A stretch of DNA of 48,822 bases, taken from assembly GCA_022565695.1 (NCBI GenBank), contig JAIUME010000015.1, positions 1-48,822 of the forward strand, read 5' to 3'. Shown one piece after another: positions 1 to 48,822 of this stretch. Position 1 is the stretch's first letter, and every line of letters starts with the position of its first letter. The stretch comes from Alcanivorax sp. (lineage in GTDB: Bacteria > Pseudomonadota > Gammaproteobacteria > Pseudomonadales > Alcanivoracaceae). The notes under the pieces were generated by a model. It searched no databases and was not told the DNA's origin. It worked only from the letters and a program-made list of their open reading frames with translations. The position numbers were made by a program, and so were the translations under genes.

Positions 1-1
1 A

Positions 2-1555
2 GCGGATGATCTGGCCGACCAGGTTCTGGGCGCGGGGGTTGGCGGCGTCGGTGTTGGCGGCGCTGCGGCCAGAGTTGTTGGTCAGGGTGAAGTACACCAT
101 GCCGGTGCGCGGGCACACGGCGCCCCACTCCGGGCGGTCCATTTTGGTGGCGCCGGCAATATCGGCGGCCAGGCGGGTATTCAGCAGCACATCGGCCTGG
201 GATTCGAAGCTGTGTTCGCTCTCGGAGACGGCAGCCATGAATGCGACGTCATCGAAGTCCAGCGCCAGCCACTCGCCGGTGCCGTCATCGTTGAAGCGGG
301 CGACGTACAGGGTGCCGTCGTCCAGCAGGTCGTCGCCGCGCAGGCCCGGGGCCCAATTCAGGTTGCTGACATACTTGTAGATGTATTCGTTACCGGCGTC
401 GTCACCGGAGTAGAACACCATCGGCTCGCCTTCCTTCGGCTCGGCGAAGACGATGCCTTCGTGGGCGAAGCGGCCCAGAGCGGTGCGCTTCACCGGCATG
501 GCGTCCGGGTTGAAGGGGTCGATTTCCACGATCCAGCCGTAGGTGTTGGGTTCGTTGCGGAAGTCTTCTTCGGCGCTCTCGGCGGTGCTGCCCACGTCAA
601 AGCGGGTGTAGTTGTCATCGCCACCGACAGCAGTTTCCCACAGGTAGCGGCTGGTCTGGCCGGAATGCCGCACGCCGTAGCGGGTCTGTTCGCGCGGGCG
701 CTCGGCAGAGGTCGCGGTGCTGTTGCGGAAGTAGCCGGCCCAGTTCTCTTCACAGGTCAGATAGGTGCCCCAGGGGGTGAAGCCGTGGGCGCAGTTGTTC
801 AGGGTGCCGCGGGTGCGGTGGCCTTCAGGGCTGTAGACGGTTTTGACCTTGTCATCGCCGCGCACCGGGCCGTTGATTTCCATGGGCGTAAAGGCGGTGA
901 TGCGGCGGTTGCGCATGGAGGGGATCACTTCCCACTGACCGCGGCTGTTCTTGCCGATCTCGATCACGGACACGCCGTGGCCTGCCATTTCCTTGCGCAC
1001 TTCGTCCAGGGGGCGCGGGGCGCCGCTGGGGCCGTTGGCGTGGAACACGCGCTGGTCCACATACTCGTGGTTCATCACCAGCAGGCCGTGCTCGGAGCTG
1101 CCGTCAATGGGAAAGTAGTGCATGCCATCGTGGTGTGAGCCGACTTGCTGCAGCTGGTCAATGCCGGTGTTGGTGCCGTTATCGAAGAAGGCGGGCATGC
1201 CGCCGGTGATCGGGGTGCCCCAGGGCACAAACGGCGTAGCGGTGTAACCCGCTGGCACGGTCACTGTGTCGGCGCGGGTGATCGGAATGGCGTCGAAACC
1301 GAGACGGGGCGCAGGCAGGTCGCCGCCGGGGCCGGTGCCGGGCGTCGATGAGCTGGAGCTGCCACCGCAGGCGGCTAGGCCAGCGCCCATAAAGGAGACG
1401 GCGGCAACGCCCAGGGAGCCCTTGAGCATGGCGCGGCGAGAGTAGCGCGCCTGAATGACATCGGCAAAGTGACGGTTGCTGGACAGGTTGCTCATGGCTT
1501 CGTCGCCATTGTCGGTCAGCATGTCGGGGAGATGATGATCCAGTTTGATATTCAC
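2..1555 (-). CDS. phoX: PhoX-family (DUF839) exported phosphatase, 3' end cut by window
   Basis: This is a PhoX-type (DUF839) secreted phosphatase, a family that releases phosphate from organic esters outside the cytoplasm using Ca and Fe cofactors. The reading frame starts at a GTG at 1555, preceded 8 bases upstream by GAGGA, and stays open to the window edge (518 codons seen; the family is usually 600-700 residues, so the C-terminus is missing). A twin-arginine signal is visible near residues 45-65 (YSRRAMLKGSLGVAAV), followed by LAACGGSSSSS, which looks like a lipobox, so a Tat-exported lipoprotein is possible. Family-typical stretches include LLVMNHEYVD, NNCAHGFTPWGTYLTCEENW, and, at the truncated end, QNLVGQIIR. 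It is divergent from ubiD. Confident as to family; substrate unknown. Confidence 0.9.
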   Translation of the reverse strand, partial: MNIKLDHHLPDMLTDNGDEAMSNLSSNRHFADVIQARYSRRAMLKGSLGVAAVSFMGAGLAACGGSSSSSTPGTGPGGDLPAPRLGFDAIPITRADTVTVPAGYTATPFVPWGTPITGGMPAFFDNGTNTGIDQLQQVGSHHDGMHYFPIDGSSEHGLLVMNHEYVDQRVFHANGPSGAPRPLDEVRKEMAGHGVSVIEIGKNSRGQWEVIPSMRNRRITAFTPMEINGPVRGDDKVKTVYSPEGHRTRGTLNNCAHGFTPWGTYLTCEENWAGYFRNSTATSAERPREQTRYGVRHSGQTSRYLWETAVGGDDNYTRFDVGSTAESAEEDFRNEPNTYGWIVEIDPFNPDAMPVKRTALGRFAHEGIVFAEPKEGEPMVFYSGDDAGNEYIYKYVSNLNWAPGLRGDDLLDDGTLYVARFNDDGTGEWLALDFDDVAFMAAVSESEHSFESQADVLLNTRLAADIAGATKMDRPEWGAVCPRTGMVYFTLTNNSGRSAANTDAANPRAQNLVGQIIR

Positions 1556-1694
1556 GATGGTCTTCCTCGGGGATAATAGAAAACGTCGCGAATGACCCTA
1601 ATGGCGATGGGTGAACAGCAGATTATCGAGGCGTGACAGCATTGAGACACGCTCTGGTCAACCAGATGACAACGGCACGCTGACGTGCGAATGC

Positions 1695-1700
1695 TATACT
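1695..1700 (+). promoter_or_regulatory. possible -10 box upstream of ubiD
   Basis: TATACT lies 55 bases before the ubiD ATG in the phoX-ubiD divergent gap. No good -35 box stands at the usual 16-18 base spacing (the best nearby hexamer, TGACAA at 1667-1672, is 22 bases away), so this is only a candidate. Confidence 0.3.
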
Positions 1701-1754
1701 CCGGCGGCAGTTGTGCGGCCCAGGCCGCCCCACCGGACAAGATTGAGGTTTGCG

Positions 1755-3266
1755 ATGAAATACAAGGATTTGCGGGACTTTATCCAGCAGCTCGAACAGC
1801 TTGGCGAGTTGAAACGCATCCGGGTGGAAGTGGACCCGAATCTGGAAATGACCGAGATCTGTGACCGCACGCTGCGTGCCGGTGGCCCGGCACTTCTGTT
1901 TGAAAATGTGAAAGGCAGCACAATTCCCGTGCTCGGCAATCTGTTCGGCACCACCCGGCGTGTGGCGCTGGGCATGGGGCGCGAGGATGTCAGCGCGCTG
2001 CGCGAGCTGGGCGAGTTGCTGGCCTTCCTGAAGGAGCCCGAGCCGCCGAAGGGCTTTCGTGATGCGTTGTCCAAGCTGCCGATCCTGAAGCAGGTGCTGG
2101 CCATGAACCCGAAGGTGGTCGGGTCGCCGGATTGCCAGCAGCAGGTGATCGAAGGCGCGGATGTGGATCTGTACAAGCTGCCGATCCAGACCTGCTGGCC
2201 CGGTGATGCGGGGCCGCTGGTGACCTGGCCGCTGGTGATTACCCGGGGGCCGGAGAAGACACGGCAGAATCTGGGCATTTACCGGCAGCAGCTGATCGGC
2301 CGCAATCGCCTGATCATGCGTTGGCTGAGCCATCGGGGCGGCGCGCTGGATTTCCAGGAATGGCAGAAGGCGCACCCCGGCGAGCCCTTCCCGGTGGCCG
2401 TCGCCCTGGGCGCAGACCCGGCCACCATTCTGGGGGCGGTGACGCCGGTGCCGGATACGCTCAGTGAATACGCCTTTGCCGGTCTGCTGCGCGGCGGCCG
2501 CACCGAGGTCGCCAAATGCCAGAGCGTGGATCTGCAGGTGCCCGCCAGTGCGGAGTTTGTGCTGGAGGGCTTTATCTACCCGGATGACTATGCCGAGGAA
2601 GGCCCGTTTGGTGATCACACCGGTTATTACAACGAGGTAGATCACTTCCCGGTGTTTACCGTAGAGCGCATCACCCACCGCCGTGATCCGATCTACCACA
2701 GCACTTACACCGGCCGGCCGCCGGATGAGCCAGCGATTCTCGGCGTGGCCATGAATGAATTGTTCGTGCCGATACTGCGCAAGCAGTTTCCGGAGATCAC
2801 GGATTTCTATCTGCCGCCGGAGGGCTGCTCCTACCGCGTCGCGGTGGTGACCATGAAGAAGCAGTATCCGGGGCACGCCAAGCGGGTAATGATGGGGGTC
2901 TGGTCGTTCCTGCGGCAGTTCATGTACACCAAGTTCGTGATTGTCTGCGATGACGACGTTAACGCGCGGGACTGGAAGGACGTGATCTGGGCCATGACCA
3001 CGCGCATGGACCCGGCGCGGGATACGCTGCTGGTGGAAAACACGCCCATCGACTATCTGGATTTCGCCTCGCCGGTGTCCGGCCTGGGCTCGAAGATGGG
3101 GATGGATGCCACCAATAAATGGCCCGGCGAGACCACTCGCGAGTGGGGCGTGCCGATTACCATGGACGACGCGGTCAAGCAGCGCGTTGATGCGATGTGG
3201 GAGCAACTCGGCATTCCTGCCGGGCCTGTTACCGAGACTGCCCCGACAAAGGATGCAGACCGATGA
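1755..3266 (+). CDS. ubiD: UbiD, 4-hydroxy-3-polyprenylbenzoate decarboxylase
   Basis: UbiD decarboxylates 4-hydroxy-3-polyprenylbenzoate in ubiquinone synthesis, using prenylated FMN made by UbiX. The ATG at 1755 begins [20 protein letters not shown], the normal N-terminus of the family; the frame is open further upstream but that part has no family similarity. The product is 503 residues, matching the usual 490-500. Family hallmarks are [34 protein letters not shown], the strongly conserved [11 protein letters not shown] segment that carries acidic active-site residues, and [18 protein letters not shown]. The stop overlaps the next gene by four bases (ATGA), so the two are probably co-translated. 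ubiX is not in the window. Confidence 0.96.
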
Positions 3267-4183
3267 GCTGGACCACCCGTGACATGCCTGACCAGAGTGG
3301 CCGTACGGCCCTGATCACCGGCGCCAACAGTGGCATCGGCCTTGAAGCAGCGCGGGCGCTGGCCGCCCGTGGCGCCCATGTGATCCTGGCGTGTCGCAGT
3401 GAGGACAAGGCTGCCAAAGCGATGGCGGATATCCAGCGCAAACTGCCGGAGGCGTCGCTGGAGTTTTTGCCGCTGGATCTGTCTTCCCAGAAAGGCGTGC
3501 ACGAAAGCGCTGCGATACTGCGCAGCCGGCACAACAAGCTGGATTTGCTGATCAACAATGCCGGCATCATGTGGGTGCAGCGGGCGCTGACAGACGACGG
3601 TTTTGAAAGCCAGCTGGCCACCAATCATTTCGGCCACTTTGCGCTTACCGGGCTGTTGCTGGATATGCTGCAGGATGTGCCGGGCTCGCGCATCGTTACC
3701 GTGAGCAGCATTGCGCACCGGGGCGGCCGCATCTGCTTCGATGATCTGTCGCTGGCCAATGGCTATACCCGCCAGCGCGCGTATGCCCAGAGCAAGGTGG
3801 CCAATCTGATCTTTGCCATCGAGTTGCAGCGGCGGCTGGCGGCAGCCGGTGCGCAAACCATCTCGGTGGCCTGTCACCCCGGCGTCTCCGGCACCAATCT
3901 TGTCAACCCCGGCGTGATCGAGCAAAGCCCACTGAAAATCGGTGCGCTGGTCAAACTGGTGATGCCGTTGTTTACGCAAAGCCCGAAAAACGGTGCCTTG
4001 CCCACGCTGTATGCCGCCACGGCGGATGTCACGCCCGGTGGCTACTACGGGCCAGCGCGTTTGAAGGAAACCATGGGCCCGCCCACCGAGGCCTACGCCA
4101 CCCGTTATGCCCGGGATGAAGAAATCGGTGAGCGTTTCTGGCATATGTCCTGTGCACTGACTGATCTACACTACCCGGCCTGA
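3263..4183 (+). CDS. short-chain dehydrogenase (retinol dehydrogenase/WWOX-like)
   Basis: An NAD(P)-dependent oxidoreductase of the classical-like short-chain dehydrogenase family. Visible motifs are the Rossmann glycine pattern TGANSGIG (residues 19-26), the structural [10 protein letters not shown], a catalytic serine in [11 protein letters not shown], and the YAQSK pair (YxxxK). The 306-residue length and the stretch after the serine (RICFDDLSL) match the retinol-dehydrogenase/WW-domain-oxidoreductase branch often annotated in bacteria without known substrate. Start is the ATG that overlaps the ubiD stop (ATGA), an arrangement that points to one transcript and translational coupling; this does not show that it acts in quinone synthesis. 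Substrate not predictable from sequence. Confidence 0.85.
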
Positions 4184-4202
4184 CACACCGCCGGAGTCCC
4201 TC

Positions 4203-4664
4203 TTGAATCAGCCAGCCCCCAATCGCCTTGATCTGGTGCGCGAGTTCGTGCTCGCGCACCCCCTGCATCTTGCCTGCGAGCTGTCGTTCGTCAGCGCCGC
4301 CAACGGCGAGGCCGAGCTGACCTTTCGTATCAATGATTTTTGCGCCAGCCCTCAGGGCACGCTGCATGGCGGCATTCTTTACGCGCTGATGGATGTGAGC
4401 TGTTTCTTTGCGGTGGGCACACTGCTGCCGACGAATCAGCATGCGGTCTCGGTGGATGTCGGCACCACGCTGCTGCGGGCGGGGCGTAAAGGGGATCTGG
4501 TGCATCTGCGGGCGCATGTGGATCGGCTGGGGCGGACACTGGCTGCCATGCGGGTTGAAGCGGCGGTGATCATGGAAAACGGCGAGGAGCAATTGCTGGC
4601 CACCGGTCACGTCAACAAGGCGATCATCGACGCGCCGGAGGCGGGCACCAGACGAGAGGCCTGA
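4203..4664 (+). CDS. PaaI-family hotdog-fold acyl-CoA thioesterase
   Basis: A 153-residue single hotdog-domain protein of the PaaI/YbgC-like thioesterase group, which hydrolyses acyl- or aryl-CoA. The central helix motif LHGGILYALMDVSCFFAV is typical: the HGG turn followed by a helix carrying an Asp that takes the place of the nucleophile/base. The later strand AVSVDVGTTLLRAGRKGDLV also fits. Translation appears to begin at TTG 4203, because GGAG at 4193-4196 stands six bases upstream and no in-frame ATG occurs before the hotdog core. It follows the short-chain dehydrogenase by 19 bases, so it likely belongs to the ubiD transcript. Convergent with moaA. Precise CoA substrate unknown. Confidence 0.85.
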   Translation: MNQPAPNRLDLVREFVLAHPLHLACELSFVSAANGEAELTFRINDFCASPQGTLHGGILYALMDVSCFFAVGTLLPTNQHAVSVDVGTTLLRAGRKGDLVHLRAHVDRLGRTLAAMRVEAAVIMENGEEQLLATGHVNKAIIDAPEAGTRREA

Positions 4665-4676
4665 CCCCCTTCAGGC
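4659..4676. other. short hairpin between convergent genes
   Basis: GCCTGA at 4659-4664 pairs with TCAGGC at 4671-4676 around a six-base loop. It covers the thioesterase stop and lies just before the moaA stop. There is no T-tract on either side, so it is at best a weak bidirectional stop signal. Confidence 0.3.
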
Positions 4677-4679
4677 AGC

Positions 4680-5702
4680 TCACCCCCCGGTCATGTTCAT
4701 AAAACGCACGAGCTGCTCGGCATTGTCGTCATGGCTGAAGTGGTGGCGCTCGGGCTTGATGTCCATGGCCGCGATGATCGCCTGCGCCAGTGGTGCATCG
4801 TCTTCGGGGTGTTCGCGCAGCAAGGGTTTCAGATCGACGCTATGTTCGTTGCCCAGGCACAGCAACAAACGCCCCTCCACGGTAACCCGCACGCGATTGC
4901 ACAAATGACAGAAGTTGTGGGAGTGGGGTGAGATAAAGCCGATACGTCCGCTTTCGCCTGCCACACGCCAGTAGCGGGATGGGCCGGCGGTGCCGTCTGT
5001 TGCGGGCAGCAGTGTGTAGCGTTGCGCCAGGGTGTCACGCAACTCCTCGGAGGAGACAAACATCTCTGCCCGGTTGTGGTCGTCGATGGCGCCGAGGGGC
5101 ATTTCCTCGATAAAGGCGATATCCAGCCCGTTTTCCAGTGCAAAGGCGGTCAGCGCCAGCACTTCATCATCGTTGCGACCACGCATGATCACGCTGTTAA
5201 GGCGGATGCGTTCGAAGCCTGCCTCGCGGGCCGCCTGGATACCGGCCAGCACGTCGGCCAGGTTGCCGGTGCGGGTCAGGGCGCGGAAGCGCGTTTCGTC
5301 GAGGCTGTCCAGGCTGATATTCAGGCGTTTGACTCCCGCTGCACGCAAGGCAGTTGCCTTGCTGGCCAGGCGGCCAGCGTTGGTGGTCAGTGTCAGCTCC
5401 TCAAGCCCCGGCTCAGCGGCAATCCAGGCCGCCAGCTTCTCGATACCGGGGCGCACCAGCGGCTCGCCGCCGGTCAGGCGAATGCGCGTGACACCCAGCG
5501 ACACGAAAACCCGCGCCACCCGGTGCAGCTCTTCCAGGGAGAGGATGTCGGCCCGGGGCAGGAAGGTCATTTCCTCCGCCATGCAATAGACACAGCGGAA
5601 GTCGCAGCGGTCTGTCACCGACAGGCGCACGTAGTCGACCCGGCGATTAAAGCCGTCAATCAATTCACGTTGCTGCACAGGTTGTGTCATGCCATAGGTC
5701 AT
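4680..5702 (-). CDS. moaA: MoaA, GTP 3',8-cyclase (molybdenum cofactor)
   Basis: MoaA is the radical-SAM enzyme that starts molybdenum cofactor synthesis by converting GTP to the cyclised 3',8-product used by MoaC. The N-terminal [4Fe-4S] radical-SAM motif is CDFRCVYC, the [14 protein letters not shown]-binding segment follows, and the second, substrate-binding cluster is made by [18 protein letters not shown] near the C-terminus. The protein ends in Gly-Gly (FMNMTGG), the C-terminal signature of MoaA that reaches into the active site. Length is 340 residues from ATG 5702 or 336 from ATG 5690; both ATGs lie inside a 12-base tandem duplication and neither has a clear Shine-Dalgarno, so the start is uncertain. 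moaB and moeA lie 40 kb away; moaC is not in the window. Confidence 0.96.
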
Positions 5703-5709
5703 GCCATAG
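5686..5709 (-). repeat. 12-bp tandem duplication over the moaA start
   Basis: GTCATGCCATAG occurs twice head to tail (5686-5697 and 5698-5709 on the plus strand). Read on the minus strand, each copy supplies an ATG in the moaA frame, giving two alternative starts 12 bases apart. Confidence 0.9.
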
Positions 5710-5907
5710 AGTGTAGCCGCTATCCCGGAACGGGGCGACCAGCGGCACTGGCCGCGTCTCGAAAAGATCCCGCAACCAACTGATAAGCATCGCTTTTCCC
5801 GGATGTCTACGGAAAAAGAACCAGCCCGAAATTACCCCCTGCGGTGGCCAGCAGCGCTCAGGGCCGTTAGCATGGGCCTTCCATTCATAGTCAATACCGG
5901 ATTTTTC

Positions 5908-6393
5908 ATGCAGATCGCAGACAATGCCGTAGTGGCAATCCACTACACCCTGACCGACGACGCGGGTGCCACCCTGGACTCCTCCCGCGAGCGCGACGAA
6001 CCACTGGCCTACTTGCACGGCCACGGCAACATCATCCCCGGCCTGGAAAACGCGCTGACCGGCAAGCAGGCAGGCGACAAGCTGACTGTCAAAGTGGAAC
6101 CGGCTGAAGGCTATGGCGAGCGCCACGACGGCCTGATCCAGACGGTACCGCGCAACGCCTTCGAAGGCGTGGAAGAAGTGCTGCCGGGCATGCAGTTCCA
6201 GGCCCAGACCGATGCCGGTCCGCGCCTGTTTACCATCACCGAAGTCGAAGGCGACAACGTGACCGTGGATGGCAACCATCCGCTGGCCGGCTCGACCCTG
6301 AACTTCGATGTGGAAATCGCGGAAGTACGCGAGGCCAGTGAAGAAGAGCTGGCGCACGGTCATGTCCACGGCGAAGGTGGCGTTGAGCACTAA
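5908..6393 (+). CDS. slyD: SlyD-like FKBP-type peptidyl-prolyl isomerase
   Basis: A 161-residue FKBP-type prolyl isomerase and chaperone of the SlyD class. The FKBP part is split by an IF (insert-in-flap) domain: the first half reads ALTDD-type strand VAIHYTLTDDAGATLDSSRE then PLAYLHGHGNIIPGLENAL, the IF domain follows at about residues 70-120 (EGYGERHDGLIQTVPRNAF), and the FKBP fold closes with HPLAGSTLNFDVEIAEVREA. SlyD often ends in a long His/Cys-rich metal-binding tail for nickel delivery; here only a short AHGHVHGEGGVEH remains, so metal storage is probably reduced. ATG 5908 is chosen because the family begins MxIxxNxVV; the frame is open upstream, and no strong Shine-Dalgarno decides it. 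A strong terminator follows. Confidence 0.9.
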   Translation: MQIADNAVVAIHYTLTDDAGATLDSSRERDEPLAYLHGHGNIIPGLENALTGKQAGDKLTVKVEPAEGYGERHDGLIQTVPRNAFEGVEEVLPGMQFQAQTDAGPRLFTITEVEGDNVTVDGNHPLAGSTLNFDVEIAEVREASEEELAHGHVHGEGGVEH

Positions 6394-6424
6394 CGCCGCA
6401 TAACCGGGCAAGCACGACCGCACA

Positions 6425-6452
6425 GGGCGCCCCACGGCGCCCTTGTTTTTTT
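6425..6452 (+). terminator. intrinsic terminator of slyD
   Basis: GGGCGCC (6425-6431), a CCAC loop and GGCGCCC (6436-6442) make a perfect 7-bp GC stem, followed directly by TTGTTTTTTT. This is a classic rho-independent terminator 31 bases after the slyD stop. Confidence 0.93.
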
Positions 6453-6468
6453 GTGGTGCCTGCTCGCA

Positions 6469-6513
6469 CTTGCCTGGACTTGCCCACACTTGTCCGGACT
6501 TGCCCACACTTGC
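6469..6513 (+). repeat. 10-bp tandem array, unit CTTGCCCACA-like
   Basis: Four and a half consecutive 10-base units start with CTTG: CTTGCCTGGA, CTTGCCCACA, CTTGTCCGGA, CTTGCCCACA, CTTGC. Units 2 and 4 are identical and units 1 and 3 differ by two bases, so a 20-base higher-order repeat is also visible. The array ends where the candidate -35 box for glutamate dehydrogenase begins. Confidence 0.9.
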
Positions 6514-6540
6514 ATAGCCACCGCACTGACCCGCTATACT
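6510..6540 (+). promoter_or_regulatory. candidate promoter for glutamate dehydrogenase
   Basis: TTGCAT (6510-6515) and TATACT (6535-6540) are separated by 19 bases, slightly longer than ideal. The -35 hexamer is the last unit of the CTTG tandem array, which would place the array exactly where an upstream activator or alpha-subunit contact would lie. Confidence 0.4.
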
Positions 6541-6614
6541 GACTGTGCAACGCTGCACGTGCCTTGAGCTGGCGGAACACTCCCGCTCCGCCGCTGTGGC
6601 AAGCGGGAGGCCGG

Positions 6615-9600
6615 ATGCTCGACGACGCCGAACGACAGCACGATCTGCTCCTGGCACAACTGGACGCCATTGCGGCCGCCCATATTGCCGATCTTGACTC
6701 TTCCAGGTACACCACCGACGCCGCCACATCGCTGGCCCGCTTTCGTCCCTTTCTGCATCACTACTACGAGATGGCCACGCCCACTGCGTTGGCAGCACGT
6801 TCGCCCGTTCAGCTGTTTCACACGGCGTGGCAGCACTGGCTCCTCACCGAACAGCGCGCGCCAGGTGAGATACGTCTGCGTGTTTCAGCGCCGTCTGAGG
6901 AGCGCCCTGATGATTTCGCACACATCAGCACGGTGGTCGAGGATATGCCGTTTCTGATGGATTCCATCAGCATGGCTATTCGTGATGCCGACAGCGCCAT
7001 CGACTGGAGTGTGCATCCGCTGCTGCGCATCCGCCGCGACAACGATGGGCACTTGCAGCAGGTGCTGGGGACCGGTGACGGCGCGCAGCCTTCCGAATCA
7101 CTGATCCATATGGAATTCGAAGCGCTGGCCGATGATGGGGACTACGCGCAACTGGCCGATGCCATTCACCAGCTGCTGCATGATCTGCGTATTGTGGTGG
7201 CGGATTACCCGGCGATGCGCGACGCCCTGCTTGAACAGGCCGACCGACTAAGCCAGGCGCCGCCCAACCTCGACCAGAGTGAATGCGATGAAGTGGCCGA
7301 TTTCCTGCGCTGGCTCACAGAAGGGCACTTCACGTTCCTCGGTTATGCGCGCTCGCGTGCCGGCATCGAGGACAACGGCGACGGCAGCCAGGCCTTTCTG
7401 CTGCACCCCTTGCATGAGCACGGGCTGGGGCTCACTCGCGCGGACGCGCGCTTTGCCGATACCGACGAATTTATTGCACCGGTGGAGGAGTTGAAACGGC
7501 ACGCGCAATCGAACCATCTGCTGGTGGTCACCAAGGCCAATGCGCGCTCGCCCATTCATCATCCGCAATACATGGACATCATCAGTATCAAGCAGTTTGA
7601 TGCCAACGGTGCGCTGCAAGGCACGCACCGGTTTATCGGGCTGTTTTCGCTGGATGTCTATATCAACCGCCCCAAGGATATTCCCCTGATCCGGCGCAAG
7701 GCGCGCTACGTCATCGACCGTTCCCGGCTGCCGGAAAATTCCTACTCGGGCAAGAATCTGCATGACATCTTGCATCAGATGCCACGGGACGAACTGTTCC
7801 AGTCTTCCGAGGAAGAGCTGTATCACACCTGCATGGGCATTCGCGGCCTGCGCGACAGGCATCAACTGCGCCTGTTCATGCGCCGGGATCGTTACGGCCG
7901 CTTCTATTCCTGCATGGTGTACTTGCCTCGGGATCGCTATACGCGGGAACTGCGCGACCGTATTGCCCAGGAGCTGTTGCGCGTGTGCAGCGGGCTGTCG
8001 ATTGACCGCAACGTGGATTTCCTGCGCGGCGAGCTGGCGCGCATTCATTACATCGTGCGCACCACGCCGGGCAGCCGCATCGGCCTGCGCACGGAAGAAG
8101 TCGAAGAGCGTCTGATTGCTGCAACGCGCAGCTGGCGCGACCGCCTGCGCGATCAGTTCACGCGCAGCCCGCTCGCCGAGCATGACGGGCAGGCAGGGCA
8201 GCGGCTGGCGCGCCGTTTCTGTGATGCCTTCCCGCTGGCCTACACCGGCCATACGGATATCGTCGATGCCGCCACGGACATTCATTACCTGGCACAACTG
8301 AACCCGGACACACCGCTGCTGCCACGCCTGCTGGTGGATCGCGCGGCGGCAGGGCAATCCTGCCCCACCGGGCTGCGGCTGTATTGCCTGGGCCAGCCGG
8401 TTGCGCTGTCGGATGTATTGCCCACGCTGGAGAATTTCGGGCTGCGCGTCATTCGCCAGGACCCGACAGAAGTCACGCCCCGGGACGGCGGCACGCTCTG
8501 GATTCAGGCGTTCGACATTCAGGTGCAGGGCAACTGTGCGCTGAGTCAGGAAGCACTGAAATCGATTTTTGAAACCGCCTTCCTGAAATGCTGGCATGGC
8601 GAAACCGAGAACGACAGCCTCAACCAACTGATCATGACCGCCGGGCTGGACTGGCGCCAGATTGTCTGCCTGCGCACGCTCACCCGCTATCTGCTGCAAA
8701 CCGGGCTACCCTATTCCCAGCATTACATGGCGGAGCTGTTAGCCGAACATAGCGATATCGCGCGCCTGCTGGTGGAGCAATTTGAAACCCGCTTTGATCC
8801 GCAGCTGGATGACAGCACACGCCAACAGCGCGCCCTGAATCTCGCCCAGGCACTGGATCACCGGCTTGATGCGATCAGCACGCTGGACGGCGACCGGGTG
8901 TTGCGCAGCTTTCTGGGAGTGGTGCGCGCCAGCCTGCGCACGAACTATTTTCAGCGCACGGCGGAGGGCTTGCCGAAACGCTATGTCAGCATCAAGCTGG
9001 ACCCGCAGCTTGTGCCGGAGCTGCCCGCCCCCCGCCCCATGTTCGAGACGTTCGTCTATTCCCCGGAAATGGAAGCCATACACCTGCGCGGCGGCAAGGT
9101 GGCCCGTGGCGGGTTGCGCTGGTCTGACCGGCGCGAGGATTTTCGCACCGAGGTGCTCGGCCTGGTCAAAGCCCAGATGGTCAAGAATGCAATCATCGTC
9201 CCGGTGGGCGCCAAAGGCGGCTTTGTGGTGAAACGCGGCGACCCCACTGACCGCGATACCTGGCAGGCTGCGGGAAAGGCCTGTTATCGCACCTTCCTGT
9301 GCGGGCTACTGGATATCACCGACAACCGCGTGGGTGATGCCGTCATTGCGCCGGACAATGTGGTGCGTTACGACGACGATGATCCCTATCTGGTCGTCGC
9401 GGCGGACAAGGGCACGGCCACCTTTTCGGATACCGCCAATGGCATCGCTGACGAGTACGGCTTCTGGCTGGGCGATGCCTTTGCCTCCGGCGGTTCCGCA
9501 GGCTATGACCACAAAAAAATGGGCATTACCGCCCGCGGTGCGTGGGAAAGCGTCAAACGGCATTTCCGGGAAGCGGGCAAGAATATTCAGGAGACGCCGT

Positions 9601-11495
9601 TTACAGTCATCGGTATCGGCGACATGTCCGGCGATGTGTTCGGTAATGGTATGTTGCTGTCGCCACACATTCGCTTGTTGGCGGCCTTCAACCATCTGCA
9701 TATCTTTATTGACCCGAATCCGGACACGGCGGCGAGCTTTGCTGAACGGCAGCGGCTGTTCGCCCTGCCCCGCTCGGGCTGGAATGATTATGACACCGGC
9801 CTGATTTCAGCCGGTGGTGGCATCTGGCCGCGCAGTGCCAAGAGCATCACGCTGAGCGATGAGGTACGTGCGGCACTGCATATCGATGCACGCGTGCTGA
9901 CACCCAATGAACTGATCCGCGCTATTCTCACTGCGCCGGTGGAGCTGCTGTTCAATGGCGGTATCGGCACCTATGTGAAGGCCACCCCGCAAAGTCATCT
10001 GGATGTCGGTGATCGCACCAATGACGCCGTGCGCGTCAATGCGCGCGCGTTGCGCTGCAAGGTGGTGGGCGAAGGCGGCAATCTCGGCTTCACCCAGGCC
10101 GGCCGGGTGGAATACGCGCTTAACGGCGGCTGCATCAATACCGATGCCATCGACAATGCCGGCGGCGTGCACAGCTCCGACCGCGAAGTGAACATCAAGA
10201 TTCCGCTGAACAGCCTGATGCAGGCGGGTCAGCTGGACCGGGCAACACGCGACCCACTGCTGGCCGACATGACCGACACCCTGGCATCACAGGTGCTCAG
10301 TGATAGCAGCCTGCAAAGCCTGGCGTTGAGTTTGCAGGAACAGGATGCACCGGAACGGCTGGACGAACACAGCCAGCTGATGCGTGCGCTGGAGCGCGAA
10401 GGATTGCTGGCACGGGAACAGGAAGACCTGCCGGATGACGACACCCTGGCAGAGCGGCGCACCGACGGCGCCGGGCTGACACGCCCCGAGCTGGCCGTGC
10501 TGATGGCCTACAGCAAGATCACTCTGTTCGATGCCGTGCTGGCGTCGCCGGTACCCGACGATCCGGGCTTTACCGAAAGCCTGCTGCACTATTTTCCCGC
10601 GCCGATGCACGCGCATTGTCGCGACAGCCTGCTGGCACATCGTCTGCGGCGCGAGATCATCTCGACCCAGCTGGCAAACCGTGTCGTCAACCATATGGGC
10701 AGCACGTTTGTGCATCGCCTGCTGGATGATCACGGCTTGCCGCCGGCGGATACCGTCAAGGCCTTCGCCATGGCCTGGGCGATCTGCGACGGCGACACCT
10801 ACTGGCGCCTGATCGATACGCTGGACAACACGATAGCATCAGACCTGCAACTGCGCCTGTATGCGCGCGTGACGGGCCTGCTGCGGCATCTGACCCAATG
10901 GCTGTTGCGCAGCCACCATGGCAGCAGTCAGATCAACGACGCGCTGGAAAGTTTTCATGGGCCGCTGCGGGCGCTGGAAAAGACGTTACCGGACGTGCTG
11001 ACACCGTCTTACCGGGAAGAGTGGGACGGCGCCTGTGCCGCACTGGTGGAAGCATCCGTGCCCGACAGCACGGCGCGCACCCTGGCCAACACGCTGGTAT
11101 TGGGCAGTGCCCCGGACATCATCGAACTCGCCGATGAAGCGGGCTGCGGCACGAACATGGCCGCTGCCTGCTATTTTCTGGTCGGCGATCGGCTGAACAT
11201 GCTGTGGCTGCTGTCCTCCATCATCAACCTCGGGGTGCAGGACAAATGGCAAGCGCTGGCACGTGCCAATCTTCGCGAGGACAGCTACCGGCTGCAACGG
11301 CAGGTCACAGCACGCGTGCTGGCCCGGCCGGGTGACAGTGCCGACGACCGCTTTGCGCATTGGGAGGCCGCGCACCGCGACAGCATTCATTTCAGTATTC
11401 GCCGGCTCGACGCATTGCAAGCGCAGGGCCAACCGGACTTCATGACATTGGCGGTGGGCGTGCGCGCCCTGCGCACGCTGCGCAATCTGTCCTGA
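6615..11495 (+). CDS. gdhB: NAD-specific glutamate dehydrogenase, large (180-kDa) type
   Basis: A 1626-residue NAD-dependent glutamate dehydrogenase, the large bacterial type typified by Streptomyces GdhA and Pseudomonas GdhB, which deaminates glutamate to 2-oxoglutarate and ammonia for catabolism. The long N-terminal half holds the regulatory (ACT-like) regions of this class; the catalytic core begins near residue 830 with [20 protein letters not shown] and [15 protein letters not shown] (substrate-binding lysines), continues with [15 protein letters not shown] in the nucleotide-binding part, and [19 protein letters not shown], then [20 protein letters not shown]. ATG 6615 is preferred over upstream frame extension because GGGAGG stands six bases before it. 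Stands alone with its own promoter, just after the slyD terminator; its end is 11 bases from a convergent gene. Confidence 0.95.
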   Translation: [1626 protein letters not shown]

Positions 11496-11506
11496 CCGCT
11501 TTCAGA

Positions 11507-12463
11507 TCAGGGAATCGCCCAGCGCGCTTCGTGACCGCGTGCATCCACATGCAGAAACGCGCCACGGTGTGCTCGCGCGCCGTACAGACCAAGCCCGCCA
11601 CTGAGACGGCTGAATAGCGGTTCGGCAAACAGGGACTCGGCAATGTCGTGCAGCACTTGTGCATCGGCCATATCCAGCTTGCCATCACCGTTCAGGTCAT
11701 CCATGCGGCCGCTGCCGTTCGTATCGATATAAATGTCCGCCGCGCCACCCCAGATATGTCGGGAGTAAGTCCCATTACCGATATTGGCGTTGTACCAGGG
11801 CGTGCGGAAACCGCTCATCACCACGAACGATTCGGTGCGAATACCGCGCCGGTTGACCTCTTCCAGCAACAGTTCCAGCTTGACCAGCAAGGGTTCGCGC
11901 AGGGCCATGTATTTGGGCCAGGCATCCGCTTGCTGTTTGCACAGAAACTGACCCAGCGTGAAGTGTGGCGACAGACGGATATCCAGCATCTCCTCCGTCA
12001 CTTCGATAAAACCGGCGGGCGGCAGATACACAGGATTGCCGTGCAAGGGCGAGGCCGGGTAGCTACCGACCCGATAGCCGTTGAGATACTGCCCGTTCAC
12101 GTCGTTCAACGGGCGCATGATGAACACATGCACCTGAACCTGCTCGCCATCCGCGCGGCGCACACGCAACTGTTGCACGCCGGGGCGCTCGGGTACGCGC
12201 CAGCGCCACAGGCCGGGGGAACGGGCCGGCTGCGGCTGACCATCCAGCAACAGCGTAAAACTGGTGCGCCCACTTTCTGCCGCCGGCACTCTGACAATCA
12301 CCTGTTCGCCCGGCATCGCCAGACGCACGAAATCGCGATAGGCAATATCCTTGCCGGAAACATTGATTGAAAACGGCGCATGGCCTGCATCAAAGTCAGC
12401 CGCAGCCACCGCCCAGAACGGCATGGTCAGGCACCACACCAGTACGCACCGCATCACCCACAT
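11507..12463 (-). CDS. MepK/YcbK-like M15A zinc peptidase with extra N-terminal domain
   Basis: A 318-residue exported protein whose C-terminal part is a peptidase M15A (DUF882/YcbK) domain. The zinc site is readable: HIWGGAADIYID gives the HxxGxAxD pattern and FLHVDARG supplies the final His. In E. coli the YcbK homologue MepK cuts peptidoglycan cross-links made by L,D-transpeptidases, and here the gene lies directly after an L,D-transpeptidase of the LdtD type, the same neighbour order. It is much longer than MepK (about 180 residues): residues 30-150 form an unrecognised beta-rich domain. An acidic loop, DTNGSGRMDDLNGDGKLDM, inserted between the zinc ligands looks like a calcium-binding dockerin/EF-hand repeat. 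The start chosen is ATG 12463 (signal peptide MWVMRCVLVWCLTMPFWAVA); ATG 12454 is also possible. Confidence 0.8.
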   Translation of the reverse strand: MWVMRCVLVWCLTMPFWAVAAADFDAGHAPFSINVSGKDIAYRDFVRLAMPGEQVIVRVPAAESGRTSFTLLLDGQPQPARSPGLWRWRVPERPGVQQLRVRRADGEQVQVHVFIMRPLNDVNGQYLNGYRVGSYPASPLHGNPVYLPPAGFIEVTEEMLDIRLSPHFTLGQFLCKQQADAWPKYMALREPLLVKLELLLEEVNRRGIRTESFVVMSGFRTPWYNANIGNGTYSRHIWGGAADIYIDTNGSGRMDDLNGDGKLDMADAQVLHDIAESLFAEPLFSRLSGGLGLYGARAHRGAFLHVDARGHEARWAIP

Positions 12464-12522
12464 GGCGCACGGAACTCCAGAAAAGAAAAAGGGAGTGAGC
12501 CGCCGGCACACCCCGCTGTCCC

Positions 12523-14190
12523 TCAGCGAGGAGGCGCCTCATTCAGCGCCGTGCGCACGGCCGGGTCACGGTCGTAGATATCCCGGACATAATACACCTG
12601 CCCGTCGGCTTCCACCCATGCTGTCCAATAGAGCAGGTGTACCGGCACCGCGCGCCCCAGACGCACGGTGGTCTCAACCCCTTGGTCCAGCGTGCGGCGA
12701 ATTCGTTCCCGTGACATCGCCTGGGGCCGCCCGGGACCGTCCAGCAGCCACTCCGCCAGACCCACCGGGTCGCTGACACGGATACAGCCCGAACTCGCCG
12801 CCCGGTCCTCCCGCGCAAACAGGCCCCGGGCCGGGGTGTCGTGCAGGTAAACATTATACTGGTTCGGGAACATGAACTTGGCCTGCCCCAGCGCGTTGCG
12901 CGGGCCGGGTGACTGACGCAGCCGATACGGGAAGCTGCGCGGCCCCAGGGCTTGCCAGTCCACCGTGGCCGGATCGATACGTTCTTCCTGCGCACCCCAG
13001 CCACGCAACACCTGGAAGCCCATGTCACGAAGGTAGTCCGGGTCGCGGCGTATCTGCGGCAGCTGGTCCTGCACCGCCAGCGAATGGGGCACCTCCCAGG
13101 ACGGGTTCAGTACCAGGTAGGTCATCCGGCCGGTGAACACCGGGGTACGCCGGTAAGGCCGCCCCACCACGACACGCTGGCGCATGACCTCTTCGCCGTC
13201 CGCCATCACGCTCATGAAGAAACCGGCGATGTTCACCAGGATATGCTCGTTACCCAGGTCCGCAGGCAACCAGCGCCAGCGCTCCATATTGACCCGCAAC
13301 TGTTCGATGCGCGCCTCCGGCGGCACGTTCAATGCCTCCAGCGTACGCGCACCCACCACCGCATCCGCCTCCAGACCATGACGGCGCTGGAAACGCCGCA
13401 CGGCGGCAGCCAGCGGCGCATCAAAGTGTGTGAGTGCCTCAGCCTGGGCCGGGACCGCATCCTCCGGCAGATCGGCCAGCTCCGTCAGGCGTCGGCGCAG
13501 CTGTTCGATCCGCTCGTCGCTGTCGCCCTCACGCAACGTTGGCCCTTGTGCCACCGGGGTCCATTCACCGCTCAGCAGAGCACGCTGCAATGCCAGGCGC
13601 TCGCGCAACGCGGCATAGGCCGGCTGCGGTGGCAGCAGGGCCGCCAGCATACTCGCCGGTGCGCCCACGTCGCCACGGGCCGCCTGCTCCAGCGCCGGCA
13701 CCAGCACGGTATCCTCCCGCCCGAGGAACCAGCCGGGGTCCACCTGCCCGGGATCTACCTTGCCATCGGCATAGTGCTTGGCCAGCAACAGAAACGCGTC
13801 CGAGGCCAGCAGCTCTGCATCGGTAACCACTCGGCTGTCACGCTGTGTGGCAGGCCGGGATGCCAACTCTGCCAACACTGTTTCCAGCGCCGCCAGATGA
13901 TAATGCGCTGGCAGCAACCCTTCGTTGTGGGCAGCAGCAATCGCAGCTGGCAACCCGGCCAGGGCCGCACGGGGGGTCGCATCATCGAACCAGATTGGCC
14001 GGTAGCCCCGCGCTTCATAGAAATCCTGCAGCACAGCCGCTGTGTACAGACGCTCGCCCCCGGCTTCCAGCTCACCAGGCGCCTGCAGAACCTCCAGACG
14101 GTGACGGATGCGCTCTGCCACGTCCGCAGGCGCCAGTGTCGGCACCAGCCACAAGCCCAGCAACATGACGAGTGCCGGCACCGATTTCAC
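12523..14190 (-). CDS. ldtD: LdtD/YcbB-type L,D-transpeptidase
   Basis: A 555-residue exported L,D-transpeptidase of the YcbB (LdtD) architecture, which forms 3-3 (mDap-mDap) peptidoglycan cross-links and gives beta-lactam bypass. After a signal peptide (MKSVPALVMLLGLWLVPTLA), a scaffold domain (FYEARGYRPIWFDD) leads to a peptidoglycan-binding repeat with VRRFQRRHGLEADAVVGART. The YkuD catalytic domain begins near residue 340; its motif is YLHDTPARGLFAREDRAASS followed by GCIRVSD, with catalytic Cys469 and the His in HDTP. The long capping insert between strand and motif (around PQIRRDPDYLRDMGFQVL) is characteristic of LdtD. It lies 11 bases downstream of the MscS channel gene and 59 bases before the MepK-like peptidase, so the three probably form one transcript. 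Confidence 0.93.
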   Translation of the reverse strand: MKSVPALVMLLGLWLVPTLAPADVAERIRHRLEVLQAPGELEAGGERLYTAAVLQDFYEARGYRPIWFDDATPRAALAGLPAAIAAAHNEGLLPAHYHLAALETVLAELASRPATQRDSRVVTDAELLASDAFLLLAKHYADGKVDPGQVDPGWFLGREDTVLVPALEQAARGDVGAPASMLAALLPPQPAYAALRERLALQRALLSGEWTPVAQGPTLREGDSDERIEQLRRRLTELADLPEDAVPAQAEALTHFDAPLAAAVRRFQRRHGLEADAVVGARTLEALNVPPEARIEQLRVNMERWRWLPADLGNEHILVNIAGFFMSVMADGEEVMRQRVVVGRPYRRTPVFTGRMTYLVLNPSWEVPHSLAVQDQLPQIRRDPDYLRDMGFQVLRGWGAQEERIDPATVDWQALGPRSFPYRLRQSPGPRNALGQAKFMFPNQYNVYLHDTPARGLFAREDRAASSGCIRVSDPVGLAEWLLDGPGRPQAMSRERIRRTLDQGVETTVRLGRAVPVHLLYWTAWVEADGQVYYVRDIYDRDPAVRTALNEAPPR

Positions 14191-14201
14191 AACGTTCTCC
14201 T

Positions 14202-16544
14202 TCAGTCATCCGCATCATCGTAATCGCCGCGTTCGACCGGGTTGGTCTCGCTGCGGGATGTCTTGCCCTCGCCCTTGCCCCGCGATGACGGCAGGGCCTT
14301 CGGCTGCTGGATCTGCAACGGCGCCGGTGGCGCGCTGCCATCCTTGTCCTGACCAAAGTACAGCGTCATGTGCGGGAATGGAATCTCGACACCCGCGGCA
14401 TCCAGATGCTGCTTCACCAGGCGGTTGTAAGCACGGCCCACCGCCCACTGGACACCCGGCAGCGTCTTGATGCGAATACGGATATCCACCGCGCTGTCGC
14501 CCAGCGCGGTGACACCATGCACTTCCAGTTCGCCGATGATTTTGGCGCGCTGCTCGTCGTCCGAAATCAGTTCGTCGAAGGCATTGCGCAGCAGCACGAT
14601 GACCTCATCGGTGTTTTCACGATAGGCCACGCCATAGACACCCACATGGTAGGCAAACTCGCGCATGTAGTTGGCCACGGTGTCGACGGAAGAAAACGGA
14701 ATCAGGTGATAGGTGCCTGACAGGTCGCGAATGCCCAGGGAGCGAATGGTGAGTTTCTCGGCGGTGCCGGTGATGCCGCCCGCCGTGACAATGTCACCGG
14801 CGTTGATCGCGTTTTCCAGCTGAATGAATACGCCGGTGATCACATCCTGCACCAGCTTCTGGCCACCAAAACCAATCGCCAGGCCCAGCACACCCGCACC
14901 GGCAATCAGCGGGCCGATATTGATACCGATTTCCGCCAGCACAATCATCGTGGTAATGACAATCAGCACCACGGCAATGGCATTGCGGAAGATCGTCAGC
15001 AATGTGCGTTCGCGGGCGCTGGGTTCACCGTCGCCGGTGTTCGGGTTGAGGCGCTGCTCGATCCAGCTGGCCAGGCCGATCCAGAGGACGGAAGACAGCA
15101 GTATAATCACCAGCACGCTGATCAGCGCGCCCAGTGTGTGCGTACCAGCGTCAGAGCCCAGCCAGGCGGCCACATCGAACACACCCCAGGCATTGATCAC
15201 CACCATGGCCACCGCCGCAATAATCAGCAGCCGCATGACTCGCAGCGCCTTGGGCACGAAGCCATTGATGCGCCCTTCCAGCATCGGGAAGCGCTCACGC
15301 GTTTCAGGGGGCAGCACCAGCTGGCGACTGATCACCTGGGTCAGCACCAGCGACACAAAGGCGCCAACACCGATGGCCGCCAGAGTCTGCACTGTGGCGG
15401 ACAGCATCATTGGCAATGCCGTGTCCGGGCGCAGCAAGGTGACAACAGCCAGCGCGGCAAAATAGGCCACCGCCAGAATATGCCAACTGCGTGCCAGCAT
15501 ACCCAGCGCCACGCGACTCACCGCCATGTCTGCATTATTGGCGCGCTTCTGCAACGCCTCGGAAACACGGTCACGATTCTGCAGAATCACCGCCAGCGCA
15601 TAGATAAATGCCAGGCCCATGATGGCCAGCGTCACCATCCGACCCAGCGCCGGTGAAATATTGAAATTGATCATCGGCACGATCAACAGCACCCCGTAGC
15701 CGATAAAGCCACTCAGGCGCGCCAGCCAGGCATTCCAGTATGCGGCTTCTTCCGCTGGCATGGGCAACAGACGCAAGCTGTCATCGCGGGAAGCGAAGAG
15801 CACTCTCAATGCCGCCTTGAACACCTCGATCAACAGGAAGGCGTTGAGGAACAGGGATTCCCGGGCATCCATGCCGCCGGACTCGCCAATCACGAACAGC
15901 GCCAGCAGATAGCCGCCCACCCAGGCGAAGACCACCACACTGACATCCAGTATTGCGGAACCGATAATCGCCACACCGCGCCGAATCAACGACGGCCCGC
16001 CGCCTGCCTTGGCCCACATATTCGCACGATGGAAGATCGGCCGCGCCAGACGCCGCAGCACCATGAACAGCACGACCGTCGCAACAATCACCAGCCCCAG
16101 ATTCAGCAGTGCACTGCCGATGGCCGCCAGATTGAGGCTCTCACGGGTCTCAGTCAGCGAGGCCAGCGCACCGACGCCGCCGGAGAACTCGGACACCAGA
16201 CTCTGGGCAAAATCCTGGGTGGTGTTGGCGATTTTGCGCGCAAAGGACACCTGATCCGGTGTCTGACCGCTGGGCGCCGCCATGTCTTCATCAGCAGGAA
16301 TCTCAATACCCGCATCATCGGCCAGCGCGGATGAGCCGGCCAGCCGCCGCAACTCACTGATCAATTCCGCCCGCGTCTCATCGTTCTCGAGAATTTCAGC
16401 CAGGCTGTCGTAGGCAGAAACGTTTGACTGTGTTTGCGCCATGGCGGGCGACATACCCAACAGCAACGACACACACAACACGGCACACATGATCACGAAC
16501 AACGCAGGCGATGATTGCCAGCGCGGCAGGCAGGAATGATTCAA
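14202..16544 (-). CDS. MscS-family mechanosensitive channel, YbiO-like
   Basis: A 780-residue multi-span MscS-family channel that would release solutes on hypo-osmotic shock. After a signal peptide (cleavage after SPAMA) comes a periplasmic region of about 120 residues and then roughly ten membrane segments. The pore helix is MscS-like: PLIAGAGVLGLAIGFGGQKL and VQDVITGVFIQLENAINAGD. The beta domain follows, TIRSLGIRDLSGTYHLIPFS, then the cytoplasmic alpha-beta vestibule, and a basic/acidic tail rich in Lys, Ser and Asp. Size and the GDIVTAGGITGTAEKLTIRS stretch resemble E. coli YbiO. Translation starts at TTG 16544: GGAG stands seven bases upstream and the next Met would break the signal peptide. 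A perfect 13-bp inverted repeat abuts the ribosome binding site. First gene of the channel-ldtD-peptidase cluster. Confidence 0.9.
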   Translation of the reverse strand: MNHSCLPRWQSSPALFVIMCAVLCVSLLLGMSPAMAQTQSNVSAYDSLAEILENDETRAELISELRRLAGSSALADDAGIEIPADEDMAAPSGQTPDQVSFARKIANTTQDFAQSLVSEFSGGVGALASLTETRESLNLAAIGSALLNLGLVIVATVVLFMVLRRLARPIFHRANMWAKAGGGPSLIRRGVAIIGSAILDVSVVVFAWVGGYLLALFVIGESGGMDARESLFLNAFLLIEVFKAALRVLFASRDDSLRLLPMPAEEAAYWNAWLARLSGFIGYGVLLIVPMINFNISPALGRMVTLAIMGLAFIYALAVILQNRDRVSEALQKRANNADMAVSRVALGMLARSWHILAVAYFAALAVVTLLRPDTALPMMLSATVQTLAAIGVGAFVSLVLTQVISRQLVLPPETRERFPMLEGRINGFVPKALRVMRLLIIAAVAMVVINAWGVFDVAAWLGSDAGTHTLGALISVLVIILLSSVLWIGLASWIEQRLNPNTGDGEPSARERTLLTIFRNAIAVVLIVITTMIVLAEIGINIGPLIAGAGVLGLAIGFGGQKLVQDVITGVFIQLENAINAGDIVTAGGITGTAEKLTIRSLGIRDLSGTYHLIPFSSVDTVANYMREFAYHVGVYGVAYRENTDEVIVLLRNAFDELISDDEQRAKIIGELEVHGVTALGDSAVDIRIRIKTLPGVQWAVGRAYNRLVKQHLDAAGVEIPFPHMTLYFGQDKDGSAPPAPLQIQQPKALPSSRGKGEGKTSRSETNPVERGDYDDADD

Positions 16545-16556
16545 CAGTAATCTCCA

Positions 16557-16593
16557 GTCTTTTTACCCTTTGTGATGCTCAGGGTAAAAAGAC
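16557..16593 (-). promoter_or_regulatory. perfect 13-bp inverted repeat abutting the MscS ribosome binding site
   Basis: GTCTTTTTACCCT (16557-16569) and AGGGTAAAAAGAC (16581-16593) are exact reverse complements with an 11-base loop. On the minus strand the stem ends two bases before the GGAG of the channel gene. There is no T-tract after the stem in either direction, so it is not an ordinary terminator; an operator or a 5' UTR structure is more likely. Confidence 0.85.
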
Positions 16594-16850
16594 CCGCACT
16601 CTATTACCACCCCAGTGACGTGTCAGTTCGCAACTGAAAAATAACATTGTGAAAAATACGAGCGGAAAAATAATTACGCGTGAATTCCTTGTGAAAAATG
16701 TGCATTCGCCGATCAACAACACGCCCACCTGACGGGTCAGGCACAGCCTCAGACGATGACCGTAGCCGAAAACAGTCCGCCAAACTTCAGATTGCCGTGC
16801 CGGCGCCATAGGCATAGCATCTGCATTATCTGACCCATCCGGAACCGAAC
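16594..16850. other. AT-rich divergent intergenic region with repeated GAAAAAT
   Basis: No gene is seen here. From about 16620 to 16700 the sequence is much richer in A and T than its neighbours and holds four GAAAAAT words; the longer TTGTGAAAAAT is repeated exactly at 16647-16657 and 16689-16699, 42 bases apart. The block lies upstream of the MscS gene (minus) and upstream of the small exported protein and secDF (plus). Confidence 0.7.
16792..16820 (+). promoter_or_regulatory. candidate promoter for the small protein and secDF
   Basis: TTGCCG (16792-16797) and TAGCAT (16815-16820) have a 17-base spacer; each hexamer matches the sigma-70 consensus at four positions. It lies 31 bases before the GTG of the small exported protein. 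Confidence 0.35.
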
Positions 16851-17228
16851 GTGGCCCATACCGCGCCGACCCAGCCCAGCACATCCGCCGTCTGCCCGAC
16901 GTCGTGGCGCCCGGCTGCCTGGCTGTGGCTGCTGCTGGTGTTGCCTGGCCTGCTGGCCAGTGGCGCGGCGCAGGCCCTGCACCACGACGGCCCCGCCAGC
17001 CAGCGCAGCCTGGATCATCCGGCCATGGTGCTGGTGCGCGACCTCCCCGGGCACCAGCTGGTACAACCCTGCAGCGATGCCGACGACACCCCGGCGCTGA
17101 CGGCGACGACACCGCCCGGCAGCGTACCGCCTTGCTCCCTCCGCACACCGCTACCCCGCGCCCCCGCGCTGGCCAGCGATCGGCTGCGGCACCCCGGCAA
17201 TCCCCGCGCCCCACCCTCTCGACTCTGA
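16851..17228 (+). CDS. hypothetical small exported protein upstream of SecDF
   Basis: I do not recognise this 125-residue product. It starts at GTG 16851 with GGAA eight bases upstream. A hydrophobic stretch at about residues 22-44 (AAWLWLLLVLPGLLASGAAQ) ends in ASGAAQA, which looks like a signal peptide with cleavage near residue 42. The mature part is short, rich in Pro, Arg, Asp and His and contains two Cys (VQPCSDADD, SVPPCSLRT) that could form a disulfide. It is followed after 103 bases by secDF in the same orientation and has a possible promoter, so it may be a partner or simply a leader gene. High-GC sequence keeps other frames open here too, so its reality is moderately sure. Confidence 0.5.
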   Translation: MAHTAPTQPSTSAVCPTSWRPAAWLWLLLVLPGLLASGAAQALHHDGPASQRSLDHPAMVLVRDLPGHQLVQPCSDADDTPALTATTPPGSVPPCSLRTPLPRAPALASDRLRHPGNPRAPPSRL

Positions 17229-17331
17229 TCGGCCCCGCTGTCCCTGACAGCCAGACACCGGACATGCCGGCAGCGCTGCTGTGCGCGCCGTCGCCCGGTT
17301 TTGCACACCATCAGATCTGAAAGGACGACAC

Positions 17332-19812
<2,481 letters not shown>

Positions 19813-19816
19813 AAAC

Positions 19817-19829
19817 GCCTGGGGCAGGC
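19817..19829 (+). terminator. weak hairpin after secDF
   Basis: GCCTG (19817-19821), a GGG loop and CAGGC (19825-19829) are followed by TATTTAT. The stem is only five base pairs and the T-run is broken, so termination is uncertain. Confidence 0.3.
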
Positions 19830-19855
19830 TATTTATGGGTGGCGAGCATGCTATG

Positions 19856-19884
19856 CTTGCCACTTGCTTGCCACTTGCTTGCCC
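19856..19884 (+). repeat. 11-bp tandem repeat, unit CTTGCCACTTG
   Basis: Two exact head-to-tail copies of CTTGCCACTTG (19856-19866, 19867-19877) and a third partial copy CTTGCC (19878-19883). It sits 17 bases before the sulfotransferase ATG. The CTTGCC core is shared with the array at 6469-6513. Confidence 0.9.
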
Positions 19885-19900
19885 AGAGCCCAGGCCGTCA

Positions 19901-20629
19901 ATGAACCACTATCTCTCGAGATACCTGTATAACCGCTTCACCCTGCCATACCGTCCTTTTTATCGCGTTTACCCGTATGGCGAGGGCGTCTCCATCAACA
20001 GTGCCGACTCACGGGGCATGGTGGATCTGGAGCTGGGCTTCTTCTGCAACCGGGTGCCGAAAGCGGCCAACTCCGCCATCGTCACGCACCTGGCGCAACT
20101 CAAGTTCGGGCGGGATATTGATTCACATGGCGCCAAGCGTGCGTTCCGCACACCGGGCACCTTGAACCGGAAAGAAGTGGATCTGTTCGCTGATCTGTTC
20201 CGCTTCACTGTGGTGCGCAACCCTTACAGCCGGGTCCTGTCGGCCTACCTGGACAAGATGGCACGCTTCCCTGAACGCAAGACCAGCTACGCCACCTTCG
20301 ATGCGTTTGTCGAACGACTGTCGCAAGACCGGGCGTACTTGCACAGCAATGCGCATTGGGCACCCCAGACGGCGTTGATGCTGATCCCGGTGGAGGATTT
20401 TGATTTTATCGGCAAGGTTGAATCGCTGGATCAGGACCTTGCGACAATTACCGCAAGAATCCATGGCGAAGCGGAGTCTTTCACGACGAGCAATGCCGGG
20501 CCGCCCTCCACTGGCGCGTCAAAAAAACTGCGGCAGTACTACCATGATGAGCGATTGATTTCTGCGGTCAGGGATATTTACCAGGCGGACTTCGCCCGGC
20601 TTTCATACTCCACTGATTTTCCCCTCTGA
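19901..20629 (+). CDS. sulfotransferase family 2 protein
   Basis: A 242-residue protein of the membrane-type carbohydrate sulfotransferase group (Sulfotransfer_2), which moves sulfate from PAPS to a sugar or other acceptor. The 5'-phosphosulfate loop is readable as NRVPKAANSAIVTHLAQ near residues 50-66, with the key Lys, and the 3'-phosphate site as FTVVRNPYSRVLSAYLDK near residues 105-122 (the RNPxxRxxSxY pattern). The start is ATG 19901, which begins MNHYLSRYLYNRF; an upstream extension would run through the tandem repeat and is unlikely. Base composition is visibly less GC-rich than secDF and cobQ on either side, and no polysaccharide or PAPS genes are nearby, so horizontal acquisition is plausible. 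Acceptor unknown. Confidence 0.8.
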   Translation: MNHYLSRYLYNRFTLPYRPFYRVYPYGEGVSINSADSRGMVDLELGFFCNRVPKAANSAIVTHLAQLKFGRDIDSHGAKRAFRTPGTLNRKEVDLFADLFRFTVVRNPYSRVLSAYLDKMARFPERKTSYATFDAFVERLSQDRAYLHSNAHWAPQTALMLIPVEDFDFIGKVESLDQDLATITARIHGEAESFTTSNAGPPSTGASKKLRQYYHDERLISAVRDIYQADFARLSYSTDFPL

Positions 20630-20633
20630 CGTC

Positions 20634-20657
20634 CCTTCTGAAGCCCCTTCTGAAGCC
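20634..20657. repeat. 12-bp tandem repeat
   Basis: CCTTCTGAAGCC occurs twice head to tail (20634-20645, 20646-20657), just after the sulfotransferase stop and before the convergent cobQ end. Each unit contains the palindrome CTTCTGAAG apart from its central base. Confidence 0.85.
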
Positions 20658-20713
20658 CCGCTGACGTTACGACATCCTGCTGGGAGTTTTATCACCCGCA
20701 GATCATAGACGCG

Positions 20714-22207
20714 TTAAGGACACAGGCCCGCGAGGGCAGCCGGGTCGAGGTGACTTTCCAGCATGTCTGCCAGACGGTCGAGCTGGGCATCGCGGTGGGC
20801 GCGGTAGTCCACCAGGGCAACATCGGTGAGACCCGCCCAGCGCAGCAGTGCGGTGCAGGCGTCGGGGTGGTCGAAAAGGCCGTGGACATAGGTGCCCGCA
20901 ATCTGGTCGTCGTCGCTGCGGGCGCCGTCCGGGCGCGGGCCATTTTCGTCATTCAGGGTGAGTAGTGGACGGGCCAGAGCGGGGCCATCGCTGACGCCGT
21001 TATGGATTTCGTAGCCTTCTACCTGAATGGCTGCCGGACCCGCCTCGCTCGCAAATACACCCCGCACCTGGCGCAATTGCTTGCCGGCCACCATGCGGGT
21101 GTTCAGGCGCAACAATCCCAGCCCTGCGCTATCGCCGGCGGGCCCTTCAAGACCGTCAGGATCAGAAATCCGGTCGCCCAGCATCTGGAAGCCACCGCAA
21201 ATACCCAGCACCCGACCGCCGTAACGCAGATGCCGCTGCAACGCCTGCGGCCAGCCCTGCTCACGCAACCAGGCCAGATCTGCGCGCGTGCTTTTACTGC
21301 CGGGCAACACGACAAGATCGGCGGGTGGGACTGGCTCCCCCGGCCCGACAAACGTCAGGTGTACTTGTGGATGCAGACGCAATGCATCGAGGTCGGTGTG
21401 GTTGCTGATGCGTGGCAACAACGGCACCACGACCTTGAGGATGTGTGATGCGCCATCGTTACGCGCGCCGGCTTCACGCTTGCCCGCCCCCAGCCCGGCA
21501 CTGTCTTCGGCATCCAGCAACAGGCCTGGCAAATACGGCAACACGCCGAGCACCGGTTTGCCGCTGTCCTTGCTGAGCCAGTCCAGGCCGGACTGTAACA
21601 GCGCCACATCGCCGCGAAACCGGTTGATGATCAGCCCGGTGGTTCGGGCGCGCTCGCTGTCTGACAGCAACGCCAGTGTGCCGGTGAGCTGTGCGAAGAC
21701 ACCGCCGCGGTCGATATCCCCCACTAGCCACACCGGGCAGTCGATGGCTTCGGCAAACCCCATATTGGCGATATCGTTGGCGCGCAGATTGATTTCCGCC
21801 GGGCTGCCTGCGCCTTCGGCGATAATCACATCATAGCGCTGTGACAGGCTCTGCCATGCGGCCAGCACCGTGTCCCGCGCCTCCGCCTTGAAAGCATGAT
21901 AATCCAGCGCCTGCATGTTGCCGTGCACCTTGCCGCGCAGGATGACCTGCGCGCCCATGTCCGACTGCGGCTTGAGCAGCACCGGGTTCATGTCGCTATG
22001 CGGGGCGATGCCACAGGCCTGGGCCTGCAACGCGGTGGACCGGCCGATCTCGCCGCCGTCTTCTGTCACCGCGCTGTTGAGCGACATGTTCTGCGGCTTG
22101 AACGGCGCCACCGACACACCCCGTCGCGCCAGCCAGCGACACAGCGCAGCGACGACAGTGCTTTTGCCGGCATCAGAGGTGGTGCCCTGGATCATCAGCG
22201 TCGGCAT
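20714..22207 (-). CDS. cobQ: cobyric acid synthase CobQ/CbiP
   Basis: CobQ amidates four side chains of adenosylcobyrinic acid a,c-diamide, using glutamine and ATP, to give adenosylcobyric acid. The 497-residue protein has the dethiobiotin-synthetase-like N-terminal P-loop domain, [20 protein letters not shown], then [13 protein letters not shown] with the conserved asparagines, and a C-terminal class-I-type glutaminase domain with [11 protein letters not shown] carrying the catalytic Cys and a terminal YVHGLFDH His. Start is ATG 22207, five bases after the cobO stop, so it is the last gene of the uptake-and-assembly operon. Length and all motifs are normal. Confidence 0.96.
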
Positions 22208-22212
22208 GGGGG

Positions 22213-22824
22213 TTACAGCTCTATGCCTTTCTGGGCGCGTACGCCCAGGTCCTTGAACGCATGCTTGACCACTTTCATTTCTGTGACGGTGTCGGCCAGT
22301 TCCAATAGCTCTGCCGGGGCGTAGCGGCCGGTGACGACCACATGCTGCATGGCCGGGCGCTGTTGCAGATCATCCATGACCTGCTCGCGATCCAGGTAGT
22401 CATAGCGCAGCGCGATATTCAGTTCGTCCAGTAGGATCAGATCGTAGCTGTCGTCCTGCAGCATGGCTGCTGCAATCTTCCAGGCAGCTTCGGCAGCGCG
22501 TACATCCTGCTCGCGATCCTGCGTGTCCCAGGTATAGCCCTCGCCCATGACGTGGTAATCCACGTTCGGCAGATTACGGAAAAAACGTTCTTCGCCGGTG
22601 CTGAATTTGCCTTTGATAAACTGCACGATGCCGACTTTCATGTCATGCCCGAGGGCGCGCGCCACCATGCCGAAGCCGGAGCTGCTCTTGCCTTTGCCCG
22701 GGCCGGTCAGCACCAGCAGTACGCCCTGATCTTTCTGCGCCTTTGCCATGCGGTCCTGCATGATTTTCTGTTTGCGCGCCATGCGTATGGCATGACGTTC
22801 GGGGGTCTTGGCATCTTCTCGCAC
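22213..22824 (-). CDS. cobO: corrinoid adenosyltransferase CobO/BtuR
   Basis: This enzyme attaches the 5'-deoxyadenosyl group of ATP to reduced cobalt in corrinoids, needed both for de novo synthesis and for salvaged cobamides. It is a 203-residue CobA/CobO/BtuR-type protein: P-loop [19 protein letters not shown] near residues 40-58, [15 protein letters not shown], and [17 protein letters not shown]. The N-terminal basic helix ([17 protein letters not shown]) covers the active site in the family. Translation begins at GTG 22824, eight bases after a perfect AGGAGG, which decides the start despite the lack of ATG. It follows cobB by 30 bases and precedes cobQ by five. Confidence 0.96.
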
Positions 22825-22854
22825 AATGCGTTCCTCCTGATTAGCGCGCCTGAT

Positions 22855-24210
22855 TCAGCACGCGGACCCGCCCAGCAGCCGGGCAACCAGCGCCGGTGCG
22901 GACGGGAAGTAGCCATGAAAGTAACTCGCCACCAGGTTGCCCTGCTGGTAAACCGGCTCTGCGACGGTGCCGCCCAGCCGCCGGGTGTGGCAGGCGGGTG
23001 TCATGGTCGTGGTCAGTTCCGAATGATGGTAGGTGTGGCCGCGCAATATCTCTTCCGGGCCACCGGGGAAGGTCATCGCCATGCTTTGCAGGCCCAGCCC
23101 CTGCAAACGCCCGGCCATGCGTGATGCACCGGGCAACAGCCCGCTCATGGCGTGGGCGACGCCGTCCTTGTCCGCCAGGGTGTCCATGCAGTACATCAGC
23201 CCGCCGCACTCGGCGAGGATGGGTTTGCCGCTGGCATGGTGCGCACGCACTGCGCGGATCATGGGCTGGTTTTCCGACAGGGCTGCGGCATGCAGTTCGG
23301 GATAACCGCCGGGGAGCCAGAGCGCATCCACCTCCGGCAACTGTGCATCCTGCAACGGCGAAAAGTAATGCAGGCTGGCGCCCATGGCTTCCAGCACGGC
23401 GATATTGGCGCGATAGATAAACGCGAAGGCCTGGTCGCGGGCAATGCCGATACGCACGCCCGCCAGGCGCTGCGGCGGCGCAGCAGGCACCGGCGCGCTC
23501 AATGTCACACTGGCCGGCAATTGATCGAGACCTGCGTCGATCAACACCTGGGCCGCCGCGTCCAGTTGCGCATCAAGGTGCGTCAACTCCGCCGCCTGCA
23601 CCAGCCCCAGATGCCGGTCAGGAATACTGAACGCTTCGCTGCGCGGAATGGCGCCCAGCAGACGCACATCCGCCGGCATGCTCGCCGCCAGCATTTCCAC
23701 ATGCCGTGCACTGCCGACGCGGTTCGCAATCACGTCATGGATGCGCACGTCGCTGCGATAGCGGGCCAGGCCCAGCACCACGGCACCGAAGGTCTGTGCC
23801 ATGCCGGTGGCATTGATTACCGGCATGGCGGGCAGGCCTGCCAGAACAGCAAGGTCGGCACTGGACGGATCGCCATCGAACAAGCCCATGGAGCCTTCCA
23901 CCAGCACCAGGTCCGCTTCGGATGCTGCCTGCGCCAACCGCCAGCGGCATTCCTCTTCGCCCGTCATCCATGGATGCAGTTGATAGACCGGCGCGCCGGA
24001 GGCCACTTCCAGCACCATGGGGTCGAGATAGTCGGGCCCGTGTTTGAATACGCGCACGGTGCGGCCTGCGTTGCGGTGCAGCCGTGCCAGCGCCGCGGTC
24101 ACCATGGATTTGCCCTGGCCGGAGCCGGGCGCCGTAATCAGTGCGGCGGCGGCCGTGCCGGTGTAGCTCCCTGTATGGTTGTTCTGGTCTGTCGCGTTTG
24201 AAGCCGTCAT
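22855..24210 (-). CDS. cobB: cobyrinate a,c-diamide synthase CobB/CbiA
   Basis: CobB amidates the a and c carboxylates of cobyrinic acid (or hydrogenobyrinic acid) with glutamine and ATP. The 451-residue protein begins its ATP domain with LITAPGSGQGKSMVTAALAR, then FKHGPDYLDPMVLEVASG and LVEGSMGLFDG, and ends in a glutaminase domain with WLPGGYPELHA and ILAECGGLMYCMDTL holding the catalytic Cys, plus SYFHGYF. ATG 24210 is preferred to the TTG three codons earlier because AGGA stands at a workable distance only for the ATG. It follows the ABC transporter ATPase gene by 39 bases in the same operon. Accepting a corrinoid with free a,c groups suggests this cell can rework early corrinoids, or makes the ring elsewhere. 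Confidence 0.95.
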   Translation of the reverse strand: MTASNATDQNNHTGSYTGTAAAALITAPGSGQGKSMVTAALARLHRNAGRTVRVFKHGPDYLDPMVLEVASGAPVYQLHPWMTGEEECRWRLAQAASEADLVLVEGSMGLFDGDPSSADLAVLAGLPAMPVINATGMAQTFGAVVLGLARYRSDVRIHDVIANRVGSARHVEMLAASMPADVRLLGAIPRSEAFSIPDRHLGLVQAAELTHLDAQLDAAAQVLIDAGLDQLPASVTLSAPVPAAPPQRLAGVRIGIARDQAFAFIYRANIAVLEAMGASLHYFSPLQDAQLPEVDALWLPGGYPELHAAALSENQPMIRAVRAHHASGKPILAECGGLMYCMDTLADKDGVAHAMSGLLPGASRMAGRLQGLGLQSMAMTFPGGPEEILRGHTYHHSELTTTMTPACHTRRLGGTVAEPVYQQGNLVASYFHGYFPSAPALVARLLGGSAC

Positions 24211-24249
24211 GCAAGGCAATCCTGTTTCGGTGATTCAGTAAGCCGTCAT

Positions 24250-25010
<761 letters not shown>

Positions 25011-25011
<1 letters not shown>

Positions 25012-26000
25012 CACATGCGGCTCCTGTAAAGCAGGTAAAGGAAGGTGGGCACGCCCAGCAGTGCGGTAATGACGCCCACCGGCAACTGCTCCGGCGCCAG
25101 CACCGTGCGCGCCAGCGTGTCAGCCAGGGTCAGCAGAATCCCCCCCGCGAGGGCCGCCGCCGGCAGGATGATGCGCTGATCGTTGCCGAGCACCAGGCGC
25201 AGCATATGCGGCACCACCAGCCCGACAAACCCGACACTGCCTGCGGTGGTCACGGCCACCGCCGTCAGCAGGCTGGCAAGAATATAGATGCCCCACTCCA
25301 GGGGCCGCACCGCCACCCCGAGGGCAGCCGCCTGCATGGGGCCGCGCGCCAGCACGTTCAGTACCCGCCCGGCGGGCAGCAAGAGCAGACAGGCCAGCGC
25401 CAGGGTCAGCACCGGCGGCCAGGGGCTACGCGCGTAACTCATATCGCCCATCAGCCAGTAGAGCATGCCGGGCAAGCGCTCCGCCGGACTCAATGCCAGC
25501 ATCAGAGTGATGACCGCGCCCCATCCGGCAGCCACCACCACCCCGGTCAGTAATAATCGTGTGGGCGTCCAGCTGCCGGTGCCGTGGGCCAGCCCGAACA
25601 CCAGCAACGTCGACAGCAAGGCGCCGGCGAACGCCGACCCGGATATCAGTGCGGTGCCCAACCCGGACAGCATCGCCGCCAGCGCACCCACTGCCGCGCC
25701 ACCGGAAAGCCCCAGCACATAAGGGTCCGCCAGGGGATTGCGCAGCAGGACCTGCATCAAGGCACCCGCCACGGCCAGCAAGCCGCCGGTGGCAAACGCG
25801 GCCAGCGCCCGGGGCGCACGCAATTCCAGCAACAACAGCCGGTGCAGCGGCTCGCCTTCGCCGCGCAGCACGGCGAGGATCTGCATCGGCTGGACGGTTT
25901 CACTGCCGATGGCCACGGCCAACGCCAGCGCCAGCAGCGAGGCCAGTATCAGCACCAGCCAGGTCAGGCTGTGGCGCAGCCCTGAATCAACGCCGGGCAC
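25011..26000 (-). CDS. btuC: BtuC-like FecCD-family permease
   Basis: The inner-membrane permease of the cobalamin ABC importer, 329 residues with about ten membrane spans as in BtuC. Family hallmarks are RLLLLELRAPRALAAFATGG, LAVAGALMQVLLRNPLADP (the gating region of FecCD proteins), YVLGLSGGAAVGA and the ATPase-contacting loop TAGSVGFVGLVVPHMLRLVL. The gene start overlaps the btuF end by 14 bases and its stop overlaps the btuD start, so the three are translationally linked. Substrate assigned from context. Confidence 0.92.
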
Positions 26001-26916
26001 GGGCTGTCTCCAGGTGCTCGCACAGGATTTCCCCGCCCTGGAGCAGGCGCGGCGTGGGGCGCTGGATGCGTGAGGGCGGCACGAAGAACAGGTTGTCGCG
26101 CTGCACGGCGGTCAGTGAGGGGTAGCGTCGCCAGTCGGTGAGCCAGTCTGTATTTTCCTCGCCCATGCCGCCGGCCACGATGGCTTCCGGGTTGCGCACC
26201 AGCACCGACTCCACACCAATGCGCGGCACCCGGCGCGGCAGCGCCGCAAACACATTCTCGCCCCCGCAGAGCGCGATGACCTGATGGATCAGGTGGGTCT
26301 CGTTGACCGTCATGATCGGCTCATCCCAGACCTGGTAAAACACGGGCACCGGGGGCGCCTCGGCATAGCGTTGCCGCAATGCATCAATGCCGTCCCGGAA
26401 TGCCTGCGCTGCACTGGCGCCGACGTCCTCGGTGCCCGCCAATCGGGCCAGCCGCTCCAGCGACGTGGCCACATCCTCGAAACTGACCGGCTCGGTGAAG
26501 TACAGCGGAATGCCGAAGCGCTCCAGCAACGCCACCTGTTCCGGCGGGTTGCCGGTGGGCCAGACCAGCACCAGGTCCGGTTCCAGCGCCAGCAAGGCCT
26601 CCATATCCACACGCCGATTGCTGCCCAGTTGTGGCAACGCTGCCGCCTCGGGCGGGTAGTCGCTGTAATTCACGGCCGCCACCATTTGTGCCCCACCGCC
26701 GGCGGCATACATCAGTTCGGTGGCGCCGGGGGACAACGCAATAATGCGTTGTGCCGGCGCGGCCAGGCACACCTCACGCGCCGCATCATCGACCACGCAG
26801 CGTTCGCCCTGCTCCGCCGCAACACCGGCAGGCAACGTCAGCAGCAGGCACGCCAGGGCGCCTGCGGGCCGCGCTTTGCCAAACAGTGCTGTGATGAATC
26901 TGGCCGTGCGGCCCAT
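25987..26916 (-). CDS. btuF: BtuF-like periplasmic cobalamin-binding protein
   Basis: A 309-residue periplasmic binding protein of the helical-backbone type (PeripBP_2/BtuF) that hands cobalamin from the outer-membrane receptor to BtuCD. It has a signal peptide ending PAGVAAEQ (near residue 34), then RIIALSPGATELMYAAGGGA and ALLALEPDLVLVWPTGNP, both standard in the family, and a long linking helix around FEDVATSLERLARLAGTEDV. Two Cys near the N-terminus (GERCVVDDAAREVCL) may form a disulfide. Start ATG 26916, 27 bases after the btuB stop; end overlaps btuC. Confidence 0.92.
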   Translation of the reverse strand: MGRTARFITALFGKARPAGALACLLLTLPAGVAAEQGERCVVDDAAREVCLAAPAQRIIALSPGATELMYAAGGGAQMVAAVNYSDYPPEAAALPQLGSNRRVDMEALLALEPDLVLVWPTGNPPEQVALLERFGIPLYFTEPVSFEDVATSLERLARLAGTEDVGASAAQAFRDGIDALRQRYAEAPPVPVFYQVWDEPIMTVNETHLIHQVIALCGGENVFAALPRRVPRIGVESVLVRNPEAIVAGGMGEENTDWLTDWRRYPSLTAVQRDNLFFVPPSRIQRPTPRLLQGGEILCEHLETARARR

Positions 26917-26943
26917 AGCGTCTCCCTTTTCAGTGCCGGGATA

Positions 26944-28851
26944 TTAGAGAAAGTCGTAACGCAGTGTCAGGAACGCATGGCGCCCGGCACTGACATCGTT
27001 GGCGACCACTTCGTATTGCTTGTCGAGCACATTCTCGATGCTCAGCCGGGCCGACCAGTGTTGCGCAAAGCGTACGCCGGTGCGCAAGTGCAGTAACCCG
27101 TAGCCCGCCAGGCGCTGCTGGTTGGCTGCATCATTGTAGCGGAAGCTCTGGCCGACGGCGGAAAGCCCGACAAAGGCATTGCCGATGTCGCGATCCAGAT
27201 CCAGACGCACCGCCTGCCCCGCGCGGCGCTGGATACGGTTGCCGGTATCCCGGTCACGGGGGTCCATGGCCGTCGCCGCCGCGCGCCAGCGTAACCCCGA
27301 CAGCTCGCCGCCAGCGCCGAGTTCGACGCCGCGAATACGCGCCCGCTCCACATTGGTGGGCCGGCGCACACCATCATTGCCCACCGCATTGACGATCAGG
27401 TTATCCACCTCGTTGTGGAAGACGGCCAGGTCCCAGAACATCTGCGCATAGTCACCGCGCAGGCCGATTTCGGTACTGATCGACGTCTCCGCTGACAGAT
27501 CCGGGTTACCGGCAAAAGTGGGCGAAGCGGGGAAATACAGGTTATTGAAAGTCGGGGCACGGAACGCCGTGGCGCGGCTGACACGCACGCGATGCTGCGC
27601 ATCCAGGGCCAGACCCAACGCAAAGGCGCCGGTGGTTTCCGTGCCGAAGGCTTCATTGTCATCCCAGCGCAGGCTGGCCTGGGCATCCACGCGCCCGGCC
27701 TGGCTCAGCAGTTGCGCATAGGCGGCGGTATTGTCGCGGCTGTCTTCGGCAAAGGCCGTACTGCTGTCGACCTCATCACGGAAATACTCGCTGCCGACAA
27801 TCAGTTCGTGGCGCCCGAGGAAAAGGTGATTGTCCCAGCGCACGGCGCGTGTGCGGGTATCGAAGAAGGATTCGCTGCCGGTGCTGGCGGACGTGGTCAC
27901 ACCATCGTCCCGTGCTTCACTGACCTGCAGATTGATCAGCCATTGTTCCGTCACCGGCAGTGCGCCGGTCAGCGCGCCCACCTGCTTGGTGAAATCCGTA
28001 TCACCGGTGGTGAATACCGTATTGCCCTGGGTACGGAAACCCAGCACACCAACCTCGGCGCCGTTGTCGAGTTGCTGCACCACACGGGCAACGCCCGAGG
28101 TGTTGTAGAACCCCTTGTCTTCATTGTCATTGGCGCGAATCTGCGTGCCATCGGTATGAAAATGATTGGCGGCCACGCTGTATCGGGTATTGCCATGGCG
28201 ACCCGCATGACCTGCGCCGTATTCATGGGCACCGAACGACCCGCCGCCAACCTGCACCCAGCCACGGTCGTGATGACCGGAAGGGGTAAACGCCTGCACC
28301 ACGCCGCCCACTGCATCGGCGCCGTAAATACTGGCGCGGGGGCCGCGCACTATTTCCACGCGGTCCAGCAACTGCGGCGGCAGGAATTGCCACGGCGCAT
28401 TGCCGGATGTGGCGGAGCGAATGCGCACGCCGTCAATCAGCAGCAACGTCGATTCACCGCTGTTACCGCGAATGAAGACATTGGTGTTCTTGCCGAAAGA
28501 GCCGTTGCTGGCAACATCCACACCGGGCTGGCCGCGCAGCAATTCGCCCAGTTCACGGGGCTGCTGCTGACGGAGCATGGTCTGATCGATCACCGTGACG
28601 GAGGTCAGGCTGTCACTGACCGTACGCGCCGTCATGTTCGCGGTCACGACCACCGGATCAAGGCTGGTTCCCCTGTGTGTTGCAACATCGTGTTCAGCAT
28701 CCTGATCCGTCGCCGAGGGGGCGGTGTCGTCGGCAAAGGCTGGCAAGGTAACAACAAGACAAAACAGGCTCAGGGCGGCCATGCCGCTGGAGAAGCGCGC
28801 AAGCGAGAAACAGGCACGGGAAAAAACTGACGTCGTCAAAAGGCTATTCAA
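26944..28851 (-). CDS. btuB: BtuB-like TonB-dependent vitamin B12 receptor
   Basis: Outer-membrane receptor that imports B12 with TonB energy. The 635-residue protein has a signal peptide ending TLPAFADD, a clear TonB box LDPVVVTAN, a plug domain (SVTVIDQTMLRQQQPRELGE, GVDVASNGSFGKNTNVFIRG, STLLLIDGVRIRS, IEIVRGPR-like EIVRGPRASIYGADAVGGVV) and a beta-barrel ending LTLRYDFL. Plug motifs match BtuB closely. Translation probably starts at TTG 28851: AGGGGA stands seven bases upstream, while the later ATG at 28782 has no ribosome binding site. A cobalamin riboswitch lies about 180 bases upstream and btuF follows, so its B12 role is well supported. It heads the transcript btuB-btuF-btuC-btuD-cobB-cobO-cobQ. 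Confidence 0.94.
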   Translation of the reverse strand: MNSLLTTSVFSRACFSLARFSSGMAALSLFCLVVTLPAFADDTAPSATDQDAEHDVATHRGTSLDPVVVTANMTARTVSDSLTSVTVIDQTMLRQQQPRELGELLRGQPGVDVASNGSFGKNTNVFIRGNSGESTLLLIDGVRIRSATSGNAPWQFLPPQLLDRVEIVRGPRASIYGADAVGGVVQAFTPSGHHDRGWVQVGGGSFGAHEYGAGHAGRHGNTRYSVAANHFHTDGTQIRANDNEDKGFYNTSGVARVVQQLDNGAEVGVLGFRTQGNTVFTTGDTDFTKQVGALTGALPVTEQWLINLQVSEARDDGVTTSASTGSESFFDTRTRAVRWDNHLFLGRHELIVGSEYFRDEVDSSTAFAEDSRDNTAAYAQLLSQAGRVDAQASLRWDDNEAFGTETTGAFALGLALDAQHRVRVSRATAFRAPTFNNLYFPASPTFAGNPDLSAETSISTEIGLRGDYAQMFWDLAVFHNEVDNLIVNAVGNDGVRRPTNVERARIRGVELGAGGELSGLRWRAAATAMDPRDRDTGNRIQRRAGQAVRLDLDRDIGNAFVGLSAVGQSFRYNDAANQQRLAGYGLLHLRTGVRFAQHWSARLSIENVLDKQYEVVANDVSAGRHAFLTLRYDFL

Positions 28852-28861
28852 AGAAGTATCC

Positions 28862-28920
28862 CCTGTAAGCCGTGCTCACCCGCACGGCATCATGGGCGTG
28901 GCGAGGGTGTGGCTTACAGG
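28862..28920 (-). promoter_or_regulatory. hairpin overlapping the btuB ribosome binding site (riboswitch expression platform)
   Basis: On the minus strand, CCTGTAAGCC (28920-28911) is the exact complement of GGCTTACAGG (28871-28862), whose last three bases belong to the AGGGGA ribosome binding site of btuB (28864-28859). Inside the loop, GCCGTGC (28888-28882) pairs with GCACGGC (28875-28869) and competes for three bases of the outer stem. This fits translational control downstream of the B12 aptamer. Confidence 0.7.
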
Positions 28921-29030
28921 AACAGCAGAGCGGACACGGCATCAGGCGCCGGCATGGTCGACTGCCCCGCCGCTGCCCTCCGCAACGCCTGGCTTACGCC
29001 ATCCGAAGTCGGGACGGCACTGACGCTCCT

Positions 29031-29222
29031 GGCCGGTATCCGGGCTGATGAGTGGGCGGCGCCGACGCGCCGACCGGAATGATTGCCTTCCCATGTCCGC
29101 AGACACAGTGGCACTTCAATCATTCTTGTCTCAATCACCGTTGCGGGGGCAGCGCTGGTTTTGGATCGATGATCCGCACCAGCTTCCCGTTTAACCCCGC
29201 CGGCTGTCGGCGGGGCACCTGG
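29031..29222 (-). ncRNA. cobalamin riboswitch upstream of btuB
   Basis: Read on the minus strand the element starts with the AGGTGCC segment (29220-29214), passes TTAAACGGGAAGCTGGTG, contains the B12 box GCTGCCCCCGCAACGGTGAT (29153-29134), then the CACTGTGTCTGCGGACATGG and GGGAAGGC segments, and closes with AGCCCGGATACCGGCC (29046-29031). These are the conserved blocks of the AdoCbl/cobalamin riboswitch in the expected order. It lies between the cobD stop and btuB, so it can control btuB and the six genes after it. Binding of B12 normally lowers expression. Confidence 0.96.
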
Positions 29223-29281
29223 AGGCGGGGCGGACATTAGCACAGCGACGCGCGGGCGCGCCAGCTTCGCAGGCCGTCGCC

Positions 29282-30334
29282 CTAGGCTGTTGAATCCGAC
29301 ACGTGCAGGAGGGCTGTATGAAGAGCGGCGTCGAGCCGCGCCATGGCTGCCGCATCGGCGGGCAGCGCAAAACGCAGCGCAGAGGGATCGGCAAAACAGC
29401 GCACCAGAATGCCTTGCCGTGCCAGCCCGTCCGCCAGGCGCAGTGCATCCGGATGAGGGCAGTAGCAGAACAGATCACAGCTCCCGGAGGGAACCAGACC
29501 ATGACGTCGCAGCAACGCCTGAAGCGCCTGCGCGGCGGCGGCGAGGCGACTGCGGGCTTGCGCCTGCCAGGCCTGATCGGCCAGGGCTTCGCGCATGGCA
29601 AAGCGGGCGGGGCCGCTCACCGCCCACAATCCGAGCCGCTGAGACAGTGCGGTGCACAGCGCGGGCGGCCCACACACCAGCCCGGTGCGCGCCCCGGCCA
29701 GACCGAAAAACTTGCCCAGCGAACGCAACACCAGCAAGCCGTCAGGGCCGCAATCCGGGGCCAGCGATTGCGCCGGTGAGGCGTCCAGAAAGGCTTCGTC
29801 CACGATCAACCAGCCGCCCCGCGCCGCCAGCGCCCGGTGCCATTGCAGCAGTTGCCGGCGGGACACGATCTCGCCGGTCGGGTTGTTCGGGTTGATCCAG
29901 ACCAGCACCTGCAGCTGCGGCAGCGCCGCCGTCACCTGCGCCACCGAGGATAAGGGCACCACCTCATGCCCCGCCGCTGCCCAGCTCTCGCTGTGCTCGC
30001 TGTAGCCCGGCGTAATCACGCCGACGCGGGCACTGCCCGCGCACGCCTCACGCAAACCGGGCAACGCCGCAATCACCCCCTGACTGCCAGCCACCGGCAC
30101 ACAGCCGGCGGTCGCTGGCGCGCCAGCCCAGTGCGCCGCCAGCGTCGCCAGCCCGTCATCCTCTTCCGGCAAACGCTGCCAGATTTCCGGCGGCACGGGC
30201 GGTACCGGCCAGGGCCAGGGGGTAATGCCCGCCGACAGATCCAGCCAGTCTTCCCGGGCAATGCCCCAACGCCGCACGGCGGCATTCAGTTGGCCGCCAT
30301 GCCCTGTTGCCGGATCGGTTACCCGACCTGTCAT
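29282..30334 (-). CDS. cobD: L-threonine-O-3-phosphate decarboxylase CobD (CobC in Pseudomonas naming)
   Basis: A PLP-dependent class I/II aminotransferase-fold enzyme that decarboxylates threonine phosphate to aminopropanol phosphate, the linker between the corrin ring and the nucleotide loop. The 350-residue protein has [14 protein letters not shown] and [13 protein letters not shown] at the N-terminus, both typical of Cob[22 protein letters not shown] with the cofactor-contacting Asp; and [17 protein letters not shown] with the PLP lysine. ATG 30334 overlaps the cbiB stop (ATGA), which decides the start over an upstream frame extension. cbiB makes the next step, attaching the linker, so the pair works together. 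Confidence 0.93.
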
Positions 30335-31278
30335 AGCAGCACCCCCACTACCACCAGCGTCACGGTCACGGTCAGAAGCCATAACAGAACGCCACGCCGC
30401 ACCAGTCGCAACGCGCGGTAAATACTGTCGGCATCCGGCGGCGCGCCCTCGCCCAGCACCGGCCGCGTTTTCCAGCCCCCGTGATAGGGCGCGTCGCCAC
30501 CCAATTGCAGGCCCAGCGCACCGGCACCCGCCGCCATCACCGGACCGGCATTGGGGCTCTCCCAGTGACTGGCCTGCTGCCGCCAGCAGCGCAGCGCCGT
30601 GCGCCGTTTGCCGCAGAGCGCGTAGGTCAGCGCCACCAGCCGTGCCGGCACCCAGTTCAACACATCATCCAGCCGCGCTGCCGCCCGACCAAACCGTAGA
30701 TAGCGCGGCGTGCGATAGCCCCACATGGCATCCAGCGTATTCACCAGCCGGTGCAGCACCACGCCAGGCAGGCCCGCCAACAGAAACCAGAACAGGCTGG
30801 CGAACACCGCATCGGCACCGTTCTCCAGCACCGACTCCGTGGTGGCCGCCGCCACGCCCCGGGCGTCCAGCTGCGCGGCATCGCGACTCACCAGCCAGGC
30901 TACTTTTTCCTGTGCCAGGGCAAGCTCTCCGCCAGCAATCGGCGCCGCCACTGCCCGCGCATGCTCGCCCAGGCTGCGCCAGCCCAGCGCCCACCACAGC
31001 CCCAGCACCTGCACCACGAACAGGGCAGCGCCGTCCAGCACACGACTCAGCAAGAACGCCAACAGAACCCAGGGCAGCACCAGCACAAGCAGCGCCAGCG
31101 CGCCGTGGCGAATACTGCCCGGCCCGCGATTCAGACGCTGTTCAAACGCCACCGCAAGCCGCCCGAAACCCACCAATGGATGCCAGCGCCGGGGCTCGCC
31201 CAGCAGGGCGTCCAGCAGCAGCGCACTGAGCAACAGGGCGGGCAGCATGAGGTTCAGGTCTGTCAGCAAGGAGATCAT
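30331..31278 (-). CDS. cbiB: adenosylcobinamide-phosphate synthase CbiB
   Basis: A 315-residue integral membrane enzyme that joins aminopropanol (phosphate) to adenosylcobyric acid. The family signatures are [20 protein letters not shown] at the N-terminus, [54 protein letters not shown], and the [20 protein letters not shown] and [11 protein letters not shown] segments near the end. Several hydrophobic spans lie between them. ATG 31278 is the first reasonable start, although ATG 31248 is closer to the usual beginning of the family and neither has a strong ribosome binding site. It is the first gene of the minus-strand B12 run and is divergent from the second riboswitch transcript. Confidence 0.94.
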
Positions 31279-31351
31279 CGTCAGGCAGGACCGGGGGTAC
31301 AAACGGAGCGACAGTGTGCGACAGCCACGCACGACTGACCAGTGGAAATGG

Positions 31352-31379
31352 TTGACTTCCCCGGTCAACGCCCTAGCAT
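31352..31379 (+). promoter_or_regulatory. promoter of the second riboswitch transcript
   Basis: TTGACT (31352-31357) and TAGCAT (31374-31379) with a 16-base spacer; the -35 hexamer matches the sigma-70 consensus at five of six positions. The expected start point near 31386 is just before the riboswitch. An inverted repeat GTTGAC-7-GTCAAC (31351-31369) covers the -35 box. Confidence 0.6.
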
Positions 31380-31401
31380 GCCGATGCTTGAATAACCGTG
31401 G

Positions 31402-31606
31402 CAGGTGCGCCCTCAGGGGCGTTAAACGGGAAGTCTGGTGAGGATCATTGATCCAAGGCCAGCGCTGCCCCCGCAACGGTGATCGGTAACAGGCATGACA
31501 GGCACCCCGCCCCGGGGCCGCCAGCCACTGCGCTCCGCGTGGGAAGGCGTCATGCCGAAGGGGTTTTCTTCAACGCCCCCTTCGACCGAGAGCCCGGATA
31601 CCGGCC
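31402..31606 (+). ncRNA. second cobalamin riboswitch, upstream of receptor-lipoprotein-cobT
   Basis: In order on the plus strand: CAGGTGCGCC (31402-31411), GTTAAACGGGAAGTCTGGTG (31421-31440), the B12 box GCTGCCCCCGCAACGGTGAT (31464-31483), a central arm with GCGTGGGAAGGCGTCATGCC, and the closing AGCCCGGATACCGGCC (31591-31606). All conserved blocks are present. The B12 box is identical to that of the first element, 2.3 kb away on the other strand. It controls the TonB-dependent receptor at 31733 and probably the lipoprotein and cobT. Confidence 0.96.
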
Positions 31607-31732
31607 TGCCACTGGCTATCGACGCAACCGCGGTGGGCCGTTGCGTGGGGTACTCCATCGTTCCATCCCCCAGATAGCTGCCAGAACCGACACACAAGAC
31701 TGTGGGCCGCCCCGTGCCCGCAGGGGGGAGTC

Positions 31733-33712
31733 ATGGGCGCAGCACGCTTGCTGCCGCTATTACTGGCGGTGGTCGCAATGCCAACGAGTGCGGAAAACAG
31801 TAGCCTCGCGCCGGTGGAAATTCGTGCGGGCGCGCTGAATGCCGCCGCCGACATTGAACCGGAAGACAGCACCAGTCCGGTGCGCGTGATCGACCGCGAT
31901 GCCTTTGAAAACCGGATCACCACCCTCGCGGATACGCTGAGCAACCAGACCGGTGTGCAGGTACGGCAAAGTGGTGGCCTGGGCAGCCTGGCAACTGTCG
32001 CCATTCGTGGCTCATCGGGCAAACAGGTTCAGGTGTTTCTGGACGGCATGCTGTTGAATGACCCCTTGTATGGCAGCGTGGATCTGAGTCTTTTTTCCCT
32101 GCATGACGTGGGTCGCATCCAGATCTATCCCGGCAATCCGCCAGCACGCATTGCGCAAGCGGGGCCCGGCGGCACCATCCTGCTTGAATCCCTCGGTGCG
32201 GACACCCACGCACGAACGAAGATCAACCTTGGCGCCGGCAGCTTCGGCACCCAACGCCACGGGCTGTTCAACAGCGGCTCATCGGGGCGTTTTCATTATT
32301 GGTTTTCTGCCAACCATCAGGCGGCAGACAACGACTTCCGGTACCCCAACCGGTCAGCCTGGTTCAATCCGGCAGACGGCGACCAGACACGGCGCCGCAA
32401 TGCAGACATCACCCAATATGACGGCAGTCTGAATGCCGGCTATCAATGGGACCCGGCACGTCGCGCGTCGCTATTGCTGCAATGGACAGACAAGGACCAG
32501 GGCATTCCCACACCGCAAAACTGGCAGAGCAACAACGCCCGGCTCGCGACACGCACGCAACGTGCACAGCTGCACTATCAGGATCGCAGCAACTTTGCTG
32601 GCAGACTGCATCGCAGCCATCGGCTTACTGTTGCCAATATTGACGAAAGCTATCGAGACCTGAGCGGGCGCGTCGGCACCGGAAGCTACGACATGCGCAC
32701 GGAGACGGCGCACATCGGCGTCGCCAACACACTGAGCTGGATACAGAACCTTCATCTCGTCAGTGCCTCGATCGATACTTCCTACTATGACCAGACCCAG
32801 ACGGACGACCTTCGCCCGGAACCACCGGCGCGCAGGGAACGCTGGCTGGTGGCTTCGGCACTCAGCCACGAGTGGCGCAATATCGACGACACCTGGCATA
32901 CCCAGGCCGTGCTGCGCCGCACTGACCTGATCGACGAGGCACGGGAGACACTGCCCGACGGCACGCGTCACAACAGCCGCGAGCGCAGCGATTACAGCGG
33001 CTGGCAACTCGGGATACGACACGCGCTTTTCATGCCATTGGATATCTACGCCAATGTCTCGCGGCAGGTGCGTATTCCCACGCTGCTCGAACGTTTTGGC
33101 CAACAAGGCCTGTTTATCGGCAACCGGGACCTGCAACCGGAAGAAGCACTGAACATCGAGGTCGGTGCCAGGTGGACAGGCACATACGGTCATCTGGAAG
33201 TCACCGGCTTCCACAGGGATCTTGATCCCGCCATCGTCACAGTGTTTGACGCGCGCGGCGTCGGCCGCCACGTCAATATCGCGGCGGAATTTCAGGGCAT
33301 CGAGGCCGAGGCCCTGTACCGGGTGACCGAAAAATGGTCACTGAACGGAAACCTGACACTCCAGGATTCGCAAAACACATCCACCGCCGTGCTGAGCCAC
33401 ACTGGCAAGCGTGTGCCGGGCATCTACCACCGCTCCGCCATGATCGGCAGCGCCTGGCAGCTCAACCCTTTTCAAGCCGGAGTTTCATGGCATATCGACG
33501 ACGGGCTCTATTACGACGCCCCGAACAGATTGCCGGCAGATACCCGGCAGACAGTCGATGCAAGCCTTTCCTGGCTGCACGCTCACCGTCAACGGAGCAA
33601 GACGCGCATTGATCTTCTGGTGCGCAACATCGCCGACAAACATTACCAGGAATTCAACCGTTTCCCGGGCGCTGGCCGCGCCTGGTTTTTAACCCTGCAA
33701 CACACGCTCTGA
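31733..33712 (+). CDS. TonB-dependent receptor under B12 riboswitch control
   Basis: A 659-residue outer-membrane TonB-dependent receptor. Signal peptide MGAARLLPLLLAVVAMPTSA is cut before ENSS. The plug reads SPVRVIDRDAFENRITTLAD, TLSNQTGVQVRQSGGLGSLA, TVAIRGSSGKQVQVFLDGML and LHDVGRIQIYPGNPPARIAQ, followed by a barrel that ends WFLTLQHTL. It is clearly different from the btuB product in this window and lacks an equally clear TonB box; APVEIRAG near residue 26 is the best candidate. AGGGGGG directly precedes the ATG. Position behind a cobalamin riboswitch and before cobT makes corrinoids the likely substrate, but cobalt or a B12-related compound is possible. The lipoprotein starts 20 bases after its stop. 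Confidence 0.9.
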   Translation: MGAARLLPLLLAVVAMPTSAENSSLAPVEIRAGALNAAADIEPEDSTSPVRVIDRDAFENRITTLADTLSNQTGVQVRQSGGLGSLATVAIRGSSGKQVQVFLDGMLLNDPLYGSVDLSLFSLHDVGRIQIYPGNPPARIAQAGPGGTILLESLGADTHARTKINLGAGSFGTQRHGLFNSGSSGRFHYWFSANHQAADNDFRYPNRSAWFNPADGDQTRRRNADITQYDGSLNAGYQWDPARRASLLLQWTDKDQGIPTPQNWQSNNARLATRTQRAQLHYQDRSNFAGRLHRSHRLTVANIDESYRDLSGRVGTGSYDMRTETAHIGVANTLSWIQNLHLVSASIDTSYYDQTQTDDLRPEPPARRERWLVASALSHEWRNIDDTWHTQAVLRRTDLIDEARETLPDGTRHNSRERSDYSGWQLGIRHALFMPLDIYANVSRQVRIPTLLERFGQQGLFIGNRDLQPEEALNIEVGARWTGTYGHLEVTGFHRDLDPAIVTVFDARGVGRHVNIAAEFQGIEAEALYRVTEKWSLNGNLTLQDSQNTSTAVLSHTGKRVPGIYHRSAMIGSAWQLNPFQAGVSWHIDDGLYYDAPNRLPADTRQTVDASLSWLHAHRQRSKTRIDLLVRNIADKHYQEFNRFPGAGRAWFLTLQHTL

Positions 33713-33732
33713 TACCACACGAGGAACGATCA

Positions 33733-34908
33733 ATGAGCACATCAGACAACAGCACAAGGCTTTCTCCACTTAAAGGCCTGCTGCCAGGTCTCATCATCGC
33801 AGCAGCCCTGACGGCATGTGGTGGCAGCAGTTCCAGCAGCGCACCCCGTCCGATCAGCCCGGAAGGGATGACCGCTGTCATCGCCACAGTCGATGCCGGT
33901 TATCAATCCGGTGAGGTTGAACTGATCGATCTGGACGCCGAAGCGATGACGGCATCCGGCGGTTACCACGCTACGATCTCCGATATTTCCGTCTCCAGTT
34001 ATGGTCAGCATTACTATCTTATCGAGCGTTATCAGGGCGATCGCATTGGCAAGGTGGATATCAGCAACCCGGCGGTATTCGACTGGCAGTATTCCACCGT
34101 ATCCGAAGACGATACTGAAAGCGCCAACCCCTATGAGCTGATTTTTGTCGATGATGAAAAGGCCTATCTTGTTCGCTATGACAGCACTACGGCCTGGGTC
34201 GTCAACCCGTCCGCGACTCGGGAAGAGGACTTTCGTATCGGTGAGCTTGATCTCTCTGCCTACTCTGCTGGCGGCGCGACCACACCTCGCATGTCTGCGG
34301 GCATCCTCATCGGCGACCGGTTATTTCTTGCCATGCAGCGGCTGGATAGCAGCTGGCAGCCCTCGCATGATGGCTACGTGGCCGTGTTTGATATCAACAC
34401 TGACACCGAGATCGACACGGAGCAGGGTGAAGATGGCCTCAAGGGAATTCCATTGATCAGCCGCAACCCGTTGAGCATGGCATATCAACCGGAACTGGGG
34501 CTCTTCGTGCAAGGCGCAGGCGCCTATTTTTCCTCGACGCATAGCGGCGGCATTGACGTGATTGATGTCGATGACTTCAGTGTGAGCCAGCTGCTTGCTG
34601 CGAGCGACGACACCGGACAGATTGACAGCATAGCGGTGCGCGACGCAGAGACGGCATACATCACCATCTATAACGGCGGCATGCGCCGCATCAATCCACA
34701 GACCGGTGACATTCTGGGCGCGATTGATGCCGTATCCGCTACCGACATCCGCAGCCTGGCATTTGATCCTCTGGGTCGTCTTTGGGTGGCCGATGCTACA
34801 ATGGCGGCACCGGGTTTACGCGTGATCAATCCCGACGATGACAGCCAGGTGGCGTTTATTGCGACCGACCTGCTGCCCTCTGCCATCACCTTCGTCGTTG
34901 AAGAGTGA
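33733..34908 (+). CDS. beta-propeller lipoprotein paired with TonB receptor (BtuG-like candidate)
   Basis: A 391-residue lipoprotein of no recognised proteobacterial family. The signal GLLPGLIIAAALTAC has a lipobox with Cys29, followed by GGSSSSS, a flexible linker without an Asp retention signal, so outer-membrane placement is likely. After residue 46 seven similar units of about 35-45 residues can be read, each with an 'SxxF-x-D-x-x-AYLV...I-DINT' type pattern: about 47-73, 82-122, 132-172, 187-228, 246-289, 296-332 and 338-377. Examples are AVRDAETAYITIYNGGMRRI and AFDPLGRLWVADATMAAPGL. This is a seven-bladed propeller pattern. It lies between a riboswitch-controlled receptor and cobT. The analogy with BtuG, the B12-capturing propeller lipoprotein of Bacteroides, is inference. 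Composition is less GC-rich than cobT. Confidence 0.82.
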   Translation: MSTSDNSTRLSPLKGLLPGLIIAAALTACGGSSSSSAPRPISPEGMTAVIATVDAGYQSGEVELIDLDAEAMTASGGYHATISDISVSSYGQHYYLIERYQGDRIGKVDISNPAVFDWQYSTVSEDDTESANPYELIFVDDEKAYLVRYDSTTAWVVNPSATREEDFRIGELDLSAYSAGGATTPRMSAGILIGDRLFLAMQRLDSSWQPSHDGYVAVFDINTDTEIDTEQGEDGLKGIPLISRNPLSMAYQPELGLFVQGAGAYFSSTHSGGIDVIDVDDFSVSQLLAASDDTGQIDSIAVRDAETAYITIYNGGMRRINPQTGDILGAIDAVSATDIRSLAFDPLGRLWVADATMAAPGLRVINPDDDSQVAFIATDLLPSAITFVVEE

Positions 34909-34932
34909 CCCACACAGGAAACGTATGAACGT

Positions 34933-36000
34933 ATGAAGGCGCCTTCATCTTTTTTGCCCTCGATATTGCCATCGCTTTCGCAGACGTCGGCCACCGATGC
35001 TGCTGCACGGCAAGCCACACTGACCAAGCCAGCTGGCTCACTCGGCAGGCTGGAGCAACTGGCCATTACCCTCGCCGCCCAACAGGGCCGGGACAAGCCC
35101 GCCGTGGATCGGGTGCACATTGCCCTGTTTGCCGGCGATCACGGCGTCTGCGAAGAGGGTATCTCCGCCTTTCCGCAAACCGTCACCGGCCAGATGATTG
35201 CCAATTTTGCCGCCGGAGGCGCTGCCATCAGCGTGCTCGCGCGGCAACTCGACGCCACGCTGGAAATCATCGATACCGGCACCGTGTCGGCACGACACCC
35301 GCAGGCCATTGATGCACGTATCGCTGCCGGGACCGCCAACCTGGCGCGCACCGATGCCATGACCGCCGCCGAGCGTGATCAGGCACTGATGGCGGGCGAG
35401 GCTGCCGCCGAACGCGCGGCGGCAGCGGGCGCCGAGTTGTTTATCGGCGGCGAGATGGGCATCGGCAACACCACCAGCGCTGCGGCGCTGGCCTGTGCGC
35501 TGCTCGGGGCGCCAGCCCGCCAACTTACCGGGCCGGGCACCGGGCTCGACGCCGCCGGCGTAGCCCACAAGACACACATCGTGGCGCAAGCACTGCAACG
35601 GCACGCCGATACGCACGCGCAGCTGGCGCAGGACCCGCTGACCATCATGGCGTCGCTGGGGGGCTTCGAGATCGTCGCGCTCAGTGGTGCCATGCTGGGT
35701 TGCGCGGCGCGCCGGATTCCGGTGCTGGTGGATGGCTTTATCGTGTCGGTGGCCGCCCTGGCTGCGGTGCATTGCCAGCCGGCACTACGCCCCTGGCTGC
35801 ATTTTGCCCACCGTTCCGGCGAGCCGGGTCATGCGCATGTGCTGGACGCGCTGGAGGCCGAACCATTACTTGATCTGGGTATGCGTCTTGGTGAGGGCAG
35901 CGGCGCGGCGGTCGCGGTGCCGCTGTTGCGTGCGGCCTGTGCGCTGCATAACGGCATGGCAAGCTTTGCCGATGCCGGAGTCAGCAGCGCTGGCACCTGA
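34933..36000 (+). CDS. cobT: nicotinate-nucleotide--dimethylbenzimidazole phosphoribosyltransferase CobT
   Basis: CobT activates the lower-ligand base by moving phosphoribose from nicotinate mononucleotide to dimethylbenzimidazole (or another base), giving alpha-ribazole phosphate. The 355-residue protein contains [20 protein letters not shown], the [20 protein letters not shown] segment, [28 protein letters not shown] and the C-terminal [18 protein letters not shown] with the catalytic Glu, all standard for CobT. It starts 24 bases after the lipoprotein stop, so it shares the riboswitch-controlled transcript. ATG 34933 is preceded by AGGAA at a rather long 12-base distance, and a three-codon reading frame with its own ATG at 34925 overlaps the start. 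Confidence 0.96.
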
Positions 36001-36024
36001 TGTGGTGCAGAGTGTGATGCAGGC

Positions 36025-36053
36025 AAAAAAAGCCGGCATGGGAACCATGCCGG
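36025..36053 (-). terminator. intrinsic terminator (minus strand)
   Basis: On the minus strand CCGGCATGG (36053-36045), a three-base loop and CCATGCCGG (36041-36033) form a perfect 9-bp stem, followed by one C and seven T (36031-36025). It directly follows the 48-residue membrane protein gene, and the stem may also slow plus-strand transcription leaving cobT. Confidence 0.9.
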
Positions 36054-36068
36054 TGAGACTGTTGAAAC

Positions 36069-36215
36069 CTATAAGCTGTCAGCAATCAATATTGCCACCG
36101 CGCCACAGGCGATACCTGTGACAAGTACACGCACCGCCCAGAGACGGATGGACGACCAGTCCGTCACCCGAAAGCGATACACGACAGCTGACCATCCTGT
36201 ACGTGTAATCTGCAT
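36069..36215 (-). CDS. small membrane protein, 48 residues, function unknown
   Basis: I do not recognise this protein. It begins MQITRTGWSAVVYRFRVTDW at ATG 36215, with AAGGGGGGA five bases upstream, a strong ribosome binding site. The N-terminal half is basic (several Arg) and the C-terminal half is a single membrane span (LWAVRVLVTGIACGAVAILI) ending ADSL, suggesting the basic end stays in the cytoplasm. A perfect rho-independent terminator starts 16 bases after its stop. A ribosome binding site, one membrane span and a dedicated terminator together make it a credible small gene. It lies convergent to cobT and downstream of the AraC regulator gene in the same orientation, so it could be read from an araC transcript or its own promoter. 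Confidence 0.65.
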   Translation of the reverse strand: MQITRTGWSAVVYRFRVTDWSSIRLWAVRVLVTGIACGAVAILIADSL

Positions 36216-36306
36216 TTGATCCCCCCTTGCACCGATCGGCTCCTGACACTCCCTGTCTGGCCAGTTGGTGCGATGTACCCTCAGATACGACGCTCCCATG
36301 CGCCGT

Positions 36307-36319
36307 TCATTTTGTGACG
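36307..36319 (+). repeat. 13-bp site, inverted partner at 37620-37632
   Basis: TCATTTTGTGACG here is the exact reverse complement of CGTCACAAAATGA at 37620-37632. The two copies flank the AraC regulator gene, one beyond its 3' end and one upstream of its start. Next to this copy lies the near-palindrome GTCATGAATGAC (36324-36335). Confidence 0.75.
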
Positions 36320-36391
36320 GGCTGTCATGAATGACTTGCCCGCCTGTCTCGCATTACTTGCTCATTCGTCTCGCATTCACGTCTGAGCGGC

Positions 36392-37537
36392 TCAAAAAAC
36401 ATTTGTCTGCTGGCGCAGGCGATCCAGCCAGGCACGTAACGCCGGGCGCGACGACGCATCCGTATCCCGCCGGTGTTCCGCTGGCAGGGCACGCACATTA
36501 CTGTCCGCCAGCACATCCCCGGGGGAGACGCCGAAGGTCTGCCGAAACAGACGCGAGAAGTGGCTCTGGCTGCCGAACCCCCAGCGCATAGCCACATCAA
36601 TGACGCGCCGTGGCCGCCCTCGCACATCCGGTTGTGCAAGCTCGTCATAACAACGGCGCAGCCGGGCTTCACGGATATAACCCGCCACGCCGCCCAGCGG
36701 CGCAAACAGCCGGTAAAGTCGCGCGCGGGAAAAACCAAAACGCTGGCACAGATGTGAGGGCGTCATATCGTCCCGGCCCAGATTACCCACGATGTAGGCG
36801 CAGACGGCCTCAAGCCGGGCCTGCTCGGGCAGCGACGCCAGGCCCTGGGCGGTATCCTGTCTCGCGCCACGAAACGCGCTGGCCATGGTTGCCACCAGGG
36901 TTTCGTTGATTGGCGCGAGCGCCTCGGGGCCGACTCTGTCCAGTTGCTGCCAGACGGTCAGCATGTGATTGCCGAGGATCGCCGCGAGTGGTGACCCGGC
37001 GCGCAGCACCGCCCCGCCAGCCAGCTGCTGCCCGCCCTCACTGGCCAGCGCCCGGGGCACCACCAGCGACACCGCGCGGGACGGTTTGGCGTGGCTGGTC
37101 AGCCCCTCGCCCATATCCAGCAAACTGATGTCGCCGGGCTGCACGATCACGTCGCGATGTCCGTTGTGCCCCCGATATCCGCCGCTCAGATAGAGCTGCA
37201 CCAGAAACGGGTCTGCCCCCTCGTCCGGGGCATGATGCCGGCCGCGCTCATAGATGCTGGCCGGGAAGTCACTGCGCGCGAGCAATACCTGCTGCAAGTC
37301 ATAGCTTTCGATGCGCGCGGCGAAGCCGCCGGACGTGTCGACGGCGGCCCGGGCGTTGAACAACGGATGCAGGCTCTCGCGCCAGACAGCATGGCCCTCA
37401 TCCCCCGGCAGGGTGCTGGTATCGAATGCATCGAAAGCCAATCGCCCCGGCTGGCAGCCGGGCAGGCGCGCGCCGACCGGATCAGGCTTCTCATCGTGTA
37501 TGCGCTGGTCGTCGTCTATACGCTGGTTTTCATGCAT
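36392..37537 (-). CDS. AraC-family transcriptional regulator
   Basis: A 381-residue regulator with an N-terminal AraC_binding_2-like sensor domain and a C-terminal AraC double helix-turn-helix. In the sensor, PFLVQLYLSGGYRGHNGHRD and IVQPGDISLLDMG are the typical beta-barrel segments. The DNA-binding part reads MTPSHLCQRFGFSRARLYRL, then VIDVAMRWGFGSQSHFSRLF and RQTFGVSPGDVLA, the standard second helix-turn-helix. The effector cannot be told. It is divergent from cobC with a 203-base gap that holds two candidate operator sites. The N-terminus is low in complexity (QRIDDDQRIHDE) because of an 18-base DNA repeat. Start ATG 37537; a later start is not excluded because the first 40 residues look unstructured. 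Confidence 0.9.
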   Translation of the reverse strand: MHENQRIDDDQRIHDEKPDPVGARLPGCQPGRLAFDAFDTSTLPGDEGHAVWRESLHPLFNARAAVDTSGGFAARIESYDLQQVLLARSDFPASIYERGRHHAPDEGADPFLVQLYLSGGYRGHNGHRDVIVQPGDISLLDMGEGLTSHAKPSRAVSLVVPRALASEGGQQLAGGAVLRAGSPLAAILGNHMLTVWQQLDRVGPEALAPINETLVATMASAFRGARQDTAQGLASLPEQARLEAVCAYIVGNLGRDDMTPSHLCQRFGFSRARLYRLFAPLGGVAGYIREARLRRCYDELAQPDVRGRPRRVIDVAMRWGFGSQSHFSRLFRQTFGVSPGDVLADSNVRALPAEHRRDTDASSRPALRAWLDRLRQQTNVF

Positions 37538-37544
37538 ACGCTGG
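37499..37544 (-). repeat. three direct repeats with 18-bp period at the araC start
   Basis: TATGCGCTGG (37499), TATACGCTGG (37517) and CATACGCTGG (37535) recur at exactly 18-base spacing. They encode the repeated QRI-DDD/QRI-HDE at the N-terminus of the regulator, and the third copy overlaps the start codon. Confidence 0.8.
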
Positions 37545-37619
37545 CCCCTCTCCCGCGTTGCGCCGTGATCCCCTCCTCACCCACCGATCTTACTCCTGTA
37601 AAAGGCCAAGTGTGAACGG

Positions 37620-37632
37620 CGTCACAAAATGA
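37620..37632 (-). repeat. 13-bp site, inverted partner of 36307-36319
   Basis: CGTCACAAAATGA on the plus strand, reverse complement of the copy at 36307-36319. It lies in the araC-cobC divergent region, so a role as an operator is possible. Confidence 0.75.
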
Positions 37633-37639
37633 CAAAATC

Positions 37640-37654
37640 TGACCGAAGCGGTCA
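37640..37654. promoter_or_regulatory. palindrome in the araC-cobC gap
   Basis: TGACCG-AAG-CGGTCA (37640-37654), a perfect inverted repeat of six bases with a three-base centre, 86 bases before the cobC start. It looks like an operator for a dimeric repressor or activator, but the protein is unknown. Confidence 0.5.
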
Positions 37655-37740
37655 TGCCACCCTGCCCTTGCGCTGACGGCCGCCCGGCACTAACGTCATG
37701 CCCTCACACAAGCCCTTCTCTTCGCCACAGGACACGCCCC

Positions 37741-38373
37741 GTGAGCTGCATCATTGATCTGATTCGTCATGGCGAACCGCAGGGCGGCGTCATGTATCGC
37801 GGCCACCGGGATGACCCGCTCAGCGATACCGGCTGGCAGCAGATGCACGCCGCCATTCACTCTGACGAGCACTGGGACGCCGTAATCAGTTCGCCCCTGC
37901 TGCGCTGCCGCGACTTTGCCGAAGCCCTGACCGCCGAGCGCCAGTTGCCCTTGAAAGTCGTGACGGACTTTCAGGAAATCAGCTTTGGTGAGTGGGAGGG
38001 ACAGACACCGGAAGAAGTACAGGCACGGGATGGCGAACGCCTGGCGGCCTTCTGGGCCGACGCCGAACGCCATCCGCCACCTGGCGGCGAGCATGTGGCC
38101 GATTTTCATCGCCGCGTCGGCGATGCCTGGCAGACCCACATCGCCACGCAGCGTGATCAGCGCCTGCTGCTGGTCTGCCACGGCGGCGTCATTCGCATGG
38201 TGCTGGCACACGTGCTGGGGCTGTCTCCCGCCCAGGCCATGGCGCGCATCCAGGTGCCCTATGCCTGCCGCAGCCAGGTGCGGCTGGACCATACACCGCA
38301 TGGCCTGCTCGCCTGCCTGATCAGCCACGGCATGGCGCCGCGCGCTGATGGCGCTTCGGAGGTTGCCTCATGA
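37741..38373 (+). CDS. cobC: alpha-ribazole phosphatase CobC (histidine phosphatase family)
   Basis: A 210-residue histidine-phosphatase-superfamily enzyme that removes the 5'-phosphate from alpha-ribazole or adenosylcobalamin phosphate at the end of nucleotide-loop assembly. The RHGEP catalytic motif lies at residues 9-13, the second conserved region is ISFGEWEGQTPEEV, and the second catalytic His is in LLVCHGGVIRMVLAHVLG. GTG 37741 is the start: AGGA stands eight bases upstream and the family begins a few residues before RHG. Its stop overlaps cobS (ATGA), which supports the B12 role over a general phosphoglycerate-mutase-like one. Confidence 0.93.
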   Translation: MSCIIDLIRHGEPQGGVMYRGHRDDPLSDTGWQQMHAAIHSDEHWDAVISSPLLRCRDFAEALTAERQLPLKVVTDFQEISFGEWEGQTPEEVQARDGERLAAFWADAERHPPPGGEHVADFHRRVGDAWQTHIATQRDQRLLLVCHGGVIRMVLAHVLGLSPAQAMARIQVPYACRSQVRLDHTPHGLLACLISHGMAPRADGASEVAS

Positions 38374-39128
38374 GTTGGCGCGGTTTTCTGTTAGCCATGG
38401 TGTTTCTGACCCGGCTGCCGCTGCGCATCGCGGCGCCGGTGACACCGCAGGACCAGGGCCACGCCGTTGCCGCCTATCCGCTGGTGGGGCTGCTGATCGG
38501 GTTGCTGTTGTGGGGGCTGGGCTGCCTTGCCCTGTTGGCCGGGCTACCCGCCTGGCCTGTGGCGGTGCTGCTGGTCATCCTGTGGGTGGCGTTGACCGGC
38601 GCCCTGCATCTGGACGGGCTGGCTGACAGTGCCGACGCCTGGCTCGGCGGCCAGGGCGACAAGGCCCGCACTCTCGCCATCATGAAAGACCCGGCCTGTG
38701 GCCCGGCGGGCGTGCTGGCGTTGGTGCTGATCGTGCTGGCCAAGACGGTGGCGCTGGGCACCTTGTTGAGTCTGGGGAATAACGCGTTCGCCCTGCTCCC
38801 CCTGTTGCTGGCGCCGCTGCTGGGCCGCATGGCATGCAGCGCGCTGTTCATGACCCTGCCCTATGTGCGAGCGAACGGCCTGGGCAGCGATGCTGCCGCC
38901 CAGCTGCATGGCCCGACCGTGCGCGTCATGATCCTGCTGGCCGCCGTGGCGGCGCCGCTATTGGCCGGTGTGACCGGTCTGTGGCTGCTACTGGTGGCGG
39001 TGCTGGTGATACTCGCGGGGCGGCGGCTGATGCGCCAGCGTCTGGACGGCTTTACCGGCGATACGGCGGGCGCGCTGGTGGAAACCACGGAAGCCGCCGT
39101 GCTGCTGAGCGCTGCACTGCTGTTGTGA
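38370..39128 (+). CDS. cobS: adenosylcobinamide-GDP ribazoletransferase CobS
   Basis: CobS is the membrane enzyme that joins alpha-ribazole (phosphate) to adenosylcobinamide-GDP to complete the cobamide. The 252-residue protein has the typical opening FLLAMVFLTRLPLRI, the signature ALHLDGLADSADAWLGG followed by KARTLAIMKDPACGPAGV with its Asp-rich Mg-binding sites, and GRMACSALFMTLPYVRANGL. About six hydrophobic spans fill the rest. ATG 38370 lies in the four-base overlap with the cobC stop. It is convergent with cobU, which makes its GDP-cobinamide substrate. Confidence 0.95.
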   Translation: MSWRGFLLAMVFLTRLPLRIAAPVTPQDQGHAVAAYPLVGLLIGLLLWGLGCLALLAGLPAWPVAVLLVILWVALTGALHLDGLADSADAWLGGQGDKARTLAIMKDPACGPAGVLALVLIVLAKTVALGTLLSLGNNAFALLPLLLAPLLGRMACSALFMTLPYVRANGLGSDAAAQLHGPTVRVMILLAAVAAPLLAGVTGLWLLLVAVLVILAGRRLMRQRLDGFTGDTAGALVETTEAAVLLSAALLL

Positions 39129-39156
39129 GGCGTGTGTGAGGCGCACTCCCTGATGT

Positions 39157-39723
39157 CTATTTGCCGGGCGACGGGTTTCCGGGAGGCTGGCCTCTGGTGG
39201 GCGCGCCCTTGAGCGGCAGGCTGAGACCGGCTGCCACCAGCTCCACATCCTGACAACGACTCGCCAACGCCTGATTGAGCCAGCCCAGCTCATCGCAGAA
39301 GCGACGCGTCAGCGCATCCATGCCGATGGTACCCAGGCCGACTTCGTTACTGACGATGATCACCGCACCGGGATAGGCCTCCAGCGCGCTCAGGAAGGCC
39401 CGCTTCTCGCGGCCGAATACTGCGTCTCCCGCATGCAGCAGATTGCTGACCCACAAACTCATGCAGTCGATCAGCAGACAGGGCGCCTCATCGGCAGCCG
39501 CACCGGCTTGCGCCATCAGGGTATCGCCCAGCGCCAACGGCACTTCCAACAGGCCCCAGTTGGCCGGGCGCTGGGCCCGGTGACGGGCAATACGCGCAGC
39601 CATTTCGCCATCTCCGGCTTCTGCCGTGGCCACATAGATGACGCGCTGTCGGCGCCGTGCGAGCCCTTCAGCGCGGGCGCTCTTGCCGCTGCGGATACCA
39701 CCGAGAATCAATGTTTTATGCAT
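39157..39723 (-). CDS. cobU: bifunctional adenosylcobinamide kinase/guanylyltransferase CobU
   Basis: CobU phosphorylates adenosylcobinamide and then adds GMP from GTP, preparing it for CobS. The 188-residue protein has the P-loop LILGGIRSGKSARAE at the very start, VIYVATAEAGDGEMAARIARH with the guanylylated His, HRAQRPANWGLLEVP, LLIDCMSLWVSNLL, and IVSNEVGLGTIGMDALTRRF, all characteristic of CobU/CobP. ATG 39723 is right before the P-loop as in the family; an upstream frame extension has no similarity. The C-terminal tail (GAPTRGQPPGNPSPGK) is unusually Pro- and Gly-rich. Confidence 0.95.
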   Translation of the reverse strand: MHKTLILGGIRSGKSARAEGLARRRQRVIYVATAEAGDGEMAARIARHRAQRPANWGLLEVPLALGDTLMAQAGAAADEAPCLLIDCMSLWVSNLLHAGDAVFGREKRAFLSALEAYPGAVIIVSNEVGLGTIGMDALTRRFCDELGWLNQALASRCQDVELVAAGLSLPLKGAPTRGQPPGNPSPGK

Positions 39724-39881
39724 GCTGTAATCATACCTGATCAAAACCTGTCTGCTAGCGCGACGGCATGCGATACACCCTCTACCTGCGCCCACCACCT
39801 GCCCTTATCGCCCTCGTGAATTTGCCTGCCCACATCGCGGCAGCTAGGGTAAAGCATCCTTCTCCTGTCGAGGACATCGCC

Positions 39882-41204
39882 ATGGCCCTCCACGTCCCTC
39901 GCGGCCTGATCATGCTTTGCATCGCCGCACTGGCCCTCTCCGGCTGTGGCAGCCCGCCGCCGTCGCCCTTCGCCGGGGCGACCGCCTGGACCGGCGCGCG
40001 CATCTGGACGGGCGAGGACGAAGGCTACCTCGAGGACGCCACCCTCATTGTCCGCGAGGGCAAGGTTCTGGCGCTGCATCGCGGCGACGTGCCGGATGAC
40101 GTTGAGATCCGCGACGTCAGCGGCCACTACCTTATTCCAGGGCTTATCAATGCCCACGGGCATGTGGGCATGGCACGCGGTCTGGAAACCGGCCCCACCA
40201 TCCACAGTCGTGAAAATGTGGAAGCCCAGCTCCGGCTGTATGCCCGCTATGGCATCACCACCGTCATCAGCCTGGGGGATGAGCCGCCCGAGGCGTTTGC
40301 GGTGCGCGACACGCAAGTCGCCGAGCAACCCGGCATGGCGCGGCTGTTTCTGGCCGGGGAGGTCCTTGATCCGCCCGATGCCGCCAGCGCCCGCAGCAAG
40401 GTCGAAGCGCTGATGCGCATGAACCCGGACTGGGTCAAAATCCGGGTGGACGACCACCTCGGCACCGAGGAAAAGATGGCGCCCGATGTTTACGGCGCGG
40501 TGATTGATGCCAGCCATGAATTCGAACGGCCGCTGGCCTCGCACATGGTCACGCTGGAGGATGCCAAGGGGCTATTGCGTGCGGGCACCAATCTGATTGC
40601 CCACAGCGTGCGTGACGCCCCGGTGGACAACGAGATGATCGAGTTGATGCGCGAGGGCGATATCTGCATTACCCCCACCCTGACCCGGGAAGTATCCACC
40701 TTCGTTTATGCGGAGCGCCCGGCCTTCTTTGACGATCCCTTTTTTATCAAGGCGGCCGACCCTGAGGTACTGGAGGCGCTGCAGGAACCGGACATGCAGG
40801 CGCGTTTTACCGGCCGGGCGGCCAACTACTACCGCGCGGCACTGCCGCTGGCCAAGGCCAATATGCTCACGTTGCATGAGGCCGGTGTGCGCGTGGCCAT
40901 GGGCACAGACAGCGGGCCCCCGGCGCGTTTCCAAGGCTACTTCGAACATATGGAAATGGCGATGATGCAGGAGGCGGGCATGACGCCGCTGGAAATACTG
41001 ATCTCCGCCACGCAAAATGCCGCCGACTGCAGCGGCGTCGGTGACGCGGTAGGCACGCTGGCACCAGGGAAATGGGCTGACTTCCTGTTGCTCGATGCCG
41101 ACCCCATGGATGACATACGGCACCTTCGCCGCCTGGCAGGCATTGCGCTTGCCGGACACCTGCAACCCTTCGACGATATGCCGCATGCCACTGAACACGA
41201 TTGA
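39882..41204 (+). CDS. amidohydrolase-family lipoprotein (prolidase/imidazolonepropionase-like)
   Basis: A 440-residue metal-dependent amidohydrolase with a lipoprotein signal: GLIMLCIAALALSGCG gives a lipobox with Cys, so it is exported and anchored. The TIM-barrel metal site is visible: LINAHGHVGMARGLE (the HxH pair), DWVKIRVDDHLG (bridging Lys), ASHMVTLEDAKG and IAHSVRDAP (two His), and AMGTDSGPPAR (the final Asp). The end, GTLAPGKWADFLLLDADPMD, is the standard amidohydrolase closing strand. Start ATG 39882 has GAGGA seven bases upstream. Relatives act on Xaa-Pro dipeptides, imidazolonepropionate or organophosphates; the substrate here is not predictable. Its 3' end overlaps the ChaC-like gene by 20 bases. 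Confidence 0.88.
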   Translation: MALHVPRGLIMLCIAALALSGCGSPPPSPFAGATAWTGARIWTGEDEGYLEDATLIVREGKVLALHRGDVPDDVEIRDVSGHYLIPGLINAHGHVGMARGLETGPTIHSRENVEAQLRLYARYGITTVISLGDEPPEAFAVRDTQVAEQPGMARLFLAGEVLDPPDAASARSKVEALMRMNPDWVKIRVDDHLGTEEKMAPDVYGAVIDASHEFERPLASHMVTLEDAKGLLRAGTNLIAHSVRDAPVDNEMIELMREGDICITPTLTREVSTFVYAERPAFFDDPFFIKAADPEVLEALQEPDMQARFTGRAANYYRAALPLAKANMLTLHEAGVRVAMGTDSGPPARFQGYFEHMEMAMMQEAGMTPLEILISATQNAADCSGVGDAVGTLAPGKWADFLLLDADPMDDIRHLRRLAGIALAGHLQPFDDMPHATEHD

Positions 41205-41766
41205 TATCAACCGCCAGCAGGGCCATTTCAATGACCGGGCGCAGTTGTGGCTGTTCGGTTACGGGTCGCTGATCTTCAAGGTGGACTTCCCGGTTCAGGA
41301 TTGCCGCCCGGCCTACATTCACAACTGGTCACGGCGCTTCTGGCAGGGATCACATGACCACCGTGGTACGCTGGACGCGCCGGGGCGGGTCGCTACACTG
41401 ATCCGGGAACCCGGCGCTTGCTGTGTCGGCATGGCCTATATGATTACCCCGGCGGTGTTCGACCATCTGGATATGCGTGAGAAAAACGGCTACCTGCGTT
41501 TCAGCACACCGCTGACCTTTACCGATGGCCGCGCGCCCGATCAGGCAGAGGGGCTGGTCTACATTGCCACCGAAGACAATGCCGCCTTCCTCGGCCCGGC
41601 GCCGGAAGCCGATATCGCCCGGCACATTGCCGGGGCCCAGGGCCCGAGCGGGCCCAACCGCGACTACCTGCTGAATCTGGCAGACGCCTTGCGTGCCCTG
41701 AATGCCGAAGACCCACATGTTTTTGCCATCGAGCAATTACTGCACGAAGCACACTCCACTCGATAA
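41185..41766 (+). CDS. ChaC-like gamma-glutamylcyclotransferase
   Basis: A 193-residue protein of the ChaC/gamma-glutamylcyclotransferase fold, which cleaves gamma-glutamyl peptides such as glutathione to 5-oxoproline and an amine or dipeptide. The nucleotide-like binding loop LWLFGYGSLIFKVDFPVQD is the classic ChaC N-terminus, WSRRFWQGSHDHRGTLDAPG continues it, and REKNGYLR carries the catalytic Glu in the expected REK position; SGPNRDYLLNLADALRAL closes the domain. ATG 41185 lies inside the last codons of the amidohydrolase gene, so translation is coupled. One enzyme is exported and the other cytoplasmic, which makes the link between them worth a look. Confidence 0.9.
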   Translation: MPLNTIDINRQQGHFNDRAQLWLFGYGSLIFKVDFPVQDCRPAYIHNWSRRFWQGSHDHRGTLDAPGRVATLIREPGACCVGMAYMITPAVFDHLDMREKNGYLRFSTPLTFTDGRAPDQAEGLVYIATEDNAAFLGPAPEADIARHIAGAQGPSGPNRDYLLNLADALRALNAEDPHVFAIEQLLHEAHSTR

Positions 41767-41804
41767 ATCTGAACGGCCTTCAATCATTAGCTTTGTTACC
41801 TGGT

Positions 41805-42251
41805 TCACGCCGCTTCGTGCTCATGTTCCCAGCCGGTCATCGCCAACTCAACTACTCGCGGTACTGGCTTGGCACCACTGCGGTAGTAAGCCAGCATGCG
41901 TCGGCTCAGGCCGAGCGCGTCAGCCGCGTCGTCCAGTGTAAGTTGGTGCCGTGCCATCCAGTTCAGCACAACTTCGTGCGAGCACTTCCCCGACTGCTCG
42001 ATCGCCCGAGCTCGCAGGTTGTCTGCAGCCAGCTCGAGGTCCTCATCACCCATCCAGCGCACCACCCGGCCACCATCAACCAGCTTGGCGGTGGCAAACA
42101 CATCGGCGCTTCGCAAAGCGCGTAGCACCGGATAGCGGCGAATGATGGGCGCCATGTCCAGCACAAACTCTTCTCCGTCGGCATAGCGCAGCCGCAAGGT
42201 TTCCGGCCCCGTCACCACAAGTCGTTTCAGTTGAAAGTGTGCCCTGCTCAT
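41805..42251 (-). CDS. DUF2442 protein with C-terminal helix-turn-helix (antitoxin-like)
   Basis: A 148-residue two-part protein. Residues 1-75 form a DUF2442-type domain (LKRLVVTGPETLRLRYADGE, DMAPIIRRYPVLRALRSADV), and residues 110-140 hold a helix-turn-helix, LTLDDAADALGLSRRMLAYY. DUF2442 genes commonly sit next to DUF4160 genes and the pair has been suggested to be a toxin-antitoxin system; this is the case here, with a four-base ATGA overlap with the upstream DUF4160 gene. The DNA-binding segment makes it a good candidate for the antitoxin and autorepressor. Start ATG 42251; the frame is open six codons further but that would only lengthen the overlap. Confidence 0.8.
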   Translation of the reverse strand: MSRAHFQLKRLVVTGPETLRLRYADGEEFVLDMAPIIRRYPVLRALRSADVFATAKLVDGGRVVRWMGDEDLELAADNLRARAIEQSGKCSHEVVLNWMARHQLTLDDAADALGLSRRMLAYYRSGAKPVPRVVELAMTGWEHEHEAA

Positions 42252-42478
42252 GGATTCAACTCCTGCCACTTACGTTCAAGTTCTGAGCGATTTTCTGCTG
42301 CCCAGGCCAACGCATCGGAGAGCAGCCGCCGGGAGATACCGCCCCGGATGGCCGCCAGGGTACTGATCTCCACCAAGGCCTCTCGACCATCACGCAACAC
42401 CACATGGAAATGGGGTGGCAGATGGTCCGCCGCATACAGGCAGATTTTCCAGTCGGCGGAACGGTGTATCGTCGGCAT
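42248..42478 (-). CDS. DUF4160 protein (toxin-like partner)
   Basis: A 76-residue DUF4160 domain protein: MPTIHRSADWKICLYAADHL at the start, the PPHFHVVLRDGREALVEIST segment with the conserved His pair, and RKWQELNP at the end. No enzymatic activity is established for the family. It is the first gene of a two-gene unit with the DUF2442/helix-turn-helix protein, has a well-formed promoter and a palindrome covering the likely start point, and starts at ATG 42478, the family start. Toxin role is inference from context. Confidence 0.82.
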   Translation of the reverse strand: MPTIHRSADWKICLYAADHLPPHFHVVLRDGREALVEISTLAAIRGGISRRLLSDALAWAAENRSELERKWQELNP

Positions 42479-42489
42479 AAAGATCAGCA

Positions 42490-42506
42490 AGTGCAATCAT
42501 TGCACT
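42490..42506 (-). promoter_or_regulatory. operator-like palindrome before the DUF4160/DUF2442 pair
   Basis: AGTGCAA-TCA-TTGCACT, a perfect 7-bp inverted repeat around three bases, starting 12 bases upstream of the DUF4160 ATG and just downstream of the -10 box, where it would cover the transcription start. Confidence 0.7.
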
Positions 42507-42507
42507 C

Positions 42508-42536
42508 ATGGTAGCGCTGACAGCCCTGGATTTCAA
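42508..42536 (-). promoter_or_regulatory. promoter of the DUF4160/DUF2442 pair
   Basis: On the minus strand TTGAAA (42536-42531) and TACCAT (42513-42508) are spaced by exactly 17 bases; the -35 matches consensus at five positions and the -10 at four. Confidence 0.65.
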
Positions 42537-42555
42537 TTGCCGCGCCTACAGGGCT
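42522..42555. other. inverted repeat between the reductase stop and the DUF4160 promoter
   Basis: AGCCCTG (42522-42528) and CAGGGCT (42549-42555) are exact complements around a 20-base loop. It begins three bases after the RhlG-like gene's stop but has no T-tract; it overlaps the -35 box of the DUF4160 promoter. Confidence 0.4.
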
Positions 42556-42557
42556 CC

Positions 42558-43346
42558 TCAAATGAATGGCGCGGGTTTCACGGCCGTACCACCATCCAGG
42601 GCAATCACATTACCGGTGATGTAGGCCGCTGCCGGCGACGCCAGAAAGACCACCAGCCCTTCCATATCACGGGACTCACCCAGACGTTTCAGCGGCACTT
42701 GCGCCGCCTGCGCTTCGGCTACGGATTCGTTGTTGGTAATGAAACGCGTCATCTTGCTGGGGAACACACCCGGCGCGATGGCGTTGACGGTGATGTGACG
42801 TTCGGCCAGTTCGTTGGCCAGGATGCGGGTCAGATGATTGAGTGCCGCCTTGCTCGGCCCATAGGCATAGGCCTGCATGCTGGCGGTGCCCTGTCCGGCG
42901 ATGGAGGTGACGTTGATGACTCGTGCGGGGTCGTCGGCGGTGCCTGCCGCCGCCAGCATCGGTGCGCACTGCTGGGTCATGACGAAGGCCGCTTTCACAT
43001 TGAGGTTCTGGATCTTGTCCCAGGCATCGCCGGGATATTCGTCAAACGGCGCGCCCCAGGTGACGCCGGCATTGTTCACCAGCACATGGAGTTTTTCCTC
43101 GCGCGCTTGCAACGCATCCGCCAGTGTCCGGCAACCCGCCTCGGTGGACAGGTCAGCGGCAATGCCGATGCAGGTGCCATGGGCTGACAGCGCTTTCGCG
43201 GTCTCGGCGCAGGCCTCTGCCTTGCGCGATGCGACATAGACGGTGGCGCCATGCTTTACCAGCCCCTCGGCAATCATATAGCCGATGCCGCTGGTGCCGC
43301 CTGTGACCAGGGCCACCTTGCCCTGTATGGAAAACAGATCCGTCAT
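42558..43346 (-). CDS. RhlG-like 3-oxoacyl reductase (short-chain dehydrogenase)
   Basis: A 262-residue NADP-type short-chain dehydrogenase. The cofactor motif is VTGGTSGIGYMIAEGLVKHG, VNNAGVTWGAPFDEYPGDAW follows, catalytic Ser lies in INVTSIAGQG, and the YAYGPSKAALNHLTR segment holds YxxxK. Over the whole length, including ACAETAKALSAHGTC, LSTEAGCRTLADAL, IAPGVFPSKMTRFI and YITGNVIALDGG, it reads like Pseudomonas RhlG, a beta-ketoacyl reductase first linked to rhamnolipid and PHA precursors, though that role is debated. ATG 43346 has GGGAG six to eight bases upstream. It lies downstream of aceA on the same strand but behind the aceA terminator, so it likely has its own promoter. Confidence 0.87.
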   Translation of the reverse strand: MTDLFSIQGKVALVTGGTSGIGYMIAEGLVKHGATVYVASRKAEACAETAKALSAHGTCIGIAADLSTEAGCRTLADALQAREEKLHVLVNNAGVTWGAPFDEYPGDAWDKIQNLNVKAAFVMTQQCAPMLAAAGTADDPARVINVTSIAGQGTASMQAYAYGPSKAALNHLTRILANELAERHITVNAIAPGVFPSKMTRFITNNESVAEAQAAQVPLKRLGESRDMEGLVVFLASPAAAYITGNVIALDGGTAVKPAPFI

Positions 43347-43426
43347 GTGTTGCTCCCGGCAATCAATCGAGCTGCAAGGTTGCAACTGCCGATGGCATAA
43401 CACAATGACAGGTCTGCTCAGCGCAT

Positions 43427-43450
43427 AAAAAAGGCGGGCTTGCGCCCGCC
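43427..43450 (-). terminator. intrinsic terminator of isocitrate lyase gene
   Basis: On the minus strand GGCGGGC (43450-43444), a GCAA loop and GCCCGCC (43439-43433) are followed by TTTTTT (43432-43427). The stem begins 31 bases after the aceA stop. A GCAA tetraloop is a stable type. Confidence 0.93.
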
Positions 43451-43480
43451 TTCTTCATTCAACACATCAGGTTGTCGAGA

Positions 43481-45079
43481 TCAGACGTTCTCGAACTGGC
43501 CCATGGTGTTGTCTTTGCCGCCTGCTTTCAGTGCTGCTTCACCGGCGAAGTACTCTTTGTGGTCATCACCGATGTTGGAACCGGCCATGTCCTGGTGCTT
43601 CACGGTAGCGATGCCCTGACGGATTTCTTTCCGCTGAACGCCAGCAACGTAAGCCAGCATGCCTTCGTCGCCGAAGTAGCCTTTGGCCAGGTTGTCGGTG
43701 GACAGTGCCGCAGTGTGGTACGTCGGCAGGGTGATCAGGTGGTGGAAGATACCTGCTTCACGGGACGCATCACGCTGGAAGTTACGGGTCCACTCGTCAG
43801 CCAGCTGGGCCAGCTCGGAGCTGTCGTAGTCAGCGCTCATCAGCTTGGCGCGGTCGTAGGCAGAAACGTCTTTGCCTTCAGCCTGCCATGCATCGAACAC
43901 CTGCTGACGGAAGTTCAGGGTCCAGTTGAAGGACGGGCTGTTGTTGTAAACCAGCTTGGCGTCCGGCACCACTTCGCGGATACGGTTAACCATTTCTGCG
44001 ATCTGGCCAACGTGGGGCTTCTCGGTTTCGATCCACAGCAGGTCAGCGCCGTTCTGCAGGCTGGTGATACAGTCGAGGACAACACGGTCGATACCGCTGC
44101 CTTCCTTGAAGCAGAACAGGCCAGAGGCCAGACGCTTCGGCTTGAGCAGTTTGCCCTGGGACTTGATGACCACGTCGCCGTTCTGGATTTCGTCAGCGCT
44201 GGTGATGTAGTCGCCGTCGAGGAAGCTGTTGTACTGGTCGCCCAGGTCGCCCGGCTCGTTGGTGACTGCGATTTGCTTGGTCAGGCCAGCACCCAGGGAG
44301 TCGGTACGGGCAACGATCACGCCGTCGTCAATACCCAGCTCCAGGAACGCGTAACGTACAGCGTTGATCTTGGCGAGGAAGTCGGCATGCGGAACGGTGA
44401 CTTTACCGTCCTGGTGGCCACACTGCTTCTCGTCAGACACCTGGTTTTCGATCTGGATGCAGCAGGCACCCGCTTCGATCATCTGCTTGGCCATCAGGTA
44501 GGTCGCTTCCGCGTTACCAAAGCCAGCGTCGATGTCGGCGATGATCGGCACAACGTGGGTTTCAAAGTTGTCGATCTTGCTGACCAGCTCGGCTTCTGCC
44601 TTGCTGTCGCCCTTGGCGCGTGCTTCGTCCAGGCTGCGGAACAGGTGGTTCAGTTCCCAGGCGTCGGCTTGCTTGAGGAAGGTGTACAGCTCGCGGATCA
44701 GGTCAGCAACGGTGGTCTTCTCGTGCATGGACTGGTCGGGCAGCGGGCCGAACTCGGAGCGCAGCGCGGCAACCATCCAGCCGGACAGGTACAGGTAACG
44801 GCGCTTGGTGCTGCCGAAGTGCTTCTTGATGGAGATCAGCTTCTGCTGCCCGATGAAACCATGCCAGCAACCCAGGGACTGAGTGTACTGGGAAGAGTCC
44901 TTGTCGTAGGCAGCCATGTCTTCGCGCATGATCTTCGCGTTGTACTTGGCGATGTCCAGATGCGTGTTGAAACGGTTCTGCAGACGCATGCGGACGGCAG
45001 ACTCAGGGTTGATCGCGCTCCAGGTCTTGTTGCTCTTGACCACAGATGCGACGGCTTCGATGTCCTTGGTGTATGACAT
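43481..45079 (-). CDS. aceA: isocitrate lyase AceA, 530-residue type
   Basis: Isocitrate lyase splits isocitrate to succinate and glyoxylate, the first step of the glyoxylate shunt needed to grow on acetate, fatty acids or alkanes. The 532-residue protein is the longer isocitrate lyase of Pseudomonas and Acinetobacter type rather than the 430-residue E. coli form. SDEKQCGHQDGKVTVPH carries catalytic Cys220 within the KxCGH motif; the Mg-binding region is IPIIADIDAGFGN-like VVPIIADIDAGFGNAEATYL, and LLWIETEKPHVGQ and YNNSPSFNWTLNF are conserved. ATG 45079 has AAGGA eight bases upstream. Codon use is more biased than neighbours (few rare third positions), as for a highly expressed gene. It has its own terminator. 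Confidence 0.96.
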   Translation of the reverse strand: MSYTKDIEAVASVVKSNKTWSAINPESAVRMRLQNRFNTHLDIAKYNAKIMREDMAAYDKDSSQYTQSLGCWHGFIGQQKLISIKKHFGSTKRRYLYLSGWMVAALRSEFGPLPDQSMHEKTTVADLIRELYTFLKQADAWELNHLFRSLDEARAKGDSKAEAELVSKIDNFETHVVPIIADIDAGFGNAEATYLMAKQMIEAGACCIQIENQVSDEKQCGHQDGKVTVPHADFLAKINAVRYAFLELGIDDGVIVARTDSLGAGLTKQIAVTNEPGDLGDQYNSFLDGDYITSADEIQNGDVVIKSQGKLLKPKRLASGLFCFKEGSGIDRVVLDCITSLQNGADLLWIETEKPHVGQIAEMVNRIREVVPDAKLVYNNSPSFNWTLNFRQQVFDAWQAEGKDVSAYDRAKLMSADYDSSELAQLADEWTRNFQRDASREAGIFHHLITLPTYHTAALSTDNLAKGYFGDEGMLAYVAGVQRKEIRQGIATVKHQDMAGSNIGDDHKEYFAGEAALKAGGKDNTMGQFENV

Positions 45080-45257
45080 GGTCCGATCCTTTACGGTTGG
45101 CATTGGAAACTGTGGCCACTCAGCGCTGGGCCACCCAGGCTGCGCATTCTAATCCCTGGCCAAACCATAAATGAAATCGATATTTCGTATACTCAGCATT
45201 CACCATATGAATAACGCATGAAAACAGCAGGTTAGCTGAAAATATCAACCAACACAG

Positions 45258-46475
45258 TCAATCGAAGCGCAGAAAAGCCAGCAGATCACCCTCCGCGACC
45301 ACCGTATTCACCGGCACCACCGCCAGCCCGTGGGCCCAGCATGCGGAGCTGAGCATGCCGGAACTCTGGTTGTCGTGGGGCACCAGCCGCTGCATGCCGC
45401 CCTGCTCTGCGACCTGCACCCGCAGGTATTCCTGCCGCCCGCCCGGCTTGCTCAGGCTGAAGCCCGCCGGCAACCAGGTCACCGGCAGATGCGGATCGCC
45501 CGCCTGACCCTGGGCGCGCCGCAACCAGGGCAGCACAAGCACCATAAAGGTCACCAGTACAGCACTGGGATTGCCGGGCAGCCCCATAAAAGGCACGTCA
45601 CCCACCCGGCCAAAGGCAAACGGTTTGCCCGGCTTGATGGCGATACGCCACAGATCCAGCGCGCCCTGGGCCAGGACAGCGCCACGCACATGATCTTCTT
45701 CGCCCACCGAAACACCCCCGGTAGTGAGGATCAGATCCGCCTCGCTGACCGCACGGGCCAACGCAGCTTCGGTGTCGTCGCGGCGATCTGCGACCCGGCC
45801 CATATCCACCGGTATGAAACCGGCTTGGCTGAGCAGCGCACATAAAAGGAAACGGTTGCTGTTGTAGATCTGTCCCGGCGCGAGGGCCTGACCGGGCTCC
45901 GCCAGTTCATCGCCGGTGCTCAGCACCGCGACGCGCAGGGGCCGGAACACACGGACCTCGGCCACGCCGACGGAGGCCAGCAGGCCGATATGACGGGCCG
46001 TCAGCCGGGTGCCCGCCGCCACCACTTCCGCACCGGCGCGGATGTCCTGGCCTTGTCGGCGGATGTTGCTGCCCGGCTGGGCGCTGGTGGGCGACACCCT
46101 TGCTTCGCCAATGCTGTCTTCACCAGAGCTGCCTTCAACAGAACACTGCTCCTGCATCACCACGGTATCGGCCCCGTCGGGTACGGTAGCGCCGGTAAAG
46201 ATGCGTGCGGCGGTGCCGGGGTTCAGGGCGGAGGGCACCACGCCGGCAGGGATGCGCTGGCTCACCGGCAGGCCATCCGGGTGCGCCGCCAGATCGGCAT
46301 GACGCAGCGCATAGCCATCCACGGCACTGTTATCCGACGGCGGCACCGTGACCTGGCTGAACAAGGTCTCCGCCAGCACCCGGTGCAGGCTCTGGCCCAG
46401 CGGCACCGTCTCTGTGGCGGGCGGTGTCGGCACGGCAGCCAGCAACCGGGCCAGCGCGGCATCCACGGGCATCAT
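45258..46475 (-). CDS. moeA: MoeA, molybdopterin molybdenumtransferase
   Basis: MoeA inserts molybdate into adenylylated molybdopterin to finish the molybdenum cofactor. The 405-residue protein shows the MoeA order: N-terminal TVPPSDNSAVDGYALRHADL, IFTGATVPDGADTVVMQE, the MPT-binding domain with LSTGDELAEPGQALAPGQIY and LTTGGVSVGEEDHVRGAV, then IKPGKPFAFGRVGDVPFMGL and the PGNPSAVLVTF loop. A slightly long acidic insertion (SVEGSSGEDSIGEARVSPTS) follows the second motif. Its ATG lies in an ATGATG that overlaps the moaB stop, so moaB and moeA are coupled. Confidence 0.95.
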   Translation of the reverse strand: MMPVDAALARLLAAVPTPPATETVPLGQSLHRVLAETLFSQVTVPPSDNSAVDGYALRHADLAAHPDGLPVSQRIPAGVVPSALNPGTAARIFTGATVPDGADTVVMQEQCSVEGSSGEDSIGEARVSPTSAQPGSNIRRQGQDIRAGAEVVAAGTRLTARHIGLLASVGVAEVRVFRPLRVAVLSTGDELAEPGQALAPGQIYNSNRFLLCALLSQAGFIPVDMGRVADRRDDTEAALARAVSEADLILTTGGVSVGEEDHVRGAVLAQGALDLWRIAIKPGKPFAFGRVGDVPFMGLPGNPSAVLVTFMVLVLPWLRRAQGQAGDPHLPVTWLPAGFSLSKPGGRQEYLRVQVAEQGGMQRLVPHDNQSSGMLSSACWAHGLAVVPVNTVVAEGDLLAFLRFD

Positions 46476-47008
46476 GAGGCAGGACTTTCCGTGCCTTTGC
46501 GACTGACCAGGCCAACGAAATTACAGGGCCGGTGGCGGCTGTCGAGCTGCTCGGCAAGAATGCCGTCCCAGCCGGTGGCACAGGCGTTGGTGGAGCCCGG
46601 CAGACAGAAGATCGCGGTGTGATTGGCCACCCCGCCAAGCGCGCGGGACTGCACCGTGGAAGTACCGATCTCGGACAGGGACAGATGCCGGAACAGTTCA
46701 CCGAAGCCTTCTATAGGCTTGTCGAACAGGGGCGCCAGGGCTTCCGGGGTCACATCACGCCCGGAGAACCCGGTGCCGCCGGTGACCACAATGACCTGCA
46801 CGCCGGCATCCACGATCCAGCCCGAGACCACCGCGCGCAGTTGATGGACGTCGTCGCGGACCAGTGCCCGGGCAGCCAGCCGGTGCCCGGCCTCACTCAG
46901 CCGCGCCACCAGCAGATCACCGGAGGTGTCATTGGCCTCGGTGCGGGTGTCGCTGACCGTCAGCACGGCAATGTCCAGCGGTACGAATTCAGTCTTGGCC
47001 TGGCCCAT
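46472..47008 (-). CDS. moaB: MoaB, molybdopterin adenylyltransferase family
   Basis: A 178-residue MoaB/Mog family protein that adenylylates molybdopterin (or, in E. coli, its role is taken by Mog). The molybdopterin-binding motif reads [20 protein letters not shown] and the partner segment [20 protein letters not shown]; the C-terminal half has [20 protein letters not shown] followed by [16 protein letters not shown]. This is the MoaB length and pattern. AGGAGAG lies about 11 bases before ATG 47008. It precedes moeA with an ATGA-type overlap; moaA is elsewhere in the window. Confidence 0.94.
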
Positions 47009-47232
47009 GGGGATACGCTCTCCTGTCAGATATCAGCGTGAAGCTCCGGGCGATGATGGTAACGCATTCCGGCCACCGTTATCCGCCCCCGGGGCCGGAA
47101 ACAGGCATGAACACGGCGTTTTGACACTTCGGCGCAAGCGCTGGCTTTCCGTGAAGGCCGGCGTACATTCACTGTATACCCTGCGACCCGGACACCCCGG
47201 GACCGCTGTGACTGTTCCCCGGAGAGACACGC

Positions 47233-48606
47233 ATGACTTCTTCAATGCACACCGCCCAGGCCGATGCCGCCAAACTGCCGCGCATGCCGCAGCGCAAGCT
47301 GGATCATATTCCCGGTGATTACGGCATGCCGCTGCTGGGGCAAACGTTCGAGTTCCTGCGTGACTTTCATGGCCTGATCAATCGCATGTCCCGGGAGCAC
47401 GGTCTGGTGTTCCGGGGCAGTTCCTTTTTCCAGCGCGGTGTCACCGTGCTCGGCCCGGACGCCAACGAATTTGTCTTGCGGGATACCGCCCATGTGTTTT
47501 CCAGCCGGGCCGCCTGGAATCCCCTTCTGGAAAAGCTGTTCACCGACGGGTTGATGCTGCGTGACTTCGCCGACCACAAATATCACCGCCGCATGTTGCA
47601 GCAGGCCTTCAAGAAAAAAGCCCTGTCCGGCTATATGACGCGCATGAACCCGCACATTGCCGAAGGCATTACCCACTGGCCGCAGGACAAGGAATTCCTG
47701 TTCTTCGACCACGTAAAATCCCTGCTGCTGGATGTCGGTGCAGGCATCTTCCTGGGCCTGAAAATGGGGCCGGAAGCACAGAAGGTAAATGAAGCCTTTG
47801 TCGCCTCAGTGGACGCCTCCCTGGCCGTGATGCGCCTGCCGATTCCGGGCACGGTATGGCATCGCGGCATGAAAGGCCGGCGCTTCCTGGAACAGTTCAT
47901 GATGGACCTGATTCCCGGCAAGCGCGCTGGCGATGACATCGACTTTTTCTCCGAGCTGTGCCGCGCGGCGGATGAAGAAACCGACACGCAACTGACCGAC
48001 CGGGATGTCATGAACCACATGATCTTCCTGCTGTTTGCTGCCCACGACACCACCACCAGCACCCTGAGCTCGATTATCTTTACGCTGGCGCGCTACCCCG
48101 AATGGCAGGACCGCTTGATCGAGGAGTTCGATGCCCTGGGCAAGGACGAGCTGGAATATGACGACCTGGAAAAACTGACCCTGACCACCCGGGTGTTCAA
48201 GGAATCCCTGCGCATGTTCCCGCCGCTGCCGACCATGCCGCGCCGCACCGTGGAAGATGTGGAATGGCAGGGCTACCGGATTCCGAAAAACACGCTGGTC
48301 AGCGTCGTGCCGTTGCACACCCATTACATGGAAGAGTACTGGACCAATCCCTACACCTTCGATCCGGACCGCTTCTCGCCGGAACGCGCCGAAGACAAGA
48401 AGCACTTCTTCCAGTGGGTGCCGTTTGGTGGTGGCCACCACAAGTGCATCGGCCTGAACTTTGCCGAGCTGCAGACCAAGACCTTCCTGTTTCACTTCCT
48501 GCGCCGTTACCGGGTCAGCGTGAAACCCGGGTATGTGATGCCGCATCAGCTGGTGCCGTTGGCGGTGCCGAAGGATGGGTTGCCGGTGACCATTAGTCCG
48601 CGGTGA
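47233..48606 (+). CDS. cytochrome P450 (CYP120/CYP26-like group)
   Basis: A 457-residue soluble cytochrome P450. The heme loop is PFGGGHHKCIGLNFAELQTK with Cys405 as the heme ligand, the I-helix oxygen-activation motif is LLFAAHDTTTSTLSS, the K-helix ExxR pair lies in FKESLRMFPPLPTMPRR, and the N-terminal IPGDYGMPLLGQTFEF is the proline-rich start. The FGGGxHxCIG form and LPTMPRRT resemble the CYP120/CYP26/CYP51-like clade rather than CYP153 alkane hydroxylases, so a terpenoid, retinoid or steroid-like substrate is more likely than n-alkanes. It has no membrane anchor. ATG 47233 has GGAGAG six bases upstream. No ferredoxin or reductase gene is adjacent; electron partners must be elsewhere. 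Confidence 0.93.
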   Translation: MTSSMHTAQADAAKLPRMPQRKLDHIPGDYGMPLLGQTFEFLRDFHGLINRMSREHGLVFRGSSFFQRGVTVLGPDANEFVLRDTAHVFSSRAAWNPLLEKLFTDGLMLRDFADHKYHRRMLQQAFKKKALSGYMTRMNPHIAEGITHWPQDKEFLFFDHVKSLLLDVGAGIFLGLKMGPEAQKVNEAFVASVDASLAVMRLPIPGTVWHRGMKGRRFLEQFMMDLIPGKRAGDDIDFFSELCRAADEETDTQLTDRDVMNHMIFLLFAAHDTTTSTLSSIIFTLARYPEWQDRLIEEFDALGKDELEYDDLEKLTLTTRVFKESLRMFPPLPTMPRRTVEDVEWQGYRIPKNTLVSVVPLHTHYMEEYWTNPYTFDPDRFSPERAEDKKHFFQWVPFGGGHHKCIGLNFAELQTKTFLFHFLRRYRVSVKPGYVMPHQLVPLAVPKDGLPVTISPR

Positions 48607-48643
48607 GGTAGCTGTTTTTGGGGTGCTGGTTGTTTTGAGGGCA

Positions 48644-48717
48644 TGGTGCGCTTCGCCTTGCTCAGCACACCCTACGGGAGCTGACGTAGGGTGTGCTGAG
48701 CAAGGCGAAGCGCACCA
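48644..48717. repeat. 33-bp perfect inverted repeat after the P450 gene
   Basis: The arm at 48644-48676 (starts TGGTGCGCTTCGCC) is an exact reverse complement of 48685-48717, separated by an eight-base loop. The core GTAGGGTGTGCTGAGCAAGG with GCGAAGCGCACC is of a type that occurs as dispersed intergenic palindromes in many bacterial genomes. No T-tract follows, but so stable a hairpin could still stop transcription from the P450 gene. Confidence 0.9.
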
Positions 48718-48726
48718 CGCTCCCCA

Positions 48727-48822
<96 letters not shown>

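Follow-up and report, generated by a model that had tools for sequence, protein, structure and literature searches.

The surface lipoprotein BtuG of Bacteroides, a seven-bladed propeller that serves as a lid of the B12 receptor, was reported only from Bacteroidetes in a BlastP analysis of 313 human gut genomes, as far as the accessible part of PMC6143338 goes, and according to the portion of PMC10404256 available to us lipoprotein-capped receptors in general seem to be exclusive to this group. The same portion of the latter paper describes that the EL8 tip of the Bacteroides receptor enters the BtuG pocket, and that removal of this tip stopped growth at low B12 (PMC10404256). We found no report of BtuG outside Bacteroidetes in the open-access literature. 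According to our analysis, a riboswitch-controlled pair of receptor and lipoprotein in the gammaproteobacterium Alcanivorax sp. probably follows the same design.

The window, i.e. the whole analysed stretch of DNA (48,822 nucleotides), holds two B12-controlled blocks, riboswitch-btuB-btuF-btuC-btuD on the minus strand and riboswitch-receptor-lipoprotein-cobT on the plus strand (Table 1). The initial annotation, made from the letters alone, had read the second block as a complete cobalamin riboswitch followed by a receptor, a lipoprotein and cobT; open reading frames, domains and TIGR03160 agree with this order and spacing, and the riboswitch is indeed complete, the position where that reading began (31352) lying 34 bases ahead of it. 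A normal btuB-btuFCD operon, also claimed to be nearby, is present with all its members. cobT is a variable and not a constant member of the cassette: it adjoins the lipoprotein in the window, as had been noticed, and among relatives it directly follows the lipoprotein in loci L018, L019, L021 and L022 and not in L017 or L020. Between cobT and later cob genes the window also encodes an AraC-family-like regulator (by translation; 36392-37537, minus strand), which has a match among L017-L030 in L021 and L022 only.

Table 1. Features of the cassette and of the canonical operon beside it, with positions in the window
Feature	Position	Strand	Basis
Cobalamin riboswitch of the cassette	31386..31623	+	RF00174, model 1-189 full length, 89.2 bits, E 7.8e-21
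TonB-dependent receptor, B12-receptor-like but far from canonical BtuB	31733..33712	+	ORF of 659 aa; Plug E 9.2e-17, barrel E 8.9e-30
Receptor residues 506-512 (DARGVGR), predicted tip of extracellular loop 8	33248..33268	+	Strand count from the paired model; our own loop numbering
Lipoprotein, predicted propeller fold, proposed lid	33733..34908	+	ORF of 391 aa; starts 20 bases after the receptor
Signal peptide and lipobox up to Cys29 of the lipoprotein	33733..33819	+	Sequence LTAC; Cys conserved in the alignment
Conserved stretch of the lipoprotein, residues 132-159 (N132 to P159)	34126..34209	+	Near-invariant columns in 31 rows
cobT	34933..36000	+	24 bases after the lipoprotein; TIGR03160 424.4 bits, cut-off 319.3
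Second cobalamin riboswitch (canonical operon)	29014..29237	-	RF00174, 103.8 bits
Canonical-type btuB	26944..28851	-	TIGR01779 446.3 bits, below the cut-off of 599.7
btuF	25987..26916	-	PF01497 E 8.1e-24; BtuF model 177.3 bits, cut-off 234
btuC, permease	25011..26000	-	ORF; named from translation
btuD, ATPase	24250..25014	-	ORF; named from translation

We followed the pair through 85 loci, each from a different genome (the window, L017-L027, L059-L078, L079-L098 and L099-L131). In 83 of them the gene immediately upstream of the lipoprotein, in the same orientation, encodes a receptor of one family, the other two (L127, L130) being cut by contig ends, and a cobalamin riboswitch lies upstream of the pair in 76: 1/1, 10/11, 17/20, 20/20 and 28/33 in the five sets in the above order, those of L102 and L131 being incomplete where the contig stops. 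In seven of the nine loci without a riboswitch the contig breaks off inside or near the receptor (L062, L074, L110, L123, L124, L127, L130); L078, which has the weakest lipoprotein, and L025, where 507 bases are available upstream, show no riboswitch, and this counts against a BtuBG-like reading. Two orders account for 68 of the 85 loci, which therefore do not count as independent events. Pairing and riboswitch at these frequencies exclude a chance arrangement, and neighbouring genes vary while the pair stays together. The arrangement by which BtuG is recognised, a gene beside a BtuB-type receptor under a cobalamin riboswitch, is therefore found here as well, and the co-occurrence behind riboswitches, earlier proposed as a check, is confirmed. 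In many loci the pair neighbours btuF, btuC, btuD and cob genes: L064 has in a row riboswitch, receptor, lipoprotein, a PF01497 protein, btuC and btuD, and in L069, L075, L097 and L098 btuC and btuD come directly after the lipoprotein. Downstream of the cassette of L084 there is a TwoAYGGAY RNA (6204-6333, plus strand; 43.9 bits, gathering score 43).

Lipoprotein matches occur in 14 of 143 relatives, in at least 25 of 369 genomes of the class and at least 35 of 390 of the order, in 40/48 and 3/3 genomes of two further orders, and in at least 8 of 398 genomes of a phylum sample, only the window's genome matching strongly in the latter; these counts include weak matches and overlap among samples, and those for class, order and phylum are lower bounds, since only the best four to five candidates per genome were scored. 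The 14 relatives gave 15 places, and three weak ones without the cassette (G139, G085, G003:C2) were dropped. The class sample added 20 new genomes, with G435 (two contig-end fragments), G489, G395, G174 and the second places of G485 and G193 left out. From the order sample (35) nine were already counted, 18 were added and eight weak ones left out, and all three loci of the 3/3 sample had been counted before. The 40/48 sample contributed 35 loci besides three already counted; G518 (internal stop), G538 (fragment) and extra places in G551, G528, G507 and G533 were left out. In G551 the lipoprotein profile matches seven places in one genome, three of them with an internal stop or in pieces.

The structure model of the lipoprotein (pLDDT 90.9) has 27 strands, and its best 15 Foldseek matches in the PDB are all BtuG chains, as are, by VIA-align, its 11 best entries, with 305-319 residues aligned; identity over the fold alignments of both programs is 13-16%. 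XusB, also a lipoprotein, appears at rank 22 among the Foldseek matches, clearly outranked by BtuG, and YncE does not appear among the listed fold matches of either program. Seven blades, which the initial annotation had counted by eye, fit the model, and the structure prediction that it called for returned a propeller with the seven-bladed BtuG as the nearest solved relative; in its model, the lipoprotein would thus share the propeller fold characteristic of BtuG. It also shares the lipobox and the N-terminal cysteine, whose column is at least 90% conserved in 31 rows.

By sequence the lipoprotein is not a BtuG. A single-sequence phmmer search of PDB sequences at E up to 10 gave no BtuG, so the lipoprotein falls outside BtuG as delimited by BlastP at E below 1e-10 in the accessible part of PMC6143338. 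BtuG was not among the matches of an 11-row profile and of a partial single query either. A 31-row profile reaches it at E 0.003-0.03 (an alignment slice, 0.04-0.22), the BtuG sequences aligning at the conserved stretch of residues 132-159; BtuG is outscored there by sensor kinases and by an archaeal S-layer propeller (2.8e-8), and weak matches include SMP-30-like and S-layer propellers. The Bacteroidetes lipoprotein export signal, as described in the accessible part of PMC6143338, is missing after the cysteine of the window protein, which reads CGGSSSSSAP. Assignment to DUF5074 (PF16819) was rejected at 18.3 bits against a cut-off of 27.2, with 2 of 11 members matching at E up to 1, and so was a BtuF-type periplasmic binding protein, PF01497 not being among the lipoprotein matches at E up to 1. 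A profile search for Slam (PF04575) in the window's genome gave no match, and no control gave a signal either; plasmid records yielded no match.

Acidic charge is common among secreted proteins of marine bacteria. The mature window lipoprotein has a net charge of -38 and the median is -32 (n=31), counted from the first Cys, which in some rows is not the lipobox Cys; for BtuG2 the available part of PMC10404256 gives -18. Two loci have unusual lipoproteins. In L096 the first lipoprotein gene is immediately followed by a second of the same family (534-1877, minus strand; E 3.5e-13; without a Pfam match at E 0.01), whose product may be an additional lipoprotein that binds B12, and in L070 (4995-6536, minus strand) a Calx-beta domain (PF03160, E 6.9e-8) precedes the propeller.

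The cassette receptor scores 100.8 bits with TIGR01779 versus 446.3 for the btuB of the window, and it was not accepted as canonical BtuB, being under the cut-off of 599.7, as are the window's btuB and all 24 genomes surveyed below. Its best PDB sequence match is Bacteroides BtuB1 (8blw_A, E 2.7e-14). Counting against a BtuBG-like reading, its best NCBIfam model is the siderophore receptor MxcH (122.8 bits, cut-off 925), and the profile scores are nearly tied between Bacteroides BtuB (132.6 bits) and E. coli BtuB (126). By fold, the receptor half of the paired model described below ranks Bacteroides BtuB3, BtuB1 and BtuB2 at 1-4, PqqU at 5, XusA at 6 and the first E. coli BtuB at 13. Pair alignments from 81 loci, of which 78 were kept after a gap filter, show the extracellular side of the receptor as the more conserved one (mean entropy 1.60 versus 2.06 on the periplasmic side), figures measured without a control family. 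Loop 8 is the most conserved of the 11 loops (mean entropy 0.73), part of the motif after it being general in such receptors; loops 5 and 6 (2.24 and 2.40) and the ten periplasmic turns (2.17-2.51) are variable.

In L017, from a sister species, whose receptor and lipoprotein are 70% and 64% identical to those of the window, both genes are in one frame, so natural DNA can be read there as a single chain. The AlphaFold model of this chain, built from 80 rows of which 15 are single-frame pairs, has pLDDT 90.4 and pTM 0.87 over 1065 residues, with a disordered 40-residue joint and the docked face not visible. With the lipoprotein unplaced a pTM of about 0.65 would be expected; the value found corresponds to a mean error of about 5-6 angstrom between the parts, by arithmetic from residue counts and not from PAE. 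It is too high for an unplaced lipoprotein, which supports docking of the two proteins in the model. A contact between lipoprotein and receptor, suggested beforehand, is thus backed by the single-chain model, the suggested extracellular face being the part on which the model is silent. The covariation signal linking the two proteins is weak (78 pairs, Neff 66): the 60 strongest inter-protein pairs fall on the extracellular side (30), the plug (20), the periplasmic side (9) and the middle (1), with p 0.08.

Canonical BtuB was surveyed with TIGR01779 (E up to 1e-30) in 24 whole genomes, of which 20 carry the cassette and four are relatives lacking it. The scores split in two: six reach 387-501 bits and no other exceeds 250, and we separated canonical from other receptors at 300 bits, a value chosen after the scores were seen. 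The six are the four non-carriers, the window's genome and G058; by this model 18 of the 20 carriers yield no canonical BtuB. Every carrier has a riboswitch at the cassette, and in nine it is the sole cobalamin riboswitch of the genome; each non-carrier has exactly one, just upstream of BtuB. A search for CbiC, which marks corrin-ring synthesis, gave no match in 17 of the 20 carriers, among them the window's genome, or in any of the four non-carriers, and such genomes must import corrinoids if B12 is used; 15 of the 18 carriers without canonical BtuB also lack a CbiC match. Since BtuB is not found in these 18, the pair looks like their main route. The idea of a second, specialised route therefore fits the window's genome and G058 rather than the other carriers: in this sample the window's genome is unusual in keeping both cassette and btuB, and the cassette is a recurrent alternative to BtuB in Gammaproteobacteria rather than a rare extra. 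In the congeners G004 and G005 (L021, L022) btuF, riboswitch and cob genes are arranged as in the window, except that btuF comes immediately after the minus-strand cobalamin riboswitch (L021:1174-1546, and the matching place of L022) and btuB is missing from between them: here btuB has been lost naturally next to the cassette.

Could the lipoprotein work on the other side of the membrane, as a periplasmic-face relay that passes corrinoid from the receptor to BtuF or BtuCD and is no lid at all? Gammaproteobacterial outer-membrane lipoproteins stay on the inner leaflet unless exported, the propeller YncE, encoded near YncD/PqqU in E. coli, is periplasmic, and in four loci btuC and btuD directly follow the lipoprotein. 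We nevertheless regard a relay as unlikely, because in the window BtuF is encoded next to the pair and in L064 the pair is followed by a PF01497 protein, because the periplasmic turns of the receptor are variable and its extracellular side conserved, and because the nearest folds of the lipoprotein are surface lids. The cargo may be questioned as well: a B12-regulated pair could import a siderophore or a cobalt complex, captured by the lipoprotein in the manner of XusB, and the fold ranks of XusB and XusA and the MxcH model point that way. This we judge distinctly improbable, as BtuG clearly outranks XusB, btuF, btuC, btuD and cob genes adjoin the pair in many loci, and the 18 carriers without BtuB, 15 of them without CbiC, would be left with no known B12 route. 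As propellers are versatile and weak profile matches lead to SMP-30-like and S-layer proteins, the lipoprotein might even have no functional link to the receptor, as an unrelated envelope protein that only happens to be on the same transcript, a reading we give hardly any credence against the constancy of the pair among varying neighbours and the confident joint model.

We therefore propose that the cassette is most likely an outer-membrane corrinoid importer of BtuBG design with a lipoprotein lid, usually replacing BtuB; riboswitch, pairing, fold, docking in the model and the pattern of BtuB absence are the computed grounds for it. Further points in its favour are the fold ranks of Bacteroides BtuB for the receptor half, the conserved extracellular side of the receptor, the acidic lipoprotein, the missing CbiC and the gene row of L064; against it also count the single-sequence search that did not reach BtuG, the missing Bacteroidetes export signal, the fold rank of PqqU, the weak covariation and the frequency of acidic charge in secreted proteins of marine bacteria. 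When cobamide is scarce, the riboswitch would permit expression of receptor and lipoprotein, and the latter, anchored by Cys29, would sit as a lid on the outer side of the receptor. Its acidic propeller would capture the corrinoid, and on closing of the lid the conserved extracellular loops, chiefly loop 8, would displace the ligand into the barrel, from where TonB would drive it into the periplasm for BtuFCD; the ligand, the surface display, the lid motion and the release by loop 8 are what we infer here. The initial idea that a gammaproteobacterium may have a receptor-lid design like BtuBG is thus supported, as far as this can be computed. The lipoprotein is most likely BtuBG-like in its working and, by sequence and export signal, is not filed as BtuG.

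More tentatively, and as a possibility rather than an expectation, we suggest that many Gammaproteobacteria usually admit B12 through such a lidded receptor, which displaced canonical BtuB in several lineages, and that its lid reaches the surface without the Bacteroidetes signal and was maybe recruited independently of BtuG from YVTN/YncE-type propellers; the lid may stem from an ancient transfer or from a new recruitment. If the proposal is true, the lid design spans two phyla, surveys that call species B12-import-deficient for a missing btuB are wrong on such carriers, and competition for B12 outside the gut partly rests on an unrecognised receptor. Surface display of gammaproteobacterial lipoproteins and a single versus double origin of the lid would also become directly testable.

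Among known systems, the canonical BtuB-BtuFCD of the window (24250-28851) shares with the cassette the riboswitch control, neighbouring genes and presumed cargo; it differs in having no lipoprotein partner and in its much higher TIGR01779 score. In E. coli the YncD/PqqU receptor gene likewise lies near a propeller gene, and PqqU is close to the cassette receptor by fold, but YncE is soluble and the cargo of YncD/PqqU is PQQ. TbpB/LbpB with TbpA/LbpA are a proteobacterial case of a receptor with a surface lipoprotein partner, as proposed for the cassette, with another lipoprotein fold and protein-bound iron as cargo. For XusAB, the xenosiderophore system of Bacteroides, we know of no B12 riboswitch. 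It also combines a TonB-dependent receptor with a surface lipoprotein, according to the accessible part of PMC13142918, and differs by a lower fold score than BtuG and by its siderophore cargo. From BtuBG of Bacteroides thetaiotaomicron the cassette is set apart by the low identity of its lipoprotein, the lack of the Bacteroidetes export signal, its occurrence in another class of bacteria and its being mostly one per genome, usually without BtuB. In the parts of PMC6143338 and PMC10404256 available to us BtuBG is likewise a riboswitch-controlled pair of a BtuB-type receptor and an N-terminal lipoprotein, and it offers the nearest propeller fold in the PDB, the nearest receptor folds and a lipoprotein that is also acidic.
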